From NCBI RefSeq assembly GCF_020531985.1, contig NZ_JAJAVQ010000002.1, positions 1 to 64,000 on the forward strand: DNA of 64,000 nt, read 5' to 3'. The notes beneath the pieces were generated by a model, which saw only the letters and a program-made list of their open reading frames with translations, ran no database searches and had not been told where the DNA came from. A program made the translations under genes and the position numbers. This document shows, piece by piece, positions 1-64,000 of this stretch; positions within the stretch are counted from its first letter, which is position 1; each line of letters opens with the position of its first letter. The stretch comes from Rheinheimera aquimaris. GTDB lineage: Bacteria; Pseudomonadota; Gammaproteobacteria; Enterobacterales; Alteromonadaceae.

Positions 1-41
1 CGAATAATTGAGAAAAATTGGCTTTTTAGGATCGTTCGAAG

Positions 42-67
42 AAAAAACGCTCGAAAAGCGCTTTTTT
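42..67 (+). terminator. Rho-independent terminator of an upstream gene
   Basis: A-rich arm 42-51 pairs with 57-67 (core CGCT/AGCG, one bulged C at 61, then six A-T pairs) around a short CGAAA loop, and the T-run forms the 3' arm. It lies before the yrdA ribosome binding site, so it should end a transcript entering from the left edge. In E. coli an rRNA operon is next to yrdA; whether that holds here cannot be seen. Confidence 0.6.
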
Positions 68-107
68 AATACATTTACTGCATAATAACTCAGCATTGGA
101 GGGAATT

Positions 108-641
108 ATGACGATAAGAGCTTATAAAGATGTATCACCGAAACTGGCAAAAGGTGTTTATGTCGACGACTCAAGCGTACTGGTAGGCGATATTGAACTA
201 GCAGAAGATGTTAGTATCTGGCCATTAGTTGCTGCCCGCGGCGATGTTAACTATATCCGCATCGGCGCACGCACTAATGTACAGGACGGCAGCGTGCTGC
301 ATTTATCCAGGCCCAGTAATGGTAAACCGGCTGGTTCGCCGCTTGTTATTGGTGAAGATGTTACCGTAGGACATAAGGTTATGCTTCATGGCTGCAGAAT
401 AGGAAACCGCATTCTTATTGGTATGGGCGCTATCGTTATGGACGATGTCATAGTAGAAGATGATGTCATTATCGGCGCGGGCAGCCTGGTACCGCCGGGT
501 AAGCATCTGCAAAGCGGCTATTTATATGTCGGTAGCCCGGTAAAACAGGCGCGACTATTAAATGATGCTGAAAAAGCTTTCCTTAGTGAATCCGCTGCAA
601 ATTATGTACGGTTAAAGAATGAATATCTGGCTGAAGTTTAA
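108..641 (+). CDS. yrdA: Gamma-carbonic anhydrase family protein YrdA
   Basis: This 177-residue protein is a left-handed beta-helix of hexapeptide repeats of the gamma-carbonic anhydrase class. The three zinc-ligand histidines of the family are visible at H65, H89 and H94 (VGHKVMLHGC), and the R-G-D segment is at 44-46. Zinc binding is therefore likely, although CO2 hydration by YrdA proteins is not firmly established. The ATG at 108 was chosen because a strong GGAGGG lies at 98-103; an upstream in-frame TTG at 96 sits on top of that site and is unlikely. The 3' end overlaps the convergent yrdB gene by 4 bases. It begins the yrdA-yrdB-aroE block also known from E. coli. Confidence 0.93.
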   Translation: MTIRAYKDVSPKLAKGVYVDDSSVLVGDIELAEDVSIWPLVAARGDVNYIRIGARTNVQDGSVLHLSRPSNGKPAGSPLVIGEDVTVGHKVMLHGCRIGNRILIGMGAIVMDDVIVEDDVIIGAGSLVPPGKHLQSGYLYVGSPVKQARLLNDAEKAFLSESAANYVRLKNEYLAEV

Positions 642-874
642 AGCCAGATCTCTCCTGCAGCATTAAAAGCATCGTCAGCGATTGCTTGTTCGGCGAAATC
701 TTCCCAGGTAAAAGCATCCGCTTTTACCTGTTGTAGAAAAAGTGGCGCAGTTATACCTTCAGCTAAAGGTATAAAACACATTACTTTTAGCCCGGAGACC
801 AGACAGCTGAACACCACGGCATTGTTCTCAGCTGTCAAAGCAAAATCATTATTGAAGATGATGCTTTGGTTCAT
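638..874 (-). CDS. yrdB: DUF1488 protein, YrdB-like
   Basis: A small 78-residue protein of the DUF1488 family, whose function is unknown. It is identified by its size, its place downstream of aroE as in E. coli, and family-like sequence (start MNQSIIFNND, a VVFSCLVSG strand, an acidic helix near the end). Its ATG overlaps the aroE stop by 4 bases (871-874), so it is probably translationally coupled to aroE. Its end overlaps the yrdA end by 4 bases on the other strand. Confidence 0.8.
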   Translation of the reverse strand: MNQSIIFNNDFALTAENNAVVFSCLVSGLKVMCFIPLAEGITAPLFLQQVKADAFTWEDFAEQAIADDAFNAAGEIWL

Positions 875-1686
875 TGCGCCAGTTGCTCCTGAACTAAGCT
901 TAATACCGGCGTAATATCCGGCCTTACACCTCGCCAGATAAAAAATGCCTCGGCCGCCTGAGACAGCAACATACCTAGACCATCTTCACAGCGCTGCGCG
1001 CCCTGTTGTTTTGCCCATTGCAAAAATGCAGTGGGCGTTTTGCCATACAACATGTCATAAACCAGCGCACACTGGTGAACATGCTCAGCGGCAATATTCG
1101 GTCGTTCCCCGGTTAAACCAGATGAGGTGGCATTAATAACCAGGTCGTAACGCAGCGCAGGGATCTGAGCAAACCCTACCGCCTGCACGCGGTTGTCGAA
1201 ACAGCTCGCTATTGTCGCTGCTTTTGCCGGTGTGCGATTCGCCAGTACAATCTGGGCAACCCCAGCGGACAATAAAGGCCCGATAACTCCCCGGCTTGCA
1301 CCGCCTGCACCTAATAGCAGCACTTTAGCATCAGCAAGTTTGCAGCCTAAACGCTGCAAGTCGGCAACCAAACCACAACCATCGGTGTTGTCGCCGCATA
1401 GCTGCCCGGCTTCATCTATATAAAGCGTATTAACTGCACCCGCTTGTTTTGCCCGCTCAGACAAACAAGCAGCTAACTGAAAGGCCTGTTCTTTGAGCGG
1501 CGCAGTCACATTAGCACCTTTACCACCTGCAGCAACAAAACGCTGCCAGCTGTCGGCAAAGCTATCGAGCGGTGCTAGAATGGCCTCATATGTCAGTTGC
1601 TGCGCACATTGCTGTGCAAATTGCAGGTGAATAAAGGGTGACTTGGATTGCCCTATTGGATTTCCGAAAACAGCGTAACGGTCCAC
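871..1686 (-). CDS. aroE: Shikimate dehydrogenase AroE
   Basis: NADP-dependent shikimate dehydrogenase, which reduces 3-dehydroshikimate to shikimate in the chorismate pathway in the cytosol. At 271 residues it matches E. coli AroE. The N-terminal substrate domain carries the SKSP motif, catalytic K65 (NVTAPLKE) and D102 (NTDG), at the same numbers as in E. coli. The Rossmann domain has GAGGAS at 126-131 and the NADP-selecting NRT at 150-152. It is the promoter-proximal gene of the aroE-yrdB pair and is divergent from the truncated globin, with very little intergenic space. Confidence 0.97.
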   Translation of the reverse strand: MDRYAVFGNPIGQSKSPFIHLQFAQQCAQQLTYEAILAPLDSFADSWQRFVAAGGKGANVTAPLKEQAFQLAACLSERAKQAGAVNTLYIDEAGQLCGDNTDGCGLVADLQRLGCKLADAKVLLLGAGGASRGVIGPLLSAGVAQIVLANRTPAKAATIASCFDNRVQAVGFAQIPALRYDLVINATSSGLTGERPNIAAEHVHQCALVYDMLYGKTPTAFLQWAKQQGAQRCEDGLGMLLSQAAEAFFIWRGVRPDITPVLSLVQEQLAQ

Positions 1687-1730
1687 AACGAATGTCCATC
1701 AAAAATGTAATACAGAAGATTGTTAATAAA

Positions 1731-2138
1731 ATGACTGCAAATAGCAAGTCTCATCCCACCCCGGATGAACCACCCTATCAATTGATGGGTGGCGAACAGA
1801 CTGTACGCCGGTTAGCCAACCGCTTTTACGACATTATGGAAACGGCACCGCAAGCGGCCGAACTTTACGCTATTCACCCTTTGCCTTTAGATGTTATCCG
1901 GCAAAAATTTTATGAATTTTTGTCGGGCTGGCTTGGCGGTCCGGCACTATTTGAGCAAAAGTATGGTCACCCTCGCCTACGCGCACGGCATCTGCCATTC
2001 ACGGTAAACGAGCAATTGCGCAATCAATGGATGTTTTGTATGAACCAAGCGCTGGATGAAGTGATTGAAAATAGAATGCTGCGTGAGGGCATTCGCCAGT
2101 CGATAGGTCAACTGGCGAGCCATATGATCAACTGTTAA
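1731..2138 (+). CDS. Group II truncated hemoglobin (trHbO type)
   Basis: A 2-over-2 globin of group II, a haem protein thought to deal with O2, NO or redox chemistry. With the start at 1731 it has 135 residues, usual for the family. Aligned with mycobacterial trHbO, the key positions are Tyr B10 at 33 (RFY), Tyr CD1 at 46, proximal His F8 at 87 ([11 protein letters not shown]) and Trp G8 at 100. ATGs at 1692 and 1638 are also in frame, but the first lies almost at the aroE start and the second inside aroE, so both leave little or no promoter room. The gene converges on hemF with a 4-base overlap. Proximity to hemF, a haem biosynthesis gene, is suggestive but not proof of a link. Confidence 0.88.
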
Positions 2139-3067
2139 GGCTCAAGCTTCAGCCAATCCTGTGGTTTTAAATAGCGCTGATACAACTGCGCTTCTGCACT
2201 ACCCGCTTCCGGCTGATAACCATACTGCCAGCGCACCAGCGGTGGCATTGACATTAATATCGACTCTGTACGGCCGCCACTTTGCAAGCCGAACAAGGTT
2301 CCCCTGTCATACACCAGATTAAATTCCACATAACGGCCACGGCGGTATAGTTGGAACTGTCGTTCGCGCTCGCCAAAGGGTGTAACTTTGCGCTTCTCAA
2401 CTATCGGCAGATAGGCCGGAATAAACGCCTCACCGACTGAGCGCATCAATGCGAAGCTTGTATCAAAACCCGGTTGGTTTAAGTCATCAAAGAACAAACC
2501 ACCGACACCACGGGTTTCGTTGCGGTGTTTCAGATAAAAATAGTCGTCACACCATTTTTTATACGCCGGATAGTATTGTTCACCGAACGGGTCCACCGCA
2601 GCTTTGGCTGTTTGGTGCCAATGCACCACATCCTCTTCAAACGGGTAAAAAGGTGTTAAATCGAAGCCACCGCCGAACCACCATACCGGCGCTTCACCTG
2701 CTTTTTCCGCGATAAAAAACCGCACATTAGCATGTGTGGTTGGCAAATAAGGGTTGTTGGGATGAATAACCAAAGAGACGCCACAGGCATTAAAGCTGCG
2801 CCCGGCCAATTCCGGCCGGTGTGCAGTTGCAGACGCAGGCATGTTAGCGCCAAACACATGAGAATAGTTAACCCCGGCTTGTTCAAACACAGCGCCACCT
2901 GTGAGCACCCGGCTTTTACCACCGCCGCCCTCTGCACGCTGCCAGGCGTCTTCGACAAACTGCGCTTTGCCATCAGCACGTTCCAGGCAGCTGCAAATAC
3001 TATTCTGCAACTGTTGTAAAAACTGCTGTACAGCCGTTAAATGCTCATGCGGTTGTGTCTGTGCCAC
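2135..3067 (-). CDS. hemF: Oxygen-dependent coproporphyrinogen III oxidase HemF
   Basis: Aerobic coproporphyrinogen III oxidase, which decarboxylates two propionates to give protoporphyrinogen IX in haem synthesis. The 310 residues are typical (E. coli 299). Family signatures are the GGGKSRVL segment, [14 protein letters not shown], the [11 protein letters not shown] strand, [12 protein letters not shown] and the [14 protein letters not shown] segment. Translation starts at GTG 3067 with GGAG five bases before it. Only one base separates the start from the tsaC stop, so tsaC-hemF is an operon. Confidence 0.96.
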
Positions 3068-3068
3068 C

Positions 3069-3623
3069 TTAACTCCTTACGATATCGCCGGTTAACGCAT
3101 TGCGGATTTGGCTCGGCTGCGTCGCGCCGCCCAAAGCGCCCGGCATAATAGCTGATAACAGCGAACCTAAACTTTGCTCCAGCTCAACCGGATCGGTAAT
3201 TGATGGTTGGCCGGATAAATTCGCGCTGGTTGACACCAGCGGTTTGCCGTAAGCCCGGCACAGCTGCTGTACGATTGGATGAGCGCTGACGCGCACGGCG
3301 ATGGAATCAAACTGACCAGTAATCCATTTGGGAGCGGTCGCGCCAGCTGGTAGCACCCAGCTAACATGGCCTGGCCAGCTTGCGAAAATCTTGGCGCGTT
3401 TATCCTGGGGTATAGCAGTATCATCCACATAGGGCAAAAGCTGTGAGTAATCGGCAGCAATCAGGATAAGACCCTTTTCAACCGGGCGTTGCTTTATCGC
3501 CAGTAATGCCATTACTGCCGTTTCATTGTCAGGATCACAGCCCAAGCCAAATACCGCCTCTGTCGGGTAGGCTATTACACCACCGTCATTCAGAGCCTGA
3601 ATTACAGAATCCAACGCCGTCAT
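3069..3623 (-). CDS. tsaC: Threonylcarbamoyl-AMP synthase TsaC
   Basis: YrdC/Sua5-family enzyme that makes threonylcarbamoyl-AMP from threonine, bicarbonate and ATP, the first step in forming t6A at tRNA position 37. The 184-residue size fits single-domain TsaC rather than longer Sua5. Visible signatures are [13 protein letters not shown] near residue 19, the lysine-rich [10 protein letters not shown] segment and [10 protein letters not shown]. It is the first gene of the tsaC-hemF operon and is divergent from purE. Confidence 0.95.
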
Positions 3624-3742
3624 TTCTTACAGTTACTCCAGTATACGAACGGAAATTCACAGTTAAAATTTTCTTCGCTTGCGCAACTGGCTATAATAGC
3701 GCCTTCACGCTTTTAGTTCATCACGTTCAGAAGGAAACAACA

Positions 3743-4234
3743 ATGCAAGTTGGTATCATCATGGGCTCCACTTCAGACTGGCCTACTATGAAAAACGCCG
3801 CTGATATGCTGGATAAATTCGGTATTGCCTATGAAACCAAAGTTGTTTCCGCACACCGCACACCGCAGTTACTGGCGGATTACGCCAGCTCTGCAGCCAG
3901 CCGCGGTTTGAAAGTAATTATTGCCGGTGCCGGTGGTGCTGCGCATTTACCTGGCATGGCAGCAGCCTTCACCAGTTTACCGGTGTTAGGTGTGCCTGTG
4001 CAGTCAAAAGCACTAAAAGGCCTGGACTCACTGTTATCTATTGTACAAATGCCAAAGGGCGTAGCAGTAGGCACCTTAGCCATTGGCGATGCGGGTGCAG
4101 CCAACGCCGGTTTATTAGCGGCGCAAATTCTGGCCACACACAGCCCTGAACTGATGAAAAAAATCGATGAGTTCCGTCAGGCGCAAACAGATATGGTGTT
4201 AAGCCAGCCAGATCCATCACAGGTGCAATTATGA
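3743..4234 (+). CDS. purE: N5-carboxyaminoimidazole ribonucleotide mutase PurE
   Basis: Class I PurE, which moves the carboxyl group of N5-CAIR to C4 in purine synthesis. The protein has 163 residues. Active-site motifs are GSTSD at 8-12, SAHRTP around H38 and [12 protein letters not shown] around H68. The ATG at 3743 follows AAGGA with good spacing; the reading frame is open further upstream but without a plausible start. The purK start overlaps the stop by 4 bases. A TATAAT hexamer at 3692-3697 is the likely -10; I see no convincing -35 and no clear PurR box. Confidence 0.96.
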
Positions 4235-5364
4235 AGGTATTAGTACTGGGAGCCGGCCAGCTAGCGCGGATGATGTCCCTAGCCGGTGCACCGCTGAATA
4301 TCAGCATCAGTGCGTATGATGTTAACAGCGACAGTATAGTGCACCCGTTAACACAGCAGCCTTTAGGTAAAGGTCTGGACAAGGCCATTGCCGATGCCGA
4401 CGTTGTTACAGCAGAGTTTGAACATATACCTCTACCGATTCTGGCGCAGTGTCAGCAAAGCGGTAAGTTTTTACCCGGCGAAACCGCGATAAAAGCCGGT
4501 GGTGACCGTCGATTAGAAAAACAGTTGCTGGATGACGCAGCTGTGCGTTCTGCCGCTTATCATATCGTTAATAACGAAACGGACTTTGAACAAGCTATTC
4601 GCAAACTGGGTTTACCCTTAGTATTTAAAAGTGCACTGGCTGGCTACGACGGCAAAGGCCAATGGCGCTTAAAGCGCGCTGAGGATGCCGCTGCACTGTG
4701 GCAGCAACTGGATGCGTTTCTTCAGGCAGACAGTAAACAAAGCATCGTTGCCGAGCAGTTTATTCCGTTTCAGCGTGAAGTTTCACTGATTGGTGCCCGC
4801 CGAGCCAATGGTGATGTGCAGGTGTTTCCACTAACTGAGAACCATCACGTCAATGGTGTGCTTAGCGTATCGCTGGCGGCAGCCGGGAATGAGCAACTGC
4901 AACAACAGGCACAGCAGATGTTTACTGCGGTGGCTAATCAACTCAACTACATTGGTGTATTAGCGATAGAGTTTTTTGACGTTAACGGCGAGCTGCTGGT
5001 TAACGAAATTGCCCCGCGGGTACATAACTCTGGTCATTGGACGCAGCAAGGTGCCGACGTTTGCCAGTTTGAACAGCATTTACGTGCTGTGTGTAATTTA
5101 CCTTTGGGCAGTGCTGCGTTAGTTCGCCCCAGCCTGATGGTAAACATTCTTGGCGAAGAAAGCGTGCCGGAAGCTATTTTGGACATACCAGGCTTACACC
5201 TGCACTGGTACGGTAAAACGAAACGGGCAGGCAGAAAGATGGGCCATATTAATTTGTCCGGTGCGACAACAGCGGAACTTAAAGCCCGGTTTGAGACATT
5301 GATCAGCTTGTTGCCTGAAACGGCCTTTCCTGAACTGGCACTAATGGCCGCCAGGCTGAAGTAA
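4231..5364 (+). CDS. purK: N5-carboxyaminoimidazole ribonucleotide synthase PurK
   Basis: ATP-grasp enzyme that carboxylates aminoimidazole ribonucleotide with bicarbonate and ATP, supplying the PurE substrate. The 377-residue protein begins with the GAGQLARM motif of the PurK pre-ATP-grasp domain, has [16 protein letters not shown] in the ATP-grasp and ends its catalytic part with [18 protein letters not shown], a PurK hallmark. It overlaps purE by 4 bases, so the two are coupled. It converges on yrdD with a shared hairpin terminator. Confidence 0.97.
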
Positions 5365-5371
5365 GAATGAG

Positions 5372-5394
5372 GCCGGTGCTAGTCTGGCACCGGC
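5372..5394. terminator. Hairpin between convergent purK and yrdD
   Basis: An 8-bp perfect stem GCCGGTGC/GCACCGGC with a 7-base loop lies just after the purK stop and covers the yrdD stop codon. It has no long T-run on either side, so it may be a weak bidirectional terminator or an mRNA 3' end stabiliser. Confidence 0.55.
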
Positions 5395-5921
5395 TGCTTT
5401 ACACCGCAGCGCTTATCGGCACAGAATAGCTGGCCTTTTTTATAGATCAATAAACCAAAGTCGCAGTCGGCGCACTGCCCACTAACAGGTTGGTCATTTA
5501 GTAAAAACTTACATTTGGGGTAGTTATCGCAGCCCCAGAAGTGCTTACCAAATTTATTCACCCGCTCAGTCATGTGGCCATTACTGCACTTAGGGCAAAG
5601 CAACCGCTCAGCTTCAGGCTGTTCATCTTGTTCGTGTACAACAAAATGGCAGTCGGGATAGTTTGTGCAGCCGATAAACATACCATAGCGACCATTCTTT
5701 ACCGCTAACGCAGCACCGCACTCTGGGCATGGTTCGGTTTCAAGCACTTTTACAATCGCGGTTTCATGCTGATGCAATGCTTTAATATAGTGACAAGCCG
5801 GGTAAGCACTACAGCCGAGAAAAGGACCGTTTTTACCGGATTTCATCACCAGGGGTTGCTGGCATAAAGGGCACAGTTGCTGCTGTTGTGGCAACGAGAA
5901 TAGCGCAGAATCGTCGGTCAT
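5379..5921 (-). CDS. yrdD: Topoisomerase I-type C4 zinc-ribbon protein YrdD
   Basis: A 180-residue protein made of four C4 zinc ribbons like those at the C terminus of topoisomerase I, but with no topoisomerase core. The cysteines are C17/20/37/43, C65/68/85/91, C109/112/131/137 and C150/153/167/172. Such proteins probably bind single-stranded nucleic acid; the exact role of YrdD is unknown. It is the last gene of a minus-strand operon lysM gene-dprA-smg-yrdD and lies 15 bases from smg, matching the yrdD-smg-dprA order of E. coli. Confidence 0.9.
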   Translation of the reverse strand: MTDDSALFSLPQQQQLCPLCQQPLVMKSGKNGPFLGCSAYPACHYIKALHQHETAIVKVLETEPCPECGAALAVKNGRYGMFIGCTNYPDCHFVVHEQDEQPEAERLLCPKCSNGHMTERVNKFGKHFWGCDNYPKCKFLLNDQPVSGQCADCDFGLLIYKKGQLFCADKRCGVKQPVPD

Positions 5922-5936
5922 AAAGTTAAAGGCCGC

Positions 5937-6410
5937 TTAGTGCAGCGGCCCTTCAGGTTCATCAAAAATTAAGTCTTCCATCTGGGCATAGGCGGATTCA
6001 TGGCCTGGAACGTTGAACAGCACCATCAGTACCACCCATTTTAAATCTTCCAGGCTGATGCTGTTACCATCTAAATCCATCACTCTATCAATCACCATTT
6101 CACGGGTAACAGCATCGAGTACATTGATCTGCTCCAGAAACAGCAAGAAGCCCTGACACTCGACTTCCAGTTTTGCCAGTTCAGGCGCACTGTAAATACG
6201 AGTTGCGTTGGACGCTCCTTTTGATAAGTAAGGCTTGACGTGACTTTCCTGCAGCGCAGACAGATTGTCGAGCCATTTTAGCGCTTTAAAGATATCGTCG
6301 TCATGAAAACCCGCCCGGCTTAGCTCTTTGGTCAGATCAGCATGATTAACGTAAATGTCAGATTCGTTGTGGATATAATTTTCGAACAGGTAAACGAGGA
6401 TATCAAACAT
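5937..6410 (-). CDS. smg: Smg family protein (DUF494)
   Basis: A 157-residue DUF494 protein, recognised by its start [13 protein letters not shown], the [10 protein letters not shown] segment and the conserved place directly after dprA. Its molecular function is not established. It starts 2 bases after the dprA stop, so the two are almost certainly cotranscribed. Confidence 0.9.
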
Positions 6411-6412
6411 AC

Positions 6413-7504
6413 TCAGGCACTCCTCACTCTTATGTAGCCACCGGGAACTGCTGCTACTTCTCCAGCCAACTCCAGCTGCAGCAGCGCTATTGTTGCATCA
6501 GCTATCACCAAACCGGCGCGCTCTGCAATCAGATCAACTGCGGTAACTTCATCTCCTACGTTAGCCAACAACTGACGGGCAAACAAGTCCGTTTCCGTAC
6601 TTTTTTCTTCCTCAATACTACTTTTTAGACAACTTTGACTAAAAAAGCTCCATTCTTCCACTATATCGGCCACACTGGTGACCAGTTTAGCGCCTTGTTG
6701 AATCAGCGCATGGCAACCCGCCGACTGTGGGCTGTACACCGGGCCAGGCACCGCAAACACATCGCGGCTGTACTCAGCGGCCAGGTTGGCACTGATCAAG
6801 GTGCCGCTTTTCAGCGCCGCTTCAACCACTATAGTACCTATGCTTAATCCAACGACAATGCGGTTACGTTGTGGAAAAAACTCGGCTCTGGCCTGCACAT
6901 CCGGAAAATACTCCGATACCAGGGCGCCTTGCTCAGCGATGGTCTGTGCCAATATCTTGTTAGACGAAGGATAGACCTGCTCTAAACCATGGCCCAATAC
7001 GGCTATTGTGAGGCCACCTGCACTTAACGCACCTTTGTGGCTCTCGCTGTCAATACCACGGGCCATACCGCTGGTTACCAGATAGCCCTGTTGTGTCAGC
7101 TCAGCCGCAAAGTTATAGGCCACTTTGCGCCCGGTTGGGGTTGGCTGCCGGCTTCCGACCATTGCCAGCTGTTGTTGCGACAACAGCTGCGGATCACCTT
7201 TTACAAATAATAATAGTGGAGGCTGTTTCGTTTGTTTCAATACCGACGGATAGCGCACATCAGCATAAGTTATAACGTGATGGTTCTGTGCTGCATCTAA
7301 CCAGCGCAATGCAGATTGCGCTTTAGGCATAGCTTCATGCGCCAGCAAGTATGCCTGCCGTTCGGTGAGGCCAATGTTGCGTAACGTGCTTGCCGGTAGT
7401 TTAACCAGCTCAGCAAGTGAGATGTGCTCGCGAAGTCGCTGGTACTTCAGGCCATCCAGGCCATGCACAGAGGCTAAAGCGAGCCAGTTATGGAGTTCAT
7501 CCAT
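6413..7504 (-). CDS. dprA: DNA-processing protein DprA (Smf)
   Basis: DprA binds incoming single-stranded DNA and loads RecA during natural transformation; it is also conserved in bacteria not known to be competent. The 363 residues include an N-terminal helical region, the Rossmann domain with GSR at 117-119, SGMARGID at 145-152, the [12 protein letters not shown] segment and [12 protein letters not shown], and a C-terminal winged-helix-like domain. It follows the LysM gene by 24 bases. No other competence gene is in the window. Confidence 0.95.
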
Positions 7505-7528
7505 GACAAACCGGCTCCCTGAGATTTG

Positions 7529-8638
7529 TTACAGGTTGGCGATCATGTCACCAACACGGATAGGCCGTTGGGTTTTGGTCACGATAGCAAAGCTGGTGCG
7601 CTCAGACACTTTAAATACCATCAACTCACCCACTTTTTCCCGTGGCAGCGTGATAGTATCTTCGCCAAAATTTTTAAACATCTTTTGTAGCTTGTTTGCA
7701 TCCTCAACATATACCGGACCGTTTTTGCCATCGATCACTGTAGGTGAGTTACGATAAATACCCAGCATATGTCCGGCCTTGAGTTCACTCAGCGTGCCAC
7801 GGTTCAACACCACGATATCCCATTTAGAAAATTCACGCAGGTTAGAGGTGGTATCGATAATAGTGCCCGACACATCAAACTCCGGTTTTTGCATCACAAA
7901 GAAAGCTGGTAGTGCTTGCCCTTCCAGCGCAGGCATAACCCGGTCACCTTGTTTGATCTCACGCTTAACACTGAGCACATTCAAAGACGATGCCTCTGCC
8001 GGAGTATCTTCTGTCGCTTCACGGCCACTTCTGAAAGCGCGCGCAGTTGCAATTAACGTAGTTTCGTAACCAAGCAGGTCGCCGGTTTCTAAATCAATGT
8101 AAGGCTTGCCTTTGCGATACACGCCATATGATGCCCCGCTTTCCAGTACGCCCTTGGCGTAGATGGTATGGTCACCGACAGAGTTCTTAACATTGGCATT
8201 CGACCCCAGAATATAAGGTAATGCTTTGATCTGTTCATCATCAAGTGATTGTTCGAAGGTAAGATAATGGCGGATCATACTCAGCGGCAACGTACTTACA
8301 GCATCTCCACCTTTCATTGTTTTACGAATACCTGGAGATAAGCGTTTTACATTGTCATTAACTATCAGCCTTGGCCTGCCCTGAGCATCGTAAGTTAACG
8401 TTAGCGTATCACCGGGATAAATCAGATGCGGGTTATCAATTTGCGGGTTCATCTGCCATAACTGAGGCCACAACCAGGGTTCGTTCAAATACAGTGCAGA
8501 GATATCCCACAACGTGTCGCCTTTTTTCACCACATAGTTTGCAGGAGCATCGTCACGGATCTTTAGTACGTCCGCAAACACGTTAAAACAGCCACTCAAT
8601 ACAATCAGAGTGACAATCATTGCAATTTTTTTCAGCAT
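7529..8638 (-). CDS. LysM-domain envelope protein, probable lipoprotein
   Basis: A 369-residue exported protein. The first 17 residues form a signal peptide with a possible lipobox LSGC (cysteine 17), although an AD cleavage site at 22-23 would also serve signal peptidase I. A LysM peptidoglycan-binding domain follows at about 35-81 (VKKGDTLWDIS through YPGDTLTL). The rest has no motif I can name. The ATG at 8638 puts the signal peptide at the N terminus and follows AAGGATG; an ATG 42 bases upstream would bury it. It heads the operon with dprA, smg and yrdD and is divergent from def. Such genes are a regular neighbour of dprA in marine gammaproteobacteria; the role is presumably cell-wall binding. 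Confidence 0.85.
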   Translation of the reverse strand: MLKKIAMIVTLIVLSGCFNVFADVLKIRDDAPANYVVKKGDTLWDISALYLNEPWLWPQLWQMNPQIDNPHLIYPGDTLTLTYDAQGRPRLIVNDNVKRLSPGIRKTMKGGDAVSTLPLSMIRHYLTFEQSLDDEQIKALPYILGSNANVKNSVGDHTIYAKGVLESGASYGVYRKGKPYIDLETGDLLGYETTLIATARAFRSGREATEDTPAEASSLNVLSVKREIKQGDRVMPALEGQALPAFFVMQKPEFDVSGTIIDTTSNLREFSKWDIVVLNRGTLSELKAGHMLGIYRNSPTVIDGKNGPVYVEDANKLQKMFKNFGEDTITLPREKVGELMVFKVSERTSFAIVTKTQRPIRVGDMIANL

Positions 8639-8761
8639 GCCTGCATCCTTGAGCTCGATCTTGTTGTAATTATTGCACACTAAGCTGTTAATACAGCGGA
8701 TTAATGGCTAAAATTAAAACATACCACAACCTTTGAAACAAAGCATATTTTTGTAGGTGTT

Positions 8762-9277
8762 ATGGCAGTTTTACAAGTTTTACATTTCCCGGACGAACGG
8801 CTACGTACCGTAGCAAAACCGGTAGACAAAATTACCCCCGAGATTCAGCAATTAGTGACTGATATGCTCGACACTATGTATGACGAGAACGGCATCGGGC
8901 TGGCAGCAACTCAGATCGATGTGCACCAGCGCGTTGTTGTGATCGATATTTCTGAAGACCGTAATGAACCCATGGTGTTTATTAATCCGGAAATTACCTC
9001 ACGCAGCGGTGAAACCAGCTATGAAGAAGGCTGTTTGTCTGTACCACAGAACTACGCCAAAGTTGAGCGGGCAGCTGAAGTAACCGTAAAAGCGCAAGAC
9101 AGGGACGGCAACTGGTTTGAACTGCACGCTGACGGCTTGCTGGCTATTTGTCTGCAACACGAACTCGATCATTTGCTCGGTAAACTGTTTATCGATTACC
9201 TGTCTCCGTTAAAGCGGGATCGCATCAGGAAAAAGCTGGAAAAAGAAGCCAAAATGGCGCAGCGCCACGCGCTGTAA
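8762..9277 (+). CDS. def: Peptide deformylase
   Basis: Metal-dependent enzyme removing the N-formyl group from new proteins. The 171 residues carry all three active-site motifs: GIGLAATQ at 44-51, EEGCLSV with metal ligand C91, and HELDH at 133-137 with the two histidine ligands and catalytic Glu. It is the first gene of the def-fmt-rsmB-trkA operon, the same order as in E. coli, with fmt 12 bases downstream. Confidence 0.97.
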
Positions 9278-9289
9278 ACAGGAACGACT

Positions 9290-10246
9290 GTGACCACTCC
9301 CTTACGTATTATTTTTGCAGGCACGCCCGATTTCGCGGCGCGCCATCTGCAAGCACTGTTAAATTCTGAACATGATGTTGTTGCTGTATATACCCGACCC
9401 GACCGCCCGGCCGGGCGTGGCCAGCAATTGCAACCCAGTGCGGTAAAACAGCTGGCAATGCAGCACGATGTCACCGTTTACCAGCCTAAATCATTAAAAA
9501 AAGCCGCTGCACAAGCCGAACTTGCAGCTTTAAATGCAGATTTAATGATTGTTGTCGCCTACGGCCTTATTCTGCCACAGGTTGTGCTGGATACCCCCAA
9601 GCTGGGCTGTATTAACGTGCATGGTTCTTTATTGCCAAAATGGCGCGGTGCAGCGCCAATTCAGCGGGCCATTTGGGCTGGTGATACGCAAACCGGTATT
9701 ACCATTATGCAGATGGATGCCGGCTTGGATACCGGCGCCATGCTAAGCAAAGTAAGCTGCGAGATAAGCAGCACAGATTCCAGTGCATCCTTGTACGAAA
9801 AGCTGGCTCAGCTTGGCCCCAACGCGCTGCTGCAGGCGCTGGCAGATTTGCCCCGGTTGCAACAACAGGCGCAGGCTCAGAATAATGATTTAGCCAGCTA
9901 CGCGGAAAAACTGCACAAAGACGAAGCCCAGCTCAATTTTGCGAAAAGTGCTGTTGCACTAGAACGTGAAATAAGAGCTTTCAACCCCTGGCCGGTAAGC
10001 TGTATCAGCCTGCCACAGGGTACCGTTAAAGTGTGGCAGGCCCGCACACAAAACAGCACCACCACATCGCCAGTTGGTACAGTAACCGGTGCAGATAAAC
10101 ATGGCATTCGTATCGCCTGCGCCGAAGGTGAACTGATTATAAGTCAGTTGCAACCACCGGGTAAAAAGCCGATGGCTGCAGCGGATTTTCTTAATGGCCG
10201 CGCTGACTGGTTCAGCGTCGGCAGCGTTATCGGTCAGTCTGAATGA
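9290..10246 (+). CDS. fmt: Methionyl-tRNA formyltransferase
   Basis: Transfers formyl from 10-formyl-tetrahydrofolate to initiator Met-tRNA. The 318 residues include the N-terminal Rossmann fold (FAGTPDFA), the catalytic triad N109, H111 and D147 ([21 protein letters not shown]) and the C-terminal OB-like tRNA-binding domain. Translation starts at a GTG. Its stop overlaps the rsmB start by 4 bases. Its product counterpart def lies directly upstream, a functional pairing conserved in most bacteria. Confidence 0.97.
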
Positions 10247-11547
10247 GCTTGAGTGTAAGGGCGCTTGCTGCCCGTAGCTGTTTTGATGTGGTTGATCAGG
10301 GGATGTCACTGTCCGAGGTATTACCTAAGGCTCAGGCGTTACTTGATAACCCGCTGGATAAAGCGCTGCTGCAGGAAATCTGTTTTGGTGTTATGCGCTA
10401 CCTGCCTCAGCTGGAGGCCGTATGCAGCCAACTGATGGCTAAACCACTAATCAAGCAACTGCGGCCACTGCAGTTTTTGTTGTATGTCGGTATTTATCAG
10501 CTGAAGTTTATGCGCATTCCGGACCATGCGGCGATAAGTGAAACGGTAGAGGCTGCACGCGAGTTAAAAGGCCAGTCGTTAACCAAATTGATTAATGGCG
10601 TGCTGCGCAATGTGCAGCGCCAGCAAGAGCTGTTTAATTTCGAGGCCGCACCGGCCGCTGTTAAGTTCAATCACCCCGGTTGGCTCATCACCGCTTTGCA
10701 GCAGGCGTATCCTGAGCAGTGGCAGGCGATACTGGACGCCAACCAGCAAAAAGCCCCACTTTGGCTGCGGGTTAATGTCAGCAAAATCAGTGCCACCGAT
10801 TATGCCGCTGCATTAACCCGTGCCGGCATCGAATATAGCCGGCCACTGGCAGACCTGCCAGCAGCAATTAAATTAGCGCAAGCGCAGGATGTCACTAGCC
10901 TGCCGGGTTACAGCGATGGCTGGTTTTCAGTGCAGGATGCGGCAGCGCAATATGCTGCAACCCTGCTCGATGTGCAAAACGGCCAACAAATACTCGATGC
11001 CTGTTGCGCGCCGGGCGGTAAAACCTGTCATATTCTGGAACTGGCACCCGATGCCAGCGTAACAGCACTGGACAAAGACGCCAGACGTCTGATGCGGGTG
11101 CACGACAACCTGGCGCGGCTTGGCCTTACAGCCAAGGTGATTGCCGCCGACGCCAGCGAACCGACCACCTGGTGGCAAGGCCAGCTGTTTGACCGGATTC
11201 TGCTGGACGTCCCTTGCTCAGCCACCGGCGTAATACGCCGCCATCCGGATATCCGCTGGCTGCGCAAGAAGGCAGATATTCCAGCTCTTGCCGAACTGCA
11301 ACAGCGTATACTTCAGCAGTGCTGGGCGCTGCTGGCGCCGGGTGGTAGCCTGCTGTATGCAACCTGCAGTGTGCTACCGCAGGAAAACAGCATGCAGATT
11401 GAACAGTTCTTACAGCAAAAGAGTGATGCCAGTTTAGTCGCGCTGCCGCATCAGCCAGACAACGCGAACTACGGCTGGCAAATACTACCTGGCGAGCGCG
11501 ATGTGGACGGTTTTTTCTATGCCCGGCTGGTTAAACAGGTACGCTGA
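10243..11547 (+). CDS. rsmB: 16S rRNA (cytosine(967)-C(5))-methyltransferase RsmB
   Basis: SAM-dependent m5C methyltransferase acting on C967 of 16S rRNA. The 434-residue protein has an N-terminal NusB-like RNA-binding domain (about 1-140) and a Rossmann methyltransferase domain with the SAM motif ACCAPGGKT at 253-261. The two cysteines of the m5C mechanism are C325 (DVPCSATG) and C375 ([10 protein letters not shown]), the same numbers as in E. coli. It overlaps fmt by 4 bases. Confidence 0.97.
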
Positions 11548-11583
11548 CATTTATCAGCCTTAATAGCGAGATAGTGAGCAAGC

Positions 11584-12960
11584 ATGAAGATTATTATCTT
11601 AGGCGCAGGTCAGGTTGGTGCCACGCTGGCAGAAAACCTGGTGGGTGAGCAAAACGATATCACAGTAGTAGATATTAATATCGACAAGCTCCGGGCCTTG
11701 CAGGACAGGTTTGACTTACAGGTGGTGCATGGCCACAGCTCACACCCGGATATTTTAAAAAAAGCCGGTGCAGAAGACGCTGATATGATCGTCGCGGTAA
11801 CCAACAGCGACGAAGTAAATATTGTCGCTTGTCAGGTGGCATACAGTATTTTCAGTACTCCGCTTAAAATTGCCCGCATCCGCACGAACCAGTATCTGAA
11901 GTATAGAGACCAGCTGTTTCATAAAGACGATATGCCGGTTGACCACTTCATTGCCCCAGAGGCTTTGGTTACCAACTATATCCGCCGGCTGATTGACTAT
12001 CCGGGCGCTTTGCAGGTGGTAGAATTTGCTGGTGGCAAAGTCAGCCTGGTTGCAGTCAAAGCCTACTATGGTGGTTTATTGGTTGGCCACGCATTATCTG
12101 CGCTGAAAGAGCATATGCCGAATATCGAAACCCGGGTAGCGGCTATATACCGTCGCGGTCATGCGATAAAGCCGCTTGGCACCACTATTATTGAAGCCGA
12201 CGACGAAGTGTTTTTTGTCGCCGCCACTAAACATATCCGTGCGGTAATGAGTGAGCTGCAAAAGCTGGAGCGCAGCTACCGCCGCATTATGATTGCCGGA
12301 GGCGGTAATGTCGGCTTTGGCTTGGCCCGCGCGCTGGAAAAAACCCATAGCGTAAAATTGATAGAACGCGGTAAAGAACGCGCAGAGTTTTTATCCAGCT
12401 CGCTGGATAATACCGTGGTATATGTTGGTGATGCGTCAGATCCAGAGCTGCTGGAAGAAGAAAACATCGAACAGGTAGACGTGTTTATTGCGGTTACCAA
12501 CGATGATGAAGCCAATATTATGTCGGCTATGTTGGCTAAGCGGATGGGTGCGCAGAAAACCATGGTACTGATCAAGCGCGGTGCCTACGTTGATCTGCTG
12601 CAGGGCGGCGAAGTTGACATCGCGGTGTCGCCGCAACAGGCGACTATCTCGGCGCTGCTAACGCATATCCGCCGCGGTGATATCGTGAATGTGTACTCGC
12701 TGCGCCGCGGCGCCGCTGAAGCCATAGAAGCCATTGCGCATGGAGACAGCAGTACCAGCAAAGTCGTGGGAAAACCGATTGGCGCGATCAAGTTGCCACC
12801 GGGTACCACTATCGGCGCCATAGTGCGCGGCGATGAAGTATTAATTGCCCACGACAGTACGGTAATCGAGACAGACGATCACGTTATCCTGTTTATGGTG
12901 GATAAGAAACACATCATTGAAGTGGAAAAACTGTTCCAGGTCAGTGCAATCTTTATCTGA
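11584..12960 (+). CDS. trkA: Trk potassium uptake system regulatory protein TrkA
   Basis: Cytosolic NAD(H)-binding subunit that gates the TrkH potassium channel. The 458 residues contain two RCK modules, each with a Rossmann dinucleotide motif ([15 protein letters not shown] near residue 4 and [15 protein letters not shown] near 238) followed by a TrkA-C domain. It is the last gene of the def operon, 36 bases after rsmB. Its partner trkH lies next door in the opposite, convergent direction. Confidence 0.97.
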
Positions 12961-12964
12961 CACT

Positions 12965-12987
12965 TGATGCCGGCCCCGCCGGCGTCA
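12965..12987. terminator. GC-rich hairpin between convergent trkA and trkH
   Basis: A 10-bp stem TGATGCCGGC/GCCGGCGTCA (one G-T pair) with a CCC loop begins 5 bases after the trkA stop and includes the trkH stop codon. The T content after it is low, so it could be a bidirectional terminator or an mRNA stabiliser. Confidence 0.6.
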
Positions 12988-14436
12988 GTCTTTCCAGAAT
13001 GCCGGGGTGAAAAGCACCAGCAGTGTGAACACCTCAAGCCGGCCAAACACCATGGCAACAATCAGCAACCATTTGCTGCTATCAGGGATAGCGCCGAAAT
13101 TCGCTGCCACTTCGCCAAGGCCGGGGCCTAAGTTATTTAAACAGGCGGCCGTGGCGGTAAAGGCGGTAATATTGTCCAGACCGGTCATCAGCAGTAGCAA
13201 CATAATGACGACAAACACCAGCGCATAAGCTGCAAAAAATCCCCATACCGCCTCAACAATGCGATCTGCCACTGGCCGTCGGCCCAGTTTAATGGCGTAC
13301 ACCGCCCGGGGGTGAATAAGCCGGTTCAGCTCACGGATCCCCTGTAAAAACAGCAGTAACACCCGCACTACTTTTAACCCTCCGCCGGTAGAACCGGCGC
13401 AACCACCAATAAAGCTGGAAAAAATCAGCAATATCGGTAAAAACAAGGGCCAGGCGGCAAAACCGTCGGTAGCAAACCCTGCGGTGGTCGATATCGATAC
13501 CGCCTGAAATGCAGCATGGTTCAGGGCTTCGGCGCTACTGCTGTAGACATTGGTATACAGCAATACGGCAAAACAAATCAGCACCAGCGCGGCCTGTATC
13601 AGTAGAAACGCTTTAAATTCAGGGTCGCGAAAATAGGTGCTGACACTTTTGCCACGGATAGCAGCAAAATGCAGTGGAAAATTCACCGCGCCTAATAACA
13701 AAAACAAGATACAGATAGCGTTGATCAACGGGCTTTGAAAATGACCAATACTGGCATCGTATGTAGAAAAACCACCTATAGCTACAGTAGAAAACGCATG
13801 GCATATCGCATCGAACCAGTCCATGCCTGCCAGATAAAATGACAAAGCGCAGGACAGCGTTAATGCCAGATAGATATACCACAAATGCTTTGCTGTATCG
13901 GCTATGCGCGGTGTCATCTTGTTATCTTTTACCGGGCCCGGTGTTTCGGCACGGTACAGCTGCATGCCCCCTACACCCAGCATCGGCAAAATGGCAACGG
14001 CCAGTACGATGATCCCCATACCGCCAAGCCATTGCAGCTGCTGACGGTAATACAGAATGGCTTTTGGCAGAAACTCAATGCCCGTCAGCACTGTAGCCCC
14101 GGTCGTTGTCAGGCCGGAAAAGGCTTCAAACATCGCACTGGCAAGATTCAGGTGCGGATTGCTGGCCAGCATAAACGGAATAGCCCCTACCGCCCCCAGT
14201 ACTATCCAGAACAAGACGACAATTAAAAAGCCGTCCCGAACTTTCAGCTCTTCTTTATATTGCCGGTTTGGATACCAGATCAGAAAGCCGATAACCACGC
14301 ACAGCACAAAAGACAGAATAAAGGGTACGCCGGCACCATCCTTATACCAATAAGCTACAAATGCCGGCGGCACCATGCTAATGCTGAAAATCGCAATCAG
14401 CAGCCCCAGGATCCGGATTATCGAGCGGTATTGCAT
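12985..14436 (-). CDS. trkH: Trk potassium transporter membrane subunit TrkH
   Basis: The 483-residue potassium-conducting subunit of Trk, with about ten hydrophobic segments forming four M1-pore-M2 repeats in the inner membrane. Filter-like segments are visible, for example FSGLTTTGATVLTG, STVAIGGFSTYDAS, VSISTTAGFATDGF and AACLNNLGPGLGEV. It works with TrkA, encoded convergently. It begins 22 bases downstream of the pepQ stop on the same strand, so slt-pepQ-trkH may be read together in part. Confidence 0.96.
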   Translation of the reverse strand: MQYRSIIRILGLLIAIFSISMVPPAFVAYWYKDGAGVPFILSFVLCVVIGFLIWYPNRQYKEELKVRDGFLIVVLFWIVLGAVGAIPFMLASNPHLNLASAMFEAFSGLTTTGATVLTGIEFLPKAILYYRQQLQWLGGMGIIVLAVAILPMLGVGGMQLYRAETPGPVKDNKMTPRIADTAKHLWYIYLALTLSCALSFYLAGMDWFDAICHAFSTVAIGGFSTYDASIGHFQSPLINAICILFLLLGAVNFPLHFAAIRGKSVSTYFRDPEFKAFLLIQAALVLICFAVLLYTNVYSSSAEALNHAAFQAVSISTTAGFATDGFAAWPLFLPILLIFSSFIGGCAGSTGGGLKVVRVLLLFLQGIRELNRLIHPRAVYAIKLGRRPVADRIVEAVWGFFAAYALVFVVIMLLLLMTGLDNITAFTATAACLNNLGPGLGEVAANFGAIPDSSKWLLIVAMVFGRLEVFTLLVLFTPAFWKD

Positions 14437-14458
14437 ACCCTGTTGGCGTCCTTAGGTG

Positions 14459-15829
<1,371 letters not shown>

Positions 15830-17743
15830 TTAATCCACCACGACCCCAATCTGCATTGTCGTCAGTGGTTTAAATACGTCTGTAGGGGTATTCAGCCGGA
15901 TATTATAGATCTGATAATACGCCATTACCGCTTTCACATAGTCACGCGTTTCACGGTAAGGAATCGTCTCAACCCAAACATCAGCCGGCATGGCATAATC
16001 TTTTGGCACCCACTGCTTAACCCGGCTGTAACCGGCATTGTAGGCTGCTGTAGCCATGAGTAAATTACCGTCGTTGCGTTTCATCAGGTAATTTAAATAA
16101 TCGGTACCATAATCGATATTCAGTGCCGGGTTATTCAGCTGCGACAATTGCACCGGTTTTTTTGCAATCTGCCGTGCGGTAGCGGGCATTAGCTGCATTA
16201 AGCCACGCGCACCCACGGGTGATGCAGCATCGGCCATAAAAGAGCTTTCCCGCCGGGCTATCGCCATCGCCCAACCCGATTCAATCTCAGCCTTGGCAGC
16301 TGACTGACTGATTTCATCCTGAAATGCCAGCGGAAAGCGCAGTTCTACATCGTCCCAGTAGCCGACATCGGCCAGTGAAAAAATGGCGCGCTCATACCAG
16401 CGCAGTTGATACGCCAGTTTGGCAGATACCAGCTTTTGTTGTTCATCCGAGCTGTCCTGCAGGTAATTCCATTCACGGCGGGCCTCAGTTAACCGGCCAA
16501 GCGCCAGCCATTCCTGCGCCCGGCGTACGGCGGGATGTTGTTGCAAGCCGGCCAGTTCCTGCTCCGATACGGTCACAGGCGCATGGGCCAGACTGGGTGG
16601 CAGCCCCAACCGGGCAGCAGCCATAAAGCCATAAAAATGCCGTTGCAGTGCCAGCTGCTGAAAAATCGGCGTAGCTTTATCATCCTGCCCCTGCTGCTGA
16701 TACGCCCGAGCCAGCCAGTATTGCCAGCTGGCATCTTTAGCAATATCAGCCGGCAATGCTGTAATCACCTTTTCAACCTCAGGCCAGTCAAGCTGCGCCA
16801 GCGCATGGCTTACCTGCCAGTGCGCCAGCGTACTGTCAATCAGCTCGGGCGGTAATTCATCAAACCACTGCGCAGCGCGGTCATCCCCTTTACTGGCAAG
16901 CGCTATAGCAAACTGGCGCTGTACATCAAGCCGCTGGCCTGCGCTAAAATAGGGGTCGTTGACAAACTTCTGCCATACCCGCAGGGCCTGATCCGGGTGT
17001 CGCCAGATCAGGCGCTTCATGCCGTAGGCAGCAATGTCGCGCTCCTGTACTGTTTTCAGCGCAAAGAACTTGCTGTTGGCAATAACCGCAGGATTACGCC
17101 GGGTTTGCTGATACATATCCGCCAGATACTGCTGAGCCGCCGGCAGTTGCGTTTTTAGATAGGGGATAAGGCTGGCATCCCCGCCCTCTGCAGACAGTAT
17201 CAGCCGTTGCCATACCAGCTCTGGTGTCTGCTGGCCGGCTTTACGCCAGGCACTGAACAAGGGGTCGCAAGCTTTAGGCTGCGACTTACCCACCACCCAC
17301 AAACGGCTGACATCGAGCCAAAGTGCAGCTGCATCAGCGTTCTTCTCTGCCAGTTTAAACCGCAGCGCCAGACACTCCAGCTCAGCATCCTTAGAGCCTT
17401 TGTAATTGGCCAGATATAACTGGCTTTTGCCGCGGCGGGCTAAATCCAGTAACCAGGGTTTACGCAGCGGCCAATCCATCGGGGTGCCGGTATGCTGCTG
17501 CAAAAAGGCACTGATACGCTCATCGGCTGTCAGAAACTGTTGCAGCCGGCGCTGCTCAAGATAGGGCTGCAACGGATAGTCAGCAAACTTTTTCAGCACC
17601 TTTTGTGCCTGTTCGTACTTTAAACTGCCAATCTGGCGCTCGGCCTGCAGAAATTCGTTCCGTAACGCTGCCTCAGAAGACACCGACGCCGCAGACAGCG
17701 GCGCCAAAAGCAGGTTAGCCAGCATAAAAACAATACGTTTCAC
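15830..17743 (-). CDS. slt: Soluble-type lytic murein transglycosylase Slt
   Basis: Periplasmic lytic transglycosylase that cleaves peptidoglycan to 1,6-anhydroMurNAc products. With GTG 17743 as start it has 637 residues beginning with a signal peptide (MKRIVFMLANLLLAPLSAAS); GGGG lies upstream, while an ATG further upstream would bury the signal. The middle is the superhelical U/L domain rich in short helices, and the C-terminal GEWL domain carries catalytic Glu499 (ARRESSF), GARGLMQLMPATA and AAYNAGYSRV. Length and layout fit Slt70. It is divergent from fadB. Confidence 0.93.
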   Translation of the reverse strand: MKRIVFMLANLLLAPLSAASVSSEAALRNEFLQAERQIGSLKYEQAQKVLKKFADYPLQPYLEQRRLQQFLTADERISAFLQQHTGTPMDWPLRKPWLLDLARRGKSQLYLANYKGSKDAELECLALRFKLAEKNADAAALWLDVSRLWVVGKSQPKACDPLFSAWRKAGQQTPELVWQRLILSAEGGDASLIPYLKTQLPAAQQYLADMYQQTRRNPAVIANSKFFALKTVQERDIAAYGMKRLIWRHPDQALRVWQKFVNDPYFSAGQRLDVQRQFAIALASKGDDRAAQWFDELPPELIDSTLAHWQVSHALAQLDWPEVEKVITALPADIAKDASWQYWLARAYQQQGQDDKATPIFQQLALQRHFYGFMAAARLGLPPSLAHAPVTVSEQELAGLQQHPAVRRAQEWLALGRLTEARREWNYLQDSSDEQQKLVSAKLAYQLRWYERAIFSLADVGYWDDVELRFPLAFQDEISQSAAKAEIESGWAMAIARRESSFMADAASPVGARGLMQLMPATARQIAKKPVQLSQLNNPALNIDYGTDYLNYLMKRNDGNLLMATAAYNAGYSRVKQWVPKDYAMPADVWVETIPYRETRDYVKAVMAYYQIYNIRLNTPTDVFKPLTTMQIGVVVD

Positions 17744-17878
17744 GACGATAACCCCGACAAAAATTCTAAACTGAAAGAAATACCACCTATAGTTACTGCT
17801 GATTACCGCGGCCAATTCAAACACGCGTTTAAATAACGGTTGAATTTTTTACTGATCCGCGACACACTGACTGTGACA

Positions 17879-17895
17879 ACCTCATCGTACCAGTT
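17879..17895 (-). promoter_or_regulatory. Candidate FadR operator upstream of fadBA
   Basis: Read on the minus strand the 17-mer is AACTGGTACGATGAGGT. Against the E. coli fadB FadR site as I remember it (ATCTGGTACGACCAGAT), 13 of 17 positions agree, including the whole CTGGTACGA half. It lies 39 bases before the fadB start, a fit place for repression in the absence of fatty acids. PsrA or another regulator could use it instead, and fadR is not in this window. Confidence 0.45.
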
Positions 17896-17933
17896 GCGAA
17901 CAACCCTAACATACGCGACCAAGGAGCACCGTT

Positions 17934-21267
<3,334 letters not shown>

Positions 21268-21313
21268 TTTGAGCGGCCGTAAGCTGGTAGCAAGTAACAC
21301 AATCGCATAAAAT

Positions 21314-21339
21314 AAGGGCCGCTTTTTTCGGCCCTTTTT
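21314..21339 (+). terminator. Rho-independent terminator of fadBA
   Basis: An 8-bp stem AAGGGCCG/CGGCCCTT with a CTTTTTT loop is followed by a T-run. It starts 46 bases after the fadA stop. Confidence 0.85.
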
Positions 21340-21340
21340 A

Positions 21341-21470
21341 TTGCTTTAGACGAAGCAGCAATCTATAACCCTGAAGCTTGCAACCCCGATCCCGCAGCCA
21401 CAGAGTGTCTGGGGATTTGCGCCAGCAAAGCCGAGTTGCTGTGACGAGGACAGCGGGTGTTACAAGCTTC
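21341..21470. repeat. Structured inverted-repeat element, likely intergenic repeat
   Basis: The 294-base gap between fadA and tusA holds, after the terminator, a nested inverted repeat. Arms GAAGCTTGCAACCCCG (21373-21388) and CGGGTGTTACAAGCTTC (21454-21470) pair with one mismatch and one extra base. An inner hairpin CAGCAA/TTGCTG (21423-21441) lies within, and a small GCTT/AAGC hairpin precedes it (21343-21356). A related fragment AGCTTGTAACCCC occurs at 27439-27451. A 61-codon open frame on the minus strand covers it but has no ribosome binding site I can support. It looks like a member of a dispersed repeat family; copy number cannot be judged from this window. From 21471 to 21561 I see nothing else. 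Confidence 0.5.
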
Positions 21471-21561
21471 GCCGGGCCAGCAGTCTCTGGCTGCGTTGTC
21501 AGTGTTTTAATTTCAGTGTCCACTTAGTGGTGCTTGAACGTACAGTTTTACCGGAGTATAA

Positions 21562-21810
21562 ATGGAAGATATTTTTAACAGCGCAGATCAAACACTGGAC
21601 GCTTTAGGCTTGCGCTGCCCCGAGCCGGTAATGATGGTACGACTGCAAATGCGCAAAATGCAGGTAGGCGAAACCCTGCTGATTATCGCCGACGACCCGG
21701 CCACCACCCGTGATATCCCCGCTTTTTGCCGGTTTATGGAGCATGAGTTAGTGGACAGTGATACGACAGAGTTGCCGTATCGATATGTAGTGAAAAAGGT
21801 TAGTGGCTAA
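21562..21810 (+). CDS. tusA: TusA/SirA-family sulfurtransferase
   Basis: An 82-residue protein of the TusA family, which carries persulfide sulfur on a conserved cysteine, in E. coli for 2-thiouridine formation in tRNA. The signature [13 protein letters not shown] (Cys at about 20, followed by PxP) is complete, and the ferredoxin-like fold length is right. Several paralogous families share this motif, so the precise acceptor is uncertain. The gene stands alone after the repeat element; its end overlaps the convergent transglycosylase gene by 11 bases. Confidence 0.87.
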
Positions 21811-22438
21811 ACTTTTCGGACTTGCGATGCCCAACACTCGCAAGTTTATCCTCAATATATTTAACTCGATTCATATGTTTTGACATCCAAGCTGTGCTTT
21901 GCAAACTAGGCTCTGGATACTTCAACCTTGAGACTATAGAAATCTTGTCTGCTTCTGAAGCTAGCTTCAAGTTGCCGCCAACAACTAACGTCAATCCCGT
22001 TAGCCCATTCAGCCCCTGCCCATAATGCGCTATTGAAAGATAAGCGGTTGCTATATCTAGCTTAGTTCTTTTCCTGGATAGCATCATAGCAACGACCTGC
22101 TCTCTCAGTTTCCGTTTTAAAGACCTCTCATAATCTTCAGTGGCTACTCGGACAAACTGTTGCTCAATTGTGCTAGCACCTTGAATTTTCCCTCTCGATA
22201 ATTTGACAAATATAGCTCTCGCTACCCCGATTGGGTCAACACCAAAATGTTGGAAATATCGATGGTCTTCAGCAGCAACGAGATAAGGAACATAGCTGTC
22301 TAGCGAACTATTACTTATTGTATCGACTTTATCTAAGCAGATTCTTATACGGCTTCTTACGTCCATTATATTCAGGACGAAAAAGACGACTAAGACCAAC
22401 TGTAGAGGTAATACCAAGAAAAATAGTAGTTGCTTCAA
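21800..22438 (-). CDS. Stand-alone GT51 peptidoglycan transglycosylase domain protein
   Basis: A 212-residue protein with one N-terminal membrane segment (about 4-24) and a glycosyltransferase family 51 domain, the enzyme class that polymerises lipid II into glycan strands. Motif 1 is [14 protein letters not shown] with the catalytic Glu, motif 2 is [11 protein letters not shown], and the later SKDEILEhYLN-type motif reads [11 protein letters not shown], so the usual Glu there is Asp. There is no transpeptidase domain. It resembles MtgA but is shorter and sits in a different context. It overlaps the next gene upstream (22435) by 4 bases. The region is visibly AT-richer than its neighbours (22 of 60 bases are G or C in line 22021-22080), suggesting transfer. 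Confidence 0.8.
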
Positions 22439-22929
22439 AAAGGCGCCCTTTGAATCAATACGCGCCCATCTTGATCGGCAACCATGGATTTAAAAGTGCC
22501 TGCGAGCTCAGTTTTTGTCGTTGCAACAACATCATAGAAGTTTGTAGATTGCCTACCATGTCCATCTTCAACTACATGCAAAAATATACGGTCTTTACTT
22601 AAATAGTTCTTCTCTAATGAACCATTTATGATTGCTCTTGTTCTCGATTTGCCGATAAATTCGCGTTCACCAGTGGAAGAGTTTTCGTAGATCTTTTCTG
22701 CACTCCCCTTAATGCAGCCCCCCTCTCTCCAGATTACTAAAACATAACGAAGAATCATCCCCTTATAAGGGTTGTAAGCTGAACTCTCTGTAGTCATCTG
22801 CAAATACCATTTTCCTGTAATGTCAAATGGCGGAAATACCCTTTCCCTAAACAGAAAGAAAAGAAACGTCAGTACGACACCTCCAAGCAATGTGACAGCT
22901 AAATCGGCCCAGAAAGTCTCAAAATTCAT
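22435..22929 (-). CDS. Membrane-anchored protein of unknown function
   Basis: I do not recognise this 164-residue protein. It has one N-terminal membrane helix (about 9-27, LAVTLLGGVVLTFLFFLFR) and then a domain beginning DITGKWYLQM that reads as beta-rich (alternating strands such as MILRYVLVIWREGG, RTRAIINGSLEKNYL and ELAGTFKSMVA). The G-K-W start and the final GTFKS strand recall small lipocalin-like barrels, but that is only an impression. Its stop overlaps the transglycosylase start by 4 bases, and its start overlaps the end of the Excalibur gene by 11 bases, so the three genes form one tight operon. Confidence 0.65.
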   Translation of the reverse strand: MNFETFWADLAVTLLGGVVLTFLFFLFRERVFPPFDITGKWYLQMTTESSAYNPYKGMILRYVLVIWREGGCIKGSAEKIYENSSTGEREFIGKSRTRAIINGSLEKNYLSKDRIFLHVVEDGHGRQSTNFYDVVATTKTELAGTFKSMVADQDGRVLIQRAPF

Positions 22930-23278
22930 TTATTCTCCACGTCTTAATGGTAGCTGATGCTTCTACAAACATATAAGCCACCGAAAATCTCGAATCATTC
23001 TCACAAGGTATACCATCTCTATCACCATCCATCTTGGTGTTAGGGCAATTCCGTAGAAAAAATTCTGCTTCAGCTCGAGATGTCATCTGGCTACAGTGCT
23101 GACGCCCATCACACTGAAAGTTCGGTTGCCTTGAGACGTTACGGGCTGCTTGCCCTTGCTCAGAATAATCCGGCAGTACAGATTCAGCTGGTTGAGAGTA
23201 AGGTTGTGGGGTGTTTTGCTTCTGGTAGTAATTCCAGGCACCTAAAGCTACTAAGGCAATTAATAAGAGTTTTTTCAT
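22919..23278 (-). CDS. Excalibur calcium-binding domain protein
   Basis: A 119-residue envelope protein: an N-terminal hydrophobic segment (about 4-15), a polar Pro/Gln/Ser linker, and an Excalibur domain at about 54-95 with FQCDGRQHCSQM and the calcium loop DGDRDGIPCE. In the homologues I recall the domain reads MTSC...CE..WC; here the Cys after MTS is Arg and the tail after CEN is unrelated (DSRFSVAYMF). Both expected cysteines are thus missing, as if a disulfide had been lost. The tail overlaps the next gene by 11 bases. First gene of the AT-rich cassette. Confidence 0.75.
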   Translation of the reverse strand: MKKLLLIALVALGAWNYYQKQNTPQPYSQPAESVLPDYSEQGQAARNVSRQPNFQCDGRQHCSQMTSRAEAEFFLRNCPNTKMDGDRDGIPCENDSRFSVAYMFVEASATIKTWRINEF

Positions 23279-23467
23279 CGCGGTACATCCCTGCGCATCA
23301 ATACAGTTCGCTTTCCCTGTGAATTAAAGTAAAGCAATGAATTCGGTACAGCAATCTTTTTAACTAATGGAGAGCTGATAATTCTCGAATATTGCTTTGA
23401 AATTAACTGTACATCACCTATTAAAAACTATGGCAAAATGCCGTTTTTAGCTTGTTGCGGAGCCGTT

Positions 23468-24262
23468 ATGCAACTGTCCCCTGCCGATTTACATATATTG
23501 CTGGTTGAGCCGTCTGATGTTCAGCGCAAAATCATCCGCAAGAAACTGGCGGAAGAAAACGTTAACCAAGTGGTAGAAGCAGCCAGCATGCAACAGGCGA
23601 TGCAGCATATTGCGCAGCATAAACCCGATGCCATTGCCTGTGCCCTGCACTTTGCCGACGGTACCGGCGAGCAACTCCTTAAACAGTTAAAAGCCGATGC
23701 GGCCACCGCTGACATTCCTTTTATGCTGGTGTCCAGCGAAAGCCGCAAAGCCCAGCTGGAAGCCTTTAAACAGTCCGGTGTGGTGGCTATTTTGCCCAAG
23801 CCATTTGATGCGATGCAGCTGGGTAAAGCATTAAACGCAGCGGTAGACTTGTTAAGCCCGGCTGAGCTTGAGCTAACGCTGTTTGATGTGCACGATGTGC
23901 GGGTATTGGTGGTTGATGACAGTAAGCTGGCGCGAAACCATATTAAGCGTGTGCTGGGTAATTTGGGTATGCAGCATATTATTGAAGCCGAAGATGGCCA
24001 ACAGGCAATCAGCATTTTACAGCAGCAAATGTTTGATCTGGTCGTTACCGATTACAACATGCCGGAAGTTAACGGTCAGGAGCTGACCGAATACATCCGC
24101 GAGCACAGCACTTTGTCGCACATTCCGGTGCTGATGGTCACCAGCGAAGCCAACGATACCCATCTGGCGAATATTGCCCAAAGCGGCGTTAATGCGCTGT
24201 GCGATAAACCCTTCGAGCCTGACGCAGTCAAGCAGTTGCTATACCGCTTACTTGAACAGTAA
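23468..24262 (+). CDS. Double-receiver response regulator without output domain
   Basis: A 264-residue protein of two CheY-like receiver domains. In the second (about 150-264) the acid pocket VVDDS, phospho-acceptor Asp in DLVVTDYNMPEVNG, the TS of MVTSEA and Lys in CDKPFEP are all present. In the first (about 5-120) the Asp position is Ala (PDAIACALHFADG), although the Lys of LPKPFD remains, so it is probably a pseudo-receiver. There is no DNA-binding or enzymatic domain. The ATG at 23468 follows GGAG; an ATG ten codons upstream has no such site. The gene stands alone; no kinase adjoins it. It could act in chemotaxis-like or relay signalling. Confidence 0.85.
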   Translation: MQLSPADLHILLVEPSDVQRKIIRKKLAEENVNQVVEAASMQQAMQHIAQHKPDAIACALHFADGTGEQLLKQLKADAATADIPFMLVSSESRKAQLEAFKQSGVVAILPKPFDAMQLGKALNAAVDLLSPAELELTLFDVHDVRVLVVDDSKLARNHIKRVLGNLGMQHIIEAEDGQQAISILQQQMFDLVVTDYNMPEVNGQELTEYIREHSTLSHIPVLMVTSEANDTHLANIAQSGVNALCDKPFEPDAVKQLLYRLLEQ

Positions 24263-24265
24263 AAC

Positions 24266-24293
24266 AAAAAGCCAGCTTAACGCTGGCTTTTTT
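24266..24293. terminator. Bidirectional terminator between the double-receiver gene and glyS
   Basis: A stem AAAAAGCCAGC/GCTGGCTTTTTT with a 5-base loop has A-runs on one side and T-runs on the other. It can serve both the plus-strand receiver gene and the minus-strand glyS, which ends at 24310. Confidence 0.85.
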
Positions 24294-24309
24294 AATTTAT
24301 TTCAATGCC

Positions 24310-26367
24310 TTACTGCAGCACTGAAATATCAGCTACCTGCAGGAACAACTCCCGCAGCTGTTTTAACAGCGCCTGACGGTTAGCCCGTACCGCTGCGTCA
24401 TCGGCGTTTACCATCACTTTATCAAAGAAGTTATCAATAACGTCACGCATAGCAGCTAAGTGCGCCAGGCCTTCAGCATAGCTGTGCTGGCCTGCCTGAT
24501 AGGCTTGCTCGGCCACTATGGCACTGTGCAGTGCCTGCTCGGCCTCTTCCTGCAATAAAGCGGCGTTAACGGTATTGGCAATATCGCCTTCTACTTTCGC
24601 CAGAATATTCGCTACCCGCTTGTTAGCGGCCGCTAAGGCTTCAGCAGCGTCCAGCTTGCGGAACTCCGCTACCGCTTTAACCCGGCGGTCAAAATCGCTT
24701 GGGTTGGTTGGCCGGCGAGCTAACACTGCCTGTATTACGTCTACACCGTAGCCCTCAGCTTCATACCAGGCGCGGAAACGTCCCAGCATAAACTCCAGTA
24801 CTTCTTCGGCCACTTTGGCATTGCTGAGCTTGCTGCCAAAGGTTTGCTGGCTAAAGGCAATAACGTCCACCAAATCCAGCGGCAGTTGTTTGTCGACCAT
24901 AATACGCAGTGCACCTATGGCAGCACGGCGCAGTGCAAACGGGTCTTTATCACCTTTTGGCGCCTGACCGATACCGAAAATACCGACCAGCGTATCCAGT
25001 TTATCGGCTATAGCTACCGCGGCGCCTTCAAGCCGGCTTGGCAGCTCATCACCGGCAAAACGCGGCATGTACTGCTCGTTCAGTGCCAGTGCTACCGCTT
25101 CGCTTTCGCCATCGAGGCGGGCGTAGTGCATGCCCATAATGCCCTGAACTTCCGGGAACTCGCCAACCATATTGGTCATCAGGTCAGTTTTTGATAACAA
25201 ACCGGCCCGCTCAGCGGCGGCGGCATCAGCGCCAATCTTAGCAGCAACAAAAGCCGCCACTTTGGCGATACGCTCTGACTTTTCAGCCAGCGTGCCCAGC
25301 TGCTGCTGAAACAACACGGTTTTTAAGCTATCCAGCCTATCGGCTAGCTTTTGCTTGCGGTCGGTATTAAAGAAGAACTGCGCATCAGATAAACGCGGAC
25401 GCACCACTTTCTCGTTACCGCTGATAATCTGCTGCGGATCTTTGCTGGCAATGTTGGCGACAAAGATAAACTTGTTCTGCAGCTTGCCGTTGTTATCCAG
25501 CAGCGGAAAATACTTCTGGTTGTCTTTCATGGTAGAAATCAACGGCTCTGCCGGCACCTGCAGGAAGCTTTCTTCAAAGCTGCCTACCAGCACCACCGGC
25601 CACTCGACCAAGGAAGTCACTTCTTCCAGCAGCGCATCATCCATTTGCGCCTGACCGTTTAAGCTGGCCGCTGTTTTAGCAACTTCGCCAGCGATAAAGG
25701 CTTTACGCTCGGCAAAATCGGCCACAACATAGGCGCTACGCATCGTCGCCAGGTAGTCATCTGCATGGGCAATGCTAACTTTTTCGGGCGCGTGAAAACG
25801 ATGGCCATGCGTTTGATTACCACTGTTGCGACCCAGAATTGTCGCCGGCACCACGTCGCGGCCAAACAGCATAATAATGGTATGCACCGGACGGATAAAT
25901 TCCGCCGTAGAGTTACCCCAACGCATTGGCTTGGCAACCGGCAGCTTGGCCAGAGCCTGTTGCACTACCTCAGGCAGTAACGACACGGTCGTAGCGCCGA
26001 CTACTTTGGCTTTGTGCAGCAGCCAGGCGCCTTTATCGGTTTCCAGCTTTTCCGCCTGTTCTACCGCAATACCACAACCGGCGGCCCAGCCCTGGGCGGC
26101 TTTGGTTGGCTTACCGTCTGCATCAAAAGCAGACGCGATAGCCGGGCCGCGCTTTTCTACCACCTTATCCGCCTGCTGGGCTGATAAGGCATTAATACGC
26201 ACGGCTAAACGGCGCGGTGCCGCATACCACTGCACATCGCTGTGGCTAAGTTCAAGTTTGGCCAGCTCAGCACACAGGTTATCGGCAAAGGCGGTCGCCA
26301 GCGTTTTCAGCGCTTTTGGTGGCAGCTCTTCAGTGCCAATTTCAACAAAAAAATCTTGCGCTGCCAT
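24310..26367 (-). CDS. glyS: Glycyl-tRNA synthetase beta subunit
   Basis: Beta chain of the alpha2beta2 glycyl-tRNA synthetase, involved mainly in tRNA binding. The 685-residue length is close to E. coli GlyS (689). Family features include the start [15 protein letters not shown], a [19 protein letters not shown] stretch, an HD-like middle segment and the anticodon-binding-like C terminus. Its ATG overlaps the glyQ stop by one base (26367), so translation of the two subunits is coupled. Confidence 0.97.
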
Positions 26368-27290
26368 TATGCCTCCTGCTTCGCACTATTATTGTTCTTA
26401 CACAGCGGGAAACCCAGCTTTTCACGGGTGGCGTAGTACGCCTCGGCACAGGCTTTCGCCAGGGTGCGTACCCGCAGAATATAACGCTGACGCTCGGTGA
26501 CCGAGATAGCGTGGCGCGCATCCAGCAGGTTAAAAGCATGCGAGGCTTTCATCACTTTTTCATAGGCAGGTAAGGCTAAGCCTTGCTCGATTAAGTATTG
26601 GCTTTCTTTTTCGCACTGATCAAAGTAAGCAAACAGCGCCGGCACATCGGCGTGCTCAAAGTTATAGGTACTTTGCTCTACTTCGTTTTGGTGGAATACA
26701 TCACCATAGGTAACACGGCCTAAGGGGCCGTCGGTCCAGACCAGATCATAAATCGAATCAACGCCCTGAATATACATCGCCAGACGCTCTAAACCGTAGG
26801 TAATTTCGCCGGTAACCGGGCGGCATTCTAAGCCACCAACCTGCTGGAAATACGTAAACTGGGTGACTTCCATACCGTTTAACCACACTTCCCAACCCAG
26901 GCCCCAGGCACCCAGCGTTGGTGATTCCCAGTTGTCTTCAACAAAACGGATATCATGTACCAGCGTATCAATATCCAATTCACGCAGAGAACCTAAATAC
27001 AGCTCCTGAATATTGTCCGGTGATGGCTTTAAAATAACCTGAAACTGATAGTAGTGCTGCAGCCGGTTTGGGTTTTCGCCATAGCGGCCATCAGTTGGCC
27101 GGCGGCATGGCTGCACATAAGCCACATTCGTTGGTTCCGGGCCCAGTGAGCGCAAAAACGTCATAGGGTGAAAGGTGCCGGCGCCCACTTCTAAATCCAG
27201 CGGCTGCACTATGACACAGCCCTGGCGCGCCCAATAATCCTGCAGGGCTAAGATCAGGCCCTGGAAGGTTTTTATATCGTACTTATGCAT
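26367..27290 (-). CDS. glyQ: Glycyl-tRNA synthetase alpha subunit
   Basis: Catalytic class II subunit of glycyl-tRNA synthetase. The 307 residues begin with the family-typical [19 protein letters not shown] and contain [35 protein letters not shown] and [18 protein letters not shown]. It is the first gene of glyQS. No T-box or other riboswitch is visible upstream. Confidence 0.97.
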
Positions 27291-27414
27291 GCGACAGACT
27301 CACTGACAAAATGACTGGAAAGTATACCGAGTTGTGTCGCTGATCTGTAGGGGCTAAGTGGTGTTTTACCAAATTTGTTCGCCGCTGGCGCAATATTTTC
27401 AGCTGTTGGAACAG

Positions 27415-27458
27415 GCTGGCGCAGCTTACGCCACCGCCAGCTTGTAACCCCATACCGC
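27415..27458. repeat. Inverted repeat and fragment resembling the 21.4 kb element
   Basis: Arms GCTGGCG (27415-27421) and CGCCAGC (27435-27441) form a hairpin after the end of the minus-strand flagellar cluster. They are followed by AGCTTGTAACCCCATACCGC (27439-27458), which resembles the left arm of the element at 21373-21400. No T-run follows on the minus strand, so its use as a terminator is doubtful. Confidence 0.35.
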
Positions 27459-28088
27459 TCAGCTGGTAACAGCTTTGGCAGGCGCTACCGTTTTCGGTAC
27501 TGCGGCAGTAGCGGTTGCACCCGCTTCGTCAGCAGTTAGAAACTGATGAATATAATCTGACGGACTTTTCCCCATAATGCTGGTCAGCCCCAGGTTTAAA
27601 AATGATGTCGCTACACCGACACCACCGCCCCATAGCGCCCCGCCGGCTACCTGGGACACATAGCCCATATCATCGCCGGTCCACTCGCGATAATACTGGC
27701 TTACCAGCGGAATGTGCTGTAGCGGGTTTATCATATCGACAACGTCGGCCATACCGGGCGTGGTGCCATCAGCAAAAGCGGTTGGTTGCTGCTCTTGCGC
27801 CAATTGCTCTGGGGTTTTCTCAGTTTGCAGCGCCGATTGCACCAGGCTCTGCATCAAACTCTGTGTCAACACTGAGAACATAGCGTCAGAGCGGCTAAGC
27901 GCTATGCCGTTGTTCTCTTCACTGCCGCTTAACAGTGTCACCAGTTCAGCCGCAGAGTTTGCGCTATCCTGTTCTGTACCCAGTGCCGCCGACAATGTCT
28001 GGGTAAAGTCATTACTGCCTGCGCTTTGTTGCTGTCCGGCGAATAACCAGTCGGATACGCCGGTCAGGCTGCTGTCTTTAATTTGCAT
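27459..28088 (-). CDS. Conserved hypothetical protein in flagellar cluster
   Basis: I do not recognise a named family for this 209-residue protein. The N-terminal half is low-complexity, rich in Ser, Gln, Ala and Leu. The C-terminal half (about 112-180) holds a conserved-looking segment, MINPLQHIPLVSQYYREWTG then VAGGALWGGGVGVATSF, a pattern I recall from proteobacterial hypothetical proteins. No signal peptide is visible; a glycine-rich hydrophobic stretch at about 145-170 might enter a membrane. It overlaps the flgT end by 11 bases and is the last gene of the flgH-flgP-flgT cluster, so an envelope or flagellar role is a guess from context. Confidence 0.6.
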   Translation of the reverse strand: MQIKDSSLTGVSDWLFAGQQQSAGSNDFTQTLSAALGTEQDSANSAAELVTLLSGSEENNGIALSRSDAMFSVLTQSLMQSLVQSALQTEKTPEQLAQEQQPTAFADGTTPGMADVVDMINPLQHIPLVSQYYREWTGDDMGYVSQVAGGALWGGGVGVATSFLNLGLTSIMGKSPSDYIHQFLTADEAGATATAAVPKTVAPAKAVTS

Positions 28089-29247
28089 ACTTTCTCTCCT
28101 TTAAACCAGCAATTTGCACCAGATCACGTACCTGTACCGGCAACACGTTAGATTGTGTCAGCGCCCGGGTCAGCGCATGATCGGGATACACCTGTGTTAC
28201 CTCCAGCTCGATATTGTCTTGCGTCAACTGACGGTACTGATTACCCCAACTGTCAGTAAAACTGTCGCTGTAAAATAGCCGGAAAATATCACCACTTTTA
28301 ACGCCCTGCCGGCTGCCGGCACTTATCGCTACACCTTGCGGCACGATGCGCACCACCTGGGCTTTAACCGGCGTGCAGGCTAGCGTTTGCGCTATATCAT
28401 CAACGGCATCACGCAGCAGCCGCTGCACTTCAAGGCCATAGTCAGAACGCCATAACTGATCGCTGCCACTGTCAATCGGTGTTGTCAGGGGTACCGGCCA
28501 CAAGGTCCGGGTTTGGTAAGTGTTATTCTGGATAAGTGCGCCGCTAATGCCGTCTGTGACGCTGATATCGAGCGCGAACTGGCGGGTCCAGCTTTTCTTA
28601 CTGAGTAAATTGCCGGGTAGTACACCAAACGACAGATTTCTCAGCTGGCCCGAGACAACAAACTGGGCCTGTGCCGCCTGCGCTATTTTCTGCAGTTGCT
28701 GCGCTGCCGCTGCGCTTTGTAATTTATCAGCACCAGGCAAACTGTAAGACGCGCCCTGCTTTAGCAGAAAATCAGCGTTGGCACGCTGCAAAGTTGCAGC
28801 GAAGCGGCGGCTCACCTCGGCCGCCAGCCCTGTATTACTCTGTGCGACCTGAGTAGCGCCTTCAGCCAGATTAAACGACGTTAATAGCACAGCTTTGCTC
28901 AGGGTGCGGTCCGGGCATAAACTGGCTTGCGGCCAAACGTCTGCTTTCAACGTAATAGACAGCCTGTTATCGCGTTCATCTTCTTCCAGCACGACAATTT
29001 GCAGTACCGGTAAGCCTGCCGTTAAGCTAAACAGCTCCTCACCCAACGGCTCGGTGTTAATCACACTAAGTGCGGCCAGTGATATATCCGCTTGTAACAG
29101 GATATCTCTCAACGCCTGGCGTGCGGCCTGCTGCCGTGCCAGTTGGCGATTGTCATCAAAGATAACAGCCGTACCGCTGGCACTGAACCACTCCGCCGAC
29201 AGCGCGCTACAGTACAGCGAAAACAACAACACACTGAATATCCGCAT
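28078..29247 (-). CDS. flgT: Flagellar assembly protein FlgT-like (H-ring)
   Basis: A 389-residue exported protein (signal peptide MRIFSVLLFSLYCSALSA) resembling FlgT, which in Vibrio forms the H-ring around the flagellar LP ring. The start of the mature protein, EWFSASGTAVI with ARQQAARQALRD, fits the FlgT N domain. A middle domain with VSGQLRNLSFG and a C-terminal domain with GDIFRLFYSDS follow. The ATG at 29247 overlaps the flgP stop in the form TGATG, so they are translationally coupled. Overall identity to FlgT is only moderate by eye. Confidence 0.78.
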   Translation of the reverse strand: MRIFSVLLFSLYCSALSAEWFSASGTAVIFDDNRQLARQQAARQALRDILLQADISLAALSVINTEPLGEELFSLTAGLPVLQIVVLEEDERDNRLSITLKADVWPQASLCPDRTLSKAVLLTSFNLAEGATQVAQSNTGLAAEVSRRFAATLQRANADFLLKQGASYSLPGADKLQSAAAAQQLQKIAQAAQAQFVVSGQLRNLSFGVLPGNLLSKKSWTRQFALDISVTDGISGALIQNNTYQTRTLWPVPLTTPIDSGSDQLWRSDYGLEVQRLLRDAVDDIAQTLACTPVKAQVVRIVPQGVAISAGSRQGVKSGDIFRLFYSDSFTDSWGNQYRQLTQDNIELEVTQVYPDHALTRALTQSNVLPVQVRDLVQIAGLKERKYAN

Positions 29248-29705
29248 CAGAACCACCATTTCGTGCGGCTGCTGGCAGGTTTAATCTCAGCAACCGGCAT
29301 TGTCAGTAAATTAGCGGTATCGAGCCGCAGTCTGGTGACGTAAAGCTTGCCCTGTAACGACTCTTCCACCAGCTCTGCACCTTTAATCACGCCCTGCACC
29401 TGGCTTTTTACATTATCCTCTGTCAGTACTGATTGTTCTGTGCCACTGCTGGCATGAAGTTTCTGGCCGTATAGCTGCTCGGCCAGGCGACGGTACGCCT
29501 GTTGTCTCGATGCTGCCATCGCCAGCAACAGTTTGTCTTCGTAGTGTTCACCGGGTTGTGACGCTACGACAGCGTACCCGGTGGCGTGCAGTATTACGCT
29601 CGCCTCCGGTGCCTCCAGCTGATAGCGGATGGTGCGCTCAAAGGCACAGCCACTCAAGAGCACACTGAGCAGCACTACTTGCAGATGAAGCTTTAGAACG
29701 GCCAT
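29247..29705 (-). CDS. flgP: FlgP-like LPP20-family lipoprotein
   Basis: A 152-residue lipoprotein: hydrophobic signal with lipobox LSGC (cysteine 20), then an LPP20-type domain (HATGYAVVASQPGEHYEDK, AMAASRQQAYRRLAEQLYG, VQGVIKGAELVEES). In Vibrio, FlgP and FlgT sit at the outer-membrane rings of the flagellum. The usual companion gene flgO is absent here. It overlaps flgH by 13 bases and flgT by one, inside the flgH-flgP-flgT-hypothetical cluster. Confidence 0.75.
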   Translation of the reverse strand: MAVLKLHLQVVLLSVLLSGCAFERTIRYQLEAPEASVILHATGYAVVASQPGEHYEDKLLLAMAASRQQAYRRLAEQLYGQKLHASSGTEQSVLTEDNVKSQVQGVIKGAELVEESLQGKLYVTRLRLDTANLLTMPVAEIKPASSRTKWWF

Positions 29706-30451
29706 AGTTCAGGATTATTCAGTTTTTCAGTTAGCCAGCCAAGCCGCTGACTGTCCGCCAAGGCACCGGTACCCGAGTATTCGATGCGGGCATTGGCAAT
29801 TTTGGTCGACTTAATTTTGTTATCTTTGTCAATGTCCTTGGCACGGATAATACCGGTTAAACGGATAAACTCGCGGCCGTTATTGATCAACATCCATTTA
29901 TCACCCCGCACCAGCAGGTTGTCGTTGCTCAGCACCCGCATTACGGTAACTGTGAGTTCACCTTCAAAATCGTTACTCTGGCTGGCGCTGCCATCGCCCT
30001 TAAACTGCTGATCCTGGCTCAGCCCCAGGTTAACGTCTCTGCCAGCGATCTGCAGGTTTCCACCCGGAATTTGTATCGGGTCCAGGTTGTATTCCGAACT
30101 TTTCTTTAACTGTGTCTGGCCCTTTTTTGTTGCCTTGGTAGATTCGGACAACTGTACGGAGACAATATCACCGGCTTTAAAATGTGAACGCTCTATATAA
30201 AGGCTGTGCAAACGGTTGGGATTAAATAATGAGCCGGTGTTCTGTAGTGGCAGAGCCTCTGGCTGCGGTTCCAACGCGGCGTAGTACGGATCGTCTGGGT
30301 CAGGCGTTTCCATGCGAGCTAGTGGCAGGCCTGCATCGGGCTTTACTCTGTCTTCCAGCCCCGCAGGAGGCGCGGCAGGGTCACCAAAAGACGAGCAACC
30401 GCTTAACTGCACAGCTGCTGCTATCAGGACGACATTAAAATACTTGCGCAT
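29693..30451 (-). CDS. flgH: Flagellar L-ring protein FlgH
   Basis: Outer-membrane lipoprotein forming the L ring around the flagellar rod. With the ATG at 30451 (AAGGTG eight bases upstream) it has 252 residues and a lipobox LSGC at about residue 18-19. FlgH features are GSLFNPNRLHSLYIERSHF, GDIVSVQLSESTKATKKGQT, the VTVMRVLSNDNLLVRGDKW strand and the end IEYSGTGALADSQRLGWL. It is unusual to see flgH without flgG, flgI or other rod genes. First gene of a four-gene cluster, divergent from a winged-helix regulator. Confidence 0.88.
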   Translation of the reverse strand: MRKYFNVVLIAAAVQLSGCSSFGDPAAPPAGLEDRVKPDAGLPLARMETPDPDDPYYAALEPQPEALPLQNTGSLFNPNRLHSLYIERSHFKAGDIVSVQLSESTKATKKGQTQLKKSSEYNLDPIQIPGGNLQIAGRDVNLGLSQDQQFKGDGSASQSNDFEGELTVTVMRVLSNDNLLVRGDKWMLINNGREFIRLTGIIRAKDIDKDNKIKSTKIANARIEYSGTGALADSQRLGWLTEKLNNPELWPF

Positions 30452-30617
30452 CGCTGTTATCACCTTAATATTGTTTGAGCCATAGTCAGCCAATATCAGG
30501 TTAAAGCAGCATTATGGAAAAATTGTGGAGGAAATTAAGGAAAAGCGTTAAGAAAAGTAAAACGCGCTTCACTTTGATTTTATTTGCGTCATAGTAACGT
30601 TTTCCGGAGGTTTATCA

Positions 30618-31157
30618 ATGATGTCGACTGATGAAACCGATAGTCATGCCGGTGCGCAACTGTCGCAAAAGGCCTATTTGCTGGTGTCATTGCTGGAGCA
30701 GCAAGTACAGAAATCAGACATTCCAGCCGAACTTTACCATCGGCTGAGTGCCCAGATCGGTGAATTGAATACTGTATTGGGAGATTTGCGCCAGCATATT
30801 AAGCAGCTTTCGCCTAAGCCAGCCGACACCGAGGTGACGACGCCACCACCATTGCTACAGTTGCACGAGCATAACTTTACGCTGTGCTCGCCTCAGCAAG
30901 CGGTAAAGCTAACCCGGCTGGAATTTCGCTTGCATGCGACACTGGCAAAGCGCCCTAAGCATATCTTCAGCCGTAGCCAGCTGATAGATAACGCTTACGC
31001 CGACTTTACTGATATCTCCGAGCGCACTATAGATTGCCATATTCGCAAGCTGCGTAGTAAGCACCGGCAGCTGTATCCGGATTTACGCTTTATTCATACC
31101 TTATACGGCGTGGGCTATTACTATGCCGAACCAGAGCCGTACACACTACAAAAATAA
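30618..31157 (+). CDS. Winged-helix (OmpR/CadC-type) regulator without receiver
   Basis: A 179-residue protein: an N-terminal helical segment (about 13-65, heptad-like, possible coiled coil) and a C-terminal Trans_reg_C winged helix at about 77-172 with LTRLEFRLHATLAKRP, FSRSQLIDNAY, SERTIDCHIRKLRSKH and the end IHTLYGVGYYYAEPE. There is no receiver domain and no membrane segment, so the signal input is unknown. GGAGG at 30606-30610 supports the start. It is divergent from flgH across 166 bases, which makes that cluster its most likely target. A strong terminator follows. Confidence 0.8.
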   Translation: MMSTDETDSHAGAQLSQKAYLLVSLLEQQVQKSDIPAELYHRLSAQIGELNTVLGDLRQHIKQLSPKPADTEVTTPPPLLQLHEHNFTLCSPQQAVKLTRLEFRLHATLAKRPKHIFSRSQLIDNAYADFTDISERTIDCHIRKLRSKHRQLYPDLRFIHTLYGVGYYYAEPEPYTLQK

Positions 31158-31181
31158 AACGGGCCTACAGGCCCGTTTTTT
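31156..31181 (+). terminator. Rho-independent terminator after the winged-helix regulator
   Basis: A 10-bp stem AAAACGGGCC/GGCCCGTTTT with a TACA loop is followed by a T-run. It also stands before the gyrB 3' end on the other strand. Confidence 0.85.
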
Positions 31182-31217
31182 AATAGCTATCTGAGTAGCA
31201 GCGGCTACACAAACTTG

Positions 31218-34737
<3,520 letters not shown>

Positions 34738-34740
34738 AAG

Positions 34741-35844
34741 TTAGAGGCGCATTGGCATAACGACGTACGAGGCTCCGACATTACCAACGCCCTCGACCAG
34801 CGCGCTGGAATTGGCGTCGCTCAAATGCAGGATGACCAGATCGGTGCCCAGCGTATTTAATACATCCAGCAGATAGCCAACGTTAAAGCCGATTTCAAGA
34901 TTATCGCCCTGATACTCCACTTCAATAATTTCTTCGGCCTGTTCATGCTCAGGGTTATTTGCCACTATCTGCATTTCACCGCTACTGAGGGTAAAACGTA
35001 CGCCCCGGTATTTTTCGTTCGATAAGATGGACGCTCGGGTGCAGGCATCTTTCAATACGCTGCGATGCGCAGTCACCAGCTTAGTGCTGTTACGTGGCAG
35101 TACGCGGCGGTAATCCGGGAAACGCCCATCAATCAATTTACTGCTGAACACGTAATTACTGTCAGTCAGCCGAATGTGGTTCTGGCCCAGACTCAATGTA
35201 ATAAGCTGCTCGTCGCTGGCCAGCAACCGCATAATTTCCAGCACGCCTTTACGTGGAATAATAATTTGTTTTTGTTGCGCGACCAGCCCCGCCAACTCCA
35301 GCGAGCTTAGTGCCAGTCGGTGACCATCGGTTGCTACTGCTTTAACGGCACCGTTATCTACTTCAAATAACAGACCATTTAAATAGTACCGCACGTCCTG
35401 ATTCGCCATTGAAAAGGCGGTATCGTCTAACAGCTTGCGCAATTGTTGCCGCGACAACTGAATGTCGACCTCACCCTGCCAGCTCTCCAGGTTGGGATAC
35501 TCAGACGCGCTCAGCGTCGACAAAGTGAACTTGGTCTTACCGCAGGTAAGAATGCAGCTATCAGCCTGCAGCTGCACTTTTATATCAGAGGCCTCAGGTA
35601 AACTGCGGCAGATATCCAGTAACTTTTTTGCCGGCACCGTAATGCGGCCAGGGCTTTGTATTGTCAGCGCATCAGTGGTTGCTACCAGCTCTACCTCTAA
35701 ATCGGTACCGGTCAGCGATAAGCGCTCTTCGCTCACCTCTAACAATACATTGGATAAAATCGGCAGTGTATGGCGACGCTCTATCGCTCCGGAAACCATT
35801 TGTAATGGTTTTAACAAAGCGTCTCGGTTGATAGTAAATTGCAT
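34741..35844 (-). CDS. dnaN: DNA polymerase III beta subunit (sliding clamp)
   Basis: Ring-shaped processivity clamp for DNA polymerase III. The 367 residues start MQFTINRDALLKPL and show the three repeated clamp domains, with GTDLEVELVA, TDGHRLALS and the C-terminal VMPMRL typical of the family. The start at 35844 is used because clamp proteins begin MxFxIxR; an ATG two codons upstream is possible. It is 12 bases after dnaA and 3 before recF. Confidence 0.98.
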   Translation of the reverse strand: MQFTINRDALLKPLQMVSGAIERRHTLPILSNVLLEVSEERLSLTGTDLEVELVATTDALTIQSPGRITVPAKKLLDICRSLPEASDIKVQLQADSCILTCGKTKFTLSTLSASEYPNLESWQGEVDIQLSRQQLRKLLDDTAFSMANQDVRYYLNGLLFEVDNGAVKAVATDGHRLALSSLELAGLVAQQKQIIIPRKGVLEIMRLLASDEQLITLSLGQNHIRLTDSNYVFSSKLIDGRFPDYRRVLPRNSTKLVTAHRSVLKDACTRASILSNEKYRGVRFTLSSGEMQIVANNPEHEQAEEIIEVEYQGDNLEIGFNVGYLLDVLNTLGTDLVILHLSDANSSALVEGVGNVGASYVVMPMRL

Positions 35845-35856
35845 GACCAAGTCCCT

Positions 35857-37236
35857 TTACGATGACAAAGTACGGATTAAATTCTGGAAGTCTTCTTTGA
35901 TTTCGTGTGTTTCTTCTTTCAGTGATTCTATTTTACGGCAGGCATGCAGCACCGTCGTATGATCGCGACCACCGAAAGCATCGCCGATTTCAGGCAAGCT
36001 ATGATTAGTTAGCTCTTTTGACAGTGCCATCGCCATCTGTCGCGGCCGCGCTACAGAGCGAGAACGGCGTTTTGATAGCAAATCTGCGACGCGGATTTTG
36101 TAGTATTCAGCGACGGTTTTCTGAATGTTTTCAATGGTAACCAGTTTATCTTGCAGCGCCAGCAGATCCCGCAGCGCTTCGCGGACAAAATCGATGGTTA
36201 TAGGCCGGCCGGTAAAGTTGGCGTTGGCGATAACCCGGTTTAACGCACCCTCGAGTTCGCGTACGTTTGAGCGTAAGCGCTTAGCAATAAAAAATGCCAC
36301 TTCTTCCGGCAAACGGATCTGGTTCTCATGAGCTTTACGCATCAGGATCGCAACCCGGGTTTCAAGCTCCGGTGGCTCGATCGCTATCGTCAAACCCCAG
36401 CCAAAGCGGGATTTCAGCCGGTCTTCTACACCATCAATTTCTTTTGGATAACGATCACTGGTCAGGATGATCTGTTGGTTACCTTCGAGCAGCGCATTAA
36501 AGGTATGAAAAAACTCTTCCTGCGAGCGCTCTTTATTAGCAAAGAACTGGATATCATCAATAAGCAGTGCATCCACTGAACGATAATAACGTTTAAACTC
36601 TTCTATCGCATTGTTTTGTAAGGCTTTAACCATATCCTGTACAAAGCGTTCAGAGTGCATATAGATGACTTTAGCGTCGGGCTTTTTTGCCAAAATGCCA
36701 TTGCCAACCGCATGCAATAAGTGGGTTTTACCCAAACCGGTTCCACCGTAGATAAACAACGGGTTGTAAGCTGTACCGGGGTTGTCTGCGACCTGGCTGG
36801 CGGCTGCCCGCGCCAGTTGGTTAGATTTACCTTCAACAAAGTTGGTAAAGGTGTAGTTAGCCCGAACGTTACTGGTGACAATGGTTTTAGGGGCCGGTTC
36901 AGGTGCGTCTTTTGCGACCGGTTCTGCTGTATGCGCCACTGCAGCAATAGCGGCCGGCGCCGGTGCTACGGATCGCCCTTTTCCTACAGAGCTGCTGCCG
37001 ACGTCAAATTTCAGCCGTGGTGCATCATCACCACAGTAATCCTGGATCAGCTCCATAATCCGGTTCAGATACTTCTCACGTACCCAATCCAGTACAAACC
37101 GATTAGGTGCGTATAACGTTAACCCTGTGTCAGAACTGTCAGCTTGCAATGGACGGATCCACATACTGAAATGCTGCGCGGGTAATTCAGCTTGCAGCGC
37201 TTGCAGGCAATTTTGCCAAACGGACTGATACACCAT
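35857..37236 (-). CDS. dnaA: Chromosomal replication initiator DnaA
   Basis: AAA+ initiator that binds DnaA boxes and opens oriC. The 459 residues hold domain I (1-80, [15 protein letters not shown]), a Pro/Ala-rich linker (about 85-120), domain III with Walker A GGTGLGKT at 164-171 and Walker B LLIDD at 224-228, and domain IV with the DnaA signature [20 protein letters not shown] lies only two bases before the ATG at 37236 but five before the next codon, GTG (37233), which may be the true start as in E. coli. Its promoter carries a DnaA box. First gene of dnaA-dnaN-recF-gyrB. Confidence 0.98.
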
Positions 37237-37295
37237 ATCTCCTGAAGCCTTAGTTATAATGGTTAAAAAGGCTGGCGTAAGTTATCGAAGCGCAC

Positions 37296-37325
37296 ATTAT
37301 GGTACTATCTTATCCACAAGTTCAA
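37296..37325 (-). promoter_or_regulatory. dnaA promoter with a DnaA box in the spacer
   Basis: On the minus strand, -35 TTGAAC (37325-37320) and -10 CATAAT (37301-37296) are 18 bases apart. The spacer contains a perfect DnaA box, TTATCCACA on the plus strand at 37310-37318. DnaA bound there would block RNA polymerase, as expected for autorepression. Confidence 0.7.
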
Positions 37326-37556
37326 TATTGACTTTTTCAAATTAGCAGCCTGCGCCAACAATTAAAATCAACACTTTGTTTTGTTTGAATAAATTTCTCT
37401 TATATCGATTAATAATACCGCCGGTTTCGCTGGAACAAATTTGAACTAACCGCGAAGTAACCCACACTTTATTCAGCCGACAACAGCGTATCTGTGGAAA
37501 ACTTAAATAAAAACAGGATCGGACAGGATCGCGCAGTAATAAAACGCAGGATCAGA

Positions 37557-37585
37557 TTGACTTTGCCCCTGAGACTACTTAAAAT
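37557..37585 (+). promoter_or_regulatory. rpmH promoter
   Basis: TTGACT (37557-37562) and TAAAAT (37580-37585) are separated by 17 bases, close to the sigma-70 ideal. It lies about 85 bases before rpmH and should drive rpmH, rnpA and yidD. Confidence 0.72.
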
Positions 37586-37668
37586 TCGCGCTCATTTTTG
37601 TCAGCTGCGTTTTGGTATATTTACTAAAACACAGAAACCTTTAGTAAATATTTCGACCGAACGGGTGA

Positions 37669-37809
<141 letters not shown>

Positions 37810-37810
37810 T

Positions 37811-37826
37811 CAGCGGTTAGCCGCTG
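37811..37826 (+). other. Hairpin between rpmH and rnpA
   Basis: A perfect 6-bp stem CAGCGG/CCGCTG with a TTAG loop lies directly after the rpmH stop and just before the GTG start of rnpA. There is no T-run, so it is not a normal terminator. It may lower rnpA translation or mark an RNA processing site, which would fit the much lower need for RnpA than for L34. Confidence 0.45.
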
Positions 37827-37827
37827 A

Positions 37828-38196
37828 GTGGTCAGCTTAAAATTCGGCAGGGAGTTACGCCTGTTAACTCCCGGTCAATTTGATAACGTCTTCCAACTCC
37901 CTTTCCGGGTATCTTCTCCGCTGTTTACCATCCTGGCAAAAGCCAATCACCTGCCTCATCCCCGATTAGGCCTTACTATCGCAAAAAAACGTGTTAAATT
38001 AGCCGTGCACCGTAACCGCATTAAGCGCTGCGTGCGTAACAGCTTTCGTTTGCACCAGCATGAGTTGCCAGGTGTCGATTTGGTACTGATGGTAAAGGGT
38101 GATATTAGCAATACGGCTAATGACGAGTTACAGAGGCAACTGGAAAAGTTATGGCGCAAGATCGAACGCCAATACACCGCTTCGCTGTCAGCTTAG
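37828..38196 (+). CDS. rnpA: Ribonuclease P protein component
   Basis: Protein subunit of RNase P, which trims tRNA 5' ends. The 122-residue protein contains the RNR-type signature [16 protein letters not shown] and the opening [13 protein letters not shown]. Translation begins at GTG 37828, which matches the usual N terminus. The 3' end overlaps yidD by 46 bases in another frame, as in many bacteria. Confidence 0.96.
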
Positions 38197-38414
38197 CCTT
38201 GCTGCTGTTACGCGGTTACCAGAGACTTATCAGCCCTCTGCTTGGGCCAAGCTGCCGCTTTCACCCCACTTGCTCGCACTATGCCATTACGGCAATAGAG
38301 CGCTTTGGTGTGATTAAAGGCAGTTGGTTAACCACGAAGCGGTTATTAAAATGTCATCCCCTGCATGCAGGCGGTGATGATCCTGTTCCTGAAAAGCACA
38401 ATGAGAAAAGCTAA
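38151..38414 (+). CDS. yidD: Membrane protein insertion efficiency factor YidD
   Basis: An 87-residue DUF37 protein that helps YidC-dependent membrane insertion. The signature [38 protein letters not shown] is complete, split here for length. An amphipathic N-terminal helix probably ties it to the inner membrane. It begins inside rnpA and ends three bases before yidC. Confidence 0.95.
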
Positions 38415-38417
38415 GCC

Positions 38418-40055
38418 ATGGAATCACAACGTAGTTTATTAGTTATTGGTCTGGCACTGGTCAGTTTTTTACTGTGGCAACAGTGGAATATTGACACGGC
38501 GCCTAAGCCTGTCACACCGGCAACCCAACAAGACAGCAACGCTACTGGCGGCTCAGCCGATTTGCAGCTGACCACTGCAGATGCAGAGCAACCGGCAACC
38601 AATACCGTAGAAGCAGCCCGCACTATTGCTATCAGCACCGATGTGCTGCAGCTTAAAATCGACACCCGCGGTGGCGACATTGTTGCATTGCAATTGCCAG
38701 CCTTCGAGCTGCATAAAGGTGAAGGCGATGCGTATCCACTGATGCGTAAGCTGCCTGGCTTTGAATACGTTGCTCAAAGCGGTTTAATTGGCCGCGACGG
38801 CCCGGACGACAGCCGTAACAGCCGGCCGGTATATACCGCGACACAAAGCAGCTACACCCTGACTGATGGCGCGGAAGAACTGATAGTACCTTTAACGTTT
38901 AACCGCAATGGTTTAACGGTAGAAAAACGCTTTATTTTCAAAGCGGGCCAATATGATGTCCGGGTAGAATATCTGCTTCACAACCAAAGTGGCGAAGTTA
39001 AAACTGTACAACCCTACCAACATTTGGTGCAAACCATCGATAGCGGTAAAAAGAGCAGCATGATGATGCCAATTTACCGAGGTGCAGCCTTTGGCACATC
39101 GTCAGAACGTTACAATAAGTACGCGTTTGATGATATGCAGGAAAAGAATCTGTTAGAAGCCACGACCGGTGGCTGGGTTGCAATGCTGGAACACTACTTC
39201 GTTTCTGCCTGGGTACCGGATCAGCAAACAGAAAACCAGCTGTACAGTTTAGTGCGCAATGGCCAGGGCGCAATCGGTGCCAAGGGCCCAGCTGTTAATA
39301 TCGAACCCGGAGCTCAAGCGACTTTAGGCAGTACCTTTTATGCCGGACCAAAAGATCAGGATCATCTGGCAAATATCGCCAATGGCCTGGATTTAACCGT
39401 TGATTACGGCTTCTTATGGTTTATCTCACAACCTCTGTTCTGGTTACTGACTACCATACAGGGTTTTGTCGTAAACTGGGGCTTAGCCATTATCTGTATT
39501 ACGCTGATTGTTAAAGGCGCCATGTACCCACTGACCAAAGTGCAGTACGAGTCTATGGCAAAAATGCGTAACCTGAAGCCAAAAATTGACGAGCTGCAGG
39601 CTCGCTACAAAGATGACCGGCAGAAAATGGGCCCGGCAATGATGGAGCTGTATCGCAAAGAGAAAGTTAACCCTATGGGTGGCTGTTTGCCGATGCTGAT
39701 CCAGATGCCGATTTTCCTGGCACTGTACTGGGTATTCGTTGAAAGCGTTGAGTTGCGCCACGCCCCGTTTATACTATGGATTAATGATCTGTCAGCTCAG
39801 GACCCATACTATGTGTTACCTGTGTTGTTTGGTCTGAGCATGTTCTTAATGCAAAAGCTGACGCCAATGCAGGTGACTGACCCAATGCAGCAGAAGATTA
39901 TGATGTGGATGCCGGTAGCGTTCTCAGTATTCTTCCTGTGGTTCCCAAGTGGCCTGGTATTGTACTGGTTTGTCAGTAACCTGATTTCTCTGGCGCAGAT
40001 GTTATACATCTACAAAGGTATGGAAAAGAAAGGCTTACATACTAAAAAGGCCTGA
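38418..40055 (+). CDS. yidC: Membrane protein insertase YidC
   Basis: Inner-membrane insertase working alone or with SecYEG, important for the F1Fo c subunit encoded in this window. The 545 residues contain an N-terminal signal-anchor (LLVIGLALVSFLLWQQW), a large periplasmic beta domain (about 50-320), and five C-terminal membrane helices with the conserved arginine near QPLFWLLTTIQGFV... and the loop KVNPMGGCLPMLIQMPIF. A positively charged tail (EKKGLHTKKA) ends it. Confidence 0.97.
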   Translation: MESQRSLLVIGLALVSFLLWQQWNIDTAPKPVTPATQQDSNATGGSADLQLTTADAEQPATNTVEAARTIAISTDVLQLKIDTRGGDIVALQLPAFELHKGEGDAYPLMRKLPGFEYVAQSGLIGRDGPDDSRNSRPVYTATQSSYTLTDGAEELIVPLTFNRNGLTVEKRFIFKAGQYDVRVEYLLHNQSGEVKTVQPYQHLVQTIDSGKKSSMMMPIYRGAAFGTSSERYNKYAFDDMQEKNLLEATTGGWVAMLEHYFVSAWVPDQQTENQLYSLVRNGQGAIGAKGPAVNIEPGAQATLGSTFYAGPKDQDHLANIANGLDLTVDYGFLWFISQPLFWLLTTIQGFVVNWGLAIICITLIVKGAMYPLTKVQYESMAKMRNLKPKIDELQARYKDDRQKMGPAMMELYRKEKVNPMGGCLPMLIQMPIFLALYWVFVESVELRHAPFILWINDLSAQDPYYVLPVLFGLSMFLMQKLTPMQVTDPMQQKIMMWMPVAFSVFFLWFPSGLVLYWFVSNLISLAQMLYIYKGMEKKGLHTKKA

Positions 40056-40087
40056 CGCGATACCATCCCGGGTGTTCCTGTATAGCA

Positions 40088-40134
40088 GCGGCAGGGATGC
40101 CGCGCAGGCTGAGACAATACAGGGATGTACTGTC
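40088..40134. repeat. Two tandem hairpins with identical AGGGAT loops
   Basis: The first hairpin is GCGGC-AGGGAT-GCCGC (40088-40103). The second is GACAATAC-AGGGAT-GTACTGTC (40113-40134) with one mismatch in eight pairs. They lie between yidC and the terminator before mnmE. The 11-mer CAGGGATGTAC of the second also occurs inverted at 23283-23293. The pattern suggests a dispersed palindromic repeat. Confidence 0.5.
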
Positions 40135-40184
40135 GAAGACGGCGAAGCAGGAATTTCCCGGTTCATACTCTGAGCAATATCAAT

Positions 40185-40215
40185 AGCCTGTCGCACTATG
40201 CTGACAGGCTTTTTC
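40185..40215 (+). terminator. Rho-independent terminator after yidC
   Basis: AGCCTGTC (40185-40192) pairs with GACAGGCT (40203-40210) around a 10-base loop and is followed by TTTTT. It ends the rpmH-yidC transcript before mnmE, which starts 19 bases later. Confidence 0.82.
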
Positions 40216-40233
40216 TATTAAGAGGCAACACTC

Positions 40234-41598
40234 ATGTTTACTACCGACACCATCGCCGCTTTAGCTACAGCCCCCGGCCGCGCCGGTGTTGGTATTATCC
40301 GTATCTCCGGCCCGGATACCAAGGCGGTGGCGCAAGCGATACTGCACCGCCTTCCTAAGCCACGTTATGCCGAATATCTGCCGTTTTTTGACAGCAACAA
40401 GCAGGTACTGGATCAGGGCATAGCACTGTATTTCCCCGGGCCAAACTCCTTTACCGGCGAAGATGTACTGGAACTACAAGGCCACGGCGGCCCGGTGTTA
40501 CTCGATATGCTGTTAAAGCAGGTATTGGCGCTGCCAAATGTACGTATCGCACGCCCGGGCGAATTCTCCGAGCGCGCCTTTTTAAACGACAAGCTGGATT
40601 TAGCCCAGGCCGAAGCGATTGCCGATTTAATTGATGCCAGCAGCGAGCAAGCCGCGCGCAGTGCCATGCAATCGCTGCAGGGCGAGTTCTCGCGTCATAT
40701 TCATGAGCTGGTGGAAAAAGTCATATACCTGCGTATGTACGTTGAAGCCGCAATAGACTTTCCGGATGAAGAAATCGACTTTTTATCTGATGGTAAAGTC
40801 GCTGGCGATCTGGCGGAGATAATAGATTATCTGGCTAATGTGAAGAAGCAAGCAACGCAAGGCAGTATTCTGCGTGAAGGTATGAAAGTGGTGATTGCCG
40901 GCCGGCCCAATGCCGGTAAATCGAGCTTATTAAATGCCTTAGCCGGCCGTGAAGCCGCTATTGTTACCGACATCGCAGGTACCACGCGCGATGTATTGCG
41001 TGAACATATTCATATCGACGGTATGCCGCTGCATATTATCGACACTGCCGGTCTTCGCGAAGCAACCGATCAGGTCGAGCAAATAGGTATTGAACGGGCC
41101 TGGAAAGAAATAGAGCAAGCCGACCGGGTGCTGTTTATGGTTGATGGCACCACCACCGATGCGACTGATCCACATGATATCTGGCCTGATTTTATCGACC
41201 GCTTGCCAGCCAACTTAGGCGTTACCGTTATCCGCAACAAAGCCGATTTAACCGGCGAGCCAATGAAGGCTGATTTGACAGCTAAAGCACCGGTTTATCG
41301 TTTATCAGCTAAAACCGGCGCCGGTATAGATGCGCTACGCGAGCATTTAAAACAATGTATTGGTTTTGATGCCAGCGTTGAAGGCAGCTTCCTCGCCCGC
41401 CGCCGTCATTTAGATGCTTTAGATCGCGCAGCCGAGCATTTAGCTATTGGTCAGGAGCAGCTGCACAGTTTTATCGCCGGTGAGATCCTGGCAGAAGAGC
41501 TGCGTTTAACCCAGCAGCACTTAAATGAAATCACAGGTGAATTCAGCTCGGATGATTTGCTGGGACGAATATTCAGCTCGTTTTGTATCGGAAAATAA
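40234..41598 (+). CDS. mnmE: tRNA modification GTPase MnmE
   Basis: GTPase that with MnmG makes the cmnm5U34 wobble modification. The 454 residues contain an N-terminal folate-binding domain, a helical domain with an embedded G domain ([10 protein letters not shown]-loop, DIAGTTRD switch, DTAGL, NKAD), and the C-terminal catalytic CIGK with the essential cysteine at 451. The partner mnmG is at 52060. A terminator follows. Confidence 0.98.
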
Positions 41599-41617
41599 AA
41601 TCTTCTTACACGACAAG

Positions 41618-41642
41618 CCTCTGGCATCCGTCAGAGGTTTTT
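41618..41642 (+). terminator. Rho-independent terminator of mnmE
   Basis: CCTCTG and CAGAGG form the stem (plus a G-T pair) around an 8-base loop, followed by a T-run. It lies 20 bases after the mnmE stop. Confidence 0.78.
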
Positions 41643-41784
41643 CGTCCAGCTATTTGGTACTTATTTAATCTGCCGCTACACTTTCACTAAATTAACGTTA
41701 ATACCACTTCAAAGTTTCTTCTGTGACGCATTAGATTAACCAAATTGCGAACTTCAGGCTTTTAAGCCTGGCAAAGGAGTATTG

Positions 41785-43686
41785 ATGGTAGTAGGACTCG
41801 CGTATCAACGGCATGCCAAAACTGTTCTATCCATAGTTTTTATTATCATTGTGGCAGGCATTAGCCTGGTCAGTAAAAGCTTAATTGACATGAAGCAAAT
41901 AGAGTCTTACTGGATAGCTCATGTTAAAAAATCCAATCAGATAACAGCAGAGCTCGCCAGCATCCGTCATCACCTGGGCTATGGTGGTTTTATTCACAAC
42001 TTTAAGAATTTAGTGTTAAGACAAGATGTTCAACGTTATCAACCACGGATAGAGCGCGATATTCTCGCAGTACAGGATGATTTAGCCAGGTTGCACAAAC
42101 TGCTGGATGACCCAACCAGTATTCAGGCGCTGTTACAGCTTCAGCACACAGTCACGGAGTATCAAAGTAAGTACTATCTGGCGCTGCGTATGCTACAACA
42201 AGCGAGTAGCGACAGTATTGATGCCCAGGTTAAAGTAGACGACGAACCAGCATTACAGGCGCTTGCAACTTTGGATAACCTAATCAGAAAGCAAACCCGT
42301 GCGCTGATTGATGACGCCCGCCAGCGCAACGAGCAAGCGCGGCAATTTATGTTGTATGGTGCTCTATTACTCTTACCACTGCTGTTTATTGCAGTCGGCT
42401 TTATCATCAGTTTGCTAAAACGTATCGTGCTAATCACTGATGAAGTCATAGCCACCAGACAAGATCTGGATAACCTGCTGTCGACTGCGCCGGATCCGAT
42501 GCTGACTATAGGCTCTGACGGCCAGATAGTGCGGGTAAATCAGCAGGCGGCAAGCTTTTTTCAGCAGAGCTGTGATGCTCTGCTGGGTCAGCCAGTGATG
42601 CAATGGGTTCCTGCTGACCTTTCATGTCAGCAGCCAGCAAGCTACAGCGGATATATTCAGTGGCTGACCGCCAAACAAAACAAAGGCGAGCGGATTATCA
42701 GCACAACATCCGTTAATGATGAACAGCGCAGCGTTGAAATAACACTGGCAAAAACAGCTACCCGAAATGATACCGTGACCACACTGACACTGCGTGATAT
42801 TACGGAGCAACTGCAGATGCGTGCCGCTCTGATAGCAGCAAAAGAGCTGGCTGAACAGAACTTGCAGCGCCAAAAAGCCATGCAGGATGAACTGGTGCAG
42901 GCCGAAAAAATGGCCGCGCTAGGTAAGCTGGTTGCCGGTGTAGCGCATGAAATTAATACCCCGGTGGGCATAATGCTAACAGCGGCGTCACACTTACAAT
43001 GCGAGTCTGTCACCATTACGCAGAAACTTCAGCGGGAAAAACTCGGTGCAAAGCAACTATCAGCTTACTTGCAAACCACACTGGAAAGCTCAGATCTTAT
43101 CTGCAACTGCTGTAACCGGGCGGCGGAGCTTATTCAGAGTTTTAAACAGGTTGCAGTTGATCAGGCCGGCGCCGTCAGGCGGCAGTTTGATATGGCAAGC
43201 TACCTGAACGAAGTGGTACAAAGCTTAAAACCGAGTTTTAAAAACCGACCGGTATCAATCAACATAAACTGCCCGGAAGGTATTACGCTGGACAGTTATC
43301 CTGGCACGGTGGCGCAGGTCCTTACCAACCTGGTTTTAAACTCGCTTAGACATGCATTCAGCGAAGAACAGACCGGTAGGATCGGGATAACCATCAGCCC
43401 GCTGGAGCAACCGGCTAATTGGCTGGAATGGCTATATGAAGACGATGGCGCTGGTATACCCAATGAATACCATAGCAAAGTATTTGAGCCGTTTTTTACC
43501 ACCAATCGCCAGCAAGGTGGCAGCGGTCTTGGTCTACATATAGTGTATTCCTGCGTAACACAAGTACTGCAAGGCTCTATAGTAATGTCCAGCACACCGG
43601 ATCAAGGTACCTGCTTTATTATCCGTATCCCGTTAACGGTGCAGGATGAAACATCAGCGCAGTCTTCACCAGGCAAACTGAATTAA
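41785..43686 (+). CDS. Membrane histidine kinase with PAS domain, orphan
   Basis: A 633-residue sensor kinase. Membrane helices at about 12-34 and 188-211 enclose a periplasmic helical sensor whose segment HLGYGGFIHNFKNLVLRQ (64-81) recurs in other sensors and diguanylate cyclases. A PAS domain (about 228-345) and coiled coil (about 345-378) lead to the HisKA box with phospho-acceptor H388 (GKLVAGVAHEINTPVG). The HATPase has the N box at 512-523, DDGAGIP (553-559), FEPFF (567-571) and GGSGLGLH (578-585). The ATG at 41785 follows AAGGAG at five bases. No response regulator adjoins it, so its partner is elsewhere. Confidence 0.9.
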   Translation: MVVGLAYQRHAKTVLSIVFIIIVAGISLVSKSLIDMKQIESYWIAHVKKSNQITAELASIRHHLGYGGFIHNFKNLVLRQDVQRYQPRIERDILAVQDDLARLHKLLDDPTSIQALLQLQHTVTEYQSKYYLALRMLQQASSDSIDAQVKVDDEPALQALATLDNLIRKQTRALIDDARQRNEQARQFMLYGALLLLPLLFIAVGFIISLLKRIVLITDEVIATRQDLDNLLSTAPDPMLTIGSDGQIVRVNQQAASFFQQSCDALLGQPVMQWVPADLSCQQPASYSGYIQWLTAKQNKGERIISTTSVNDEQRSVEITLAKTATRNDTVTTLTLRDITEQLQMRAALIAAKELAEQNLQRQKAMQDELVQAEKMAALGKLVAGVAHEINTPVGIMLTAASHLQCESVTITQKLQREKLGAKQLSAYLQTTLESSDLICNCCNRAAELIQSFKQVAVDQAGAVRRQFDMASYLNEVVQSLKPSFKNRPVSININCPEGITLDSYPGTVAQVLTNLVLNSLRHAFSEEQTGRIGITISPLEQPANWLEWLYEDDGAGIPNEYHSKVFEPFFTTNRQQGGSGLGLHIVYSCVTQVLQGSIVMSSTPDQGTCFIIRIPLTVQDETSAQSSPGKLN

Positions 43687-44873
43687 CTCAACCTGTCGAA
43701 CTGAATGGCAGACCGGCCATATGCGGCTACCGCTATCAGCAGCGCACCCAACCCGACAAAAGCAGCAGCCAAGTATAATCCGATGTCATAATTACCACTA
43801 CGGGCCGCCAGATATCCGGTCAGAGCAGGCGCCAGTACCTGCGCACTGCCGTACGCCAGCGTCATTTTACCCATTAGCATTGCCGGCTTGCCAGGGTACA
43901 AGCGCCCGGCCATGGTGAGTACCAGGCTGACAACGCCAATAAAGGTGGCACCAAAGAGGGCCGCACTTAACAGCACAGCAAAGACATTGTTAAACCACAA
44001 CGGTAGCAGTATAGATATCAGCTGCAGCAGCAGTGCCAGCAGTATCGCTTTAAGATAACCCGTGCGTCTTGCCAGCAGATCCCACAATAACACCGCAGGC
44101 GCGCCAGCCAGCCCCAGCACGATAAAACTGAGATTTCCGCTACCCGCCAACCCGGGCATCCGCTCCACAATGGTGACAATAAAGGTGGCGCTGATAACAT
44201 AACCGTACCCAGCGCAGAAATAGCTGGCCAACAGCAGATAGAATAGCTTCGGGCTAAGTGGTTTCACAATTTCAGGCGCTGTCTGAGACGTGACCTGAGC
44301 AATCGCAGGTTTAGGCAACCAACGCCAGGCTGGCAGCATCAGAGCTAAAGAAAATACAGCCAGATACAGCCACTGAGTGCGCCAGGCCAAATCCAACACC
44401 AACATAACCTCAACCAGTATTGCACTGAGCGCGATGCCCAAACCTAAGCCGGCAAAATGTAATCCGAGCTCGGCACGCTGGCCATTACGCACCAGCCAGT
44501 GCAGGATCAGCGCCGACGCCAGCAGCATGGAGCCTGCACTGCTTAAACCCGCGACAAAGCGCCAGAAAGCCCACAAGTAAAGATTTTCGCTCAGCGCCAT
44601 CCCCAGGGTGCTCAGTAAAGCCAAAACCAAACCCAGGCGATACAAGGTGTCTTTAATTTGTAAACTACTGACTGTTGCAGCCAGTAAAGCGCCGCTCATG
44701 TAGCCGGCATAATTTACCGCCGCCAGGTAGCCGCCGGTGGCATCATTAAGCAGGGTTTGCTGCTGCATTATTGGTAGCAAAGGCGTATAGGCAAAGCGGG
44801 CTATACCCAAACAAAACAGCTGACTGAAAAAGCCGGCAAATAGCACGTAAAATCGCTGTGAAGACAGATGCAT
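43683..44873 (-). CDS. YbfB/YjiJ-family MFS transporter
   Basis: A 396-residue inner-membrane protein with twelve predicted membrane segments. The first helix GIARFAYTPLLPIM and the WRFVAGLSSAGSMLLAS segment are characteristic of the YbfB/YjiJ group of the major facilitator superfamily. The substrate is unknown. It converges on the histidine kinase gene with a 4-base overlap and is separated from the upstream PEBP gene by a terminator, so it must have its own promoter. Confidence 0.85.
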   Translation of the reverse strand: MHLSSQRFYVLFAGFFSQLFCLGIARFAYTPLLPIMQQQTLLNDATGGYLAAVNYAGYMSGALLAATVSSLQIKDTLYRLGLVLALLSTLGMALSENLYLWAFWRFVAGLSSAGSMLLASALILHWLVRNGQRAELGLHFAGLGLGIALSAILVEVMLVLDLAWRTQWLYLAVFSLALMLPAWRWLPKPAIAQVTSQTAPEIVKPLSPKLFYLLLASYFCAGYGYVISATFIVTIVERMPGLAGSGNLSFIVLGLAGAPAVLLWDLLARRTGYLKAILLALLLQLISILLPLWFNNVFAVLLSAALFGATFIGVVSLVLTMAGRLYPGKPAMLMGKMTLAYGSAQVLAPALTGYLAARSGNYDIGLYLAAAFVGLGALLIAVAAYGRSAIQFDRLS

Positions 44874-44913
44874 GTAAAGGCGTCCGCTGGCTAAAAAAGC
44901 AGCTTAGCGTAAG

Positions 44914-44938
44914 AAAAAAGGCCGCGATATGCGGCCTT
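44914..44938 (-). terminator. Rho-independent terminator of the PEBP gene
   Basis: AAGGCCGC/GCGGCCTT with a GATAT loop, followed on the minus strand by a T-run (A-run at 44914-44919 on the plus strand). Confidence 0.8.
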
Positions 44939-44962
44939 AGTCTGATAACCAGATATACAGGT

Positions 44963-45454
44963 TTAACGGGCGTAAGTCGCCGTCAGGGTGGCTTTACCCA
45001 AAGCCATTGCATTTAAATTAAAGCCAACAGCGGCGGCACTGGCACCATCCGGCACCGGCAAGGCTTCTTCCGGTAAGGCCCATACGGTAAACTGATAGCG
45101 ATGCATACCATGGCCTTCTGGCGGGCAGGCGCCGCCAAAGTCTTTGCTACCATAGTCATTGCCAAAGCTACGACTACCGGTAGGCAAGCTGCCTTTACCG
45201 GCGCCCCGCGCCAGGCCCGTTGCATCAGCCGGAATATCGGCTACCAGCCAGTGCCAGAAACCAGAACCCGTTGGGGCATCTGGGTCAAACACAGTAACGG
45301 CAAAACTTTTGGTGCCCGCAGGTGCATGCTGCCAGTTCAGTTCAGGCGAAACATTTCCACCACTGCAGCCCCAGCCATCAAACTCGTGTACCTTTGCCAT
45401 AAAGTGGCCTTCCTGAATGTCCGGGCTACTTAAAGTAAAACGTTGCGTTGTCAT
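44963..45454 (-). CDS. YbhB/YbcL-family PEBP protein
   Basis: A 163-residue protein of the phosphatidylethanolamine-binding (Raf kinase inhibitor-like) family; bacterial members have no settled function. The ligand-binding DPDAPTGSGFWHWLV motif, SFGNDYG and the CPPEGHGMHRYQFTVWAL segment are complete. No signal peptide is visible, so it is cytosolic. The second of two adjacent ATGs was chosen because GGAGG is only one base from the first. It is a single-gene unit with its own terminator. Confidence 0.9.
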   Translation of the reverse strand: MTTQRFTLSSPDIQEGHFMAKVHEFDGWGCSGGNVSPELNWQHAPAGTKSFAVTVFDPDAPTGSGFWHWLVADIPADATGLARGAGKGSLPTGSRSFGNDYGSKDFGGACPPEGHGMHRYQFTVWALPEEALPVPDGASAAAVGFNLNAMALGKATLTATYAR

Positions 45455-45480
45455 CATGCCTCCAAAAGGTGAGTGAATAC

Positions 45481-45903
45481 TTACTTAAACTGAGATAACC
45501 ATTGATAAAAGGCTTGCTTTGGCAATGCACCCGACTGCTGCGCCACCACGTTACCTTGCTTAAATATCATCAGCGTGGGTATAGAGCGAATATTAAACTG
45601 CGCCGCCAGTTGTTGTTGCTGTTCGGTATCAATTTTGCCAAAACGGAATTGCGGCTCCAGCTCGCTGGCAGCCTGGCTGAAAACAGGGGCAAAACTCTGA
45701 CATGGCCCGCACCAGCTGGCCCAAAAATCGACTACCAATGGCAGTTCAGCTTTTTGCGCATGGGCGGCAAAGTTTGCCGGAGTCAATTCGACCGGTTTGC
45801 CACGGAATAACGCCGTTTTGCATTTACCACAAACCGGTTGCTGCTGCAGACGTTCGGCCGGCACGCGGTTCAGCGCCGCACAATGAGGACAGGCAATAAT
45901 CAT
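45481..45903 (-). CDS. trxC: Thioredoxin 2 (TrxC)
   Basis: Zinc-containing thioredoxin of 140 residues, a cytosolic disulfide reductase. An N-terminal zinc ribbon has C5, C8, C25 and C28 (CPHC, CGKC), and the thioredoxin fold carries WCGPC at 64-68 and the cis-Pro in RSIPTLMIF. In E. coli trxC is OxyR-controlled; no OxyR site is evident by eye here. Confidence 0.96.
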   Translation of the reverse strand: MIIACPHCAALNRVPAERLQQQPVCGKCKTALFRGKPVELTPANFAAHAQKAELPLVVDFWASWCGPCQSFAPVFSQAASELEPQFRFGKIDTEQQQQLAAQFNIRSIPTLMIFKQGNVVAQQSGALPKQAFYQWLSQFK

Positions 45904-45970
45904 GAAAATTCCCCAGACACAGTGATATGCAGACTATATAGCGTCTGGCGCTGCAATTTTAAAGGGAGGG

Positions 45971-46468
45971 TTAAAATTGCAGTTGTTGCCAGGTTGTCTG
46001 GTTATCAAAAGTCAGGCTTTTGATTCTGCCGCGCCCTTCTACATTGACGACATTAATCTGACTGGGCCAGATTGCCTGTAGCGCATCCTGTTTAATGCGC
46101 AGCCCCTGCAGCTCATCAGGTAACGGCATTTCCTGATATACCCAGAAAAAACGCCCGTCCAGCTGACCGCCAAGCAAGGTTAACGGTAACACTTCGCCCC
46201 CAAGTGTCTGCAGCGCGAAGTGCTCGCTGACATACTGACTGAAAGTCTGTTGTGTTTGCTCGCTGTTTAATAAATCAGCCGACTTATCGAACAGCTCTTT
46301 TACGCCATGTTCGGCATCATGCACGTAAAAACGGTGCATTACCTCAAGATTGCCACTGCGGGTGTTAAACAGCACCCGGGTCAGCGCAGTTTTCATTTCA
46401 TGTGCCAGTGCCTGGCCATTACCGGCCAGCACTGACAACATCATTACAATTGCCGGCAACAGACGCAT
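45971..46468 (-). CDS. DUF6702-family exported protein
   Basis: A 165-residue protein with a signal peptide (about 1-22, ending ALA-HE) and no further membrane segment, so periplasmic. It resembles the DUF6702 family: HEMKTALTRVLFNTRSGNLEVMHRFYVHDAEHG, split here at T and V, then a FWVYQEM strand. Its function is unknown. It shares one base with the upstream M1 peptidase gene (46468), so the two are translationally linked and may act together. Confidence 0.7.
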   Translation of the reverse strand: MRLLPAIVMMLSVLAGNGQALAHEMKTALTRVLFNTRSGNLEVMHRFYVHDAEHGVKELFDKSADLLNSEQTQQTFSQYVSEHFALQTLGGEVLPLTLLGGQLDGRFFWVYQEMPLPDELQGLRIKQDALQAIWPSQINVVNVEGRGRIKSLTFDNQTTWQQLQF

Positions 46469-48954
46469 TAATCGTCCTTGTTACCGTCTTTATCTGCTGC
46501 ATCTTTCGCTGCAGGGTCTTTCAGCTTGGTTTTAATGTCGTGCATAATATCGCGGCTGACCTTGGCTTTACTCTTCTCGGCTTTGTACGCTTCGATGCGT
46601 GACGGAATAATACGGCGTGGATAATAGTTATTTTCCACATCCACATCTGCCGTCAGCCATTTCGGGTCCACTTCAACGCTCTGCAACACTTTTTCTTTGT
46701 CAGTAACAATAAGTTTGCTGACATTGAACGGGCTGCGGCGCCAGATTTCTGCCGGAAGGTAGCGCTCTTCAGAGCTACCGTCAGCATAATTCAGCTGCAG
46801 CAGTATCGGCATTACCAGGCCACCCAGGTTGCTAAAATCGAGCACGTAGTAATTTTTGTCTTCTTTAACCGCACGCTCAAATACCTGACGTTCCCATGGC
46901 TCTAACTCTTTCAGGAACTTGTTATAGGCATTCCGTTCTTTGTTCGTTACGGTGAACTGATCATGCTCATCATAAAAATCAGTCACATCTTTATTGCGCT
47001 CAACCCATAAGGTTTTGCCTTCCGCTTTGTTCCGTTCAACAAAGACTGAAGCTGGTTTATCTGCTTCTATCTGGCGCAGGCGGGCAAAATCAATATCCGG
47101 ATTTTTAGTATCCAGTTGTAATTTGTATACCCGATCAAGTGAAATATCGACATGATCTGTGCTGTAGAACCAGCCACGCCAGAACCAGTCCAGGTCAACT
47201 CCTGAGGCTTCTTCCATAGTACGGAAAAAATCTGATGGTGTCGGGCGTTTAAACTTCCAGCGCTGCGAGTATTCTTTAAAGGCAAAATCGAATAATTCGC
47301 GGCCTAAAATCACTTCACGCAAAATATTCAGCGCCACGGCAGGTTTAGTATAGGCATTTGGCCCTAAACGCAGCACGCTGTCCGATTGTGTCATCGTCGG
47401 CACCTGTGTACTGGATTTCATATAATCCACGACATCACGCGCTTCCACGCCCCATGGAATAGTCGGGTCCCACTCGCGGCCGGCGATACCGTCAAGAAAG
47501 CTATTTAACCCTTCATCCATCCAGGTCCATTGCCGTTCATCGGAGTTCACAATCATCGGGAAATAATTGTGCCCCACTTCATGGATCACTACGCCAATCA
47601 GAAAACGTTTCTCAGCCTGAGAATAGGTGCGGCTGCCATCATCCTGTAATTTGGTACGCGGACCATTAAAAGAAATCATCGGATATTCCATACCGCCCAC
47701 CGGGCCGTTAACCGATTGCGCGACCGGGTAAGGGTAATCAAATGAGAACCGCGAATACACTTCCAGCGTGTGAACAACGGCTTCAGTAGAGTATTTCTGC
47801 CAAAGTTCACCGCCTTCTTTCGGGTAGAACGACATTGCCATCACGAAAGGTTGCTCGGCACCACCTTGCTGATAACCTTTGGCATCCCAAATAAATTTAC
47901 GTGACGATGCCCAGGCAAAATCGCGCACATTGTCAGCTTTAAAATGCCAGGTTTTAGTTTTGTCCGTGCCGGCTTTCTCGTTTTCCAGTGCTTCCTGTTC
48001 AGTAACAATAAACACAGGGCGCTTAGCCGTTTTTGCCTGCTCCAGCCGTTGCTGCTGTGCTTTGGTTAGTACTTTACTGCTATTTTGCAACACGCCGGTG
48101 GCAGAGACGACATGATCAGCCGGTACCGTCAGGCTGACATCATAGTCCCCAAACTCCAGCGTAAACTCACCACGGCCAAGAAACTCTTTGTTGGTCCAGG
48201 CTTCGTAATCAGTGTAAGCCACCAGACGCGGGAACCATTGCGCCAGCAAAAAGATATCGTTACCGCCTTCGCGCTCGTCTTTAGGGAAATGCTCATAGCC
48301 GGAGCGCGCAGATACGGCGTCTTCTTCAACAATGTTAAAAGAAAAATCCAGGCTAAAGTCTACTGCCTGACCGGCTTTTAACGGCTTTTCCAGGTCGATA
48401 CGCATTAACGTACCCACCAGCGTTGCTTTTAATGCTTTGCCATTGCTGGTTTTAATATTAGTGATGGAATAACCAAGTTCATTATCGGCCATAAACTGCT
48501 GACGACGCAGCTCGTCCAGACTTAATTTCGCTGGTTCATTGCCGCTGGCCAGTTTGGTCTCAGGCCCACGCCGGCCAATGCCACCAAAACTGGTCGACAT
48601 CTCAGCCATAGAATCATTTTTAAAAATGTTTTGATCCAGCTGTAACCACAGATACTTCAGTGTGTAAGGTGAATTGTTCTGATAATGCACGCTCTGGCTG
48701 GCACTGAGCTGGCGCTGGGTTTCATTCAGACTGGCTGATATTTTATAGTCAACTTGCTGCTGCCAGTATTTTTCTGCCGGCTCGCCCGCAGCATTACGAT
48801 ACACATTAGGTGTAGGCAGTACTTCATCAAGCTGACGAAACTTATCTTCAAAATCACCTTTAGTCTGGCGGATGGCATCAGCACCGGCCAACTGACTGCA
48901 CAGCAGCAAGCCCGCCATGCTAAATATCGAATATCTGGAAAAAGTGGTGGCCAT
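46468..48954 (-). CDS. Exported M1-family metallopeptidase
   Basis: An 828-residue zinc peptidase of the gluzincin M1 type. An N-terminal signal peptide (about 1-26) sends it to the periplasm or outside. Zinc ligands are H458 and H462 in HEVGHN, with catalytic E459, and the third ligand E481 in WMDEGLNSF. The exopeptidase motif GxMEN appears as GGMEY (420-424). After the catalytic part is a long C-terminal region ending in a Lys/Asp-rich tail (KDAADKDGNKDD). Its substrate is unknown. It is followed, with one base shared, by the DUF6702 gene. Confidence 0.88.
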   Translation of the reverse strand: MATTFSRYSIFSMAGLLLCSQLAGADAIRQTKGDFEDKFRQLDEVLPTPNVYRNAAGEPAEKYWQQQVDYKISASLNETQRQLSASQSVHYQNNSPYTLKYLWLQLDQNIFKNDSMAEMSTSFGGIGRRGPETKLASGNEPAKLSLDELRRQQFMADNELGYSITNIKTSNGKALKATLVGTLMRIDLEKPLKAGQAVDFSLDFSFNIVEEDAVSARSGYEHFPKDEREGGNDIFLLAQWFPRLVAYTDYEAWTNKEFLGRGEFTLEFGDYDVSLTVPADHVVSATGVLQNSSKVLTKAQQQRLEQAKTAKRPVFIVTEQEALENEKAGTDKTKTWHFKADNVRDFAWASSRKFIWDAKGYQQGGAEQPFVMAMSFYPKEGGELWQKYSTEAVVHTLEVYSRFSFDYPYPVAQSVNGPVGGMEYPMISFNGPRTKLQDDGSRTYSQAEKRFLIGVVIHEVGHNYFPMIVNSDERQWTWMDEGLNSFLDGIAGREWDPTIPWGVEARDVVDYMKSSTQVPTMTQSDSVLRLGPNAYTKPAVALNILREVILGRELFDFAFKEYSQRWKFKRPTPSDFFRTMEEASGVDLDWFWRGWFYSTDHVDISLDRVYKLQLDTKNPDIDFARLRQIEADKPASVFVERNKAEGKTLWVERNKDVTDFYDEHDQFTVTNKERNAYNKFLKELEPWERQVFERAVKEDKNYYVLDFSNLGGLVMPILLQLNYADGSSEERYLPAEIWRRSPFNVSKLIVTDKEKVLQSVEVDPKWLTADVDVENNYYPRRIIPSRIEAYKAEKSKAKVSRDIMHDIKTKLKDPAAKDAADKDGNKDD

Positions 48955-49064
48955 TAGCAGCGCTCTCTGGTTATTAGAATATATTTTTCGCTGGCTACAA
49001 TAAGAAACTTCGGCAGGTCAGACAAGGGGGCTTTAACACGTTATCCGGTTAATCTGTCGCCAAT

Positions 49065-49091
49065 AAAAAAGCCCCGCTATCGCAGGGCTTT
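49065..49091 (-). terminator. Rho-independent terminator of deaD
   Basis: AAAGCCC/GGGCTTT with an inner GC/GC pairing around TATC. On the minus strand a T-run follows (A-run at 49065-49070). It lies 18 bases beyond the deaD stop. Confidence 0.75.
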
Positions 49092-49108
49092 GAATTAACG
49101 CTATTTGG

Positions 49109-50878
49109 TTAGTCTCTTGGCTTACGTGGCGCACGGGGTGCGGCACCCGGCCGTGGGCCTGGCCCGTTAGACGGACGACGGTCACCCGATGGCGCTGCGC
49201 CAGTGTCTACGGTGATATTCAGTTTCTGCTTACGCACATAGACTTTCTTCAGGTGCTGAAATATTTCGTTCGGAATAGCCGCAGGCAGCTCTACGGTACT
49301 GAAATGATCAAACAGCTTGATGTTACCGATAAACTGGCTGTCTATGTTAGCTTCGTTAGCAATAGCACCAACGATATCACCGGCACGTACACCGTGCTCT
49401 TTACCGACCTCAATCCGATAGGTCTGGTAATCGCCTTTCATTTCACGCTTAACACGCGGACCACGATCCGGCCGATCACCCCGTTCAGGGCGATCACTGC
49501 GTTCGCGGCGTGGGCGGTCTTCACGCTCGCCACGGGCATGCGGTTCACGGATTTCCGGGAACTGACTGGCCACATTCAGCGGCTGATCTTTTTGTGCCAA
49601 ATACAGTAAAGCGGCGGCTAGTTCGGCATCAGTCGCTTCTATTTTTTCGCGCCAGTCGTTGATCAAATCCTGGAAAAAGCTCAGGTTCTGCGTTTCAACA
49701 GTTTGTGCCAGTTGCTCGCGGAACGACTCGATACGACGTTGTTCAATAATTTGCCCTGACGGCAGCGACATCTTATCGATTGGCTGTTTGGTAGCATGCT
49801 CAATGGTACGCAACAAACGGCGCTCACGTGGTGAAACAAACAAAATAGCCTTGCCTTCACGACCAGCACGGCCGGTGCGGCCAATACGGTGGACATAAGC
49901 TTCGCTGTCGTACGGTATATCGTAGTTAACCACCAGACTGATGCGCTCGACATCCAGACCGCGGGCTGCAACGTCGGTTGCAACAATAATGTCCAGCTGG
50001 TTAGCTTTCATTTTGCGGATCGTCAGCTCTCGGTGCGCCTGGTTCATATCACCGTTCAGGCAGGCAACAGCATAACCGCGGGCGCCCAGCTTCTCTGCAA
50101 TTTCTTCAGTCGCACTTTTAGTACGTACGAAAACGATAGAAGCATCATACTCTTCGCCTTCAAGTACACGGGTTAAGGCATCCAGCTTCTGATTGCCGTC
50201 AAGCATCACATAGCTTTGCTTAATGCGCTCAACCGTACTGGTTTTTGACGCAATCTTAATTTCTTCGGCATCTTTTAAATGTTTCTGTGCAATAGCCCGG
50301 ATCGGTGCAGGCATCGTCGCAGAGAACATTGCGACCTGACGACCTGCCGGCGTGGCGTCCATAATGGTCTGCACGTCATCGATAAAGCCCATGCGTAACA
50401 TTTCATCAGCTTCATCCAGCACGATAGCGCGCAGCTTATCCAATTTTAAGGTGCCGCGGTCTAAGTGATCCAGAATACGACCCGGCGTACCGACTATCAC
50501 CTGAGAACCGCGCTTTAACGATTTCAGCTGATTGGTATAACTTTGCCCACCGTATAAAGGTAAGACATGAAACGCAGGCATGTAGCGGGCATACGCCTGA
50601 AACGCTTCCGCAACCTGAATAGCCAGTTCGCGGGTAGGTGCTAGCACCAGAATTTGCGGATCATTCTGTGAAGGATCCAGACGCGCCAGTAATGGCAAAG
50701 CAAAAGCACCTGTTTTACCGGTACCTGTTTGCGCCTGGCCAAGCACGTTTTCACCAGCTAATAACTTGGGGATAGCCGCCGCCTGAATAGGCGAAGGTGA
50801 TTCATAGCCAAGTTCAGTTACAGCACGAACAATAGCTTCAGGCAGCATAAGCTGGGAAAATGACACAGTGTCAGACAT
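49109..50878 (-). CDS. deaD: DEAD-box ATP-dependent RNA helicase DeaD/CsdA
   Basis: RNA helicase of the cold-shock and ribosome-assembly type. The 589 residues hold motif I AQTGTGKT at 49-56, DEAD at 155-158, SAT, and HRIGRTGRAG in the second RecA fold. An Arg/Asp/Glu-rich linker of repeated RPERGDR-like units (about 445-480) precedes a DbpA-type RNA-binding domain (YRIEVGKEHGVRAGDIVGAI) and a Pro/Arg/Gly-rich tail. The ATG at 50878 fits the usual MSDTxxxF start; an ATG eight codons upstream is possible. Confidence 0.95.
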   Translation of the reverse strand: MSDTVSFSQLMLPEAIVRAVTELGYESPSPIQAAAIPKLLAGENVLGQAQTGTGKTGAFALPLLARLDPSQNDPQILVLAPTRELAIQVAEAFQAYARYMPAFHVLPLYGGQSYTNQLKSLKRGSQVIVGTPGRILDHLDRGTLKLDKLRAIVLDEADEMLRMGFIDDVQTIMDATPAGRQVAMFSATMPAPIRAIAQKHLKDAEEIKIASKTSTVERIKQSYVMLDGNQKLDALTRVLEGEEYDASIVFVRTKSATEEIAEKLGARGYAVACLNGDMNQAHRELTIRKMKANQLDIIVATDVAARGLDVERISLVVNYDIPYDSEAYVHRIGRTGRAGREGKAILFVSPRERRLLRTIEHATKQPIDKMSLPSGQIIEQRRIESFREQLAQTVETQNLSFFQDLINDWREKIEATDAELAAALLYLAQKDQPLNVASQFPEIREPHARGEREDRPRRERSDRPERGDRPDRGPRVKREMKGDYQTYRIEVGKEHGVRAGDIVGAIANEANIDSQFIGNIKLFDHFSTVELPAAIPNEIFQHLKKVYVRKQKLNITVDTGAAPSGDRRPSNGPGPRPGAAPRAPRKPRD

Positions 50879-50985
50879 ACGTTGTTTAAACCTCAATAAC
50901 ACGCAGGCGTAGTGGTAGTGCTATTGTTGTTTTTACTTAGCCTGCAAAGCAGTAAAAACACGTAAATCAGGCCAAAAACATAGCA

Positions 50986-51013
50986 TTGACCGATTTTATT
51001 CCAGTAGTATAGC
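50986..51013 (+). promoter_or_regulatory. mioC promoter
   Basis: TTGACC (50986-50991) and TATAGC (51008-51013) are 16 bases apart and lie 28 bases before the mioC ATG. Transcription from here runs toward oriC. I see no DnaA box in this promoter, unlike in E. coli. Confidence 0.55.
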
Positions 51014-51041
51014 CAAACATTCTTATGACAAGAGGCCTATC

Positions 51042-51479
51042 ATGATAGACATCCTCGTTGGCAGCCAAATGGGCGCAGCGGAATATGTGGCAGAACAAGT
51101 TGCTGAAACACTGGTACAAGCGGGCTATGACGTTAAACTACATCTGAAACCCGAACTGGATCACCTCAACCAAAATCACGTCTGGTTAGTAATCACATCC
51201 ACCTATGGCGCAGGAGATCTGCCTGATAATATTCAACCCTTTGCGGATCAATTAGCACAAGATCGGCGTGATCTTACCACACTTTCTTATGCCGTGATCA
51301 CTTTAGGTGACTCAGGCTACGATACTTTTTGCGAAGCTGGGCGAAAAATAGACCATTTACTACAGAAAAGAAGGGCTCGCCGTTTAATTACAGCATTAGA
51401 AATTGATGCTCAGGATCCGCAATTACCCGAAGATACTGCCCTGCTCTGGCTACCCCAGCTAATAAAAAATCTGCGATAA
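51042..51479 (+). CDS. mioC: Flavodoxin-like protein MioC
   Basis: A 145-residue FMN-binding flavodoxin, in E. coli linked to biotin synthase activity. The phosphate-binding loop is GSQMGAAEYVAE, and the later flavin loops are TSTYGAGDLPDN and LGDSGYDTFCEAG. It lies directly beside oriC and is read toward it, exactly as mioC is in E. coli, followed by mnmG. Confidence 0.92.
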   Translation: MIDILVGSQMGAAEYVAEQVAETLVQAGYDVKLHLKPELDHLNQNHVWLVITSTYGAGDLPDNIQPFADQLAQDRRDLTTLSYAVITLGDSGYDTFCEAGRKIDHLLQKRRARRLITALEIDAQDPQLPEDTALLWLPQLIKNLR

Positions 51480-51484
51480 AAAAA

Positions 51485-51503
51485 GCGGGTGCAAAACACC
51501 CGC
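51485..51503 (-). terminator. Hairpin after mioC, oriented to stop minus-strand transcripts
   Basis: A perfect 7-bp stem GCGGGTG/CACCCGC with a CAAAA loop. The A-run lies on its left (51478-51484), so on the minus strand it ends in T's. It could stop transcripts leaving oriC toward mioC; on the plus strand it would be a weak terminator of mioC. No minus-strand gene is present here. Confidence 0.45.
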
Positions 51504-51639
51504 AAACACAAGTATCTCTCAGGAAGAACAGGATAACGTTAGTTTCTCCCGGGTTGGCCTCAGCAATAAAACCAACTTGACGCCACAGTACAGCGCAGCA
51601 GTTGCTTTGTCCTGATATCAGCATGATAAAGCCATGATA

Positions 51640-52040
51640 AGTGACAGATCAGCTAAGATCGGTTTACCCCCAAGTTATATACAGACTTTAAAATTTATCA
51701 GATCATCTGTGCATAACTAACGATAAAAGTGGTGATTAAGCTGTATTTATCCTAGTTATAAAAAAAATATTTTTTTGATATGTGGATAACACCCCAAGTT
51801 GATCACCGGTTCAACGTCAGCAGATCCTAGTTTGATCACAGGATCTGATCCAATCTAACTTGCTGATCCTTTTCGTGAAGATCTACTTATGCACCTATCA
51901 GGCGGTCTCTAATAGTAAAAATAATAAAAAGATCTCTAAAAAGATCTTATTTAATTTAGAAGATCCTCTGCCCTCTGTAGCATTCCACTTAACCTCAGAT
52001 CAGGCTACAATACGCCTCTTTGAAAACGTGATCTTATTAA
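51640..52040. other. oriC: Chromosomal replication origin oriC, E. coli type
   Basis: The 580-base mioC-mnmG gap contains oriC in its right part. Fifteen GATC sites fall between 51647 and 52033, about ten times the chance number. DnaA boxes are TGTGGATAA (51781-51789, perfect), TGTGCATAA (51708-51716), and weaker TTATATACA (51675-51683), TTATCCTAG (51747-51755) and TTATGCACC (51887-51895). An AT-rich run (51757-51777) sits between boxes. On the mnmG side are the 13-mers of the unwinding element. Order mioC-boxes-13-mers-mnmG is the same as in E. coli. The left part, 51504-51639, shows nothing I can name. Confidence 0.9.
51921..51955. other. DNA unwinding element, GATCT 13-mers
   Basis: Three copies resemble the E. 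coli 13-mer GATCTNTTNTTTT: GATCTTTTTATTA (minus, 51933-51921), GATCTTTTTAGAG (minus, 51946-51934) and GATCTTATTTAAT (plus, 51943-51955). The second and third share one GATC. They lie between the DnaA boxes and mnmG, where duplex opening is expected. Confidence 0.75.
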
Positions 52041-52059
52041 TCCAGATACTGAGGCAATT

Positions 52060-53949
52060 ATGCTGTACCAGCAGACATTCGACGTTATCGTTGTAGGCGG
52101 CGGCCATGCAGGCACTGAAGCTGCATTGGCAGCAGCGCGTATGGGTCGTAATACCCTATTGCTTACCCATAATGTTGAAACACTGGGACAGATGTCATGC
52201 AACCCGGCCATAGGTGGCATTGGTAAAGGTCATCTGGTAAAGGAAATTGATGCCCTGGGCGGCGCCATGGCTATCGCTGCTGACAAAGGTGGTATTCAGT
52301 TCCGTACGCTTAACAGTTCCAAAGGCCCGGCAGTTCGAGCTACCAGGGCCCAGGCTGATCGTCAATTGTATCGCGCAGCTATCCGGCATATGCTGGAAAA
52401 CCAACCTAATTTAAGTATCTTCCAACAGGCATGTGATGACTTAATTGTTGAAAATGACAAAGTTACCGGCGTTGTTACCCAAATGGGCCTGAAATTTAAG
52501 GCAAATGCTGTTGTACTGACTGTTGGTACTTTTCTGGGTGGCCAAATACATATCGGCTTGCAAAGCCACTCAGGCGGCCGTGCCGGTGATCCGCCGTCTA
52601 TCGCGCTGGCAAAACGTCTACGTGAATTGCCTTTTAGGGTCGACAGATTAAAAACCGGTACACCACCGCGCATTGATGCACGGACAGTTGATTTTTCGGT
52701 AATGCAAGCTCAGCCGGGTGACAACCCAACACCGGTATTTTCATTTCTAGGCAAACAAGCCGATCATCCTGCACAAATACCGTGTTACATCACTTATACC
52801 AACGAAAAAACCCATGATGTTATTCGCAATAACCTTGACCGCTCCCCTATGTATACCGGCGTAATTGAAGGTATAGGTCCGCGTTATTGCCCATCTATTG
52901 AAGATAAAATCATGCGTTTTGCCGATAAAGACAAACATCAGATCTTTATCGAGCCAGAAGGCCTGACTACTCACGAACTTTATCCGAACGGTATATCAAC
53001 CAGCCTGCCATTTGATGTGCAGCTGAGCATAGTCCGTTCAATTAAGGGTATGGAAAATGCTCATATAACCCGTCCTGGTTATGCCATTGAGTATGATTTC
53101 TTTGATCCGCGCGATCTGAAAAGCACACTGGAAACCAAGTTTATCAGTGGTCTGTTTTTTGCTGGCCAGATTAATGGCACAACGGGTTACGAAGAAGCCG
53201 GTGCACAGGGTTTACTGGCTGGCTTAAATGCCGCCTTATTCAGCCAGGACAAGCAAGGCTGGTCACCTAGCCGCGATCAAGCTTATTTAGGCGTGCTGGT
53301 TGATGATCTGACAACACTTGGTACTAAAGAGCCATATCGTATGTTCACCAGCCGGGCTGAATATCGCCTGATGCTGCGTGAAGATAACGCTGATGCCCGT
53401 TTAACCGAGAAAGGCCGTGAATTAGGCCTGGTAGATGATGTGCGCTGGGCTGCGTTTAATGAAAAGATGGAACAAATTGCGCTGGAGCGTCAACGCTTAA
53501 AGCAAAGCTGGATCCATCCACAACACGCTGCACTGGGGCAGGTAAATGCCCTGGTAAAGACACCTTTGAGCAAAGAAGCCAGTTTAGAAGAGCTGGTACG
53601 CCGGCCAGAAGTCAATTATATCGATCTGATGCAAATCGGTGACCTTGGCCCGGCGCTGACAGATCCTGCCGCAGCTGAACAGGTTGAAATTCAGATCAAA
53701 TACGAAGGGTATATTCATCGTCAACAAGACGAAATTGCTAAACAGCAACGTAACGAACAAACGTTATTGCCGCAGCAATTTGATTATAAAGCCGTTAAAG
53801 GCTTGTCAAACGAAGTTATTGTTAAGCTGAACCAGACTCAGCCACAAACCGTTGGCCAGGCATCGCGTATTTCCGGTATTACACCTGCAGCCATTTCACT
53901 GTTACTGGTGTACCTGAAAAAGCAGGGCTTGTTGCGTAAAACGGCTTAA
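52060..53949 (+). CDS. mnmG: tRNA uridine-5-carboxymethylaminomethyl modification enzyme MnmG
   Basis: FAD-dependent partner of MnmE in cmnm5U34 synthesis (GidA). The 629 residues begin with the FAD motif [19 protein letters not shown], have the conserved [21 protein letters not shown], split here, the [10 protein letters not shown] motif, and [16 protein letters not shown]. The C-terminal helical domain ends with [13 protein letters not shown]. It begins 20 bases right of the last oriC GATC and starts the mnmG-rsmG-parA-parB series. Confidence 0.98.
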
Positions 53950-53966
53950 CTCAGACAAGGTTATTG

Positions 53967-54584
53967 ATGCTAGAACAATTACGCTCGCTGGTTGCGCAAA
54001 CCGACTTATCGCTGACAGATCAGCAACTGCAGCAATCTGTTGAATATGTAAAGCTGCTGGATAAATGGAACAGTGCCTACAACCTGACATCTGTGCGCGA
54101 TCCACAAGAAATGTTGATCAAACATGTGATGGATAGTCTGGTGGTGGCGCCACACCTGAGCGGAGATCGCTTTATTGATGTTGGCACCGGACCGGGTTTA
54201 CCGGGTGTATTACTCGCGATCTACTATCCGGATAAACAATTTACTCTGCTCGACAGTCTGGGTAAACGTGTTCGTTTTCTCAATCAGGTGAAATTGCAGC
54301 TGAAGTTGAGCAATGTTTTCCCCTTACAAAGCCGGGTAGAAGACCATCAGCCAGAACATGGCTATGATGGCGTGATCAGCCGCGCTTTTGCTTCTATGAA
54401 CGATATGCTGAACTGGTGCAGGCATTTACCTGCGCCAACTGGGCGCTTTTTCGCCATGAAAGGTGCAGCTGTACAAGAAGAAATTGCAGCTTTGCCTGAT
54501 TTTGTTAAAGTAGCGTCCGTTCAGCCATTGCTGGTACCACAGTTGCAAGCGCAACGGCATTTGGTAATACTGGACCCCTGCTAA
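53967..54584 (+). CDS. rsmG: 16S rRNA (guanine(527)-N(7))-methyltransferase RsmG
   Basis: SAM-dependent methyltransferase (GidB) that makes m7G527 in 16S rRNA; loss gives low-level streptomycin resistance in several species. The 205 residues contain the SAM motif [27 protein letters not shown] and SRAFASM. The ATG at 53967 follows AAGG; a TTG one codon earlier is less likely. It is 17 bases after mnmG. Confidence 0.97.
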
Positions 54585-54603
54585 CTGATAACGAGGACAT
54601 CTT

Positions 54604-55398
54604 GTGGCGAAAGTGATCGCAATAGCTAACCAGAAAGGTGGTGTAGGTAAAACCACTACGGCAGTGAATCTGGCTGCCTCGCTGGCTGCGACCAAGCGCA
54701 AGGTACTTCTGATCGATTTGGATCCTCAGGGCAATGCTACTATGGGCAGCGGGGTCGATAAATATGAGCTGCCAGCGACTGCCTATGAATTGCTGGTAGA
54801 TGACAAACCGTTAGTTGATGTATTGGTCAAAGAAACCAGTGGTGGTTATCATCTGGTTGGCGCTAATGCCGATCTCACCGCTGCTGAAGTGCGTTTAATG
54901 AATGTTTTTGCCCGTGAACTGCGTTTGCGCAATGCACTGAAAGATTACCGCAACAGTTACGATTTTATTTTTATCGACTGCCCGCCTTCACTCAATATGC
55001 TTACGGTCAATGCCATGGCTGCTGCAGATACTGTACTGGTACCAATGCAGTGCGAGTATTTTGCTCTGGAAGGTTTAACCGCTTTGGTTGAAACTATTAA
55101 TCAGCTGGCTGCGGCTGTTAATTCAGAGTTAAAGATCGAAGGTATATTAAGAACGATGTACGATCCGCGTAATCGTTTGGCCAACGACGTATCAGAGCAG
55201 TTAAAACAACATTTTGGTGACAAGGTCTACCGCGCCGTTATTCCACGCAATGTGCGCCTTGCCGAAGCACCCAGTTTTGGTGCGCCGGTAATGTATTATG
55301 ACAAGAGCTCAACCGGGGCTAAAGCCTATCTGGCGCTGGCTGGCGAAATGTTACGCCGGGCCGATAAAAAAACGGTTAACAGCCCCGCCGCTGTCTGA
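54604..55398 (+). CDS. parA: Chromosome partitioning ATPase ParA
   Basis: Walker-type ATPase of the ParA/Soj family that moves ParB-parS complexes. The 264 residues show the deviant Walker A KGGVGKTTTAVNLA at about 10-23, the DLDPQGNAT motif and IFIDCPPSLNMLT as Walker B. There is no N-terminal DNA-binding extension, so it is the chromosomal type. It begins with GTG, 19 bases after rsmG, and parB follows by 29 bases. Confidence 0.97.
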   Translation: MAKVIAIANQKGGVGKTTTAVNLAASLAATKRKVLLIDLDPQGNATMGSGVDKYELPATAYELLVDDKPLVDVLVKETSGGYHLVGANADLTAAEVRLMNVFARELRLRNALKDYRNSYDFIFIDCPPSLNMLTVNAMAAADTVLVPMQCEYFALEGLTALVETINQLAAAVNSELKIEGILRTMYDPRNRLANDVSEQLKQHFGDKVYRAVIPRNVRLAEAPSFGAPVMYYDKSSTGAKAYLALAGEMLRRADKKTVNSPAAV

Positions 55399-55427
55399 GC
55401 GTTAATTTTTTAGGGAAGCAATTTAGC

Positions 55428-56303
55428 ATGTCGGTAAAGAAACGCGGCTTGGGCCGGGGTCTGGATGCCTTACTTACATCCAACAGAACCAGCAACAGCG
55501 ATACTGCCACTGTGATCAGCAGCGAACTGCAGCAGTTGCCGGTTGAATTTCTCAGCCCTGGCAAATATCAGCCGCGTAAAGATATGTCACAGGAAGCCTT
55601 GGAAGATTTAGCCAGTTCTATTCGTGCCCAGGGCGTGATCCAACCAATCGTTGTGCGCCCGCTTGCTAAAAACAAATTCGAAATTATTGCCGGCGAGCGA
55701 CGCTGGCGTGCCAGTCAGCTGGCGCAGTTGTCTGAAGTACCCTGTATTGTTAAAGATGTGCCGGACGAAGCGGCTGTTGCTATAGCGCTGATAGAAAACA
55801 TTCAGCGCGAAGATCTGAATGCGATGGAAGAAGCGGTAGCACTGGAGCGCTTACTGAACGAATTTGCGCTTACTCACCAACAAGTGGCTGATGCTGTAGG
55901 TAAATCCCGTGCCTCGATAACAAATCTGCTGCGTCTGAACCAGTTAAATGAAGATGTTAAATTATTGCTAGAGCATGGCGATATTGAAATGGGCCATGCC
56001 AGGGCTTTATTGGCATTAAAAGAGACTGAACAGTCTGATGCAGCACGCCTGGTGGCCGCAAAACAGCTTACCGTGCGGGAAACCGAAAATTTAGTACGAC
56101 GCATACTGGAACCTAAACCTGCCGTTGCCGAGAAACCTCGTGATCCGGACGTCATCTCACTGGAGCAGCGTTTAAGCGAACGTTTTGCCGCACCGGTGCA
56201 AATCAGCTACAACAGCAAAGGTAAGGGTAAACTGGAGATTGCCTACAGTAGCCTGGATGAGTTAGATGGCATTATTAGCAAGTTGAATGTAACTGAGCAT
56301 TAA
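55428..56303 (+). CDS. parB: Chromosome partitioning protein ParB
   Basis: CTPase and parS-binding clamp. The 291 residues start with the ParA-interacting basic segment KKRGLGRGLDALL, then the ParB/Srx domain with GERRWRASQLA and ENIQREDLNAMEEA, a helix-turn-helix (THQQVADAVGKSRASITNLLRL) split here between V and G, and a C-terminal dimer domain. Its targets are probably the two parS-like sites within recF. Confidence 0.97.
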   Translation: MSVKKRGLGRGLDALLTSNRTSNSDTATVISSELQQLPVEFLSPGKYQPRKDMSQEALEDLASSIRAQGVIQPIVVRPLAKNKFEIIAGERRWRASQLAQLSEVPCIVKDVPDEAAVAIALIENIQREDLNAMEEAVALERLLNEFALTHQQVADAVGKSRASITNLLRLNQLNEDVKLLLEHGDIEMGHARALLALKETEQSDAARLVAAKQLTVRETENLVRRILEPKPAVAEKPRDPDVISLEQRLSERFAAPVQISYNSKGKGKLEIAYSSLDELDGIISKLNVTEH

Positions 56304-56314
56304 TGCACCAAAAT

Positions 56315-56331
56315 GTACCAGAATTCTGTAC
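56315..56331. promoter_or_regulatory. Inverted repeat upstream of the atp promoter
   Basis: GTACCAGAATTCTGTAC is an almost perfect palindrome (one unpaired C). It lies 27 bases before the -35 element of the atp promoter. It could be an operator, or the 3' hairpin of parB; there is no T-run. Confidence 0.3.
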
Positions 56332-56357
56332 TATCGTAGTGCCGCCGCCGCTTTTTG

Positions 56358-56385
56358 TTGCAAATTAAAGGCAAATAAGTATACT
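56358..56385 (+). promoter_or_regulatory. atp operon promoter
   Basis: TTGCAA (56358-56363) and TATACT (56380-56385) are 16 bases apart and about 50 bases before atpI. This is the only good sigma-70 promoter I see before the operon. Confidence 0.65.
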
Positions 56386-56402
56386 TTCGCAAGTTTTCAT
56401 AA

Positions 56403-56428
56403 CCCCCTACAAGGGCGATTTCAGGGGG
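56403..56428 (+). promoter_or_regulatory. Hairpin sequestering the atpI ribosome binding site
   Basis: CCCCCT (56403-56408) pairs with AGGGGG (56423-56428). The GGGGG is the only Shine-Dalgarno sequence before the GTG start of atpI at 56436, so folding would hide it and keep AtpI synthesis low. Confidence 0.5.
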
Positions 56429-56435
56429 CTAAAAA

Positions 56436-56816
56436 GTGACAGATAAAAGTGTGGCTGAGCAACGAAAATCAGCCTATAAGCTGGTGTTGTGCCAGCTGGT
56501 AGTAGCCGGGGTTATCGCACTGGCTTTTTTTTTAGCTGCCGACGCAGCCGCGGCCAAATCTGCCATTAAAGGTGGTTTAGTTGCCGTGATACCAAATTGT
56601 GTATTTGCGTTTTTCGCGTTTCGTTTCAGTGCATTAGATAACGCAAATATTGTAGTGGCCGCCTTTATGCGGGGGCAGTCACTAAAACTAATTTTAACCG
56701 CTGTGTTACTAGCCGTAGTTTTTTCACAGCAGCAACTGGTACCTGAAGTGTTTTTAACCGGTTTTCTGCTCACTCTGCTAGCACAATGGTCAGCACCGTT
56801 TTTTTTTAAACATTAA
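56436..56816 (+). CDS. atpI: ATP synthase subunit I (AtpI)
   Basis: A 126-residue inner-membrane protein with four hydrophobic segments, the AtpI assembly factor that is first in the operon but not part of the final enzyme. The SAIKGGLVAVIPNCVFAFFAF segment, split here at V, is typical. It starts with GTG behind a Shine-Dalgarno that is locked in a hairpin, consistent with low expression. atpB follows by 14 bases. Confidence 0.9.
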   Translation: MTDKSVAEQRKSAYKLVLCQLVVAGVIALAFFLAADAAAAKSAIKGGLVAVIPNCVFAFFAFRFSALDNANIVVAAFMRGQSLKLILTAVLLAVVFSQQQLVPEVFLTGFLLTLLAQWSAPFFFKH

Positions 56817-56827
56817 CAATGGGATGA

Positions 56828-57691
<864 letters not shown>

Positions 57692-57700
57692 TTTTTTTAA

Positions 57701-57970
<270 letters not shown>

Positions 57971-58019
57971 TTGAAGGTTTGTGTTAATCCGAACAACTGT
58001 TAACTAAGGAGGAGCGGTC

Positions 58020-58490
58020 GTGAATTTAAACGCCACTCTGATCGGCGAATTAATCGCATTTGCGGTGTTCGTGCTGTTCTGTATGAAGTTTGTTTGGCCG
58101 CCGCTGATCAACGCGATCGAAGCGCGCCAGAAAAAAATTGCTGACGGTTTAGCAGCTTCTGATCGTGCGGAAAAAGACCTGGCTTTAGCCCAGGATAAAG
58201 CCAAAGATCAGTTAAAAGAAGCTAAAGCACAAGCGGCAGAAATTATTGAGCAAGCGAAAAAACGCGAAGCCAAGATGATTGATGAAGCCGTGCATAAAGC
58301 CAATGCTGAACGTGAAAACATTCTGGCGATTGGTCGGGCAGAACTTGAAGCGGAACGTAACCGTTTACGCGAAGAGCTGCGCAAGCAGGTTGCTGCTCTG
58401 GCAGTAGCCGGCGCAGAGAAAATTCTGCAACGGTCTATTGATGAAGCTGCTCACAGCGACATTCTGGAAAAACTGGTTCAAGAACTGTAA
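58020..58490 (+). CDS. atpF: F0 ATP synthase subunit b
   Basis: A 156-residue peripheral stalk protein: one N-terminal membrane helix (about 5-25) and a long, charged, Ala-rich coiled coil. The start is GTG, preceded by AAGGAGGAG, an unusually strong ribosome binding site that may offset the weaker start codon. The length equals E. coli AtpF. Confidence 0.97.
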
Positions 58491-58502
58491 TGAGGATGAG
58501 CT

Positions 58503-59036
58503 ATGTCTGATTTGACTAATATTGCTCGTCCTTACGCCAAGGCAGCTTTCGACTTTGCTGTAGAGCAAAACGCGTTAGATGCCTGGCTGCAGATGTTGGC
58601 CTTTGCTGCGGAAGTGGCGAAGAATGACCAGGTTGGTGCTTATTTAAGTGCCAATGGCGCTGCGGATAAGCAGGCCGGTCTGTTTATTCAGGTATGTGGT
58701 GAGCAACTCAATGAGCACGGCCAGAACTTTATTAAAGTGATGGCAGAAAATCATCGCTTGTTGGCGTTGCCTGAAGTGTTAACTGCCTTTGTTGCACTGA
58801 AAGCTGAATATGAAAAAGAAATCGACGTTACTGTGGTTTCTGCTACCAAGCTTTCTAAAGCACAACAGGACAAGTTAGCCACGGCATTATCGCAACGTTT
58901 GGCACGCAAAGTTAAATTGAACTGTAGCGAAGATCCTGCAGTAGTCGGCGGTATGCTGATTAAAGCAGGTGACATGGTTATTGATGGCTCGGTCCGCGGC
59001 AAGCTGGATCGTTTAGCAACTGCGCTGCAGTCTTAA
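58503..59036 (+). CDS. atpH: F1 ATP synthase subunit delta
   Basis: A 177-residue stator subunit tying F1 to subunit b. It starts with the family pattern [15 protein letters not shown], has the C-terminal signature [21 protein letters not shown], split here at K, and the length of E. coli AtpH. It lies 12 bases after atpF. Confidence 0.97.
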
Positions 59037-59050
59037 TTGGGGAACAGAGA

Positions 59051-60592
59051 ATGCAACTGAATTCCACTGAAATATCAGAACTGATCAAAAGTCGTATTGC
59101 TCAGTTCGAAGTGGTCAGTGAAGCTCGTAACGAAGGTACTATCGTTCAGGTAACTGACGGTATTATCCGTATCAACGGCCTTGCAGATTGTATGCAAGGT
59201 GAAATGATTGAGCTTCCTGGCAACCGCTATGCTATCGCACTGAACTTAGAGCGTAACTCAGTTGGTGCCGTAGTGATGGGTCCGTATGCGGACTTAACTG
59301 AAGGCACTAAAGTAAAAAGCACTGGCCGTATTTTAGAAGTACCGGTTGGCCCACAGCTGTTAGGCCGTGTGGTTAACACCTTAGGTGCACCTATCGACGG
59401 TAAAGGCCCGATTGACGCTGCTGGATTTGAACCGGTAGAAAAAATTGCGCCGGGCGTTATCGACCGTCAATCAGTAGACCAGCCAATGCAAACGGGTTAT
59501 AAGTCTGTTGATGCGATGATCCCTATCGGTCGTGGTCAGCGTGAATTGTTAATCGGTGACCGTCAAACCGGTAAAACCGCGCTGGCAATCGACGCCATCA
59601 TCAACCAGAAAGGCACTGGCGTTAAATGTATTTACGTAGCAGTAGGCCAAAAGGCTTCTACTATCGCTAACGTAGTACGTAAGCTGGAAGAGCACGGCGC
59701 ATTGGCCCACACTATCGTGGTGGTTGCGTCTGCGTCAGAAGCGGCTGCACTGCAGTTCCTGGCACCTTACTCTGGCTGTACCATGGGCGAATACTTCCGT
59801 GACCGCGGTGAAGACGCGCTGATCGTATACGATGACCTGTCTAAGCAAGCTGTTGCTTACCGTCAGATCTCGTTACTGTTACGCCGTCCACCAGGCCGTG
59901 AAGCTTACCCGGGTGACGTTTTCTATTTGCACTCACGTCTGCTGGAGCGTGCATCACGCGTCAATGCTGACTATGTTGAGCGTTACACCAAGGGTGAAGT
60001 AAAAGGTAAAACCGGTTCATTAACCGCGCTGCCAATTATCGAAACTCAGGCCGGTGACGTTTCTGCGTTCGTACCAACTAACGTAATTTCGATTACTGAC
60101 GGTCAGATCTTCTTAGAAACTGACTTGTTCAACGCCGGTATCCGTCCTGCGGTGAACGCGGGTATTTCAGTATCTCGGGTTGGTGGTGCAGCACAAACTA
60201 AGATCATCAAGAAATTAGGTGGTGGTATTCGTCTGGCATTAGCCCAATACTCAGAGCTGGCAGCGTTCGCGCAGTTTGCCTCTGACTTAGACGAAGCGAC
60301 CCGCGCTCAGTTAGAGCACGGCCAAAAGGTTACTGAACTGATGAAACAGTTACAGTACAGCCCGATGTCTGTTGCTGAAATGGGTGTATCTATTTTCGCT
60401 ATCGAAAAAGGCTTTATGAAAGATGTCGACGTTGCCAAAATCCTGGATTTTGAAGCCGGCTTAATCGCTTTCATGAAAGCTGAACACGCTGAGCTGATGG
60501 CTGATATCGATAAAACCGGTAACTACAACGACCAAATCGAGTCTACGTTCAAAGCTGCCATTGATAAATTCAAGGCAACGCAGACCTGGTAA
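59051..60592 (+). CDS. atpA: F1 ATP synthase subunit alpha
   Basis: Non-catalytic nucleotide-binding subunit of the hexamer. The 513 residues equal E. coli AtpA. The P-loop is GDRQTGKTA (about 169-177), and the [31 protein letters not shown] region, seen in parts, is the alpha signature. It lies 14 bases after atpH. Confidence 0.98.
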
Positions 60593-60644
60593 TCAATGCG
60601 GGTGGCTTGCCACCCCATTCGTTGAATGAATCGGAGATACAGTC

Positions 60645-61508
60645 ATGGCCGGTGGTAAAGAGATAAAAAGTAAGATCGGGAGTATTAACAATACTCGCAA
60701 GATCACCAGTGCTATGGAAAAGGTTGCGGTCAGCAAAATGCGCAAAGCGCAGGACCGCGTAGCTGCAACTCGCCCATACGCTGAAGGTATGCGCAAAGTG
60801 ATTGGTAACGTTGCCAATGGCAGCCTGGAATACCGCCATCCGTATTTAGCGGAGCGTGAGGTAAAACGGGTTGGTTACATTGTCATTTCTACTGATCGTG
60901 GTCTTTGCGGTGGCCTGAATACCAACGAGTTTAAGAAAGTTGCCCTTGAGCTGAAAAGCTGGAAGGAAAAAGGAGTTGACGCCCAGTTTGCCGTTATCGG
61001 TAACAAAGCGACGGCCTTCTTCAAGCGTTTCGGTGGTAAGGTCGTCGCGCAACAGGCGGGTTCAGGTGACGTACCACGTTTGGCTGATGTGATCGGTTCG
61101 GTAAAAGTGATGCTGCAAGCATTTAACGAAGGCCGGATTGACCGCTTATTCCTGGTGTACAACAAATTTGTTAACACCATGAAGCAGGAGCCAGTGATCG
61201 ATCAACTCTTACCTTTGCCAAAAGCAGACATAGCACAGAAAGAGCACAACTGGGATTACCTGTACGAGCCGGACCCACAACCTATCATCGATATGTTGAT
61301 GGACCGTTTCGTCGAATCGCAGGTTTATCAGGGCGTGGTAGAGAACTCTGCCAGTGAACACGCGGCGCGGATGGTAGCGATGAAAGCTGCAACCGACAAC
61401 GCCGGTAACCTGATGGACGACCTGAAGCTGGTGTACAACAAAGCACGTCAGGCCGCGATTACCCAGGAGCTTAGCGAGATCGTCGCCGGTGCGGCAGCTG
61501 TAGGCTAA
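60645..61508 (+). CDS. atpG: F1 ATP synthase subunit gamma
   Basis: Central shaft subunit, 287 residues like E. coli AtpG. It starts with [20 protein letters not shown] and has [10 protein letters not shown]; the C-terminal helix contains the signature [11 protein letters not shown]...[13 protein letters not shown]. It is preceded by a 52-base gap with a good ribosome binding site. Confidence 0.98.
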
Positions 61509-61532
61509 GGTAAACAGTTTTGAGAAATTTGA

Positions 61533-62927
<1,395 letters not shown>

Positions 62928-62950
62928 GTTCAGGCTTTAGGAGAGCGGAG

Positions 62951-63367
62951 ATGGCGATGACAGTGCAACTGGATGTAGTAAGTGCCGAAGAGAAAATTTT
63001 CTCCGGCCTTGTCGAATCCGTGCAGGTCACAGGCAGTGAGGGCGAGCTGGGTATTTTACCTTTCCACGCCCCGTTACTGACCACCCTGAAACCTGGCATG
63101 GTCCGTATCGTGAAACAGTTTGGCGAAGAACACGTGATTTACGTAGCCGGTGGCGTACTTGAAGTACAACCCGATACTATCACTGTACTGGCCGACGTTG
63201 CGGTACGCGGCGAAGACTTAGACGAGCAAGCCGCTTTAGACGCACAAAAACGTGCCGAAGAAGCGATGCAGCATGCTGGCGCAGACTTCAACTATGCTGA
63301 AGCTGCCGCGCAACTGGCCGAAGCCATTGCTCAGCTGCGCATTATTCAGAAAATGCGTAAAAAATAA
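62951..63367 (+). CDS. atpC: F1 ATP synthase subunit epsilon
   Basis: A 138-residue subunit with an N-terminal beta sandwich ([32 protein letters not shown]) and a C-terminal helical hairpin that can inhibit ATP hydrolysis. The ATG at 62951 gives the MAM start seen in E. coli and has GGAG seven bases before it; an ATG two codons later is possible. Last gene of the operon. Confidence 0.97.
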
Positions 63368-63385
63368 GTTCGGGTTCCGAAATAT

Positions 63386-63412
63386 AAAAAGCCACCTTAG
63401 GGTGGCTTTTTT
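63386..63412 (+). terminator. Rho-independent terminator of the atp operon
   Basis: An 11-bp stem AAAAAGCCACC/GGTGGCTTTTT with a 4-base loop ends in a T-run, 19 bases after atpC. Confidence 0.9.
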
Positions 63413-63596
63413 ATTGCCAATTTGTTTTTCAAACTGTTCTCATTCTATTTGGTAATTGTTTTATAACCAATAACTCTAAATCAAACTAATAGCGTCTTAA
63501 TTAGTATGACGCTTTGTTGTTTTATAAACAGATGATATATGTATAATAAAAGTTGACAAAATAATAACAATGTTTGTTTATTGGGTAAAACTGCTT

Positions 63597-64000
63597 ATGA
63601 ACTTAGTAAGTATTGGCGAGTTTACCGTCGACCTTGCAGAACGTCGGATTTTCAAAGCGGAAACTGAGCTGGCTGCAGAGCCTAAAGTTATTGAAGTATT
63701 GTGTTATCTGATTGAACACCGTGAAAGATTCGTTAGTCTGAGCGAATTACATGACTGCGTCTGGGTCGGCCGGGTTGTTACTGATACAGCAGTAAGAAGA
63801 ACAATAAGTAAATTACGCATACTGCTTGAAGACACTGATACAGATAACGCCAGATATATAAAATCCCAGATGAAGCGCGGCTATCAACTCGTTTGCCCTT
63901 CTACACAATCCAATCATAGTGCTGCTGCCATCGTGCCCACCGCATCCACAAATAAAACTTTTAATATACGAAAAAGCGGCTATATGGCGATATCCGGCTT
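63597..64000 (+). CDS. CadC-like winged-helix regulator, 3' end cut by window
   Basis: Only the first 134 codons are visible. They encode a Trans_reg_C winged helix (about 5-100): IGEFTVDLAERRIF, VIEVLCYLIEHRERFVSLSEL, WVGRVVTDTAVRRTISKLR and IKSQMKRGYQLV. A polar linker follows, and near the window end a basic then hydrophobic run (RKSGYMAISG) may begin a membrane helix. That would make it a ToxR/CadC-type membrane regulator. TTGACA at 63553-63558 may be a -35, but I see no clear -10 and only a weak ribosome binding site. The 184 bases before it are AT-rich. Confidence 0.72.
   Translation, partial: MNLVSIGEFTVDLAERRIFKAETELAAEPKVIEVLCYLIEHRERFVSLSELHDCVWVGRVVTDTAVRRTISKLRILLEDTDTDNARYIKSQMKRGYQLVCPSTQSNHSAAAIVPTASTNKTFNIRKSGYMAISG

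Follow-up and report, generated by a model that had tools for sequence, protein, structure and literature searches.

The 64,000-nucleotide stretch of Rheinheimera aquimaris DNA considered here (hereafter the window) contains three minus-strand genes that were described in the first-pass annotation as overlapping by 11 and 4 bases, and the ORF coordinates agree: the Excalibur and barrel genes share 11 bases and the barrel and GT51 genes share 4 (Table 1). The earlier naming of the products as an Excalibur protein, an unrecognised protein and a GT51 polymerase without a transpeptidase also agrees with Pfam. An Excalibur domain is present in the 119-aa product (41.6 bits, cut-off 22) and a Transgly/GT51 domain (PF00912) in the 212-aa product (92.6 bits, cut-off 27), in which Pfam detects no transpeptidase domain. 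For the 164-aa barrel protein, searches of Pfam, NCBIfam, PADLOC and the PDB sequences yielded no significant match. A plus-strand gene, which we take to be tusA/sirA-like, overlaps the end of the GT51 gene by 11 bases.

Table 1. Features of the barrel/GT51 locus and its borders, in window coordinates.
Feature	Position	Strand	Comment
Barrel gene (module gene 1; formerly "DITGKW protein"), 164 aa	22435..22929	-	Predicted membrane helix, then nine-strand Cap15-like beta-barrel (AF2 and homologues)
Barrel protein, predicted membrane helix, residues 3-31	22837..22923	-	AF2; R26 and R28 (RER stretch) follow the helix
Barrel protein, soluble domain, residues 34-164	22438..22830	-	Beta-barrel, probably cytosolic
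GT51 peptidoglycan polymerase gene (module gene 2), stand-alone, 212 aa	21800..22438	-	TTG start; glutamates 57 and 113
Excalibur gene, 119 aa	22919..23278	-	Resident neighbour and slot boundary, outside the module
tusA/sirA-like gene	21562..21810	+	Conserved slot boundary, outside the module; in 31/31 genus genomes

All three genes are AT-rich and have unusual codon usage. Their GC contents are 41.2, 41.0 and 43.1%, versus a mean of 50.6% (sd 2.1) for the 35 window ORFs of at least 250 aa, and their codon adaptation values are 0.50, 0.56 and 0.63, versus 0.73 (sd 0.04) for the 35 ORFs, the lowest of which has 0.647. Earlier hand counts of 37% and 50% GC were close to the computed values of 36.7% at 22021-22080 and 50% at 24841-24900. 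Low GC alone would be misleading as proof of gene transfer because the resident Excalibur gene is AT-rich as well, and it was dropped as the sole argument. No Rfam family was found at 21200-24400. The element at 21345-21530, between the genes at 20101-21267 and 21562-21810, was rightly called repeat-like; it is a dispersed imperfect repeat with eight further partial matches in the genome that are 70-85% identical.

The first-pass annotation had proposed that the Excalibur, barrel and GT51 genes jointly form one transferred envelope module, and the overlaps and the AT-richness of all three genes in the window would fit this proposal. The distribution of the Excalibur gene argues against it. Excalibur matches (98-aa query) are present in 15 of the 31 genus genomes, and in 11 of these the gene is within 2.5 kb of tusA and the pair is absent. 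The gene directly adjoins tusA in eight of the 11 (G003, G004, G010, G011, G018, G019, G022 and G028), and other genes lie between the two in three (G025, G026 and G030). The eight adjacent cases are empty sites. The Excalibur frame is interrupted in G003, G010, G011 and G025, and in G009 and G023 Excalibur and tusA are on different contigs. Excalibur and the pair occur together in G000 and G015, and by eye Excalibur was not seen beside the pair at any other opened pair locus. We therefore rejected the Excalibur gene as a module member; it is a bystander that resides beside tusA in Rheinheimera, and a transferred trio is extremely improbable. The part of the earlier idea that stands is a small transferred module, since barrel and GT51 genes recur together in other genera, by eye without Excalibur. 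The overlap of the Excalibur and barrel genes is local to the window: in G015 a gap of 54 bases lies between the end of the Excalibur gene and the barrel gene. The window Excalibur frame extends beyond the stop of this homologue, and the extension gives rise to the 11-base overlap.

The 3' neighbour of tusA varies among the 30 of 31 genus genomes for which the locus was returned. The slot contains the pair (G000 and G015), the Excalibur gene or other genes, for example a small HTH antitoxin-like gene in G005, G009, G013, G023 and G026 (by eye). When five slot neighbours were compared with PADLOC, the G025 protein was PifA-like (E 6.7e-23), the G021 protein matched a defence model of the dCTPase type (E 2e-148), and the remaining three, from G027, G030 and G013, matched nothing there. 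This variable slot on the 3' side of tusA (loci L041-L069) is possibly a defence hotspot of the genus.

The conserved unit is two genes, the barrel gene and the GT51 gene, and it is rare. The barrel protein is present in three of the 31 genus genomes, in seven of 394 genomes of the order (window genome included) and in one of 72,556 plasmid records. A phylum sample yielded it in two of 398 genomes, both from the window's order, and a class sample in one of 369, the window genome itself, so neither sample has a barrel outside that order; a sample of the family of G156 yielded it in one of 295. The pair is present in five of 5426 complete E. coli genomes. There are 11 barrel loci in total, two of them in G156, and at 10 of the 11 the next gene, on the same strand, encodes a GT51. 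The exception is G320, which has two GT51 matches, both in PBP-length frames. The longest barrel and GT51 ORFs overlap by 4 to 58 bases (11 loci, viral ones included); G414 alone has a gap between the two, of 8 bases.

Viral sequences gave a similar picture. A scan with the GT51 alignment found the barrel directly upstream of GT51 at seven of seven viral loci, several of which are near-copies of one another. A scan with the E. coli barrel found four loci, all of them already found, and viral scans with the window and G414 barrels found nothing. The barrel is absent from 50,697 phage records; the E. coli GT51 matches 27 phage records, all at less than 60% identity and with coverage of 66% or less. 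Among the matches listed, the literature has no description of the pair and no mention of the four protein accessions of the E. coli copies.

The module GT51s appear to be intact enzymes. They have the QGxSTxxQQ and RK motifs and both glutamates, E57 and E113, which are invariant in 10 of 10 sequences and presumably catalytic, as in other GT51s; R105 and R112 vary. Like MtgA and the S. aureus MGT, they have a GT51 domain and an N-terminal membrane helix, lack a transpeptidase and keep the catalytic residues. They form a clade separate from the host MtgA and are paired with a barrel, and the window protein falls under the cut-off of the MtgA model TIGR02070 (54.4 bits, cut-off 182.65). The hosts also keep a GT51 of MtgA size (G000, G015, G023, G226, G269, G283, G156 and G414). 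From the GT51 family alone, we infer that the pair would modify the cell wall.

In a 43-row tree, from which three host matches of about 1025-1040 aa without a locus were left out, a branch supported at 100/100 separates the 13 module GT51s from the 30 host GT51s. The order within the module clade is unsure owing to long branches, and the GT51 of G023, which belongs to the window's genus, does not group with those of G000 and G015. Over 11 loci, the barrel distances correlate with the GT51 distances (r 0.80; none of 2000 label permutations was as high); G226 and one G156 copy, whose barrel ORFs were not delimited, were omitted. Between G000 and G015, dN/dS of the barrel gene is 0.057 and that of the GT51 gene 0.181. 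As judged from these sequence comparisons, the partners co-diverge and both genes are under purifying selection.

A GT51 partner recurs beside the 164-aa protein, for which a Cap15-like barrel is predicted. The AF2 model has a pLDDT of 82.8, with the strands within residues 39-160, and T47, Y55, E78, K79, R96 and R126 are invariant in 12 of 12 homologues. One helix precedes the barrel in the window protein and two (2-17 and 19-41) in the homologue on viral contig L032. The charges flanking the helix suggest that the barrel domain probably faces the cytosol, with the reservation that an excess of positive charge behind the helix is missing in two of 12 barrels. The earlier statement that all three products face the envelope is thus unsupported for this protein.

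In predicted structure, the barrel has the same fold as Cap15 and the S-2TMbeta proteins and so resembles a CBASS receptor. The structural score against Cap15 is tied with those against designed barrels and a dehydrogenase domain, and is about 1 above avidins. None of 12 barrels matched the Pfam Cap15 family (PF18153) in a filtered HMMER search that admitted E values of up to 10. When the barrel alignment was compared with Cap15, the real score was 29.3 and three of 100 column shuffles scored 130-134, which we took for artefacts of gap-rich columns; after gap cleaning, the real score of 21.7 exceeded all 300 shuffles, which reached at most 18.9. Seven plasmid loci of Cap15 were fetched, and L079 was left out. 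A comparison with just three Cap15 sequences gave a weak probability of 11.8, and a viral scan with Cap15 found nothing. A search for the SMODS cyclase family (CD-NTase, PF18144) was negative in eight of eight pair genomes, so a Cap15-type signal would have no obvious source, and CBASS membership was rejected for this reason. Compared with CBASS Cap15 and Panoptes OptE, the S-2TMbeta effectors treated in excerpts of PMC12657218 and PMC10686824, the window barrel has one clear helix, lacks the Pfam Cap15 match and, in the eight pair genomes searched, a SMODS cyclase, and is followed by a GT51 gene.

The pair is mobile and is found in mobile or defence sites. In E. coli CE0011b it is part of a P2-like prophage, in a cargo block between tail-fibre assembly and the tail sheath. 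This block precedes the tail-sheath gene FI just as fun(Z) directly precedes it in phage P2, where fun(Z) is annotated 'blocks growth of T5; lysogenic conversion'. Unlike the pair, fun(Z) is one gene only, differs in size and is encoded on the opposite strand, with no GT51 noted. The old/tin hotspot of Rousset et al. is a different site, according to the excerpted text of PMC9122126. In E. coli FDAARGOS_1277 and MINF_1D the pair lies in a lambdoid prophage, in the interval from antiterminator Q to the holin, and CREC_5 has an identical match at identical coordinates (search result only). In E. coli NB4833 and plasmid NZ_CP050167.1 it shares an integrase island with an ABC-three-component system, the NB4833 proteins of which score as Lamassu LmuA and LmuB in PADLOC.

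Other copies have comparable neighbours. In G023, one flank of the pair has PD-Lambda-1, a complete Gabija system and a PDC-S49 protein within 13.4 kb. Of the two G156 copies, one has genes for an IS3-type transposase, ParE, AbiEi and a P4-type primase in its vicinity, and the other adjoins genes for a serine recombinase and an IS110 transposase. In G269 a single small ORF separates the pair from a DNA methyltransferase gene, and on viral contig L026 a phage integrase adjoins the pair. No tRNA was found in the window or in 11 loci. A scan of ten further neighbours gave matches for three G023 proteins only. Judged on the pair loci alone, rather than against matched random loci, the pair is located in defence islands or at phage moron positions. 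None of the three window proteins matches PADLOC-DB 2.0.0 at E up to 1, and the one match among 12 barrels, to AbiQ, has an E value of 0.043, which is not a meaningful level.

The pair can safely be described as a mobile, selected, two-gene membrane module. Beyond this, its gene company makes phage exclusion the likeliest role, and we give about an even chance to a mobile phage-exclusion module in which a cytosolic Cap15-like barrel controls a periplasmic GT51 wall polymerase. The pair may thus be an undescribed way to stop phages. The pairing, the retained catalytic residues, the co-divergence, the purifying selection, the mobility and the defence or moron sites are observed; we infer the topology, the complex, the signal, the anti-phage action and its mechanism. 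The gene 1 product would be an inner-membrane protein with its barrel toward the cytosol, and the gene 2 product an extra monofunctional GT51 with its catalytic domain in the periplasm. Because gene 2 overlaps gene 1, the two are probably coupled in translation, and their products probably form one complex via the membrane helices. The barrel would respond to a cytosolic indicator of phage attack, small and probably anionic, and would then switch the polymerase on or release it. Unscheduled glycan polymerisation could either harden the envelope against the phage or drain lipid II and stop growth, and in both cases infection would fail. A more specific version would be a new class of prokaryotic immunity, in which a cyclase-less, Cap15-related cytosolic barrel detects a nucleotide or phosphorylated wall precursor that changes in infection and, via its membrane helix, unleashes the periplasmic GT51, so that the wall is remodelled and infection aborted; this version is rather doubtful.

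Several observations do not favour phage exclusion. No defence gene was seen by eye at the G226, G283 and G414 loci, no member scores meaningfully in PADLOC, and the eight pair genomes searched lack the SMODS cyclase. The Cap15 likeness is not distinctive in structural score, is not matched by PF18153 in any of the 12 barrels and was exceeded by three of 100 shuffles in the first control, though by none of 300 after gap cleaning; two barrels also lack the charge excess, and the G320 homologue has no module GT51. Prophages and plasmids frequently carry wall-protecting genes, and the module GT51, an addition to those of the host, keeps its catalytic residues; both points would fit a wall fortifier acquired by lysogenic conversion. 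Here the extra polymerase would counter non-phage wall damage (lysozyme, predators, wall hydrolases of rivals or wall antibiotics) and the barrel would read wall-precursor supply. We consider this unlikely, as most companions of the pair are phage-defence genes and as the pair in one prophage stands in the place of fun(Z), a gene that acts against T5.

The pair consists of small genes that overlap, their length and their order, with the barrel in front, are conserved, and its sites also hold toxin-antitoxin genes. These traits are reminiscent of a toxin-antitoxin system, in which free GT51 would be harmful and the barrel would restrain it, for element maintenance or abortive infection. Such a system is quite unlikely, since GT51 is a core wall enzyme of which every pair genome searched already has several and since G320 has the barrel alone. 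The position of the pair directly before holin and lysozyme genes, in two E. coli lambdoid prophages and on L032 (by eye), would also suit a lysis-timing factor, a polymerase that counteracts the endolysin and delays lysis. The other copies are away from lysis genes or outside phages (the P2 slot, the islands and the window), which makes this role very unlikely.

The immune effectors known so far act by cutting nucleic acid, draining NAD or opening membranes. If phage exclusion is correct, cell-wall synthesis would join this list through a mobile pair in which a receptor fold of the immune type is coupled to an enzyme that builds the wall, and the context-less 'transglycosylase domain-containing protein' genes in E. 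coli prophages would have a role. With two small genes, and with sensing and catalysis on opposite sides of the membrane, the system would be directly testable.

Some neighbouring genes also deserve mention. Genes with no known identity accompany the E. coli pair (L022 12868-17516, also L021 and L023); they encode a 309-aa protein that contains an HELGH motif, a 157-aa protein and a protein of 259-271 aa that is HNH-like by eye, and the 309-aa and HNH-like proteins have no match in Pfam or PADLOC. The Gabija/PD-Lambda-1 region of G023 encodes a 1183-aa protein (L013 13181-16732), likewise with no Pfam or PADLOC match. At the G320 locus (L018 8277-8768, minus strand), the barrel homologue adjoins a gene for a 204-aa membrane protein, with no GT51 alongside, and the barrel may have other partners.
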